A stretch of 37,315 nucleotides of DNA from Candidatus Wallbacteria bacterium. GTDB taxonomy: Bacteria > Muiribacteriota > UBA6191 > JACPRK01. Shown piece by piece: positions 1 through 37,315 of the stretch. Below the pieces are notes generated by a model that did not search any database, had not been told where the DNA came from, and saw nothing but the letters and a program-made list of their open reading frames with translations. Positions within the stretch are counted from its first letter, which is position 1; each line of letters begins with the position of its first letter. The stretch covers positions 1 through 37,315 of the forward strand of contig JACPRK010000091.1 in the NCBI GenBank assembly GCA_016190005.1, read 5' to 3'. The position numbers were made by a program, and so were the translations under genes.

Positions 1-1
1 C

Positions 2-155
2 GTCAGGCCTCAGGCGTCAGGAGTCAGGCGTCAGGCGTCAGGCCTCAGGCGTCAGGAGTCAGGCGTCAGGCGTCAGGCCTCAGGCGTCAGGAGTCAGGCC
101 TCACCCCTCGATTCCCACCCCTCGATTCTCGATTCTCGATTCTCGGTTCTCCTCG
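2..155. repeat. Heptamer tandem array, two families in one register
   Basis: Twenty-two consecutive 7-nt units can be read without a phase break. Positions 2-99 hold 14 units of GTCAGGC, CTCAGGC and GTCAGGA; positions 100-155 continue in the same register with CTCACCC, CTCGATT and CTCGGTT units. In the first part the units recur in the order A B C A A, giving a 35-nt higher-order period. The array ends about 16 nt before the GTG of the next gene. It probably began before the window. Confidence 0.95.
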
Positions 156-170
156 TGGCAGAATGGAGAC

Positions 171-572
171 GTGCTCTACGTCGTTCTGACTTGCGTGGTC
201 GTCGCGGTGATCGTCTCGGCGGCGCTGAAGTATCGGCGCAGCGCTTCGAGGCTGCCGACGTTGCAGGCGATTCTCTACTTTCTTCGCCTGGGCGCGGAGT
301 TCGACATGCGCGAACCCGTCCGGGCGCGGGGAATTCTGGACGCCGTCCGGCGAGCTCGCAGCCCCGAGGAGCGGGCCAAGGCCGAGGAGATCCTGCGGGT
401 CGTCGTGGCCCAGGGCCCGCCGGCCCAGGTCCAGCCCGCTCTTGCCGTCGCCTGGGCGCTCGGCTTCGCCGATTTCGAGAGTCTCCTTGCGACTGCCATC
501 TCCCGCGAGTGTCTCACCCGCGCCGCCTGGGACGACGGCCTGGAGCTCCTTCAGGTACATCTGAAGGGGTGA
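171..572 (+). CDS. Small membrane-anchored hypothetical protein
   Basis: A 133-residue protein I do not recognise. Residues 2-18 form a hydrophobic helix followed by a basic stretch (KYRR), which suggests a single N-terminal membrane anchor with a cytoplasmic domain. The rest is predicted helical, rich in Ala, Arg and Glu, and ends in an amphipathic segment. The GTG start at 171 is chosen because it places the hydrophobic segment at the N-terminus; a GGAG lies at 165-168, rather close. An overlapping frame from 155 gives an arginine-rich low-complexity product that runs into repeats and looks spurious. The stop codon is followed at once, from base 573, by a heptamer array. It lies upstream of lexA, but the arrays separate it from the SOS genes. 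Confidence 0.6.
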   Translation: MLYVVLTCVVVAVIVSAALKYRRSASRLPTLQAILYFLRLGAEFDMREPVRARGILDAVRRARSPEERAKAEEILRVVVAQGPPAQVQPALAVAWALGFADFESLLATAISRECLTRAAWDDGLELLQVHLKG

Positions 573-656
573 GGGATCAGGCTTCAGGAGTCAGGCTTCA
601 GGGATCAGGCTTCAGGGATCAGGCTTCAGGAGTCAGGGATCAGACTTGAGGAGTGA
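573..656 (+). repeat. Purine-rich heptamer array after a stop codon
   Basis: Twelve 7-nt units of the forms GGGATCA, GGCTTCA and GGAGTCA, the last two degenerate. The first base follows the TGA of the upstream gene directly. From here to lexA (573-879) I see no gene: this array, a G-rich stretch around 657-725, a pyrimidine array at 776-831 and the lexA promoter. Confidence 0.93.
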
Positions 657-775
657 GGTGGGCAGGGGGGTGGCTCGAGAAGTCAGGCTCGAGGGGGGCG
701 GGGTCGGCGTGGGAGGGGGGGGGCACTCTTCGAGCCGTAGCTGGCCGAGCCTGCTGGCTACTGACTACTCCTCCT

Positions 776-831
776 CTTCCACCTTCCACCTTCCACCTTC
801 CACTTTCCACTTTCTACCTTCCCTCTTCTTC
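776..831 (+). repeat. Pyrimidine-rich heptamer array upstream of lexA
   Basis: Eight units of CTTCCAC and close variants (TTTCCAC, TTTCTAC, CTTCCCT), followed by a C-run to about 840. It lies directly upstream of the predicted lexA promoter and is the pyrimidine partner of the purine array at 573-656. Confidence 0.93.
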
Positions 832-842
832 CCCCCCCCTCC

Positions 843-871
843 TTGCGCGTGTGTATTTCGCGTGGTATATT
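843..871 (+). promoter_or_regulatory. Predicted sigma70-type promoter of lexA
   Basis: TTGCGC (843-848), a 17-nt spacer, then TATATT (866-871). Only 8 nt separate the -10 hexamer from the lexA ATG at 880, so transcription would start at or next to the start codon and the mRNA would be leaderless or nearly so. No E. coli-type (CTGT-N8-ACAG) or Gram-positive-type (GAAC-N4-GTTC) LexA box is visible here, so the operator is unknown. Confidence 0.6.
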
Positions 872-879
872 CCCATGCG

Positions 880-1479
880 ATGACGCTCAATCTGTCCGAG
901 AAACAGTTGAAGGTCCTGGAGCGGTTGCGGCAGTTTGCGCGTGAGCGCGGGTACATGCCGAGCTTGCGGGAGCTGGCGCAGGAGCTGGGGATCACGTATG
1001 CGACGGTCCGGCAGCACCTGGACGCCTTGAAGCGAAAGGGGTTCCTGGCCAGCGACGGGCAGGCGCACGGGTTGTCGTTGTTGCGGGAGAAGCTGGGCTC
1101 CGAAGCGGGTGTGGAAGTGCCGGTGATCGGGACCATTGCAGCGGGCCGGCCGATCGAGGCTCTGGAGGCGGTCGAGAGACCGATCGTGGTCTCGGCGCAG
1201 ATGGCCCGTGGCGAGGCCTACGCCCTGCGGGTGAGGGGCGACTCGATGGTGGACGATCACATCCTGGACGGGGACTACGTGATCGTGGAGCCTGCCTCGA
1301 CGGTCGACGACGGTGCCATCGCCGTGGCCCTGCTGGAAGACGGCACGGCCACGCTCAAGCGCGTTTATCGCGAGAAGGGCCGCATCCGGCTCCAGCCGGC
1401 CAATCCGGCGATGTCTCCCCTCTACGTGAAGAAGCTGCGCATCCAGGGTCGCGTTCGAGGTGTGTTGCGATGCACCTGA
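880..1479 (+). CDS. lexA: LexA SOS transcriptional repressor
   Basis: LexA represses SOS genes and cleaves itself when RecA filaments form on damaged DNA. The 199-residue product has the usual length. Residues 1-65 form the winged-helix DNA-binding domain (MPSLRELAQELGITYATVRQ region). The Ala-Gly cleavage site is A88-G89 (TIAAGRP). The catalytic dyad is S122 (RGDSMVD) and K160 (TATLKRV). ATG 880 is chosen because it gives the family N-terminus; there is no Shine-Dalgarno sequence, which fits the near-leaderless promoter just upstream. An open frame extends to 646 but runs through heptamer and pyrimidine repeats and is not part of LexA. It is followed after 37 nt by imuA, consistent with the known lexA-imuA-imuB-dnaE2 SOS cassettes. 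Confidence 0.97.
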   Translation: MTLNLSEKQLKVLERLRQFARERGYMPSLRELAQELGITYATVRQHLDALKRKGFLASDGQAHGLSLLREKLGSEAGVEVPVIGTIAAGRPIEALEAVERPIVVSAQMARGEAYALRVRGDSMVDDHILDGDYVIVEPASTVDDGAIAVALLEDGTATLKRVYREKGRIRLQPANPAMSPLYVKKLRIQGRVRGVLRCT

Positions 1480-1516
1480 AGCTGCGCACCGCTTTCCTGT
1501 GTCGTCTCCAGCCCCC

Positions 1517-2140
1517 ATGCATTCCGCGCTGCAACATCTCCAGAATGTGCTCGCCGAGCGATTCCCCGAGGCGTCTCGGAGAGTCGCGTCCGCGGGGGTG
1601 TTGCCGACGGGAATGGCGGAGGTCGACGCCCGCTTGCCCGGGGGCGGCTTGCCGAAGGGGTGTCTCGTCGAGCTCGGAGGAGGGCTTTCGTCAGGCAAGG
1701 GGACCGTGATCGACCGGCTGGTGGCGTCGCTGACGCTGGCGGCCGGCTGGGTCGGGTATGTCGATCTGCCGGCGACGCTCTATCCGCCGTCACTGGCCTC
1801 TGCCGGAGCCCGGCTGGATCGGCTGCTGATTGTCCGGCCGAGCGCGCTGCCCCAGGCGCTCTGGGCGTGCGAGCTGCTGGTCCGCTGCCGGGGATTCGAT
1901 CTGGTGGTCTTCGATCTCACGATCGCTCCGTCACCGGTGCTGGCCCCCGCTCCTCTGCACCGGCTGGCCCGGGTCGCCGAGCAAGGACAGGCCGTCGTCC
2001 TCTTCGTGACGCAGTCCAGCCGCGAGCTCGATCGCCGGCCTCTCCCGCCCGGCGTCACCGCGCTGCGTCTGGCCGTGACGCGCTCCCGCTGTGGCCTGGA
2101 TGTGAATGTCGTGAGGAGGAGAGCAGGGAGTAGGGAGTAG
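1517..2140 (+). CDS. imuA: ImuA, RecA-like translesion mutasome protein
   Basis: A RecA/SulA-related protein, 207 residues. In known systems ImuA acts with ImuB and DnaE2 in damage-induced mutagenesis. Residues 54-63 (GGGLSSGKGT) resemble a Walker A loop, and the N-terminal PTGMAEVDARLPGGGLPKG region is the typical RecA-like entry. A later hydrophobic strand ending in Asp (LVVFDL) may be Walker B. I chose ATG 1517; an in-frame GTG at 1460 overlapping lexA is possible. The last codons and the TAG stop lie inside a heptamer array starting at 2121, so the C-terminal AGSRE is encoded by repeat DNA. Placement between lexA and imuB supports the call, since ImuA sequences diverge widely. Confidence 0.86.
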   Translation: MHSALQHLQNVLAERFPEASRRVASAGVLPTGMAEVDARLPGGGLPKGCLVELGGGLSSGKGTVIDRLVASLTLAAGWVGYVDLPATLYPPSLASAGARLDRLLIVRPSALPQALWACELLVRCRGFDLVVFDLTIAPSPVLAPAPLHRLARVAEQGQAVVLFVTQSSRELDRRPLPPGVTALRLAVTRSRCGLDVNVVRRRAGSRE

Positions 2141-2200
2141 CGAGTAGCGAGTAGTGAGTAGTGAGTAGTGAGTAGTGAGTAGGAGAATCGAGAATCGAGA
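2121..2200 (+). repeat. Purine-rich heptamer array covering the imuA stop
   Basis: Nine units of GAGCAGG/GAGTAGG/GAGTAGC/GAGTAGT (2121-2183) are followed in the same 7-nt register by two AGAATCG units and a degenerate one. The imuA stop (TAG, 2138-2140) is within the third unit. Confidence 0.95.
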
Positions 2201-2239
2201 AGGGGGCACGTCTTCGGGACACGCTCGCATCCTGCATCC

Positions 2240-2316
2240 CTTCCATCTTCCACCTTCTATCTTCCACCTTCTACCTTCCACCTTCTATCTTCCACCTTCC
2301 ATCTCCCCCCTTCCCC
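2240..2316 (+). repeat. Pyrimidine-rich heptamer array abutting the imuB start
   Basis: Eleven units of CTTCCAC, CTTCTAT, CTTCCAT and CTTCTAC, the last two C-rich (CTCCCCC, CTTCCCC). The array ends one base before the imuB ATG at 2318. It leaves no room for a Shine-Dalgarno sequence. Confidence 0.95.
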
Positions 2317-2317
2317 C

Positions 2318-3889
2318 ATGCTCTGCATCACCATCGAAGACTTCCTGGTCGCGGTCCATGCGCGCGAACGGCCCGAGCTGCGGGGCGTGCCGGTCGCGGT
2401 CGTGGAGCCAGAGGGGCGGCGCGTGGTGCTGCAGGTCAGCAGGGAAGCGGCCAGGCTCGGTGTTCTGGTCGGGATGACGCAGGTCCAGGCGCGTGGCGTC
2501 AGCTCGGAGCTGGTCTGTCTGGATGCCGCCCCCGCCCTTTACGAGCAGGCGATTGACGCACTCATGACGCGCTTGTCGCAGGTGGGGCCGCGACTGGAGC
2601 GGGCCGGACCCGGGCTCGTCTACATGGAGACCCGAGGACTGGGGAAGATCTACGGAAAGATGGAGGTGCTGGTCGAAAGGGTGCTGGAGGTGACGCGCTC
2701 CGAGGGGTATGCGTCAACGCGCGTCGGAGTGGGCAGGACGAAGCTGATCGCCCGGCTGGCGGCGCTCCAGGGAGGCGGTATCGTCGCAGTGGCTGCGGAG
2801 AAGACGTTCCTGGGGGCGCTTCCGGTGAATGTGCTCGAGCCCGATGAGGGTCTTCGAGAGCAGCTCTTCCTGCTGGGAATCCACACGTTGGGGCAGCTCG
2901 CCGGGCTGGAGCCGGGCGCCGTGGAGTCGCGTTACGGCCCGGATGGCGCGCGGCTGCACCGGATGGCGCGCGGGTTCGAGGACGACGTGTTCCGGCCCTG
3001 GATGCCTGTGACCGAGTGGAGCGAGCGAGTCGATTGCGAGCTCCCGGTCTCCGAGGTCGAGCGGCTGGTGTTCCTGCTGGCGGTGCCGCTGGAGAGGCTG
3101 CTCGAGAGGCTCTCCGGGGAGGGGCTGGCGTGCCGGGCGCTGTCGGTAGAGTTGCACGTGGAGGACCGAGGAGTGGACGAGCGGCAGCTGGCGCTGGCGG
3201 TGCCCTCCGGCGCAGCGCCGGCCCAGGCGGCGCGGACGTTCCTGGAGCTCTTGCGCCTGGAAGTGGCGCGCGCCGGCCTGGCGGGCCCCGTGACGCGCGT
3301 CGAGCTCTCCGTGCGGGCGGCGGCGGCGCCACACGCCGGGCAGGGGCGTCTCTTCGGCAGGCCCCCCGTCAGCGCCGCGGCCATCGCCCAGGTGGCGGCC
3401 AAGCTCTCCGCACGGCTGGGCGACGCGGCCGTCTTCAGCCCCGAGCTGGTCGATAGCTGGCGTCCCGAGGAGGCCTACCGGCGAGGTCCGTTGCGGCTGG
3501 AGGTGTCGGAGACAGGAGGCGAGGCGCGGGGCTCGAAGAAGAAAAAACGGGTAGCGAGACGCGAACAGCTGGGCGGCAGCGAGTCGTGCGTCTCCCAGCT
3601 CGACCCCCGATTCTCCCCGCCGGGCCTGCGCGTGCTGCCCGAGCCGAGCGCGGCGCGCGTGACGCTGCGTTCGGGCCGCTGCGCCGGGGAGGAGCCCGGC
3701 GAGCTCGAATGGGCGGGCGCGTCACGGCGGGTCGTCGCCAGCTCGGGTCCCTGGTCCCGCGACGGCGAATGGTGGTCCGGCGGGTTCTCGCGCGACTACT
3801 TCGAGGTCGAGACCGCCGACGGCGCCCGCCTGTGGCTGTACCGGGACCGCGTCACGGGCGGCTGGTTCGTGCATGGCGTCTTCGAGTAA
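2318..3889 (+). CDS. imuB: ImuB, catalytically inactive Y-family polymerase-like protein
   Basis: ImuB is the hub of the ImuA-ImuB-DnaE2 mutasome: it binds the sliding clamp and recruits DnaE2. The 523-residue product has the Y-family fold, with palm and fingers in 1-230, HhH region near 180-215 and little finger to about 335. The acidic catalytic residues are missing: the N-terminal strand reads LCITIED where active enzymes have an Asp, and the usual D-E pair is replaced in VYMETRGLG (101-109). QGRLF (342-346) matches a beta-clamp-binding pentamer. The C-terminal part (470-523; GPWSRDGEWW, DRVTGGWFVHGVFE) is characteristic of ImuB. Residues about 400-435 are a Lys/Arg/Ser-rich linker whose DNA resembles degenerate heptamers. 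The ATG directly follows a pyrimidine array, with no Shine-Dalgarno sequence. dnaE2 starts 12 nt after the stop. Confidence 0.94.
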   Translation: MLCITIEDFLVAVHARERPELRGVPVAVVEPEGRRVVLQVSREAARLGVLVGMTQVQARGVSSELVCLDAAPALYEQAIDALMTRLSQVGPRLERAGPGLVYMETRGLGKIYGKMEVLVERVLEVTRSEGYASTRVGVGRTKLIARLAALQGGGIVAVAAEKTFLGALPVNVLEPDEGLREQLFLLGIHTLGQLAGLEPGAVESRYGPDGARLHRMARGFEDDVFRPWMPVTEWSERVDCELPVSEVERLVFLLAVPLERLLERLSGEGLACRALSVELHVEDRGVDERQLALAVPSGAAPAQAARTFLELLRLEVARAGLAGPVTRVELSVRAAAAPHAGQGRLFGRPPVSAAAIAQVAAKLSARLGDAAVFSPELVDSWRPEEAYRRGPLRLEVSETGGEARGSKKKKRVARREQLGGSESCVSQLDPRFSPPGLRVLPEPSAARVTLRSGRCAGEEPGELEWAGASRRVVASSGPWSRDGEWWSGGFSRDYFEVETADGARLWLYRDRVTGGWFVHGVFE

Positions 3890-3901
3890 CGGTCGTGAGA
3901 C

Positions 3902-6900
3902 ATGTACGTCGAGCTCCACAGCCACTCCTACTTCAGCTTCCTGCGCGGGGCGAGCTCCCCGGCGGAGCTGGTCCAGACTGCGGTCGAGCAGGGTCATGAC
4001 GCGCTGGCGCTCACCGATACGGCCGGCCTCTACGGCGCCGTGCAGTTCTATCGCGCCTGCCAGGAGCGCGGCCTGCGCGCGATCCTGGGCGCCGAGATCG
4101 CGCTCGACGAAGCCGACGCCGCACACCTGGTGCTGCTGGCCAGGGACGCCCAGGGCTACGCCAATCTTTCGACTCTCCTCTCCAGGGCCGCGCAGGCGCA
4201 TCCCAAGAACCAGGCGCGCGTCACCTGGGAGATGCTGGACGCACACTCGACGGGTCTTTTCTGTCTGAGCGGCTGCGTCCACGGCGCGCTGGCCGCCGCG
4301 CTGGCGCGCGGAGACGCAGAGCTGGCGGCGCGTCGCGCGTCGAGGCTGGCGGAGATCTTCGGGCGCGAGAGCTTCCACGTCGAGCTCTGGGACCATCGCC
4401 AGAAGAGCGAGGCCGCGCTCGCCGCCGCCCTGGCCGCTCTGGCCGCTCGCCTGGAGCTCCCCGTCGTCGCGACCGGCAATGTCCATTACGCCCGCGCTTC
4501 GGACCGCAAGCTCTGCGATGTTCTCTTCGCCATCCGCCACCACACGACGGTGGACGCCGCAGGCCGGCGGTTGCTTCCCAACGACGGCTTCGCGCTCGTG
4601 CCGCCCGGCGAGATGGAGCGCCGCTTCGCCCACCTGCCGAAGGCGATCGCCGCCACGCGCGCCATTGCCGACGCCTGCACGTTCGATCTGGCCAGCCTCT
4701 GCTTCCGGTTCCCGCCCTGCGAGCTGCCCGCCGGCCAGACCGCCGCCGGTTTCCTGCGCCAGCTGGCCGCCAAGGGCGCCGCCCGCCGCTACGCCTCGGC
4801 CGCTCCCGAGCTGCGGGAGCGCGCCATGCGCCAGATCGAGCACGAGCTCGCCATCATCGAGAAGCTCGACCTGGCGGGCTACTTCCTCATCGTCTGGGAC
4901 ATCGTCCGGTTGTGTCGCGAGAAGGAGATCCTCAGCCAGGGTCGGGGCAGCGCTGCCAACTCCGCCGTCTGCTACAGCCTGGGCATCACGGCGGTCGACC
5001 CCGTGCGGCTCGAGCTGCTCTTCGAGAGGTTCCTCTCGGAGGACCGCAGGGAGGCCCCTGACATCGACCTCGACATCGAGCACGAGAGGCGCGAGGAGGT
5101 GCTGCAGTACGTCTACGAACGCTACGGTCGCAACCACGCCGGAATGGTGGCCGAGGTCATCAGTTACCGCGGCCGCTCGGCCGTGCGCGACGTGGGAAAG
5201 GCCCTGGGCTTCTCGCCTGAGCAGCTCGAGGATGAGAATCGAGAATCGAGAATCGAGAATCGAGAAGACACCAGTGAGGCTCGGGGCTCGAACGGGGAGG
5301 GGGTAGCGGCGAGAGGAGAGAATCGAGGCTCGAGGAGCGAGAAGCGAAAGCCAGGGGATCAGAAGCGAGTTGCCTCTGACGAGAAGCTGTCCGGCGGCGC
5401 AGATTCTCGATTCTTCTCCCTCGATTCTCGATCCTCGAGAGTCCGCGAGCTCCGCGAGCTGTCGGAGCGCATCCAGGGATTTCCGCGCCACCTGGGCATT
5501 CACGTGGGCGGGATGATCATCACGGAAGCGCCGCTCTGCGAGATCGTGCCGATCGAGAACGCCACGATGCCGGGGCGGACCGTGATCCAGTGGGACAAGG
5601 ACGACGTCGCCGATTGCGGCCTGGTGAAGATCGACCTGCTGGGGCTCGGCATGCTGTCCCTCATCTCGCGGGCGATCCGGCTGCTGAAGGTGCATCACGG
5701 CGTGACGCTCGATCCGGCCCTGCTGACGTACGACGACCCGGCGGTCTACGACCTGCTCTGCGCGGCCGACACGGTCGGTGTCTTCCAGGTCGAATCGCGC
5801 GCGCAGATGGTGACGCTTCCACGGATGAAGCCGCGCTGCTTCTACGATCTCGTGGTCGAAGTGGCGCTCATCCGGCCGGGGCCGATCCAGGGCGACATGG
5901 TGCATCCCTACCTGCGGCGGCGCGCCGGCGAGGAGCCGGTCACCTACCCGCACGAGTGTCTGAGGCCGGCGCTGGAGCGCACGCTCGGCGTCCCGCTCTT
6001 CCAGGAGCAGGGCATGCGCGTGGCGATCGCCGCCGCCGGCTTCAGCGCCGCCGAGGCCGATGAGCTGAGGCGGGCGATGGGACACAAGCGCTCGCGCGAG
6101 CGGATGGCTGCGCTGGCCGGAAAGCTGATCGGCGGGATGGCGGCCAACGGGATCGCACTGGAGACCGCTCGCCGCATCTACAAGCAGCTCGAGGCGTTCT
6201 CGGACTACGGCTTTCCCGAGAGCCACGCGGCCTCGTTCGCCCTGCTGGTCTACGTGTCGGCGCACCTGAAGAAGTACTGGCCCGCCGAGTTTGCCTGCGC
6301 CATCCTCAACGCGCAGCCGATGGGCTTCTACTCGCCCGCGACGTTGCTGGAAGACGCCCGGCGCCATGGAGTGGTCGTGCGGCCCGTCGACTTGGCGCGC
6401 AGCTCCTGGGAGTGCACGCTGGAGCCCGCCGGTGCCGGGCAGACGGGCGCTTGCCACGCCGTGCGGCTGGGGCTGGCGCAGGTGAAGGGGCTGGGCGATG
6501 CAATGCGGCAACGCGTCGAGGCCGAGCTGGCGAAGGGTCGCTTCCGCGGCCTGGAGGATGTCGTGGAGCGGGCCGGATTCTCTGCGGCTGTCCTGCAGCG
6601 GCTGGCGTCGATCGGCGCGTTCCGTGGCTTCGGCCTCGAGAGGCGGGAGGCGCTCTGGCGGTTGCAGGAGGTGCTGGCACGGCCGGGCGGATTGCTGCGC
6701 GGGGCCATGCGCCCCGACGGCCGCTTCCCGCTGCCCGAGATGAACGCCTCCGAGGCGATGGTCGCCGATTACCGGGCGACGGGCGTGACCACCGGCCCGC
6801 ATCCGATGTGCTTCCTGCGGGCCGGCCTCGCGCGTCAGCGCGTGCTGACCGCGGCGCGCCTGGCCACGATCTCCGGCGGCCGCCGTGTCCGCGTGGCCGG

Positions 6901-7162
6901 CGTCGTGACGGCCCGGCAGCGTCCTCCGACCGCCAAGGGATTCCTCTTCATCACGCTCGAAGACGAGACGGGTTTTGCCAACATCGTCGCCAAGCCCTGG
7001 CTGGTCGAAAGGGAGGGGAGCGTGCTCTGCCGCGAGGCGCTGCTGGTTGTCGACGGCGTCCTCGAGGAGGAGCAGGGGGTCCGCAACATCATCGCCCGGC
7101 ACGCCGAGCCGCTCGAGTTCCCCCATCCCTCGGTGCGCTTCCAGTCGCGAGATTTTCGGTGA
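3902..7162 (+). CDS. dnaE2: DnaE2, error-prone DNA polymerase III alpha subunit
   Basis: DnaE2 carries out SOS-induced translesion synthesis with ImuA and ImuB. The 1086-residue product has an N-terminal PHP domain (LHSHSYFSFL, H6 and H8; the usual TDH is TDT, T40), then the C-family polymerase core. The catalytic aspartates are D387/D389 in PDIDLD and D578 in VKIDLLGLG. Fingers, HhH and a C-terminal OB-fold (near 930-1070; FITLEDETGFANIVAKPW) follow. Length fits DnaE2 rather than the longer replicative DnaE1. Residues about 444-513 differ from the family: a Glu/Arg/Ser-rich insert encoded by heptamer repeats (ENRESRI), between the conserved DVGKALGFSPEQLE and GFPRHLGIHVGG blocks. The insert is in frame and both flanks look intact, so the protein is probably functional. 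ATG 3902 gives the standard PHP start. Confidence 0.97.
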   Translation: MYVELHSHSYFSFLRGASSPAELVQTAVEQGHDALALTDTAGLYGAVQFYRACQERGLRAILGAEIALDEADAAHLVLLARDAQGYANLSTLLSRAAQAHPKNQARVTWEMLDAHSTGLFCLSGCVHGALAAALARGDAELAARRASRLAEIFGRESFHVELWDHRQKSEAALAAALAALAARLELPVVATGNVHYARASDRKLCDVLFAIRHHTTVDAAGRRLLPNDGFALVPPGEMERRFAHLPKAIAATRAIADACTFDLASLCFRFPPCELPAGQTAAGFLRQLAAKGAARRYASAAPELRERAMRQIEHELAIIEKLDLAGYFLIVWDIVRLCREKEILSQGRGSAANSAVCYSLGITAVDPVRLELLFERFLSEDRREAPDIDLDIEHERREEVLQYVYERYGRNHAGMVAEVISYRGRSAVRDVGKALGFSPEQLEDENRESRIENREDTSEARGSNGEGVAARGENRGSRSEKRKPGDQKRVASDEKLSGGADSRFFSLDSRSSRVRELRELSERIQGFPRHLGIHVGGMIITEAPLCEIVPIENATMPGRTVIQWDKDDVADCGLVKIDLLGLGMLSLISRAIRLLKVHHGVTLDPALLTYDDPAVYDLLCAADTVGVFQVESRAQMVTLPRMKPRCFYDLVVEVALIRPGPIQGDMVHPYLRRRAGEEPVTYPHECLRPALERTLGVPLFQEQGMRVAIAAAGFSAAEADELRRAMGHKRSRERMAALAGKLIGGMAANGIALETARRIYKQLEAFSDYGFPESHAASFALLVYVSAHLKKYWPAEFACAILNAQPMGFYSPATLLEDARRHGVVVRPVDLARSSWECTLEPAGAGQTGACHAVRLGLAQVKGLGDAMRQRVEAELAKGRFRGLEDVVERAGFSAAVLQRLASIGAFRGFGLERREALWRLQEVLARPGGLLRGAMRPDGRFPLPEMNASEAMVADYRATGVTTGPHPMCFLRAGLARQRVLTAARLATISGGRRVRVAGVVTARQRPPTAKGFLFITLEDETGFANIVAKPWLVEREGSVLCREALLVVDGVLEEEQGVRNIIARHAEPLEFPHPSVRFQSRDFR
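5234..5436 (+). repeat. Heptamer inverted-repeat element inside dnaE2
   Basis: Left arm 5234-5268: four GAGAATC units and a degenerate fifth. Right arm 5402-5436: GATTCTC, GATTCTT, CTCCCTC, GATTCTC, GATCCTC, the reverse complement family. The 133-nt spacer contains further degenerate heptamers. The whole element is translated in frame. Confidence 0.92.
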
Positions 7163-7181
7163 TTGAGCGGTGTCCCCACCT

Positions 7182-7210
7182 TTGCCCGCGAGGGAGCGAT
7201 GTGGTAAATT
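7182..7210 (+). promoter_or_regulatory. Predicted promoter of the receiver-protein gene
   Basis: TTGCCC (7182-7187), a 17-nt spacer, TAAATT (7205-7210). The -10 context GTGGTAAATT resembles GTGGTATATT at lexA. It starts 19 nt after the dnaE2 stop and implies a 5' leader of about 125 nt before the TTG at 7341; no further structure was recognised in that leader. Confidence 0.5.
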
Positions 7211-7340
7211 CGGGCAAGCTGCCGGGACGGCGCGCAGCCCGGTCTCGGAAGCGGGTCGTTGGTGCCCACCGGAGCGTAGACTCTGAGCGGGCGGAGGCGG
7301 CCCGCCGATCGCCGCTACCCTACTCCCCGGGGAACCCATC

Positions 7341-7745
7341 TTGAAGAAAAACATCCTGGTCATCGACGACGAAAAGATGTTCTGCCTGCTTCTCAAGAAG
7401 TTCTTGGAGAAGCACGGCTACAGCGTGAAAGCCGTTTTTTCCGGCACCGACGTGGTCGACCAGCTCTGGGAGCGCAAGTACTCCCTGGTCATTAGCGACA
7501 TCTGCATGAGCGAGCTGAACGGCATCGAGGTGCTCCAGAAGATTCGCATCGCCTACCCGAGCACGCCGGTCATCATGATGAGCGGCAACGCCAGCCCGAA
7601 TGCCTTGGAGCAGATCCGCCAGTTCCAGGCGCAGAAGTTCATCCAGAAGCCCTTCGAGCTCAAGGCCCTGCTGTCCGAGGTGGAGACGATCATCGGCCCC
7701 CCCGGCGAGGAAGGCGGCGAGCCCGCTGCTCCGGCGCAGGCGTGA
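7341..7745 (+). CDS. Single-domain response regulator
   Basis: A stand-alone CheY-like receiver of 134 residues. The acidic pair D9/D10, phospho-acceptor D53 (LVISDICMSELNG), switch Ser S81 (MMSGN) and K103 (IQKPF) are all present. A short Pro/Glu-rich tail follows (about 122-134) and there is no output domain, so it would act by protein contact or within a phosphorelay. The start is TTG at 7341, preceded by GGGGA at a normal distance; no in-frame ATG precedes the receiver fold. Its partner kinase is not evident; three kinases lie within 13 kb. The stop is followed after 4 nt by a heptamer array. Confidence 0.93.
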   Translation: MKKNILVIDDEKMFCLLLKKFLEKHGYSVKAVFSGTDVVDQLWERKYSLVISDICMSELNGIEVLQKIRIAYPSTPVIMMSGNASPNALEQIRQFQAQKFIQKPFELKALLSEVETIIGPPGEEGGEPAAPAQA

Positions 7746-7749
7746 GGGA

Positions 7750-7940
7750 AGTAGTGAGTAGTGAGCAGGGGGCTCTACTACTCGGCTCCTGAGCGGTGAT
7801 CCCTCGAAGACACTGTTCGGTGCGAGCGCTTCCAGGGTCAGAGCTGATAAGCCCTTGCCTCTCGGTAGGGTCGACGCGAACAGCCGATGCAGTGCCTCGA
7901 GAGAGTGCGCCCCCCGTCCCCCTACTCGCTACTCACTACT
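7750..7940. repeat. Heptamer inverted repeat between convergent genes
   Basis: Left arm 7750-7772 (GAGTAGT-type units plus GGGGG) and right arm 7918-7940 (CCCCC plus CTACTCG/CTACTCA units) are 23 nt each and complementary with two mismatches. The 145-nt spacer holds no gene. The arms sit 4 nt after the receiver-gene stop and 3 nt after the minus-strand stop of the Yip1-like gene. It could act as a bidirectional terminator or 3' stabiliser. Confidence 0.9.
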
Positions 7941-7943
7941 AGA

Positions 7944-8519
7944 CTAGAAGAGCAGCTGCAGCTTGGCGATGAAGGCCAGCGGCACCAGCATCGAGAGCAG
8001 GAAGTAGCCGAGCATGGCAGAGCCGCAGCCCATGAAGAAGACGAAGGTGGCGCGCGCAACGGAGAGCGCGCAGGCCTCCGAGATGGCCACGACCTGGGCG
8101 CCGAACACCCAGAGAAAGACGGCCAGCTTGCCGGGCAGGTAGAGCACGCCGGCCAGCTCGCCCAGCGGCAGCGCCATCAGAGTCATCGGCACCAGGAGCG
8201 CTAGCGGAGCCGTCGACTGGGCAATCCCCCAGAAGAGGGCGTTCTGGTCGGTGCGGCCGCCCAGCAGCTCGGCGAAGAAGTGGGCGAAGATCATCGCCAG
8301 TCCCATCGCGGTCGCCAGCAGCATCCAGTAGATGCAGGAGTCGACGAAGAGCGAGAAGGGCTGCCGGGTCTGCCCGTGCACCAGGTAGTCGCTCAGCACC
8401 CAGGAGAAGCCGGCCAGCAGGTAGGCGCCGAGAACCGCGGCGAGAGGCTGGTCATGCCTGGAGCGCCGGAGCTGTTGACGCGGGTGGAACAAGGCGCCCG
8501 CCAGGGCCTGGTGGATCAT
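7944..8519 (-). CDS. Yip1-like multi-pass membrane protein
   Basis: A 191-residue, strongly hydrophobic protein with about five membrane segments (near 25-45, 60-83, 96-124, 130-147, 156-184). The pattern, a conserved LFWGIAQSTAPL segment and an N-terminal HPRQQLRRSR stretch resemble bacterial Yip1-domain proteins; molecular function is unknown. Its ATG overlaps the sppA stop by 4 nt (ATGA), implying translational coupling and a shared role in the membrane. The stop codon is followed after 3 nt by the right arm of a heptamer inverted repeat. The family assignment is from pattern only. Confidence 0.8.
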   Translation of the reverse strand: MIHQALAGALFHPRQQLRRSRHDQPLAAVLGAYLLAGFSWVLSDYLVHGQTRQPFSLFVDSCIYWMLLATAMGLAMIFAHFFAELLGGRTDQNALFWGIAQSTAPLALLVPMTLMALPLGELAGVLYLPGKLAVFLWVFGAQVVAISEACALSVARATFVFFMGCGSAMLGYFLLSMLVPLAFIAKLQLLF

Positions 8520-9607
8520 GGCTGATACAGATACATCACGGGGACGCTGGCGTGAGAGACCAGCTGCTCGGCCATCTTCGCCAGCGCCGGAGTCGAGGAC
8601 TCGGCCTCGCCGCGGAGGAACCGGGCGATGTCCGGAATCGGGGAGCCTGAGCGCACGTTGATGAGGGTCGGGTCCTTGCCGAGCCCGGCCAGCTCACCGC
8701 ACTTGGAGATGGCGTCGAACAGGTTTCCCTCGGCGTCCGCCAGGCCGTTCTTGACGGCCTGAGTGCCCAGGTAGATGCGTCCGTCAGCCAGCTTGCGGAC
8801 GTCCTCTTCGTTCTTGAGGACGACCTTGCGGCCGTCAGCTTCCTTGTCGATGCAACGCCCCTCGGCTACCGCCTTCACGAACTGGTCGTAGGCCCCCATC
8901 ACGATGCCCTGGAAAACGTCCTTTTCTTCCGAAGTCAGCGGGCGCGCGAAGCTGCCCATGTCCTTGAATGCCCCGCTCTTGAAGACGTGGAACTGGATGC
9001 CGATCTTGTCGATCAGCTCGCGGGCGATGGCGGCCTGCGTGATGACGCCGATACTGCCGGTGATGGTGCCCGGGTTGACGAAGATGAAGTTGGCCGGCGC
9101 GCTGACGTAGTAACCGCCGGAGGCCGCCATGTCGCCCATGGAGACGACGATCTTCTTGTGGTGCTCATTCTTGAGTGCCCGGATCTCGTCGAAGATCTCC
9201 TGGGAGGCGCCGACGCTGCCGCCCGGGCTGTTGACGCGCAGCACGACTCCTTTGATGTCGTCGCGCTTGCGGAGCTTGTGGAGGACGTCGGCGATGTCCT
9301 GGGCGCCCTCTCCGCCGTAGTAGCTCTCCTTGTCGGGCATGGAGATGGTGCCGTAGACCTTGATGACCGTGATGCCCGGGCCGAACCTGCCGGCGATGTT
9401 GCTCCAGAAGTCGCCGTCCTCCTGGGCTGGCTTCCTATCCTTGACGGCCTGAGGGGGAGTCAGGAAGTGCCCGACGCCGACGGCGATGGAGAGCAGCAGC
9501 ATCCAGAAGAAGGGCCGCGAGTAATCCGCGGGGGGCGCTACTGCTGGTGGTGCCGCCGGCGGCTCGGGGGCAGGGGGGGAAGGCTCGATGGTGGGGGTGG
9601 TCTCCAC
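8516..9607 (-). CDS. sppA: Signal peptide peptidase SppA
   Basis: Membrane-bound serine protease that degrades cleaved signal peptides. The 363-residue form is the short, single-domain type. A Pro-rich cytoplasmic N-terminus (1-28) precedes one membrane anchor (about 31-48). The S49 peptidase domain follows: NSPGGSV (126-132), nucleophile S163 in MAASGGYY, and general base K215 in KSGAFKDMGS. GTG at 9607 is chosen because GGAG precedes it by 6 nt and it keeps a short N-terminus; upstream TTG 9694 and GTG 9661 are in frame but overlap the presumed promoter. It forms a two-gene operon with the overlapping Yip1-like gene and is divergent from the PHP metallohydrolase. Confidence 0.95.
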   Translation of the reverse strand: METTPTIEPSPPAPEPPAAPPAVAPPADYSRPFFWMLLLSIAVGVGHFLTPPQAVKDRKPAQEDGDFWSNIAGRFGPGITVIKVYGTISMPDKESYYGGEGAQDIADVLHKLRKRDDIKGVVLRVNSPGGSVGASQEIFDEIRALKNEHHKKIVVSMGDMAASGGYYVSAPANFIFVNPGTITGSIGVITQAAIARELIDKIGIQFHVFKSGAFKDMGSFARPLTSEEKDVFQGIVMGAYDQFVKAVAEGRCIDKEADGRKVVLKNEEDVRKLADGRIYLGTQAVKNGLADAEGNLFDAISKCGELAGLGKDPTLINVRSGSPIPDIARFLRGEAESSTPALAKMAEQLVSHASVPVMYLYQP

Positions 9608-9662
9608 GCGACTCTCCGGTTCGAAGAAAGGGCCGTCTGGCCGGGGTTCGGAATCGCCCACA

Positions 9663-9671
9663 AGTATCGCA
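9663..9671 (-). promoter_or_regulatory. Possible extended -10 promoter of sppA
   Basis: On the minus strand TGCGATACT reads as an extended -10 (TGn plus GATACT). No convincing -35 is present at 17 nt. It lies beside the divergent + strand promoter at 9675-9702, so the two would compete or be co-regulated. Confidence 0.35.
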
Positions 9672-9674
9672 CAC

Positions 9675-9702
9675 TTGACAATGGCGGCACGCAATTTATA
9701 AT
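9675..9702 (+). promoter_or_regulatory. Consensus sigma70-type promoter
   Basis: Perfect TTGACA (9675-9680), 16-nt spacer, perfect TATAAT (9697-9702). It would drive the PHP-type metallohydrolase at 9795, with a leader of about 85 nt. It is the only fully consensus promoter noticed in this GC-rich window. Confidence 0.75.
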
Positions 9703-9794
9703 CACTGGCTCATCGCTGGCAGCATGCCCGGGAGTACCCGTCCGGCTCCGATCGGAGTCTTGCGGCCCGGCACTGGACACCGGAGACCTCCGTC

Positions 9795-10979
9795 ATGATT
9801 TGGTTCGCTCGCAGGGTTGGTTTCGCGGGGATGGTTCTGGCGCCGACGTTCGTCTTCCTCATGGCCGTGGCCAGTAGCGCCGCCGGGCTGACGGTCGTGC
9901 CCGGTCAGCCGGTCTACGACCCGGCGCAGTGGGTGCTGGTCGCCAACCACCTCCACAGCGCGCCCGGGGGCAGTAACGGCTGGTCGAGCGGCGTGAAGCA
10001 CATCCTGACCTACTGCAGCGCGCGCAACATCGAGTTTGCGTTGATGACGGACCACAACGCGATCAAGACCTGGTTTCTCCCCGGGTTCCGCGTGACCGGC
10101 AAGACCACCCCTGTCGGCGGCATGGAGTGGACCAGTGACCAGGGGCACGCCAATCTGATCGGCTTCACCGCTTCCACGCCCGACCAGGCGATCCTGCCGT
10201 GCGGTATTCGTGGGCAGGCGCCGTGCGCGCTGGAGGGTCAGCAGGACCATGTCGCGATGGTGCAGCAGGTGCATCAGCGTAGCGGCCTCGTCATCATCAA
10301 TCACCCCGTATTGAAGGGCTACAGGTGGCCCGCCGGAACCTGCGGTGCCGACGCGGTCGAAGTGAATCGATCCTGGTCTGACCGTTACGGCGTCGCCGCA
10401 CGGCAGTGGTGGCACGACAAGCTGCTCGAGGGAGACCGCATCACCGGGTTCGGTGGTAGCGACTACCACTACTTCCGGCCGCTGACCAACTCCGACGAGG
10501 AGGACGGGCTCGAGGAGTCGGAGCACTCCAACGAGGCCAGCCCGCTTTCGCCCGATATCGAAACGCCCGTCAATCTCGTGCGGGTCGGCGAAAAAACAGT
10601 GGCCGCCGTGCTGGACGCCGTGCGCGCCGGCCACGTCCAGGTGCTCTCGGATCTGGCGCAGCCCCGGGTGTTCCTGGGGTGCGACGCCAATGGCGACGGG
10701 GTCTTCGACGACTACATGATGGGCGATCGAGTTCGGCTAGCAGAGGGCGCTCGCGTCGTCATCCAGGTGCGCGTGCTGGGCGGCAAGGGTCAGAAGCTGC
10801 GCGTGTTCGACGCCAAGGTCGGTGAGACGATCACTGGGCGGAGCCCCGAGGTGCACGACGTCACCTCCGACGACTTCGTCCTGGCGATCGAACGAACCGC
10901 ATCGGCCGGGAAAGACCGCTTCCTGCGGACCGAGATCGGCGAGCGCGGCGCCAACGTGACGAACCCGCTCTACTACTGA
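9795..10979 (+). CDS. Exported PHP-type (CehA/McbA-like) metallohydrolase
   Basis: A 394-residue protein with an N-terminal signal peptide (1-30, cleavage near SSAA-G). The rest matches the PHP fold of CehA/McbA-type phosphoesterases: H52 and H54 (NHLHS), D86-H87 (MTDHN), E111 (GGMEW), H118, H170 (INHP), and D223/H225 (GSDYHY) can build the metal site. Residues 297-307 (DANGDGVFDDY) resemble a calcium-binding EF loop. The substrate is unknown; an exported phosphodiesterase or amidohydrolase-type role is an inference. ATG 9795 has GGAG 9 nt upstream and lies downstream of a consensus promoter, suggesting strong constitutive expression. It is probably monocistronic. Confidence 0.88.
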   Translation: MIWFARRVGFAGMVLAPTFVFLMAVASSAAGLTVVPGQPVYDPAQWVLVANHLHSAPGGSNGWSSGVKHILTYCSARNIEFALMTDHNAIKTWFLPGFRVTGKTTPVGGMEWTSDQGHANLIGFTASTPDQAILPCGIRGQAPCALEGQQDHVAMVQQVHQRSGLVIINHPVLKGYRWPAGTCGADAVEVNRSWSDRYGVAARQWWHDKLLEGDRITGFGGSDYHYFRPLTNSDEEDGLEESEHSNEASPLSPDIETPVNLVRVGEKTVAAVLDAVRAGHVQVLSDLAQPRVFLGCDANGDGVFDDYMMGDRVRLAEGARVVIQVRVLGGKGQKLRVFDAKVGETITGRSPEVHDVTSDDFVLAIERTASAGKDRFLRTEIGERGANVTNPLYY

Positions 10980-10996
10980 GTGGCCCTGGGTCGGGC

Positions 10997-11018
10997 TGCC
11001 GGGGGCTTGCTTCCGGCA
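10997..11018 (+). terminator. Possible hairpin after the PHP gene
   Basis: TGCCGG and CCGGCA form a 6-bp stem with a 10-nt loop, 17 nt after the stop. There is no U-tract, so this is weak evidence for termination. Confidence 0.3.
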
Positions 11019-11108
11019 CCTCGTCGGCTCTCTCCCTGGCAGAGGACTTGCTTCCCATGGAGGCAGGGAGGACTGTAGTATCATCGCGACAGCCCGCGGG
11101 ATGATCGC

Positions 11109-13190
11109 GTGGATGAGGAGCGTGGCGTGGTCGACGAACTGGAGTTCCAGGAGCTAGAGCAGCAAATCGCGCTGCGGAAGCCAGAATCGAGGCTGGACTT
11201 GCCGGCCATCCTCATCCTGCTCATCAATATCCTGCTTCTGTCGATCTTCGTCACCTACCTGACGAACCTCATCGCCCGCAGCGTCCAGGCCCTGCTCGTG
11301 GTCGTCATCTGGGCGTTTTTCATCATCCTCGGGCGGAATTACCCACAGGTCCGGACCTACGGCTGGAACTGGATCATCATCGGCCTCAATCTGATCGCCT
11401 TCGGGCTCATCATCAGCATCTGCGACCACGTCTTCCTTCTGAAGGGCTCGGAGGCGCTGCACCAGAACGAGCGTTACCGGCTGTTCCTGGAGCAAGTTGT
11501 CGGCTGCAGCCTGGGCTTTGCTCTGCTGGCGTACGGCTTCTTCAAGTGGGTGCCTTCGTTTCTGGAGTCGAAGAGCGTGATGAGCAACTACCTGCAGAAG
11601 CTGATGCGCACGGTGAAGCTGCAGAAGGAGGAGCTGATCCGCGCCGAGGAGAAGACGAAGCAGGCCGAGCAGATCGCGCGGCTGCAGGAGTTCAATGAAA
11701 AGGTGCTGTCGACGATTCCGTCGTCGCTCCTGGTGGTCTCGCGGGAGCTGCAGGGCATTTCGGCCAACCCGGAGTGGCTGCGAACCTTCGGGCTCTCCGA
11801 GGAGAGCGTGAAGGGACGGCCACTGCTGGAGCTGGTCCCCTCGGAGGAGCTGCTGGAAGGCGCGCGCGAAGCGGCCCGGAAGAACGACGTCCAGACGATG
11901 GAGATTTCGCTGGGACAGGACGTCGAGACGTTTCGCTGGTACGACGTGAAGGTCTCGGCCGAGCCCAAGGAGATGTTGCTCTGCGTGTTCGACGACATCA
12001 CGGAGCGCAAGCGCACCCTGGCGATGGAGAAGCAGCTCCAGACGCAGCTCTTGCAGTCCGAGAAGCTCTCGGCGCTGGGCGAGCTGGTGAGCGGAGTGGC
12101 TCATGAGCTGAACAACCCGCTCGCCATCATCTCCGGCTATTCCGAGCTCCTCATGGAGGAAGACGAGCTCAGCTCGCAGACCAAGGAGCTGATGCAGGAG
12201 ATCGGGAAGAGCAGCTTCCGGTGCAAGAAGATCGTCGAGAACCTGCTGGCGTTTGCTCGGCAACACAAACCCGAGCGCGAGCTGGTGGACATCAACCAGA
12301 TCGTCAAGGATGCGCTGGCCCTGCGCGCCCACCAGTTCCGCGTCGACAACATCACCGGCGTCGAGGAGCTGGGCAAGCTGCCGCCGACGGTGGCCGACCC
12401 GCACCAGCTGCAGCAGGTCTTCTTCAACATCATCAACAACGGTTACCAGGCCGTGAAGGGCTTCCGCAAAGAAGGCGGCAAGCTCACCGTGCGAACCCGG
12501 CTCCACGAGGGGATGATTCGCGTCGAGATCTCCGACAACGGTCCCGGCATTCCCGCGGGTCTGGTGAAGCGCATTTTCGACCCGTTCTTCACGACCAAGA
12601 AGCTGGGCGAAGGCACGGGTCTGGGTCTTTCGATCACCTACGGGATCATCCGTGAGCACAGCGGCAAGATCTCCGTCGACAGCGTCGAGGGCGAGGGCGC
12701 GACCTTTGCGGTCGATCTGCCGATCAGCCAGGAGAAGCCGATGTCGGAGAGCGTCAAGGAGGGCCCCGACCTGCAGGCGACCAAGTTCCAGGGCCGCAGG
12801 ATCCTCGTCATCGACGACGAGGCCAACATCGCCGAGGTCTGCAGGATGGGGTTGGAGCGGCTGGGGTGCGACGTGCAGATCACCTCCGACGGACCCGACG
12901 CCGTCAGCCGGATCGAGAAGGAGAAGTTCGACCTCATCATCAGCGACATCCGGATGCCCGGGATGGATGGCCCCGCGATCTACTCCGCCGTGCGGCAGCG
13001 GGATGCGCAGCTGGCCGGCCGCATCATCTTCATGACGGGCGACACTCTTTCTCCCCAGACCAAGTCCTTCCTGGAGGCCTCCGGCAACGTCTACATCAAC
13101 AAGCCCTTCGTGATGGAGGAGCTGAAGTCCGCCGTGGCGAAGCACATCGATGCGATGACGACCGGCGGCACCGCGCGGCAGCAGTCCTGA
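11109..13190 (+). CDS. Membrane hybrid histidine kinase with C-terminal receiver
   Basis: 693 residues. Four membrane helices (about 31-55, 58-75, 86-108, 128-147) form the sensor, followed by a coiled coil (155-200) and a PAS domain (about 195-300, ending FDDITERK). HisKA has phospho-acceptor H332 (GVAHELNNPL); HATPase boxes are N440 (NIINNGYQAV), DNGPG (476-480) and GTGLGLS (502-508). A receiver follows at about 563-685: D569/D570, phospho-acceptor D613 (IISDIRMPG) and K665 (INKPF). Kinases of this NtrB-like HELNNPL type often end in such a receiver. The GTG at 11109 is the first plausible start; no clear Shine-Dalgarno sequence is seen. The gene converges with the YfiR-like gene, 5 nt apart. 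The stimulus is unknown. Confidence 0.95.
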   Translation: MDEERGVVDELEFQELEQQIALRKPESRLDLPAILILLINILLLSIFVTYLTNLIARSVQALLVVVIWAFFIILGRNYPQVRTYGWNWIIIGLNLIAFGLIISICDHVFLLKGSEALHQNERYRLFLEQVVGCSLGFALLAYGFFKWVPSFLESKSVMSNYLQKLMRTVKLQKEELIRAEEKTKQAEQIARLQEFNEKVLSTIPSSLLVVSRELQGISANPEWLRTFGLSEESVKGRPLLELVPSEELLEGAREAARKNDVQTMEISLGQDVETFRWYDVKVSAEPKEMLLCVFDDITERKRTLAMEKQLQTQLLQSEKLSALGELVSGVAHELNNPLAIISGYSELLMEEDELSSQTKELMQEIGKSSFRCKKIVENLLAFARQHKPERELVDINQIVKDALALRAHQFRVDNITGVEELGKLPPTVADPHQLQQVFFNIINNGYQAVKGFRKEGGKLTVRTRLHEGMIRVEISDNGPGIPAGLVKRIFDPFFTTKKLGEGTGLGLSITYGIIREHSGKISVDSVEGEGATFAVDLPISQEKPMSESVKEGPDLQATKFQGRRILVIDDEANIAEVCRMGLERLGCDVQITSDGPDAVSRIEKEKFDLIISDIRMPGMDGPAIYSAVRQRDAQLAGRIIFMTGDTLSPQTKSFLEASGNVYINKPFVMEELKSAVAKHIDAMTTGGTARQQS

Positions 13191-13195
13191 CCGGT

Positions 13196-13819
13196 CTACG
13201 GTTTTACGATCCGCGCCAGGCGCAGGAGCTTGGAGCTGATCTTGAGGCCGAGCTTCTCGGCGCGTTCGAGGCAGATCTCGAAGCGGAGGGTCTCCTCATC
13301 GACGTAGAAGTTGAGGGTTCCTCCCGAGTGGATGAAGTCGCTCCTCATGCTGACCGTGAGGACGGGTGTCGCCGCCAGCCGTCCCAGCACCTCGCCCAGG
13401 CTCGTCATGGCCCCGGTTCCCAGGTAAAGGATGTGGGTGGGCTGCAAGTCTGCCGGCCCGCGGAACCGCCGCACGGCCATGGCACGGCCCTGGGCCAGCT
13501 TGGCGACCAGCGTCTTCTCGAGGACTTTCGCGAGCGGATCGTCGCCCAGGACGCCGATGGTGAAGGGCTCGTCGGGCCTGCCGGGCGCGGGCAGGGGCCA
13601 GTCGACGAACTTGGCGACGTTGTAGAGGTAGGCCGCCTTGAGCTCGTCCTCTCGGGCCGTGAGCGGGCGGCCGGCATGCCGGCCCGCTGCGGGCCGGGGG
13701 GCTCGCTCGACCGGCTCGGGCGCCAGCGCCGATTGTCCGGCTAGCTCGCGCGCGCCGAAGAGGATCAGGGCGGCGAGCACCCAGCGACGCAGGCGGACCG
13801 ATGTGGAGGCTGTTCTCAG
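13196..13819 (-). CDS. YfiR-like (DUF4154) periplasmic protein
   Basis: The DELKAAYLYNVAKFVDWP segment and the LNFYVDEETLRFEICLERAEKLGLKISSKLL C-terminus region mark the YfiR family, whose founder represses the CHASE8-containing cyclase YfiN in the periplasm. The start is uncertain. The frame has no ATG near the expected N-terminus. A CTG at 13819 overlaps the TGA of the TonB-receptor gene and yields a good signal peptide (basic RLRRW, then VLAALILFG), so it is used here. A GTG at 13780 is the conventional choice but would remove the basic n-region. The gene is third in the operon CHASE8 kinase, TonB receptor, YfiR, which makes the kinase its likely partner. Family certain, start not. Confidence 0.85.
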   Translation of the reverse strand: MRTASTSVRLRRWVLAALILFGARELAGQSALAPEPVERAPRPAAGRHAGRPLTAREDELKAAYLYNVAKFVDWPLPAPGRPDEPFTIGVLGDDPLAKVLEKTLVAKLAQGRAMAVRRFRGPADLQPTHILYLGTGAMTSLGEVLGRLAATPVLTVSMRSDFIHSGGTLNFYVDEETLRFEICLERAEKLGLKISSKLLRLARIVKP

Positions 13820-15861
13820 AATCGCCAGGTCACCTTTCCATAGAGGCCTCGCTGGACCTCGGTAGCCTGGGTGTCGATCAGAGACGGCGTGAACTCCGAA
13901 TGGCGGTCGTCCAGCAGGTCGCGCCCCACGAGCGCGAGCTCGAGCTCCTCGCGCGGGCGATAGGCGAGGACCAAGTCGAGCATGAAGTAGCTGGGGACGC
14001 CCAGGCCCGGAAGCTCGTCGACGTATCTCAGGTGGCCGTCCAGCTCGAGCTGCTTGGAGAGCTCCCAGGACGAAGAGACGAAGAGCTGATGGCCCGGGTT
14101 CTCGCGCTCGGCGGCGACGGCAGCCGCGTCCCGGGAGGCCGGGTCGGGCGTCAGGTCGAGGCGGAGCCAGGAGCAGCCGGTCCGGAAATGGAGGTCGTCG
14201 CGTGCATGCCAGTCGCACGCCAGCTCGAGCCCCCAGGTGTCGGCCTCGCCGAGGTTGAACGGGGCGAACGGTGCGACCAGGTGCGGCGCCGGCAGCGCCT
14301 GCGGGATGGGTGTTCCGAACCTCTCCAGAGTTCGGAGCTTGCGATACGAGTTGTAGAAGCCCGCGAGGTCGAGCGAGACGGAGTCGCTCGCCTGGAAGCG
14401 CCAGCCGGCCTCACGAGCCAGAAGTTCTTCCGAGTCGTAATCGCCGCGACCCACGAGCGTGGGGACCACTGTGGCGCCGCCGGGTCCGGGGAAGGGCCGC
14501 TGAGAGATGCGGCCGTCCGACTCGATCCGGGACGGCGTTCGCACGGCCCTGGAGACCGCCGCCCAGACCGACTGACGCTTCTCGGGAATCCATAGGAGCC
14601 TGACGCTGGGCTGCACCTCGATCCCGGTGTAGCTGTTGTGCTCGATCTTCGAGCCGACGGTGAGGCGCACATCGGCGCCCGGAAAGCGGTACTCGTCCTG
14701 CACGAAGGCGCTGACGATGCGCGTGTCACGCAGTACCGGTGCTAGCGAGATCAACAGGTCCTCGGAGCGGATCTCGTCGGCCATCATGCGGGCGCCGGCG
14801 CCCCAGATGAGCTCGTGGCGCTCGCCGAGCTTCTTGCGGTGCTGGAAGTCGAGGTCGACCATGTCGAGCGCCTGGCGGAACGACGGCTTGTCTCGGCGCG
14901 TGCGGTCGTAGTAGAGCTGCAGCGCCGCGTCCTCGGTGTCGCCGAGGCGCCGTTCGAGCCGGTACGACAGGTTGCCGCCCTCCACGATTCGATCGTCCGT
15001 GGTGGCGCGCACCAGAGGCGCCGTCACGAACACCGAGTTGACCAGGCCGAGCGACTTCCCGTCGTAGAAGTTGCCTTGCACCGAGACGCGGTCGCGCCGG
15101 TTGGGCTCGCCGTCGACGCGGAACCCGGCCTGGGAGAAGGCCCAGCCGTCGGCCGCTGGCCCTCCGGTGGCGTCCACGGCGTTGTCGCGCGCTGCGCCCT
15201 TGGCGTAGACGCGGTACCAGGAGTTGTCGTCGACCTCTCCGCCGTGGCGGATCATTCCCTGGTGCCGCTCCTCCGTGCCGAGCTGGACTGTCGCCAGGCC
15301 GCCCTGCGTCTCCCGGGTGTGCTTCGTAATGACGTTGATGACGCCATTGACTGCGTTGGCTCCATAAAGCGTCCCGCCCGGTCCGCGCACCACCTCGATC
15401 CGGTCGATGTCCTCGAGCGGCACGTCCTGCACGTCCCAGTAGACTCCGCTGAAGAGCGGCGTGTAGACGCTGCGGCCGTCGACCAGCACCAGCAGCTTGT
15501 TGGCGAAGCGGCCGTTGAAACCGCGCGCCGTGATCGCCCACTTGTTGGAGTCGATGCGCGCCACCTGCACGCCCGGCACCAGCCGCAGCACGTCGGGCAG
15601 GTTTGTCGCGCCCGAACGCCGGATGTCCGCCTGCGTCAGGACGTAGATGGCGGCAGGCGCCTCCTTGAGGTGTTGCTCCTTCTTCGCAACCGAGGTGATC
15701 CGCACCTGCATCAGCTCTTCGAGCTCCAGCCCCGTCAAGTCCTTCGGCCCCTCATCCTCCGCCCGCCCGACCCCCGCTCCCAGTGTAAGCCCTGCTACCA
15801 GGACTGCCAGGAACTTTCCGGCCCGCCCCCGGGCCTCGTTCCTGCGATGGGTTTCTCTCAT
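13816..15861 (-). CDS. TonB-dependent outer-membrane receptor
   Basis: 681 residues. A signal peptide (about 1-34, ending GVGRAE) is followed by a TonB-box-like VRITSVAKK, a plug domain (about 65-180: AAIYVLTQADIRRSGA, ARGFNGRFANKLLVLVDGR, IEVVRGPGGTLYGANAVNGVIN regions) and a beta-barrel ending in the typical terminal Phe (KVTWRF). The LTGLELEELMQVRITSV stretch is seen in receptors that neighbour DUF4154 genes. The ligand cannot be inferred. ATG 15861 has GAGAGG 8 nt upstream. It is 48 nt downstream of the CHASE8 kinase gene and overlaps the YfiR-like gene, so the three are likely one transcript. A sensory role, passing the outer-membrane signal to YfiR, is an inference. Confidence 0.95.
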   Translation of the reverse strand: MRETHRRNEARGRAGKFLAVLVAGLTLGAGVGRAEDEGPKDLTGLELEELMQVRITSVAKKEQHLKEAPAAIYVLTQADIRRSGATNLPDVLRLVPGVQVARIDSNKWAITARGFNGRFANKLLVLVDGRSVYTPLFSGVYWDVQDVPLEDIDRIEVVRGPGGTLYGANAVNGVINVITKHTRETQGGLATVQLGTEERHQGMIRHGGEVDDNSWYRVYAKGAARDNAVDATGGPAADGWAFSQAGFRVDGEPNRRDRVSVQGNFYDGKSLGLVNSVFVTAPLVRATTDDRIVEGGNLSYRLERRLGDTEDAALQLYYDRTRRDKPSFRQALDMVDLDFQHRKKLGERHELIWGAGARMMADEIRSEDLLISLAPVLRDTRIVSAFVQDEYRFPGADVRLTVGSKIEHNSYTGIEVQPSVRLLWIPEKRQSVWAAVSRAVRTPSRIESDGRISQRPFPGPGGATVVPTLVGRGDYDSEELLAREAGWRFQASDSVSLDLAGFYNSYRKLRTLERFGTPIPQALPAPHLVAPFAPFNLGEADTWGLELACDWHARDDLHFRTGCSWLRLDLTPDPASRDAAAVAAERENPGHQLFVSSSWELSKQLELDGHLRYVDELPGLGVPSYFMLDLVLAYRPREELELALVGRDLLDDRHSEFTPSLIDTQATEVQRGLYGKVTWRF

Positions 15862-15909
15862 TATCGTGTCCTCTCCCTGTCTGGTTCGGACCTTGTGTCG
15901 TCGTTCGTC

Positions 15910-18669
15910 TCAGGCGCCATGTCCAGCCGGTCCGATCAGCTTTGCCAGCGCCTCGTCCAGTCGTCGTATCTCGCTTTCGAGCGTCGTGAGTGCCTCGCGC
16001 GCTCCGGCAGTCGGCCCCTGGCGCAGCAGACCCTCGAGCCCGAGCGCTGCGCGGTAGGCCGAGTCTGCGCAGAAGAGCGCAACCGACCCCTTCAGGCGGT
16101 GGGCGGCGCGGATGGCGCTCGCGAGGTCGTCCCGCTCCAGGGCGCTCGACAGCTCCGCCAGCATCCCCGGCCCGCTGCGTAGATGGGCCCGCGCCATGTC
16201 CCGCACCAGGTCCATGTCCTGGTCCACCCGGTCCAGTATCGCCGGCAGGTTCAGCTCCAGTCCGGGGCTCTCGACGGCGAGCTCCCCGGCCGCCTCGGGC
16301 GGCAGCGTCCCAGCCTCGACCGCTGCGCAGAGTTCCCGGGCGCCAATTGGCTTCGAGAGGTAGCCGTCCATCCCCGCTTCCAGGCAACGCTCGCGATCGC
16401 CCGCCAGCGAGTGTGCCGTCATCGCCAGGATCTTCACATGACCACCCCGCCGAGTCTCCAGCTCCCGGATCGCTCGGCTGGCCTCCAGCCCGTCCATGTC
16501 GGGCATCTGCACGTCCATGAGCACGACGTCGAACCGCCCCCGCTCGAAGGCCTGGAAGGCCGCCCGCCCGTCGCCGGCGAGCTGGACCCGATGGCCGCGC
16601 CGCGTCAGCACGCGCACGCCGTACTCCTGGTTCACCAGGTTGTCCTCCGCCAGCAGGATGTCGAGCCCGCTCGCCAGGGGCGCCGGCAGGGTCGAGTCTC
16701 CGGGCTGCTCCTTGGCCGGCGTGCGATGGCCCGGCGATAGTGCCTCCAGAATTCCGTCCTGCAGATCCTGCGGGTTGACGGGCTTGGCCAGGCAGATCGC
16801 CACGCCCAGCCGCTGGGCCCGCCGCGACTGATCGAGGCTGACCGCCGGGCAGAGCAGCACGATCGGCAGGCGCTCCAGCCCCTCCCGGGCGTGCAACTGT
16901 TCCACCAGCGCGAAGCCGTCGGTGCTGGGCATGTTCGCGTCGATGATCGCCAGCGCGCAGGGCCGGCCCTGATCTCGCGCCGCCGCAGCCGCCTGGAGCG
17001 CGGACGCGGCCGAGCTCGCTACCACGGGCTTCATCTTCCACTCATCGAGAAGCTCCCCCAGCAGCTCTAGCGAGGTCCTGTTGTCGTCGACCACCAGCGC
17101 CGCTACGGCCTCCAGGGCAGCGGGCGGACGCGGAGCGGGTCGCTCCGAAGCGCCTGGCGGCCGCGTGAACCGGGCCGTGAAGTGGAAGGTGCTGCCCTTG
17201 CCCGGGGTGCTCTCCACCCAGATCCGCCCCCCGGCCAGCTCCACCAGTTGGGCCGAGATCGCCAGCCCCAGTCCCGTGCCTCCGAAGCGCCGCGACATCG
17301 AGTCGTCCACCTGCTCGAACGGATTGAAGATGACCGAGAGCTTCTGACTCGGAATGCCGATCCCGGTGTCGGCGACGCTGAAGTGCAGCGTCACGGAATC
17401 GTCCGTCTCCGACTCCCTGGCCGCGCGCACCACGACCTCGCCTTCGAAGGTGAACTTGACCGCGTTGCCGATCAGGTTCACCAGCACCTGCCGCAGCCGA
17501 CCCGGATCGCCGATCACGTCGTCGGGAACGTCCGACGGCACCGAGACGATCAGCTCGAGTCCCTTCGTCTCCGCGGTCATCACCAGCGTGCCGATAGCGG
17601 CGTTGACGCTTTCGCGCAGCCGGAACGAGATCGGCTCCATTTCCAGCTTCCCGGCCTCCACCTTCGAGAAGTCGAGCACGTCGTTGATGACCGTCAAGAG
17701 CGACGCCGCAGACTCCTTGAGCCGCGCCAGGTACTGTCGCTGGGCCTGCGTGAGATCCGAGTCGAGCATCAGCTCCGCCATCCCCAGGATGCCGTTCATC
17801 GGCGTACGGATCTCGTGGCTGATGTTGGCCAGAAAGCGTGTCTTGGCGTCGGCGGCTACCTCGGCCCGCACCTTGGCGGCCTGCAGCTCTGCGTTGAGCT
17901 TCACCAGCTCCGACGTGCGGCGGCCGACCTCCTCCTCGAGATGATCGCGGTGGCGCTCGAGCTCCCGATCGCGCTGCTCGATTTGAGAGACCATCTCGTT
18001 GAAGTCCCCGATCAAGACGCCTAGCTCGTCTCCGCCCGTTTGGGGGACGCGCACGGAGTAATCCCGGTTCTCGGAGATCTCCCGAGCGGCCCGGGCCAGC
18101 TCGAGGATCGGTCTCGAAATCAAGTGCTGCAGCTTGGTCGAAAGCAGGAGCGCCATCAGCGACGAGACCGCCAGCACGACCCCGACGGTGCTGATGAAAC
18201 CCTGCAGCCGGCCGTGCGCTTCCTCCAGGTCCGACAGGATCAGCACCGTGCCTATTCGCTGCCCGTCGAGCACGATGCCCTGCGCCAGCACCAGCTCCTC
18301 GTCGGTGAACCGATGGCCGTCGGCCGGCGGTCTGGGCGGAAACGGCGTAGCCGGCGCGCCCGCGCGGCGGAACCGGGCAAACGGCCGGCCGCGCGCGTCG
18401 AAGATGGCCGCAGCCAGGATGTGCGACTCCGCCCCCAACGCCCCCAGCGTCTCCGCCGCCGCGTTGGGATCGTTGAAGGTGATGGCTGCCGTGCAGTTGG
18501 AGCCGATTGCCGCCGCCAGCGTTTGCAGCTTGCGCACCATCGTCGCCCGGTGCGCGACGATGTCGTACGTCAGGAAGATCCCGCACGCCATCAGCAGCGC
18601 CACGCTGCTGGTCAGCATCGTGATGAAGAGGAGCTTCCTCTTGATGGAGACGTCCACCAGCTCCGTCAT
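15910..18669 (-). CDS. CHASE8 hybrid histidine kinase with two receivers and Hpt
   Basis: A 919-residue BarA-like phosphorelay kinase. TM1 (about 12-36) and TM2 (158-177) enclose a periplasmic CHASE8-type domain ([19 protein letters not shown], 50-68). HAMP (178-230) and a coiled coil lead to HisKA with H285 ([12 protein letters not shown]) and HATPase ([24 protein letters not shown]). Receiver 1 is at 522-645 with D577; receiver 2 at 668-785 with D719 ([13 protein letters not shown]) and K773; Hpt at about 805-915 with H857 (AAHRLKGSV). Receiver 1 has CLAKP for the conserved Lys. ATG 18669 is preferred because GAGGAA lies 9 nt upstream; ATG 18708 is in frame. It heads the operon with the TonB receptor and YfiR-like protein; CHASE8 is the domain YfiR controls in YfiN. 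Confidence 0.97.
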
Positions 18670-18732
18670 CGCCGCCGTTTCCTCGCTCCTCGACTCGATG
18701 CCCGCCATCCAGGCCAGAACGGGGGGCCGCGC

Positions 18733-18761
18733 ATGTTACGAGAGCTGCGCATGCGAGTCAA
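18733..18761 (-). promoter_or_regulatory. Predicted promoter of the CHASE8 kinase operon
   Basis: Read on the minus strand: TTGACT (18761-18756), 17-nt spacer, TAACAT (18738-18733). The predicted start lies near 18726, giving a leader of about 57 nt to ATG 18669. The region 18709-18938 separates divergent genes; no clear + strand promoter was found in it. Confidence 0.65.
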
Positions 18762-18938
18762 GGCGGCCGCTGGGGCAAAGAGTCGCGGCACTCCTGCCGC
18801 GAGTGTCATGGGAACGAACAGCCGCGGCCCCCAGAATCCACGCTCAGGCGGCTCCTGGAGCGCATTTTCGAATGGCCACCATCTTGCTTCAGCTTCCTCG
18901 ACCCGGCGAGAGCCTGTGCCCGCCGTCACGGAGAGCCC

Positions 18939-20246
18939 ATGAATCTTCTGCTCATCGAAGACAATCCGGTCGAACGCAAGCTGGTCGAGGCCGTCGTCTC
19001 TCGCGTCAAGGACCGGCCATTCACCCTGCAGAGCGTCGACTCGCTCACGCTCGGGCTGGCCTGGCTGGCCTCGAACGTCGTCGACTGCATTCTGCTCGAT
19101 CTGAACCTGCCGGATAGCACGGGGATCGACACCTACCGAAGCGTCGCCGCGGCCGCCCCCGCCGTGCCGGTCGTCGTCCTGACCGTGATTCACGACGAGG
19201 CGCTCGCCATCCAGGCCGTGTCAGAGGGCGCGCAGGACTACCTCTTCAAGGCCCAGGCCGAGGGCGCCCTGCTGGTGCGCTCCGTGCGCTACGCTGTGGA
19301 GCGGCAGCGGATGAAGGCCGAGCTCGAGGGTTACGCGCGGCGCCTGGGCGACCACGTCCGGCTCCTGAACGAAGGCTTCGCGCGGCTGGCCGCCGGGGAC
19401 CTGCGCGTGCGGATCGGCGGCAAGAGCGAGGGCCACGACGAGCTGGCAGCCCTGGCCGCAGGCTTCGACCGCACCGTCGAGCAGTTGAGGCGCCTGCGCG
19501 AGCAGAAGGCGCAGTTCTACTCGATGGTCACGCACGATCTGCGCTCGCCCGTCCACACCATCCTGCTCGCGTCGAGCTCGCTCCAGATGATGCGCGCCGA
19601 CGAGCCGGGCCGCATCTCCGTGCTGGGCGTGGTCCAGCGCAAGGCCTCTCAGCTGGCGCAGCTGGTCGACGAGCTGACGGAAGTGATGTTCATCGAGGCC
19701 GGACAGATGAAGCTCCTGCCGACCCGGACCGACCTGAACACGCTGCTCTCGACCTGCATCGAGGACCTGGAGCCCCAGGCCAGGGCTCGCGGGCAGAGGA
19801 TTGCGTTGGAGCCGCTGGACGGCGAGGCGATGCTGGTCTGCGATTCGCTCAAGCTCTATCGCGTCGCCGAGAACCTCCTCGGAAACGCCATCCGTCACTC
19901 GCGCGAGGGTGATCGAATCCAGGTGCGCGCTTCGGAGCCGCGAGCCGGCTGGTTGCGCGTGGAAGTCGCCGACAACGGGCCTGGCGTCGACGAGACCGTT
20001 CGCGACATGCTGGTGGAGCCGTTCTCCAAAGGCTGGTCGGCCAGCGAGCGGCCCGTGAACTCGCCCAGCGAGACCCGGACCGGCCTGGGACTCGGGATCT
20101 GCGGCGCCTTCGTCAGGGCGCACAGCGGCCACGTCGGAGTCGAGAGCGAGCGCGGCCAGGGCGCGTGTTTCTGGTTCGAGGTGCCGCGGCAGCCGCCGGG
20201 CGAGAGGCGCTCGCGCGCGGATTCCCCGAACGAAGCGCGGGCCTGA
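18939..20246 (+). CDS. Receiver-histidine kinase fusion
   Basis: A soluble 435-residue protein. The N-terminal receiver (1-120) has E7/D8, phospho-acceptor D54 (ILLDLNLPDS) and K104 (YLFKAQ). A HAMP-like linker (about 140-185, LAAGDLRVRI) leads to HisKA with H199 (MVTHDLRSPVH) and HATPase with N316 (ENLLGNAIRH), DNGPG (345-349) and TGLGLG (381-386). There are no membrane segments, so it takes input by phosphorylation or partner contact and passes it on through its own kinase core. ATG 18939 has GGAG 5 nt upstream. It is divergent from the CHASE8 hybrid kinase, whose Hpt domain is a plausible phosphate donor to this receiver (inference). Confidence 0.95.
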   Translation: MNLLLIEDNPVERKLVEAVVSRVKDRPFTLQSVDSLTLGLAWLASNVVDCILLDLNLPDSTGIDTYRSVAAAAPAVPVVVLTVIHDEALAIQAVSEGAQDYLFKAQAEGALLVRSVRYAVERQRMKAELEGYARRLGDHVRLLNEGFARLAAGDLRVRIGGKSEGHDELAALAAGFDRTVEQLRRLREQKAQFYSMVTHDLRSPVHTILLASSSLQMMRADEPGRISVLGVVQRKASQLAQLVDELTEVMFIEAGQMKLLPTRTDLNTLLSTCIEDLEPQARARGQRIALEPLDGEAMLVCDSLKLYRVAENLLGNAIRHSREGDRIQVRASEPRAGWLRVEVADNGPGVDETVRDMLVEPFSKGWSASERPVNSPSETRTGLGLGICGAFVRAHSGHVGVESERGQGACFWFEVPRQPPGERRSRADSPNEARA

Positions 20247-20262
20247 GCGCAGTCCCTCAGGC
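20241..20262. terminator. Short hairpin shared by convergent stops
   Basis: GCCTGAG (20241-20247) and CTCAGGC (20256-20262) form a 7-bp stem with an 8-nt loop. It contains the stop codons of both convergent genes (TGA 20244-20246 and, on the minus strand, TGA 20259-20257). Confidence 0.35.
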
Positions 20263-21486
20263 GCGCTCGCGCATCACGAGGCCGACCGGCTGGCGCGGCG
20301 CGAACTCCACTGCGCGTGGCGGGAGCGGCTCGCCTGCCAGGCAGATCTCGCGCACCTGGGCCGCCCGCGCCGGATTGACGAGGAACGCGATCCGGTAGCG
20401 CCCGCCGCCCTGCAGCGTTCCGACGCACTGCTCGACCCCGCGCGTGAAGGCCATCCAGCCCGGATCGGCCTGCTTGTCCTTCGAAAGGCCCACGATGTGC
20501 TCCAGCACCACGCCGTGGAGGATGGCGCTGTCGAGCTTCCGCCATGCCTCGGAGCGGCCCTCGCCGTAGTCGGGCAGGCCGGGCTTCGGGACCATCAGCA
20601 GGCAGCGCCTGGGCTTGGCGATGAACGTGACGATGCGGACCTCGCCCGGCGTCGCCTTGTCGAGAAGGCCCTGGATCGCGTCGGGCCCGTAGAGCGGGTA
20701 GACGTCGAAGAAGCTTCCCAGGGCCTCGAAGAAGTGATTGAAGTCGAAGTCATCGGCCACGTGAATGACCCGGTGCACCGGCGTCACGCCTGGCCCGTCG
20801 CCGTCGATGGACGCGAAGGTCATCATCCGATAGTCGGCCGCCGAGCCATCGCCGCGTGCCAGCTCCAGCGCGCCCGAATAAGCCTCTTCGCCCGAGGCCA
20901 GCACCAGCCGGGCCGGCTCCATCATGCGCACGACCTCGGAGACGACCCCCGGCTCCGTGACTGCCCAGATCTTGTGGACGGCGCCTGCGTCGTCCGTCGC
21001 CTCGACGAACGGGTCTCCCGCGGCGGCTCCGGCGAGCAACTCGTCGGCGTTTCCCGCGGCGCCCGAGTAGAGCATCAGGACCGGGTCGAGGTCCGCGTCC
21101 GGCGAGTGCGGCGGGGCCGGCTGGGAGCCGCAGGGATCGGGCTCCTGCAGTCGGAACACGCTGCCCGCTCCCGGAGCCTCCACGCGCCCGAGCGCAATGA
21201 AGCCGCGCGCGACGCGTTTGCGGCTGCCCTGCGTGTACTCCTGGATGTACGGGTAGAGGCCGGGCTCGGAAGCGCGCTCCAGAAGCTGCGATTCGAGCCA
21301 CTGCCCGAGCGTGGCGGCCGGGCCGCTCTCCGGTAGCAATCGCACGACGCTGCTCGGGTCGCGGTCCACCGTCGACCGCCGGGCGTCCGGGTCGAGGCTG
21401 TCCCACGGCGGAGCTATCACACGGCCCGGGTCCGACACCTTGCGCGGATCGAACCTCACCGCTCGGAACGCCTTGACGATCGCCAT
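20257..21486 (-). CDS. DUF1015 family protein
   Basis: 409 residues. The N-terminus (IVKAFRAVRFDPRKV, then VIAPPWDSL) and the C-terminal NPARAAQVREICLAGEPLPPRA region match the DUF1015 family, a conserved cytoplasmic family without an established reaction. The family's usual length is similar. No signal peptide or membrane segment is seen. ATG 21486 starts on the family's conserved first residues and has an AGGAGA about 12 nt upstream. The gene stands alone on the minus strand, convergent with the receiver-kinase gene 10 nt away and divergent from the HEAT/cyclase operon. Confidence 0.9.
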   Translation of the reverse strand: MAIVKAFRAVRFDPRKVSDPGRVIAPPWDSLDPDARRSTVDRDPSSVVRLLPESGPAATLGQWLESQLLERASEPGLYPYIQEYTQGSRKRVARGFIALGRVEAPGAGSVFRLQEPDPCGSQPAPPHSPDADLDPVLMLYSGAAGNADELLAGAAAGDPFVEATDDAGAVHKIWAVTEPGVVSEVVRMMEPARLVLASGEEAYSGALELARGDGSAADYRMMTFASIDGDGPGVTPVHRVIHVADDFDFNHFFEALGSFFDVYPLYGPDAIQGLLDKATPGEVRIVTFIAKPRRCLLMVPKPGLPDYGEGRSEAWRKLDSAILHGVVLEHIVGLSKDKQADPGWMAFTRGVEQCVGTLQGGGRYRIAFLVNPARAAQVREICLAGEPLPPRAVEFAPRQPVGLVMRERA

Positions 21487-21593
21487 GTACGGGTCTGTCT
21501 CCTACAACCTCTCCACCAGAGTCTCGGCATCCTAGCACGCCGCCTGGGGTCACGCAAGGCGCCGAGCCGAGGGCGTCCTCGAGCTGCCCCGCC

Positions 21594-21602
21594 TGCTATA
21601 CT
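21594..21602 (+). promoter_or_regulatory. Extended -10 promoter of the HEAT-cyclase operon
   Basis: TGCTATACT matches an extended -10 (TGn plus TATACT). No convincing -35 is present. The predicted leader to ATG 21627 is about 15-18 nt. Confidence 0.5.
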
Positions 21603-21626
21603 CATCGTCTGTAGCGCTGGCGCGCC

Positions 21627-22661
21627 ATGACAATCAAGACTTCAGCCCAGCAGTTGGCCTCGGATCTCTCGGGCGTTCCCGGATACCTTCGCGGAGAATG
21701 GGAAGGCTTGTCGCACTACGAGAAGATTGAGGTCATCCGGCAGGCCGGCGGGTTGCCGGCGCCCCAGAACGTCCGGCTCCTGGGCGAGCTCTTCCAGCAC
21801 CTGGAGAGCCCGGTCTTCCAGGCGCAGATCCTCAGCACCGTCGTGCTGCCAGGCTCCGAGGGGCAGGCCCCAGAGTTCCTCGAAGCCGCCCTCCGCAGCA
21901 CCAACAGCCGCATCCGCGCCAACGCGATCGAGGCGCTCTCGGGCTTGAAGGGCGAGCGGTTGCGGGCCAGCGTCGAGCCTCTGCTCGCCGACGAGGACAA
22001 CCGCGTCCGCGCCAACGCCTGCATCTATCTGTGGGTCTCCGAGGACACGCGCGGCGCCGTGAAGAGCGCCCTCGAGGAGATGGCTGAGAGCTCCGATCCG
22101 TGGACGCGCGCCAGCGCCGTCTTCGCCGCCGGCAAGCTGCTCGACCCGGTGCTCGACCCGATCCTGGTGGCCGCGCTGGATGACGACTACGAGCCCGGAG
22201 TGGTGGCCGCCGTGCGAGGCCTCGTCCACCGGAAGTATCCGCATCTGGTGCGGCGAGTGGCGGCCTTTCTGGCCGATCCGCGTCGCGGGACTGCGCTCTG
22301 GCATGCGGCTGCCGAGGCGCTCGAAAAGCTGTCCGGCGCCGGCCCCGACGTGGAGGATGCGCTGCTTCACGCGCTGGGCAGCACCGGTGACCGCGAGTTG
22401 CAGGACAAGTTGCTTGCCGTCCTGGCTCGCCAGGAGAGTCCGACGGTTTCAGGCAAGGCGCTCGACTACGTCGAACGGCTCGACGCCGGGGAGTACCACC
22501 TCTGCCAGCGACTGCTCGAGGTGATCGGCCGCCAGGGCCTTCCGGAGCACCGCGCGCGCCTGGAGGCGATGGCGGGCGGGAAGCTCGCGCTCTACGCCGA
22601 CCTGGTGGCGAAGACCGTCAAGGAGATCTCGCGGCGCCACCGCAGGTGGTGGAGCCTGTGA
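21627..22661 (+). CDS. HEAT-repeat protein
   Basis: 344 residues of helical HEAT-type repeats without signal peptide or membrane segment. The repeat signatures STNSRIRANAIEAL (near 91-104) and DEDNRVRANACIYL (near 122-135) are the same type as in the proteins at 24440-26035 and 31350-34136. Such proteins are scaffolds; the partner is unknown. Its stop overlaps the GTG of the adenylate cyclase by 4 nt (GTGA), so the two are translationally coupled, and a role in organising or regulating the cyclase is a reasonable inference. ATG 21627 is the first start after the extended -10. Confidence 0.9.
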   Translation: MTIKTSAQQLASDLSGVPGYLRGEWEGLSHYEKIEVIRQAGGLPAPQNVRLLGELFQHLESPVFQAQILSTVVLPGSEGQAPEFLEAALRSTNSRIRANAIEALSGLKGERLRASVEPLLADEDNRVRANACIYLWVSEDTRGAVKSALEEMAESSDPWTRASAVFAAGKLLDPVLDPILVAALDDDYEPGVVAAVRGLVHRKYPHLVRRVAAFLADPRRGTALWHAAAEALEKLSGAGPDVEDALLHALGSTGDRELQDKLLAVLARQESPTVSGKALDYVERLDAGEYHLCQRLLEVIGRQGLPEHRARLEAMAGGKLALYADLVAKTVKEISRRHRRWWSL

Positions 22662-24235
22662 GTAGGAGCTCGAGGCTTCGCGTGGCGTTCGAGCTCGCCG
22701 GCGTTCTCATACTCTTCCCCGGGCTGGCTTGGGCGCAGGCTGTCTCGGCGGCCACCTCGAGCGCGGCGGCCGGCGGCAGCGGCTTGGAGCAGGCCCTGGT
22801 CGCCTGGCTCCGCGAGGGAGGGCAGGCGCAGCTCTACGCGGTCTACGGCACCGTGACGGCCTTCCTCGTGCTCGCGATGATGTTCTGGCGCAAGGCCTCG
22901 CAGCTCTCGGCGCTGGAGGCGAGGATGCGCGACGACATGACGCAGATGCGCTCCAGCATGGAGGCGCAGACCGCCGAGATTGCCTCCAAGGCCCAGGCCA
23001 CCACGGACAAGGCCCGCGCCAAGGCCGTCCAGCTCTCGACTCTCTTCCTCAAGCTCAAGAACCTCGTCAGCTGCACCGACAAGGAGACGCTGATGAAGGA
23101 GCTGATGGCAATCCTGTCGAAGGGCTTCGGCGCCACGCGCTGCGCCTTCTTCATGTATGACAAGGCCAAGAACGAGCTCTTCATCCTGAAGGCCAGCGGC
23201 TTGACGCCTACCCAGATCACCCAGACCACCGTGGTGCCCGGCGACCAATCCATGATCGGGTGGGCCGCCAAGGAGCTCAAGCTCTGCACGCTCGACATGC
23301 TCACGCGCGACAACACGCTCAAGGGCATGAAAAAGGGCAGGCCGATCGAGACCGTCATCTGCGCCCCCGTCATCGTCAAGGAACAGCTCGTGGGCATCAT
23401 CCACATCGGCGAGCTTCGCGAGACCGAGTGGACCGAGGTCGAGACGCAGCTCTTCTGGACGGCCTGCCTTCTGACCGGCATCGCGCTCGACAAGGCCGAC
23501 CTGATCGAGGCAACGCGCGAAGAGCTGGTGAGCGAGAAGCAGCTCTCGAGCAAGAGCCTGGAGGAGCGCAAGAAGATGCGCGGATTGCTCGACAAGGTGG
23601 TCAGCCCCAAGGTCGCCACGCAGCTGCTCTCGCAGCCCGAGAACCTCCATTTCGAGGGCGAAACGCGCGAGATGACGGTCTTCTTCAGCGACATCAAGGG
23701 CTTCACGACGTACTCCGAGAACCGCGATCCGAAGGATGTCGTCCACATCCTCAACGAGTACCTGACGGCCATGACGGACGTCGTGTTCCAGTTCGGAGGG
23801 ACGCTCGACAAGTTCGTGGGCGACGCCATCGTGGCGCACTGGGGGGCGCTGCCGCCCGACCCCGATCATGCCAAGCTGGCCGTGCGAGCCGCTTACACGA
23901 TGCGCGGCGTGCTGGCCAAGCTGCACGAGAAGTGGAAGGCCGAGGGCAAGGAACCGCTCCTGATGGGGATGGGGCTGCACACCGGGCCGATGGTCTTCGG
24001 CGGCATCGGTTCGCCTCAGAAGATGGACTTCACCGTGATCGGCGACAACGTCAACCTCTGCAGCCGAATCGAGGGGCTGACCCGCCGATTCAACGACGAC
24101 CTCATCATCAGCGAGGACACCTACATCCGCTGCAAGGACATCACGAAGGTCAAGCCGCTCGGCAGCCTCCCCGTCAAGGGCAAGGCCAAGCCCGTGACCG
24201 TGTATGAGGTCATCGAAGTCGATATGTCGTTTTAG
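22658..24235 (+). CDS. Membrane-anchored GAF-class III adenylate cyclase
   Basis: 525 residues. A signal-peptide-like segment (1-27) and a membrane helix (about 60-77) are followed by a coiled coil (82-130), a GAF domain (about 130-285) and a class III cyclase domain (335-520). Metal-binding D345 (FFSDIKGF) and D389 (KFVGDAI), adenine-recognising K385 and D457 (MDFTVIGD), and transition-state N466 and R470 (VNLCSR) are present, so it should be active and make cAMP. GTG 22658 is chosen because it overlaps the HEAT stop as GTGA; GTG 22646 is also in frame. The TAG stop overlaps the first base pair of a heptamer array. Effector genes for cAMP were not seen in the window. Confidence 0.95.
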   Translation: MSRSSRLRVAFELAGVLILFPGLAWAQAVSAATSSAAAGGSGLEQALVAWLREGGQAQLYAVYGTVTAFLVLAMMFWRKASQLSALEARMRDDMTQMRSSMEAQTAEIASKAQATTDKARAKAVQLSTLFLKLKNLVSCTDKETLMKELMAILSKGFGATRCAFFMYDKAKNELFILKASGLTPTQITQTTVVPGDQSMIGWAAKELKLCTLDMLTRDNTLKGMKKGRPIETVICAPVIVKEQLVGIIHIGELRETEWTEVETQLFWTACLLTGIALDKADLIEATREELVSEKQLSSKSLEERKKMRGLLDKVVSPKVATQLLSQPENLHFEGETREMTVFFSDIKGFTTYSENRDPKDVVHILNEYLTAMTDVVFQFGGTLDKFVGDAIVAHWGALPPDPDHAKLAVRAAYTMRGVLAKLHEKWKAEGKEPLLMGMGLHTGPMVFGGIGSPQKMDFTVIGDNVNLCSRIEGLTRRFNDDLIISEDTYIRCKDITKVKPLGSLPVKGKAKPVTVYEVIEVDMSF

Positions 24236-24439
24236 TAGTGAGTAGCGAGTAGTGAGTAGCGAGTAGACGAGGGCTACCGTTGCGTGAGGGGGGCACTCAG
24301 TGCAGCCAGCGCTTGCTCGACTGGCGGGTCTGGATTCCGGTTTTCCTCGTTTTCCGACAAGCCATTTGCTACTGGCGAGGGGCGCTTTTCCTACTCACTA
24401 CTCACTACTCGCTACTCGCTACTCGCTACTCGCTACTCT
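24234..24439. repeat. Heptamer inverted repeat between convergent genes
   Basis: Left arm 24234-24268: five AGTAGTG/AGTAGCG/AGTAGAC units starting inside the cyclase stop codon. Right arm 24391-24439: seven CTACTCA/CTACTCG/CTACTCT units ending exactly at the HEAT-gene stop (minus-strand TAG at 24442-24440). The 122-nt spacer has no gene. The layout repeats that at 7750-7940. Confidence 0.93.
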
Positions 24440-26035
24440 CTATCCCCCGAGTTTCTTCTTGAAGGCGCCGAAGGCGTCGGCGATGCGTGATTTCAGGGTT
24501 TCGAGCTTGCCGGCGCCGGGCTCCTCCTTGCCGGCGGCAGCGGGTCCGGCGCCGGCCTGGGCGGCGGCCTCGGCGAGCCGCGCATCCAAGAGCTCGCGCG
24601 CCTGGCGGGCCTTCTCCTTGACGTCGGCATCGAGGTCGTCGTCGAACATCTTGAGGAGCTCGGCTGCGGCCGGCGTCGCGATCTCGACGATGGCGTAGAT
24701 GCAGCTCTTGCGGAACGTGGCGTCGCCGGTGGCCATGCCTTTCAGGGCCTTGACGACATCGGCCCGTCGGTAATCCTTGAGCGCCACGATGGCGTTTGCG
24801 CGACAGCGGTTGTCGGTGTCATGGAGCAGCCCGAGGAGAGCCTCGGGGCGCACCTTGCCGCGCAACGCCTCGACGGCATTGGCGCGGATGCGGCCGTCGG
24901 AATCCGACAGGCACTGCTTGAGCATTTCGGTGGCGAGCTTGCCGCCCAGCTTGCCGGCGGCCATCACCAGGCTGGCACGGAGCTTCGGCTCCGTCTCGCG
25001 CTGAAACCATTCGATGATCTCAGGCACGCGCGCCGTGTCGGTCTCGCGGACCCAGGACATCAACTCGTCGGTGCGGCCGGCGTCGGCGGCGGGGCGGATG
25101 GCCGACGAAGAGGGCGGAGGCGCTCCGGGAAGCTCGAGTTTCTGGGGCGGCGCGGGAGCTGGTGAGGCCGAGGGCCGTGCGGGCGAGGACGGCGGCGCGC
25201 CGGGTGGGCGGGCGACCGGGGCTCGCGGCGGCGGGGCGGCTGCGGGCGGCTTCTCGCCCAGCGACTCGAGCGCGGCGGTGGCGGCCTGTCGCACCTGCGC
25301 GTCCTCGTCAGAGGCGAGCCGCTCGGCGATGGGGCGCAGATGCGGCTGGCGGACGCGGCCGCAGGCCAGCACGGCGGCGAGCCTCTTCCAGGATTTGGTC
25401 GACGCGGCCATGTGCTCGAGCAGCCTGCCGAAATTGGACTTGCCGATCCGCGAGCAGATGCGGAACGCGCTCTTCTGAACGTCGGCGGAAGGGTCGGAGA
25501 GCCCTCGGACGGCGTACGGGAACATGTCTACGTCGTCGATGATGCCCAGGGCCGTGACGGCGGCCCAGCGGACCTCGGCCTCGGGGTCGGCCACGAAGGG
25601 CGCCAGGACGCGGATGGCGTGGCGACCGGCCAGTGCAGTCAGGAGCAGGGCTGCGCGCTTGACGGCCGGGTCGCTCTCACTCTCCAGCAGGGGCGGCAGA
25701 AGCGGGATGGCGGCCAGCTGGCGGGTCGCCAGGCAAAGGTCCAGGCTCTTCTTGCGAACGGCCACGTCAGGCGAGGCCAGCAGCGCCTGGAGCTCGGAAG
25801 GGTCGGCCGAGAGCTGGAGCTGGGGCGGGCGCCTCTGGATCGTCTCCTGAAGCTGGTGGACGGTCTTCTTGGCGGCGAAGCGCAGCTGGATGCTGGGGTC
25901 GGCCGACGAGATTCGTTCCAGCGCCAGGAAGGCGACCGGGTCCTCGATCTTGCCCAGCCCCGCCACTGCCCGGGCCCGGACTTCTTCCCTGAGGTCCTCG
26001 AGCTCCGTCAAACACTTGTCCAGTTCCGGATGCAC
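24440..26035 (-). CDS. HEAT-repeat protein with Pro-rich linker
   Basis: 531 residues in two HEAT blocks (about 1-255 and 325-480) joined by a Pro/Ala-rich linker (about 260-315). No signal peptide or membrane segment. Repeats such as SDSDGRIRANAVEALRG and DTDNRCRANAIVALKDY show it is a paralogue of the other two HEAT proteins here. The tail is Ala/Lys-rich. The start is a GTG at 26035 without a Shine-Dalgarno sequence. A possible -10 (TAAACC, 26050-26045) lies 9 nt upstream in a GTGGTAAA context, so this mRNA may also be nearly leaderless. A pyrimidine heptamer array lies just beyond. Function unknown beyond protein scaffolding. Confidence 0.9.
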   Translation of the reverse strand: MHPELDKCLTELEDLREEVRARAVAGLGKIEDPVAFLALERISSADPSIQLRFAAKKTVHQLQETIQRRPPQLQLSADPSELQALLASPDVAVRKKSLDLCLATRQLAAIPLLPPLLESESDPAVKRAALLLTALAGRHAIRVLAPFVADPEAEVRWAAVTALGIIDDVDMFPYAVRGLSDPSADVQKSAFRICSRIGKSNFGRLLEHMAASTKSWKRLAAVLACGRVRQPHLRPIAERLASDEDAQVRQAATAALESLGEKPPAAAPPPRAPVARPPGAPPSSPARPSASPAPAPPQKLELPGAPPPSSSAIRPAADAGRTDELMSWVRETDTARVPEIIEWFQRETEPKLRASLVMAAGKLGGKLATEMLKQCLSDSDGRIRANAVEALRGKVRPEALLGLLHDTDNRCRANAIVALKDYRRADVVKALKGMATGDATFRKSCIYAIVEIATPAAAELLKMFDDDLDADVKEKARQARELLDARLAEAAAQAGAGPAAAGKEEPGAGKLETLKSRIADAFGAFKKKLGG

Positions 26036-26058
26036 GCTCGGACGGGTTTACCACAAGA

Positions 26059-26086
26059 AGTAGACAGTAGCCAGTAGACAGTAGGC
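26059..26086. repeat. Four-unit heptamer array upstream of the HEAT gene
   Basis: AGTAGAC, AGTAGCC, AGTAGAC, AGTAGGC on the + strand. In the sense of the minus-strand HEAT gene it reads as pyrimidine-rich CTACTGT-type units ahead of the start codon. This matches the placement of the CTTCCAC arrays ahead of lexA and imuB. Confidence 0.85.
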
Positions 26087-26136
26087 AGGGCTACGGACGA
26101 AGTCGGAGCATCGGAGGAGGAATTCGGGGACTGGAT

Positions 26137-26190
26137 CCGAAACCCCGCACATGATCTGACGCATGCCGAACGGGTTGCGCGGGGTTTCGG
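26137..26190 (-). terminator. Perfect 12-bp hairpin downstream of the metalloprotease gene
   Basis: CCGAAACCCCGC (26137-26148) and GCGGGGTTTCGG (26179-26190) are perfectly complementary, with a 30-nt loop. It begins 34 nt past the stop of the minus-strand metalloprotease gene and precedes the HEAT gene. No U-tract follows, so it may be a processing or attenuation structure instead. Confidence 0.55.
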
Positions 26191-26224
26191 TGCCTGTGCC
26201 CGATTTCCGACGACTCCTTCTTCC

Positions 26225-27211
26225 CTAATATGCTCCGGCCAGAGGGGCGTCGATATCGACGGGTTCGGAGGCGCGGCCGGCCTGCACGACGATGTGCTTG
26301 GCGTCTTGCCAGCGCTGGGCGCCGCCGTGGTAGGTGGGGCGGATGACAGCGACGGCGTTCGGCGAGCGAGGGTTGAGGCGGCCGTCGAACGTCAGGCGGC
26401 TGTTGAGGGTGACGACGACGTACTCGCCGGGAGGAAGTCCGGTCAGCGCGTAGCGACCGACGGCCCGCGACTGGCCGGCCGTAGCAGCGGTGCCGCGAGG
26501 GACGAAGCCGGTGCGCACGACGCCGGCAAGCGCTCCGTCGGAGGCGCGCCGGACGATGACGTCGACGTTGTCGATGGGGGAGCCTCCGCCGCGCACGGTC
26601 CCGGCGATGGCGCCCTTGTTGGATGCGAAATCGGCAGTCCCGTGGAGGAAAGCCGCACCGGCCCAGTCGTCGTAGTGGGGGCGCAGACCGAGCTGCCGGT
26701 TCTCGAGGAAGCTGTTCATCAGGGCGCCGATGCGGTCGGAGTGATTCAGTCCGAAGGAGTGGCCGATCTCGTGGGTCACCGCGATCTCGTAGGCGAGGTT
26801 GCTCATGCCGGCGTTGTTGTTCACGGCGATCTGGGCAACCCGGTAGAAACCTCGCCCGTCGAGGTCGAAGGCGGTGACGGCGGCGGCGCCTGTTGGAAGG
26901 CGCTGGCTCTCGAAGACGGGGATGACCGTTCCCTTTCCTGAGGCCCGCTGGACGGCGGCGGCCTGGAACGCCACCTTTGGCATCCGGGTCCAGCGCGAAA
27001 GCGACGACCGGATGATCTCCTCCCGCTGGCGGGCGTTGGGCTGGATGACATACTCGAGCGGGAAGGCCTCTGGCGCCCAGCGCGGCACGGTTCCGCCCGG
27101 AATGTTGAAGCGCATCGGGCTGAAGGCGCATGCCGTCGCGGCTAGCACGGTCGAGAATAGAGCGGGCGCGGCTAGCGCGGTGAGGGTCCTGCGGACGTCG
27201 AGCTCGTTCAT
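26225..27211 (-). CDS. Exported matrixin-like zinc metalloprotease
   Basis: 328 residues. An N-terminal signal sequence (about 1-30; a Cys at 28 lacks a good lipobox) is followed by a matrixin/metzincin domain. The zinc motif is H147-E148-x2-H151-x2-G154-x2-H157 (HEIGHSFGLNH) with Met-turn M165 (ALMNS), so catalytic residues are complete. Residues about 198-328 form a beta-sandwich of carboxypeptidase regulatory-like type (GTVRGGGSPIDNVDV, RYALTGLPPGEYVV). ATG 27211 is chosen because GGAG precedes it by 6 nt; a longer frame to 27256 adds an unlikely basic leader. It lies 41 nt downstream of the PilX-like gene, the third gene of a pseudopilin operon, so it may be cargo or a processing enzyme for that system (inference). 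Confidence 0.92.
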   Translation of the reverse strand: MNELDVRRTLTALAAPALFSTVLAATACAFSPMRFNIPGGTVPRWAPEAFPLEYVIQPNARQREEIIRSSLSRWTRMPKVAFQAAAVQRASGKGTVIPVFESQRLPTGAAAVTAFDLDGRGFYRVAQIAVNNNAGMSNLAYEIAVTHEIGHSFGLNHSDRIGALMNSFLENRQLGLRPHYDDWAGAAFLHGTADFASNKGAIAGTVRGGGSPIDNVDVIVRRASDGALAGVVRTGFVPRGTAATAGQSRAVGRYALTGLPPGEYVVVTLNSRLTFDGRLNPRSPNAVAVIRPTYHGGAQRWQDAKHIVVQAGRASEPVDIDAPLAGAY

Positions 27212-27252
27212 TGTGGACTCCAATCGTCTTTTCGGTTGAGAGGCGTGTGGTC

Positions 27253-27891
27253 TCACAGCGCGGCGGCCTCATCGGCCTTGCGCAGCACCAGCGTGCGGAG
27301 GCTCTTGGCGCCGATCTTCAGGCGGCTGGGAGAGCTTGGGTCGAGCGCGAATTGCCGTTCTTCGACGACGAACCGCTCTGCGGAGTGGTCGCCGGCGCGC
27401 ACCTTCACGCGGGCCTTCAGCCTCAGCACGCCCCAGTTCGGGGCGGTGAAGGAGACCGGGCGAGCCGAGACGTCGTCGATGGCAGTCACGGTGGTGTCCT
27501 GCGCGCAGGCCTTGCGCAGCGCCTGGGGCGCCAGCGCGCTTGCGAGCGCCGCCGGGAAGCGGACCTCGAGCGGGTTGCCGAGCTGATCCTTTTTCACGGC
27601 GCCGGCGGCGTCCAGCGTGGCGAGAAACGCAGCGTCGAAGCGGCCCTGGCCGTCGACGTTGCCGCCCCCGAAGAGCAAATCCGGAGTCAACGACGCAAGC
27701 GACTCTTCGATGGCCGACCGGCCCAGTTGCTCCGCCAGCCGGCCCGCGTAGCCGGCCGCGCTTACGCGGCGCGCGTCGGCGCTGCGCTGCGAGCCGATGG
27801 TGGCCATCACGCTCATCAGCACCAGGAACAGGCTCACGATGACGACCGCCATTCCGAAGCCGCGCCGGTCTCTCTGATCTCTCTTGGCCAT
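27253..27891 (-). CDS. PilX-like pseudopilin-associated protein
   Basis: 212 residues. A basic N-terminus (MAKRDQRDRR) leads into GFGMAVVIVSLFLVLMSVMA, a single N-terminal membrane helix as in PilX/GspK-like proteins, without the Glu+5 of classical prepilins. The rest is a soluble periplasmic-type domain. It resembles the protein at 36659-37279 in its GFG entry, a GRLA...SAIEE segment after the helix, and overall size. ATG 27891 has AGGAGG 10 nt upstream; that site lies within the 3' end of the preceding prepilin gene, whose stop it nearly overlaps. Assignment to PilX is by topology and operon position only. Confidence 0.75.
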   Translation of the reverse strand: MAKRDQRDRRGFGMAVVIVSLFLVLMSVMATIGSQRSADARRVSAAGYAGRLAEQLGRSAIEESLASLTPDLLFGGGNVDGQGRFDAAFLATLDAAGAVKKDQLGNPLEVRFPAALASALAPQALRKACAQDTTVTAIDDVSARPVSFTAPNWGVLRLKARVKVRAGDHSAERFVVEERQFALDPSSPSRLKIGAKSLRTLVLRKADEAAAL

Positions 27892-27896
27892 CGCTC

Positions 27897-28433
27897 TCAA
27901 CCCTCCTGGTTCGTCCCGGTGGGGACCGTCGCCATCGCGGGCGGCTTGACCGCCTCGAAGAAGAAGCGGTGCATCGTGAAGGCGCGCTCGCCGCGCCCCT
28001 TGCTTCCGAAGACCACCCGCGCCGTCAGTCGGTGCAGCCCGGGCTTGCCGCCGCCGTCCTTCTCGAAGTCGATGCGCCGGCGGATCGTCAGGTTCTCGCC
28101 CAGCTGCGTCAGCTGCGCCATGCCCTCGCCGTCGGCCGGGCCCGCCAGCACCGGGTCCTGCGCCAGCATCAGCTCGGCCTCGGCCTCGGTCAGCGACGGG
28201 TCCCCCAGCAGAGCCAACCGCTGGGTCGTCTCGCCCGCGAACCGCTCCAGCAGGTCCAGCGCAGCGTTGCGGACCAGGATGTCCTCACGCGTCATCGCGG
28301 TCTCACGCAGCCCCGCCGTCGCAAGGTTCATCACTGGCAGCATCCCCAGCATCATGATCACCACGGCGATGGCGATCTCCAGCAGCGAGAAACCCTCCCT
28401 GCGGGTCCTGGTGCCGATCGCGCTCTTCCACAT
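27897..28433 (-). CDS. Type IV prepilin-like protein (PilV-type)
   Basis: 178 residues. A prepilin peptidase site sits at G14-F15 (RREGFSLLEI), with Glu+5 at E19, followed by a hydrophobic helix (AIAVVIMMLGMLPVM). The remainder is a small globular domain ending in a VVFGSKGRGERAF-type strand. It would be processed by a PilD-type peptidase and act as a minor pilin or pseudopilin. ATG 28433 has AGGAGG 6 nt upstream. It is first in an operon with the PilX-like gene and the metalloprotease. It is a paralogue of the prepilin at 34167-34664: cleavage site at the same residue, shared PGLHRL and basic C-terminal strands. A CGCTAACCTT motif lies 72 nt upstream. Confidence 0.86.
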   Translation of the reverse strand: MWKSAIGTRTRREGFSLLEIAIAVVIMMLGMLPVMNLATAGLRETAMTREDILVRNAALDLLERFAGETTQRLALLGDPSLTEAEAELMLAQDPVLAGPADGEGMAQLTQLGENLTIRRRIDFEKDGGGKPGLHRLTARVVFGSKGRGERAFTMHRFFFEAVKPPAMATVPTGTNQEG

Positions 28434-28505
28434 CTGACGCCTCCTGGTGCTGCCTGTGCCGCGACGGTGTCGCGTTCGTAGCCCCAGGAGACACCGGACC
28501 GCCCC

Positions 28506-28515
28506 AAGGTTAGCG
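28506..28515 (-). promoter_or_regulatory. CGCTAACCTT motif upstream of prepilin gene
   Basis: On the minus strand CGCTAACCTT lies 72 nt upstream of the prepilin ATG (28433). The same 10-mer occurs in sense orientation upstream of the genes starting at 31215 and 34167. TAACCT could be a -10 element, but no shared -35 is visible. Confidence 0.45.
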
Positions 28516-28544
28516 GCCAGACGAAAATAGCTCCGCCGCGCGCG

Positions 28545-29084
28545 CTACTGCTCGGGAGCCAGGAGCGTCACCAGCCGTACCGAGCGGCTCATCGGCTCGG
28601 CCTGCGAAAGTGCGGGCGTCCACTGCACCAGCACCGTCACCCGCTTGAGCTGGGGCCCGCCGTCCGGCTGACCGGGCGCAAGCGGTACCCGCTCCACCAG
28701 CAGCAGCCGCTCCAGGCTGGCGGTCGTCACGCTCGGAGCCAGGAGCTCGAAGGCTTCCGACACGCCTGCAGAGGGTCCGGCCGATTCCAACCCTGGGAGG
28801 TAGAACGCCCGTCCATCCCAGGTTCTGTCGTTGACCAACTGCGCTTCCCGCGAGACCGGCACGCGGTCGAACGGTACCTGCCTCAGGCTCTCGAGCGTGC
28901 GCGTCGCCAGGGCCGTCGCAGTAACCTCCTCCACCGAGGCGACGAACCCCTGCTTCGACGAGAGCATCGACCAGAGAAACGGCGCCGCAACCGCCGCCAG
29001 GATTCCTACCGCCAGCAGGATCTCCAGCAGCGTCAGCCCCGAGCTGCGCGCCGAGGATTTGGGAGGCACGATCCCATTGTGCAA
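28545..29084 (-). CDS. Type IV prepilin-like protein
   Basis: 179 residues. A prepilin site at G16-L17 (SSGLTLLEIL) with Glu+5 at E21 and a hydrophobic helix (LLAVGILAAVAAPFLW) mark a minor pilin or pseudopilin of PilV/GspI type. The C-terminal half is a predicted beta-rich domain (KRVTVLVQWTP, SVRLVTLL). The start is unclear: TTG 29084 is used here; GTG 29066, which gives a shorter leader, is also in frame. It lies 36 nt downstream of the small hypothetical gene and 111 nt before the next prepilin gene, all on the minus strand. The intervening 111 nt contain the CGCTAACCTT motif. Confidence 0.82.
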   Translation of the reverse strand: MHNGIVPPKSSARSSGLTLLEILLAVGILAAVAAPFLWSMLSSKQGFVASVEEVTATALATRTLESLRQVPFDRVPVSREAQLVNDRTWDGRAFYLPGLESAGPSAGVSEAFELLAPSVTTASLERLLLVERVPLAPGQPDGGPQLKRVTVLVQWTPALSQAEPMSRSVRLVTLLAPEQ

Positions 29085-29120
29085 GATACCCTGCCGGGTG
29101 TCCCCAAGATTTCGTCGCTC

Positions 29121-29441
29121 TCAGTAGTAGCTCTTGCCGGGTGGCGATTCGTGGAGCGTCGCCAGCCGGGCGTACTCCGCATCGTAGAGCTTCAGGATAC
29201 GGAAGCGGCCCGAGGTCCGGTCCGCCTCCGAATCGATGGTCTGAGAGACGATCAGCGCGTGCCCCGCGAACTTCCACTTGCCGCCGAGCTCCTCGACCAG
29301 GAAGACGCGGACCGGCGGGCGGTGGAAGAGCCGGGCACCCGGGAGGCTGAAGTCGTAGGTCTGCCCGACCTCCGGGCTTACCGGGAATCCGCGTTCGGCC
29401 GTCAGCTTGAGCGTGTCGTTGATCTCGATCTGCGTTCCCAT
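29121..29441 (-). CDS. Small hypothetical protein
   Basis: 106 residues, not recognised. It is soluble, beta-rich and without a signal peptide. It has a segment GKWKFAGHALIVSQTIDS that suggests alternating strands, and ends in KSYY. ATG 29441 is chosen because a strong AGGAGG lies 6 nt upstream; a longer frame to 29498 adds a basic, poorly supported leader. It precedes a prepilin gene by 36 nt and may be co-transcribed with it. Upstream lies a large hairpin that should isolate it from the EF-hand-like gene. A cytoplasmic regulator or accessory factor of the pilin genes is possible but unsupported. Confidence 0.7.
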   Translation of the reverse strand: MGTQIEINDTLKLTAERGFPVSPEVGQTYDFSLPGARLFHRPPVRVFLVEELGGKWKFAGHALIVSQTIDSEADRTSGRFRILKLYDAEYARLATLHESPPGKSYY

Positions 29442-29555
29442 GCGAGCCCTCCTGAGAGCAGCCGTAAGAAACCCGTGGCGAAGCCCCCGTAAGAACACGT
29501 GTCACAGTAACCCGTGGAGCCAAAGAAACCGGAAGACTCACGGCGGAAAGCGCGT

Positions 29556-29630
29556 GGGAAAACTCGTGGCGTCTACCTGTACCGGGTTTTTCAAGAAAAC
29601 CCGGTACAGGTAGACGCCACGGGTTTTCCC
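29556..29630. terminator. Near-perfect 35-bp hairpin with 5-nt loop
   Basis: Arms 29556-29590 and 29596-29630 are complementary at 34 of 35 positions around the loop TCAAG. It starts 22 nt past the stop of the minus-strand EF-hand-like gene. A partial copy of the arm end (AAACCCGTGGCG) occurs at 29469-29480. The arms are much longer than those of a typical intrinsic terminator and no U-tract follows, so a REP/MITE-like element is an alternative. Confidence 0.8.
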
Positions 29631-29652
29631 CCACGGACACGCGCGCGGGCGG

Positions 29653-31215
29653 TCAGCGCCGGGCGGTGCGGGCGGTCGGGACGGATTCGGTGTACCAGTC
29701 CCAGGTGCGGTAGGACTTACCGTTGCGGGTGAATTCGGAGGTGAGGTCGACGGCTCGCACGCCGATGGAGCTGATGCCGGCCGTGGTGACGGGGACGAGC
29801 TCGGAGGGGCGGCTGAGAGCGTTGCCGTCGTCGAGCCAGACGAGCAGGCCGTCGAGCTCGCGGCCGGTGAGCGCTCCGTCCCGGTTGGCGTCGCGCCTGG
29901 CCAGCTTGGCGTAGCCGTCCGGGAATCCGCCCGCGGTGCCGAAGAGCTCCCGGCCGCTTGCGATCCGCCCGTCGCCGTCAGCGTCTTCGCAGAGCAGGCC
30001 GTCCTCGCCCGGCAGCATCCACTCGCACCGCTCGGGCGCGCCGTCACCGTCGATGTCGAACATTACCGAGCCGACGGGCAGGAACTCGGAATCGGGACCC
30101 ACGTTGCGGTCGTAGAGGCCGGCCCGGCCGTCGCAGTTCATGTCGAGCACGATCGGGCTGGCGACCCGGCTTCCGTGATCGATGACCTCGCGCTTGCGGC
30201 GATCGCAGTCCTCGATGGCGGCGACCTTCTGCTTGGCGGGGTCGTTGCGCGCTGCCAGCCGCGCGCTCACATCCTGCGGCTGGCCGCCCCCGACGGCGTA
30301 GCCGTAGCGGACCGACTTGGCGTCGAGCCTGTATCCGTAGGAGAGGGCCGACGTGAAGCCGCCGCCGTACTGCTCGGAGTCGGGGTCGCCCTTCTGCGGC
30401 TCCCCACCTGAGCTGCCGCCGCCGGACTGGGTGGAGCACTCCTCCTTCAGCGTCTCCAGCGCGAAGCGGGCCCAGTCGACGCCGGCGCCTGCTGTCTTGC
30501 CGCTGGCCTTGAAGTCTTCGAGCCCCTGCTCGATGCGGGCGACCGCCGCCTTCATGTCGCCGCCGTCCCAGAGCGCCAGCGCCTCGCGCATCGTCTTGCG
30601 CATGTCGTAGATGCCGCCGCGGGCTGTCTGTACACCCGAAATGAACTGGTTGCGCGACTGCGTGCTCAGTCGAGGACTGCGGCGCAGATGGGCTGTGCCG
30701 CTCGTCTGGACTTCCGGGAAGTAGACCGAGTAGCTGGCGGCGGTCAGCTCCGCCCGTCGCATCAGGGCCGCGTCGCCCGAACGCTGCCCCTGCACCCACT
30801 CGTCGACCAGCCTGTCGAGCGCGCCCTTCTCGGTACCGGTCAGCTCGCGGTCCTGGCCCGGCGTCTGGGCGTTGTAACTGTCCCGGTAGAGCGAGTCGGC
30901 GGCCGACTGGGCCAACGCCGCCAGGTCGGTCGCAGCCGGCAGGCCGGGGTGTTCGGCGCGAGCCGCTTCGTAGGCCGCCTGCAGCTCTTTGGCGAGCTCG
31001 GGGTGCTGGCGCACGAAGCTGGCGAAGTCGTCGGCGCAATTCCGGGCGCCCGTCATGTCGCCTGCAGCCAGCCTCGAGTAGAACTGTCCGACGGGTTTGC
31101 CGACCAGATCGTAGCCGGGCACGTCAGTGGGTGTCTTCAGCTCGGGCGCGGCCAGCGCGCAGCTTGCCGCCAGAACCCAGATCCCCACGAGCGCCGCCAC
31201 GTCTTGCATCTTCAT
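29653..31215 (-). CDS. Exported protein with EF-hand-like calcium motifs
   Basis: 520 residues. A signal peptide (about 1-22, ALA-AP) is followed by a helical domain (about 25-265), a Gly/Ser-rich linker (265-285) and a C-terminal calcium-binding-type domain. Acidic loops DIDGDGAPE, DADGDGRI and DANRDGALT, together with a GRELFG segment, resemble EF-hand or RTX-associated modules. This suggests a surface or secreted protein stabilised by calcium. ATG 31215 has AGGAGG about 6-8 nt upstream. It carries the same CGCTAACCTT motif upstream as the two prepilin operons, so it may be a co-regulated substrate or structural part. It is divergent from the HEAT-RDD gene. Precise function unknown. Confidence 0.86.
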   Translation of the reverse strand: MKMQDVAALVGIWVLAASCALAAPELKTPTDVPGYDLVGKPVGQFYSRLAAGDMTGARNCADDFASFVRQHPELAKELQAAYEAARAEHPGLPAATDLAALAQSAADSLYRDSYNAQTPGQDRELTGTEKGALDRLVDEWVQGQRSGDAALMRRAELTAASYSVYFPEVQTSGTAHLRRSPRLSTQSRNQFISGVQTARGGIYDMRKTMREALALWDGGDMKAAVARIEQGLEDFKASGKTAGAGVDWARFALETLKEECSTQSGGGSSGGEPQKGDPDSEQYGGGFTSALSYGYRLDAKSVRYGYAVGGGQPQDVSARLAARNDPAKQKVAAIEDCDRRKREVIDHGSRVASPIVLDMNCDGRAGLYDRNVGPDSEFLPVGSVMFDIDGDGAPERCEWMLPGEDGLLCEDADGDGRIASGRELFGTAGGFPDGYAKLARRDANRDGALTGRELDGLLVWLDDGNALSRPSELVPVTTAGISSIGVRAVDLTSEFTRNGKSYRTWDWYTESVPTARTARR

Positions 31216-31293
31216 CTCGATCCTCCTGCCACCACGGTCCGGCTGCCGGCCCCTCCGGCTTCACCGCTGCCCCATGAGACCGCTGCCGGCCGG

Positions 31294-31303
31294 AAGGTTA
31301 GCG
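31294..31303 (-). promoter_or_regulatory. CGCTAACCTT motif upstream of EF-hand-like gene
   Basis: Minus-strand CGCTAACCTT, 78 nt upstream of ATG 31215, at nearly the same distance as the copy before the prepilin gene at 28433. Confidence 0.45.
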
Positions 31304-31335
31304 GCGACCGCGTCCGGTCGCCGCCGGCGCGGCGC

Positions 31336-31341
31336 TATACT
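31336..31341 (+). promoter_or_regulatory. -10 element giving a near-leaderless mRNA
   Basis: TATACT ends 8 nt before ATG 31350, the same spacing as at lexA. No good -35 is seen. There is no Shine-Dalgarno sequence ahead of the ATG. Confidence 0.5.
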
Positions 31342-31349
31342 GGCTGCCG

Positions 31350-34136
31350 ATGGAGCCCGCGCGCACGCCCGAGGGGCTCGAGAGCCAGCTACCGGCCCGC
31401 CGCATCCAGGCGATCGGCGAGGCTGTCGCCGCGGGCGATGCGCGGGCGCTGGGGCCGCTGTTGGCTCGGCTGCCGCAGGAGAGCGACCCACAGGTGCTGG
31501 CGTCGCTATTGCTTGCCATCGGCCGGCTCGGCTCGCAGAAAGAGCTGCCGGTCCTGGCCAGGTTCGTCCAGCATCCCGACCCGCGCGTGCGCGCCAACGT
31601 GATCGAGGCGCTCTACTGCCTCGACACGCCCGTCTCTCTGCCGCTGATCGTGCCGTTTCTCGAGGACGCCGACAACCGGGTCCGGGCCAACGCGGCGATC
31701 GCTCTGAAGCGGCTGGGGGTCGATACGGCGCTGGAAGTGGTGCGCAAGATGGTCGCCTCGCCGCACCTCTGGATGCGGGCCTCGGGGGTCTACGCGCTCG
31801 GGCTCTTCGACGCGGACGTCGCGCGTCCCATCCTGGAAGGCTGTCTGGGCGACTCGAGCCCGGTCGTCCGTCAGAAGGCCGAGCAGGCAGTGGCGCGGCT
31901 GACGCAGGCAGGCGGTGCAAGGCCCCCCGAAGGCCGGGAGCCCGAGTCGCAACCGGCCGCCGTGGCGGAACCGGCGCGCGCCTCCGAGGCGACGGGCCGG
32001 AGTAGAGCGGCTACGCCGGCCGGAGGCATGGCGCGAGTCGAGGCGGTCATTGCTGCGCGAGATCGCGAGGCGTTGGCCGAGCTGGCGGGCCACCTGGCCG
32101 CGGCCGAGGACCGCTTCGTGACGTCGCGCGTGCTGAGCGCCATCGGCATCCTGGGGGAGTCTGCGCTCAGCGACGTGCTCGTGGCGCACCTGGCACACCC
32201 GGATGCGCGCGTGGCGGCCAACGCCGTCTGGTCGCTGACGCGGCTGGGAGACCAGTCGGCGCGCGACCGCGTGCTGCCGCTCTTGAAGTCGATGAACCCG
32301 CGCCTGCGGGCCAATGCCATCCAGTACTTCGCGCGCGACCCCGCAGTCGACGTGCGCGAGCCGCTGCGCGAGCTGCTCGCCAGTCGCGACCCGCAAGCGC
32401 GGATGCCCGCGCTCTTCTGTCTGGCGGAGCTCGACCGACCGGAGCTACTGGAGCTGCTGGACGGTCTCTTCGCTCCCGGAGACGACCCGGAGGAGCGACG
32501 CACTCTGATTGCCCGGCTCGAAACGCTCGAGGAGCGCGGCTTCCCGCAGGTCCGCCAGCTCCGCGCGAGGCTGCGGGGCGGCTCCTCCAGCAAGGTCGTG
32601 CAGCTGCTCAGATCCGGCGCCGCCCGGGTCCAGGCACCGCCGATGGAGCTGCCTGCCGAGGATGTCGCCGAGCCGCCTCCCGGATTTACGACCCAGATCA
32701 GCGTTTCGGTCCCGTTGCCAAGGTGGAGGGCCTACTTCCTCTTTACCCGGATGCTGGCTGTGGCGACCGACCTGGCGCTTGCCTTCGTGCCGGCCGCCGC
32801 CCTCTTCGCGCTGCTGGCGCGCGCCTCCGGCGGGACGCCCGGGGCCGTGCTCGCGCTCTTCGCGCTCGTGGCGGGCGCCTGTTTTCTGCTTGCGGACCCG
32901 CTCCTGAAGCCGGGCCCGGGGAAGCGGCTGCTGGGGCTGGGGCTCGAGTCGCGCGCAGCGCCAGGGGAGCCGGTCGTAGCTGTCTGGCGGCAGCTGCCGA
33001 TTCTGCTTCTCCCGTGGGGCATCGTGGAGCTCCTGGCCGCCTTCCGCCACCCGCGCGGGCAACGGCCCTCCGATCGGCGCGTCGCACTCGAAGTCGTGCC
33101 GAAGGGGCGCCCAAAGCTGGCCCTGTTCCTTGCGGTCTGGACGGCGTTGGCGGCGCTGGCCGCCCTGGCGTGGTGGCTGCGAGGCGCGTCTGGGCCGGGG
33201 CCCGCGGCCGACCTGGCGGCGTTTCTTCCCACCGCCGGCCCTGTCTCGCCCGCTGCGGGTCCCGCGGCGCCGGACCTCGTCCTGGGGGGCGCCTACATGC
33301 ATGAATCGATGGGTCTGGCGCTGCCGCTCTTCGCGGGCTGGAGTGTCGCGGCGCAGGGCTCTGGCTGGGCCCAGCTGCGCGCGGGAGCCTCGGGGCCCTT
33401 CGTCCTGGTGGCGGTCCCTGGCGAGGATTCCGATGCCGGCGACTGGTCGCACGAGCTGGGCGCGCTCTTGAAGCGGGCGCTGGCGCGGGAGCGGCGCAAG
33501 CTCATCATGTGGCGGCCCGCCGCGGCGAGCGCGAAGGTGGGCGAGCGAACGGGCACCCTGGGGCAGGGCGAGCTCCTGGGTGGCGGGGACGTCTGCGCCT
33601 TCGCCGCCGACGGGCTGGGAGTGCTCGCTGTCGTGCCGGCCGATTCCGCTGGCCGGACGGCTCGCGCGCTCGTGGAGCAGGTTGCGCGCACGGTGCGGGA
33701 ACAGCCCAGGGGCGACGGTGGCCGACTGTATCGCAGCCCGTTCCTGAAGGTGGCGTTCCCGCTGCCGCATCGCTGGCGAGTGGAGCTCGAGCTTCCGGAG
33801 GGTCTGGAGCTCAGGCCCGGCGCGCGCGAGCCGGCGGGGTCCTGGGTCCGGCTCGCCGCGCCCGGCGGCGGCAGCGCCAAGGAGCGGCTAGAGCGGGTGC
33901 ACGCGCCCGGATGGGCCGCGAAAGGCCTCACTCTGGTATCGCAGATCACCTTCCGGCCCGCGGGCGCGCTCGACGGCCTCAGCTGTGAACTGCGAGATGG
34001 TCAGGGCGCCCGGGCCCGGCTGAGGCTGGCGAGACTGGCGACGCCGGCGCTCTGGGTCGAGGAGTGGTTGGAACAGGGGGAGCTCGGGCGGGCGTCGCCG
34101 CTCGAGGGCATCCTGTCGGCGCTTGCCGGCGGCTGA
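31350..34136 (+). CDS. HEAT-repeat and RDD-domain membrane protein
   Basis: 928 residues. Two HEAT blocks (about 15-190 and 225-420) are separated by a low-complexity linker. Repeats DPRVRANVIEAL and DADNRVRANAAIAL match those of the two other HEAT proteins here. An RDD-like membrane region follows (about 456-580; two helices near 465-515, then GKRLLGLGLESR and a third helix), with another helix near 590-608. The C-terminal 300 residues form a soluble, probably extracytoplasmic domain that I do not recognise. Topology suggests a cytoplasmic HEAT scaffold linked to an outside domain. The start is supported by a TATACT 8 nt upstream. It lies between the EF-hand-like gene and the second pseudopilin cassette, which may be relevant to its role. 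Confidence 0.9.
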   Translation: MEPARTPEGLESQLPARRIQAIGEAVAAGDARALGPLLARLPQESDPQVLASLLLAIGRLGSQKELPVLARFVQHPDPRVRANVIEALYCLDTPVSLPLIVPFLEDADNRVRANAAIALKRLGVDTALEVVRKMVASPHLWMRASGVYALGLFDADVARPILEGCLGDSSPVVRQKAEQAVARLTQAGGARPPEGREPESQPAAVAEPARASEATGRSRAATPAGGMARVEAVIAARDREALAELAGHLAAAEDRFVTSRVLSAIGILGESALSDVLVAHLAHPDARVAANAVWSLTRLGDQSARDRVLPLLKSMNPRLRANAIQYFARDPAVDVREPLRELLASRDPQARMPALFCLAELDRPELLELLDGLFAPGDDPEERRTLIARLETLEERGFPQVRQLRARLRGGSSSKVVQLLRSGAARVQAPPMELPAEDVAEPPPGFTTQISVSVPLPRWRAYFLFTRMLAVATDLALAFVPAAALFALLARASGGTPGAVLALFALVAGACFLLADPLLKPGPGKRLLGLGLESRAAPGEPVVAVWRQLPILLLPWGIVELLAAFRHPRGQRPSDRRVALEVVPKGRPKLALFLAVWTALAALAALAWWLRGASGPGPAADLAAFLPTAGPVSPAAGPAAPDLVLGGAYMHESMGLALPLFAGWSVAAQGSGWAQLRAGASGPFVLVAVPGEDSDAGDWSHELGALLKRALARERRKLIMWRPAAASAKVGERTGTLGQGELLGGGDVCAFAADGLGVLAVVPADSAGRTARALVEQVARTVREQPRGDGGRLYRSPFLKVAFPLPHRWRVELELPEGLELRPGAREPAGSWVRLAAPGGGSAKERLERVHAPGWAAKGLTLVSQITFRPAGALDGLSCELRDGQGARARLRLARLATPALWVEEWLEQGELGRASPLEGILSALAGG

Positions 34137-34138
34137 TA

Positions 34139-34148
34139 CGCTAACCTT
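34139..34148 (+). promoter_or_regulatory. CGCTAACCTT motif upstream of prepilin gene
   Basis: Sense-strand CGCTAACCTT begins 2 nt after the HEAT-RDD stop and ends 18 nt before ATG 34167. If TAACCT is a -10, the leader would be about 12 nt. Confidence 0.45.
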
Positions 34149-34166
34149 TCGCCGGAGATCGGCATC

Positions 34167-34664
34167 ATGCGAAGTGTGACCCGCGCGCGACTGCAAGACC
34201 GTACTGCCTTCACGATGGTCGAGATTGTCCTCGCGGCGTTCATCGCCGGTACCGCCATGGTCTTCGTGCTCTCGCTGGGCCAGGCCAACGTCCAGATGTC
34301 CCAGCTCAACCAGGAGGGGCTGCTGGCGCGGCAGGTTGCGATGGATGTGCTCGACTACTTCTCGCGGAACCTCCCCGAGGCGCGCTGGCAGGCGCAGTCG
34401 AACCCGCGGATCGAGGGGCTCTACGCGACGCATGCGGCGTTCCGCGACGCGCTCGAGGCGAGCGCCGAGACGAAGTCGCTCTTCCAGCAGATGGAGCCCG
34501 AGATCGTCTTCGAGGTCGACGCGCGCCCAGCGCTCGGCGACACGGCCGACAAGGCCTTTCCCGGTCTGCACCGATTGAGCTGCTCCATCGCCTGGAAGGA
34601 AGGCAGCGGGCGTCGCGTGAAGCGCGCGGTCTCGTTCTCGAGGCTGGTCGCCGAGACGCCATGA
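34167..34664 (+). CDS. Type IV prepilin-like protein
   Basis: 165 residues. The prepilin-type N-terminus is DRTAFTMVEIVLAAFIAG: cleavage would be between A14 and F15 (Ala instead of the usual Gly at -1), with Glu+5 at E19 and a hydrophobic helix. A globular domain follows, ending in a basic strand (RRVKRAVSFSRLV). It is a paralogue of the prepilin at 27897-28433, with the cleavage site at the same residue and shared PGLHRL. ATG 34167 has GGAG 9 nt upstream. It is first in a three-gene + strand cassette with a large exported protein and a PilX-like protein. Confidence 0.86.
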   Translation: MRSVTRARLQDRTAFTMVEIVLAAFIAGTAMVFVLSLGQANVQMSQLNQEGLLARQVAMDVLDYFSRNLPEARWQAQSNPRIEGLYATHAAFRDALEASAETKSLFQQMEPEIVFEVDARPALGDTADKAFPGLHRLSCSIAWKEGSGRRVKRAVSFSRLVAETP

Positions 34665-34681
34665 CACGGAGGATGCAAACG

Positions 34682-36634
34682 ATGAACGCAATCCGAATGG
34701 TCGCGACCGCGGCGGCGATGCTGGGTCTGGCGGGCGGTGCCCTCCTGGCCGATCAGCGCAGCTTCCAGGACGAGGCGGGCAAGTCCCGGACCTTCGCCGG
34801 CTTCGTCCAGTACTGCAACCCCGTCTTTCTGCAGGGATTCGTCGGCGAGGTCGGCAAGCCCAAGCCGCTGGCGCTGCGCGTCTGGGTGGGGCACGTGAAG
34901 CCGCGCGGCGAGCCCGAGTGGCGCATCATCGGAGGCGCTCCGATCGAGGCCAACCAGCCCAACGGCGAAGGCGAGGCGGTCCTCGGCTTCCGCTCGGGCT
35001 TCAGCTTCAACTTCAACCAGGTGCCGCCCGCGGACAGGCCGAAGGCGGGCGATCTCATCTGGGTGTTCGTCGCGCGCACGGCCGACGGCGTGCAGCCCAA
35101 GTACTGGCGGATGTTCGAGCGCACCGTCGGCGCCGGCGGCAACGCCAACGCCAACCCGGACAAGGGGGAGTCGCAAGGCGTCGCCTTCTTCCAGGGCCGC
35201 ATCACACAGCTCCGACCCGATTCCATCCGCGGCTACGCCCTGGACGACCTGGCGCTGTCGGGCGTCACGGGGCCGAAAGTCTTCAACCCCGTGAAGGTGC
35301 TTGTGACCGTCGGCAAACGCAAGGCCGATTCCGGCGGCGCCTTCCAGCTCGTCGAGGAGGTCGCCACCGACGCCTCCGAGGAGACCGAGATCCCGCTCTA
35401 CCTGACCGATCCGCCCGCCGCCGGCGCCGCCGGCACGAGCTGGAAGTTCGGCTTCACGGCCAACCTGAAGAACCGGCTAGAGCCCGGCTTCGAGTACCAG
35501 ATCACGCTCTTCGAGGTGTCGCTGGCGCAGCTGGTGCTGGACCGGCGAATCCAGCGGATCACGCAGCCCGAGACGCTCCCGGCCATCGCCAGCTTCACGG
35601 TCGGCAAGGGGGCCGACGGCAAGGGCGGCAGCGAGCTGGAGTTCGACAAGAACACGCCGTCCAAGCGCCAGGACAAGGTGCAGGAGCGAATGACCACGCG
35701 CGCGCTCCTGGCGAAGGACGAGCTCTTCAAGAAGACTCCGGAGGGTGACGGCGAGGGCAAGACCGGGTTCTGGAAGCCCGCTCCCGAGCTGCTCTACCGC
35801 TACGAGGGCACCAGCGCCGTGCTGGCGCGCACGACGCTGCCGCCGCCGGCCGGCGAGCAGGCGCAGGCCGAGAGAGTCGTCTTCCGCGGCGAGGGCGCTG
35901 GCGCCGACGGAGCCACGGGCGGCTACAGCCCCGACAAGACGAGGAACCTCTGGCTGCAGCTCATCCAGACCGAGCCCGATCCGCAGACCCGCGGCGAGAA
36001 GAAGCAGTACCTCTACGACTGGTACTACAGCGAGCCCTGGTACGAAACCTACCTCTATGCACTCTACAGGAACGTCAAGGCGAAGAAGCTCGAGGAGACG
36101 TGGGCCGGTCTCTCTCTGCCCCCGTCCACCATTCCCACCAGCACCGACCCGGGGACCGTGATCGACCCGGACGCCCCGCCTCCGTCCGTGGACGCCGCCG
36201 CTCCGACCACGGCGGTGACCAATGCGTGGATCACCATCTACCTCGACGCGCAGGGAACGGCCCCCGTCCCCTGGAAGGAGCTGGACGAGGCGCGCCGCGA
36301 AGAGGTCGTCGCCCAGCGCCAGGCGAAGCTCGACAGCGAGTTCAACATCTACAAGGACGTCGAGCTGGGCGTGGGCGCTTTCAGCCGCCAGGCCATCTCG
36401 AAGAAGAACTCGGAGGCGACCACCACTGCGTCGGCTGAGGCGCTCCTGTCCAACCCGCTGATGGACCCGACCACCAACCCGAGCGTGGAGGACTCGAAGA
36501 TCGCGACGGTGACCTTCAAGCTCGAGGGTGACCACAGGAGCGCGGCCTATGACGATGCCTCGGGGACCAGCCACCCTCTCTTCGTGAGCGTGCGCTACGT
36601 GTACGACAAGGCCGTGGAGGCTCTCTCGAAGTAG
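34682..36634 (+). CDS. Large exported protein of the pseudopilin cassette
   Basis: 650 residues, not recognised. It has a signal peptide (about 1-23, GALLA-DQ), then beta-rich domains with many aromatic residues. A short Asn/Ala repeat (GNANANP, near 155) and an aromatic cluster (YLYDWYYSEPWYETYLY) stand out. ATG 34682 is chosen because GGAGG precedes it by 9 nt and it starts the signal peptide; ATG 34661, which overlaps the prepilin stop as ATGA, is in frame and would add seven residues. Its place between a prepilin and a PilX-like gene suggests a periplasmic or surface component of the same apparatus. No enzymatic motif was seen. Confidence 0.86.
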   Translation: MNAIRMVATAAAMLGLAGGALLADQRSFQDEAGKSRTFAGFVQYCNPVFLQGFVGEVGKPKPLALRVWVGHVKPRGEPEWRIIGGAPIEANQPNGEGEAVLGFRSGFSFNFNQVPPADRPKAGDLIWVFVARTADGVQPKYWRMFERTVGAGGNANANPDKGESQGVAFFQGRITQLRPDSIRGYALDDLALSGVTGPKVFNPVKVLVTVGKRKADSGGAFQLVEEVATDASEETEIPLYLTDPPAAGAAGTSWKFGFTANLKNRLEPGFEYQITLFEVSLAQLVLDRRIQRITQPETLPAIASFTVGKGADGKGGSELEFDKNTPSKRQDKVQERMTTRALLAKDELFKKTPEGDGEGKTGFWKPAPELLYRYEGTSAVLARTTLPPPAGEQAQAERVVFRGEGAGADGATGGYSPDKTRNLWLQLIQTEPDPQTRGEKKQYLYDWYYSEPWYETYLYALYRNVKAKKLEETWAGLSLPPSTIPTSTDPGTVIDPDAPPPSVDAAAPTTAVTNAWITIYLDAQGTAPVPWKELDEARREEVVAQRQAKLDSEFNIYKDVELGVGAFSRQAISKKNSEATTTASAEALLSNPLMDPTTNPSVEDSKIATVTFKLEGDHRSAAYDDASGTSHPLFVSVRYVYDKAVEALSK

Positions 36635-36658
36635 CGAGGAGGAGGTGGACTGAGCACG

Positions 36659-37279
36659 GTGGGCGGCAGCAGACGGGCTCGCGGGCGGGACGGTTTCGGC
36701 TTCTGGGTCATCGTGGTGGTGTTGATCCTGATGATCCTGGCGGGGGTCGGGATCGCGTCCTACTCGCAGAACCAGCAGCTCAACCGCAGCATCGTAGAGG
36801 CCTACCTGGGGCGCGTGGCGATCGACATCGCGGGGTCGGCGATCGAAGAGGCGCACTGGCGGATGACGCGCCACGTCATGACGCCGCTGGTCGACTCGTC
36901 GGTCACCAACGACTGGGATGCGTTGCTCGTGGAGGTGCCGGGGCCGGGCAATCCCTCGGAGGTCATCTCTCCTCGGATGACCCGTCGAGTCTTCGAGGCC
37001 ACGCCTGCGCGGCCGCTCGACTTCACGGTGGAGGACATCGAGGACGTGGGGCTGACGCTGGTGCACCGGGAGTTCGACTTCGCCCACGGCTTCTGGTCGG
37101 GCGCGCTCGAGTACGAGACGGCCGTACGGCTGAGGATGGGCCGGTTCCCCGCCGGCGTGGCCGTGACGCGGCGGCTGCGAGTCCGCAAGCGCTACTACGC
37201 CACGCAGATCTCGGCCACGCAGTCGCCCGTTCTCAGGTTCATGCCGGAGGACCTGTCGAGGGAAGTGGGGAGGCTTTGA
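36659..37279 (+). CDS. PilX-like pseudopilin-associated protein
   Basis: 206 residues. A basic leader (SRRARGR) precedes GFGFWVIVVVLILMILAGVG, a single N-terminal membrane helix; Glu+5 is absent. A soluble domain follows (GRVAIDIAGSAIEEAHWRM, then beta strands). It is a paralogue of the protein at 27253-27891 in layout, the GFG entry and the GR-x-A/SAIEE segment. The start is GTG 36659; a GGAGG lies 14 nt upstream, farther than ideal. It ends the second pseudopilin cassette. Its TGA stop overlaps a heptamer array that runs to the window's end. Confidence 0.76.
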   Translation: MGGSRRARGRDGFGFWVIVVVLILMILAGVGIASYSQNQQLNRSIVEAYLGRVAIDIAGSAIEEAHWRMTRHVMTPLVDSSVTNDWDALLVEVPGPGNPSEVISPRMTRRVFEATPARPLDFTVEDIEDVGLTLVHREFDFAHGFWSGALEYETAVRLRMGRFPAGVAVTRRLRVRKRYYATQISATQSPVLRFMPEDLSREVGRL

Positions 37280-37315
37280 GTAGTGAGTAGTGAGTAGTGA
37301 GTAGTGAGTAGTGAG
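37278..37315 (+). repeat. GAGTAGT heptamer array overlapping a stop codon
   Basis: Five perfect GAGTAGT units and a partial sixth, starting at the second base of the preceding TGA and cut by the window end. By analogy with the other elements, a pyrimidine-rich array should follow outside the window. Confidence 0.95.

Follow-up and report, generated by a model that had tools for sequence, protein, structure and literature searches.

In-frame convergent heptamer arrays in the dnaE2 gene of a groundwater bacterium: probably a fixed element rather than a phase-variable switch

The gene for the error-prone DNA polymerase DnaE2 of a groundwater bacterium contains an insert built from two inverted arrays of a heptanucleotide, and the protein is translated straight through it. 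On the basis of its layout, its position in the protein and its state in a sibling genome, we judge that this insert is very probably a fixed, slowly decaying convergent heptamer element that is tolerated in a surface thumb loop of an active DnaE2. A first-pass annotation of the same DNA had noticed the heptamer inverted repeat inside the translated polymerase, and had interpreted it both as an example of gene invasion by a stop-free heptamer and as the basis of a phase-variable mutator gene. The first part of this interpretation agrees with the evidence given below, whereas the second is not supported by it.

The heptamer insert and its host protein

The DNA under study (hereafter the window) is a stretch of 37,315 nucleotides that constitutes contig C66 of the draft genome G000 (4.48 Mb in 212 contigs). 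The features of the operon and of the insert are as follows.

1460–2140, plus strand: imuA-like gene (NF033429, E 2.5e-24, under its curated cut-off)
2318–3889, plus strand: imuB-like Y-family gene of the dnaE2 operon (PF00817)
3902–7162, plus strand: dnaE2/imuC, error-prone DNA polymerase of 1086 amino acids (NF004225, 1307 bits versus a cut-off of 939)
5234–5266, plus strand: left, purine-type GAGAATC array of 4.7 units, translated ENRESRIENRE; same length in the sibling genome G001, with one substitution
5267–5401, plus strand: centre of the insert, present only once in the genome, with degenerate 7-nt periodicity (lag-7 identity 0.45)
5402–5438, minus strand: right, pyrimidine-type GATTCTC array, imperfect and convergent to the left array, with which it forms inverted-repeat arms

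The operon has the order lexA-imuA-imuB-dnaE2, in which lexA, the first gene, was assigned by inspection and the other genes were assigned by family profiles. We place the polymerase in the DnaE2/ImuC group because of its profile score, its three catalytic aspartates and the imuA-imuB-dnaE2 gene order, the imuA match being below its curated cut-off. The aspartates (D387, D389 and, as the third, D578) are invariant columns in an alignment of 10 DnaE2 sequences, and the PF07733 match extends over residues 284–581 and spans the insert.

In the insert at window positions 5234–5438, a middle of 135 nt separates a GAGAATC array from a GATTCTC array. The frame of the insert is open throughout (translation ENRESRIENRE...DSRFFSLDSRSS), its arms (5234–5266 and 5404–5436, 33 nt each) are 82% complementary, and an extra GAGAATC unit is located inside it at 5318–5331. 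The arms, the unit counts and the open frame bear out the repeat as it was originally observed, and the accompanying statement that GAGAATC and GATTCTC lack stop codons in all frames is correct by arithmetic. The middle gave no match elsewhere in genome G000. Its lag-7 identity of 0.45 compares with 0.30 for shuffled sequence (0 of 5000 shuffles were as high) and with at most 0.38 for neighbouring coding windows. Given that the middle is also 7-periodic, the entire insert of approximately 204 nt appears to be repeat-derived. It corresponds to 68 codons that look repeat-derived (DnaE2 residues 445–512, in the thumb), and has a GC content at third codon positions of 0.60, versus 0.90 in the remainder of dnaE2.

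A weaker 7-periodic patch is present in imuB at 3506–3640, with a lag-7 peak of 0.46 at 3506–3592. This patch and the dnaE2 insert both contain GGGGCTCGAA and GGGTAGCG motifs. The patch, which ends in CCCCCGATTCTCCCC, may be an earlier element, in the gene next to dnaE2, that has decayed further.

In the protein, the insert is part of a loop between the ALG and FPRHLGIH motifs. This loop comprises 90 residues in the DnaE2 proteins of G000 and G001, and 43–53 residues in DnaE2 proteins of the same class, phylum and domain, when the G023 and G051 proteins, which are without the catalytic aspartates, are left out of the comparison. The net gain of 37–47 residues is smaller than the 68 repeat-derived codons, and therefore part of the old loop has either been replaced or is no longer recognizable. 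When DnaE2 is aligned to Pol III alpha chains of known structure, the alignment is interrupted precisely at the insert and resumes at E. coli residue 488, in a region that we take to be the thumb from the established domain assignment. In an AlphaFold model made from the 10-sequence alignment, residues 449–510 are unstructured (pLDDT ~30) and lie between two helices, while the model outside these residues, including the flanks of the insert, is folded (mean 76). The model thus predicts that the inserted stretch is disordered. No empty site was seen: no high-identity relative has a dnaE2 gene without the insert, the next relatives being about 40% identical, and no dnaE2 was seen in G002, a genome of the same genus.

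The nearest relative, G001 (Candidatus Wallbacteria), also encodes a DnaE2 of 1086 amino acids, which is 98% identical. Relative to G000, its insert has zero indels and nine substitutions, of which five are synonymous and four non-synonymous. The resulting dN/dS ratio is about 0.13 over the gene and about 0.27 within the insert, the latter from small counts. Retention of the insert in two species with few non-synonymous changes would be expected if a longer loop had been selected for a function, such as adjusting how DnaE2 contacts ImuB or the clamp, its repeat origin being incidental. The heptad-like patch in imuB, in the same operon, could be viewed in the same light. However, the stretch is predicted to be disordered, it shows no conservation beyond the sibling, and the counts are too small to separate weak constraint from neutrality. 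We consider selection for such a function unlikely.

Heptamer elements across the genome

The dnaE2 insert belongs to a large set of similar structures, which occupy the intergenic gaps of this genome. With up to two mismatches, the doubled GAGAATC unit occurs 12 times in the window, versus 0.35 expected. The exact doubled unit occurs 100 times in G000 (the reversed-letter control yields 0) and 85 times in G001, but 0 times in G002 and no more than twice in any other of 57 genomes. Among the array pairs within 320 bp of each other in the examined stretches of G000, 29 are convergent, 1 is divergent, 2 are tandem and 3 are unclear. The arms of these pairs often come from different, non-complementary heptamer families, and yet they are almost always convergent. 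Of the GAGAATC arrays paired between G000 and G001, that in dnaE2 alone is clearly coding; none of the others has third-codon-position bias on both sides.

These observations bear on whether the insert is an ordinary mobile element, namely a MITE or palindromic element with heptamer terminal inverted repeats that was moved by a transposase. Such an element would explain the inverted arms and the many dispersed copies, and the palindromic elements of Rickettsia offer a precedent for in-frame insertion (PMC10969869). However, the spacers of 31 G000 elements have no core in common, and this finding, together with the differing arms, argues against a MITE and also against simple copying of a hairpin. 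In addition, arm lengths vary freely and nothing beyond the arrays recurs in the genome. A mobile element of this kind is in our judgement improbable, and an element with a shared core is ruled out by spacers that are unique to each copy. Some spacers (L251 2552–2778, L242 and L267) hold another repeat, which is TTCGACAAGCTCAGGATGAGCGGG-like, partly palindromic and, in L251, tandem.

Unit number in the sibling genome and coding arrays in other phyla

Heptamer arrays between genes change length frequently in this lineage, mostly in whole units. The alignment of G000 and G001 covers 153,718 bases, with double counting of a few overlapping stretches. In 7-periodic context, 37 of 52 indels have a length divisible by 7, compared with 5 of 64 indels elsewhere. 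Perfect heptad runs other than that in dnaE2 differ in length between the two genomes in 16 of 25 cases when runs of at least 21 nt are considered, usually by multiples of 7, and in 9 of 12 cases for runs of at least 28 nt. Two of the length-changing arrays flank the dnaE2 operon. Convergent elements of the window that differ in length between the genomes are the following.

2121–2317, no strand assigned: element in the imuA/imuB gap, GAGTAGT and GAGAATC ... CTTCCAC, ending at the imuB ATG; 14–28 bp shorter in G001
7744–7940, no strand assigned: GAGTAGT...CTACTCA element 3' of the operon; in G001 its right array is longer by 28 bp (4 units)
24234–24442, no strand assigned: GAGTAGC...CTACTCG element, a control locus; in G001 its right array is shorter by 28 bp

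The CTTCCAC array of the first element (2239–2317) also differs by 14 bp (two units) between overlapping contig ends of G001 (L228 4510–4923 and L061 1–400), which show a few flanking SNPs beside the array. This difference in the imuB leader may be a strain polymorphism or, possibly, an assembly error. Separately, G001 has about 5.2 kb of additional DNA relative to the window at approximately 21561–21574.

Inside dnaE2, the number of units is identical in G001, the only close relative with this gene, and one of the substitutions there interrupts the left array (GAGTATC). Invariance of unit number in relatives, which the first-pass annotation had itself named, together with invariance in deep sequencing, as evidence against a switch, is therefore what is seen in this one relative. 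Among the control runs, 3 of 12 are also unchanged, such that a run of the dnaE2 length would stay unchanged on its own with a chance of about 1 in 4. Thus, the case rests on dnaE2 and the other coding arrays together. Coding arrays that are shared between other species likewise differ by substitutions and not by units, as seen for RecG in two Phycisphaerae and for ThiC in two groups of three Verrucomicrobia.

Such coding arrays were identified by a scan for three GAGAATC units in 84,980 species genomes. By our estimate, a uniform base model predicts about 0.1 match by chance among so many genomes. Among the matches listed, arrays are in frame in family-confirmed PrmC, RecG (two genomes), ThiC (two genomes) and TilS, inside the transpeptidase domain of PBP2 and the M16 domain of YfmF, and in a hybrid histidine kinase and a UvrD-type helicase; again among the matches listed, several phyla are represented. 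The expectation that a stop-free unit can enter genes therefore holds both for dnaE2 and for family-confirmed genes in other phyla.

The ThiC loop of one of these matches was read across the family of its genome, in 30 Verrucomicrobia genomes (Udaeobacter family, L287–L316), and its frame is open in all of them. In 12 of the 30 loops there are heptad runs of 18 nt or more, whose units differ. The loops of L301, L303, L306 and L308 contain clear convergent pairs, for example (TGCGGAA)n...(TTCCGCA)n, and these are 4 of 4 of the clear two-array loops with repeat-rich units. This layout is the same as that of the dnaE2 insert. No divergent pair was found in the 30 loops, and L287 and L289 carry two arrays of the same type, the second of which is weak. 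The right arrays of L301 and L303 have the same length, but each of their four units carries a difference at the same position, which is a concerted change. For Verrucomicrobia and Planctomycetes, our literature search yielded no account of heptamer arrays.

The proposal that dnaE2 is a phase-variable mutator holds that frameshifts due to GAGAATC slippage switch the polymerase off and on, so that some subpopulations have SOS mutagenesis and others lack it. Its premise that a one-unit change removes D578 is sound, since gain or loss of 1, 2 or 4 units leads to products of 453–472 amino acids, while a change of 3 units keeps the frame. Heptamer arrays of the lineage do gain and lose units, and overlapping contig ends of a single MAG disagree by 14 bp in the array that precedes imuB. 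However, unit number in dnaE2 is identical in the sole close relative, where the array is interrupted by substitution, while intergenic arrays vary by whole units. The array is also short (4.7 units), and the insert is located in the middle of the gene and not near its start. Moreover, similar arrays are found in housekeeping proteins such as PrmC, RecG and ThiC, which a cell would have little reason to switch off, and phase variation was judged unlikely for the related GGGAATC heptamers by Rehm et al. (PMC4692102). There is no positive evidence for a switchable mutator in dnaE2, and we regard one as quite improbable; a false lead is thereby removed.

An assembly or binning artefact, which might be suspected from the draft status of these MAGs and from the many contigs that end in heptamer arrays, is barely credible and in the main ruled out, given that the same structure recurs in the separate assembly of G001, where substitutions at the species level are spread over the entire insert, and that the frame is open.

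With these alternatives in mind, we favour a fixed and slowly decaying element in an active polymerase. The insert would represent one copy of the genome-wide class, in which a purine-type array is followed by a short spacer and by a pyrimidine-type array that points back. It probably survived for three reasons: the unit is stop-free, the frame is maintained by the overall length of the insert, and a disordered stretch of about 68 residues is tolerated in the loop. The insert would now be inherited as ordinary coding sequence, with selection for an open frame removing any gains or losses of units other than multiples of three, and with point substitutions accumulating and stabilizing the array. 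Given such frame selection and stabilizing substitutions, DnaE2 is expected to be constitutively full length and active. We infer that the unit number is kept by selection and not by chance, and that the inserted loop is functionally neutral.

Wider meaning and comparison with known repeat systems

The dnaE2 operon offers a natural control, in that arrays that are free to expand and contract between genes keep their unit number inside a core enzyme. Heptamer arrays recurrently donate sequence to protein loops of unrelated bacteria, and the ThiC loop of Verrucomicrobia, in which related species carry different arrays at one site, makes repeat origin and turnover directly testable. A more speculative notion, about which we are rather doubtful, is that a common and still active process writes convergent arrays in several phyla, with a unit that changes by lineage. 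Where units are stop-free, this process would yield in-frame loops of housekeeping proteins, and hence new protein sequence, of which Walliibacteriota DnaE2 and the Verrucomicrobia ThiC loop would be two outcomes. Convergence despite differing arms would then be the signature of writing, for example by addition of repeats to both 3' ends of a break.

Several known systems resemble the insert in part. Simple sequence repeat (SSR) contingency loci of Haemophilus and Neisseria also have a short tandem unit that is not divisible by three in an open frame, and a frameshift-capable array is indeed present in the dnaE2 ORF. In contrast to those loci, dnaE2 has no difference in unit number between relatives (one relative), its array is not near the gene start, and the gene functions in DNA repair and does not specify a surface structure. 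Rickettsia palindromic elements (RPEs; Ogata et al., reviewed in PMC10969869) are palindromic DNAs of about 150 bp that reside in frame in unrelated protein genes and are predicted to be compatible with fold and function. The dnaE2 insert is likewise an in-frame insertion in a protein gene. However, RPEs encode a conserved family peptide, whereas here only the heptamer arms recur, unit families vary from site to site and spacers are unique. As the spacers do not match one another and the middle of the dnaE2 insert is unique, the shared core that is typical of RPEs and MITEs is absent.

Closer parallels are found among other heptamers. For the TAACTGA repeats of Beggiatoaceae and cyanobacteria, the stop codons of the unit have been proposed to decide gene entry (MacGregor 2015, PMC4679880). 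As in the present case, these repeats undergo indels in 7-nt steps between close strains and have a few copies in ORFs (PMC4679880). Their in-ORF copies are mostly located at protein ends or in small hypothetical proteins, whereas GAGAATC is found here between catalytic residues of a polymerase. Heptameric repeats are also known as GGGAATC in Xanthomonas and as GGGGA(C/T)T in Nostoc (Rehm et al. 2015, PMC4692102). The Xanthomonas unit is one base from GAGAATC, and is likewise a 7-nt tandem repeat that is dispersed, mostly intergenic and rare in genes, with 70–75 convergent pairs per genome (PMC4692102). Both the dispersed 7-nt tandem units and the convergent pairing are seen in our genome, and the convergent layout is common to the dnaE2 insert. 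Unlike the Xanthomonas and Nostoc repeats, GAGAATC does not contain three consecutive G residues and thus lacks quadruplex G-tracts, and the arms here are often made of different heptamers. Furthermore, the dnaE2 insert preserves the frame of a core enzyme and lies in its middle, an arrangement that other lineages repeat in one loop of ThiC.
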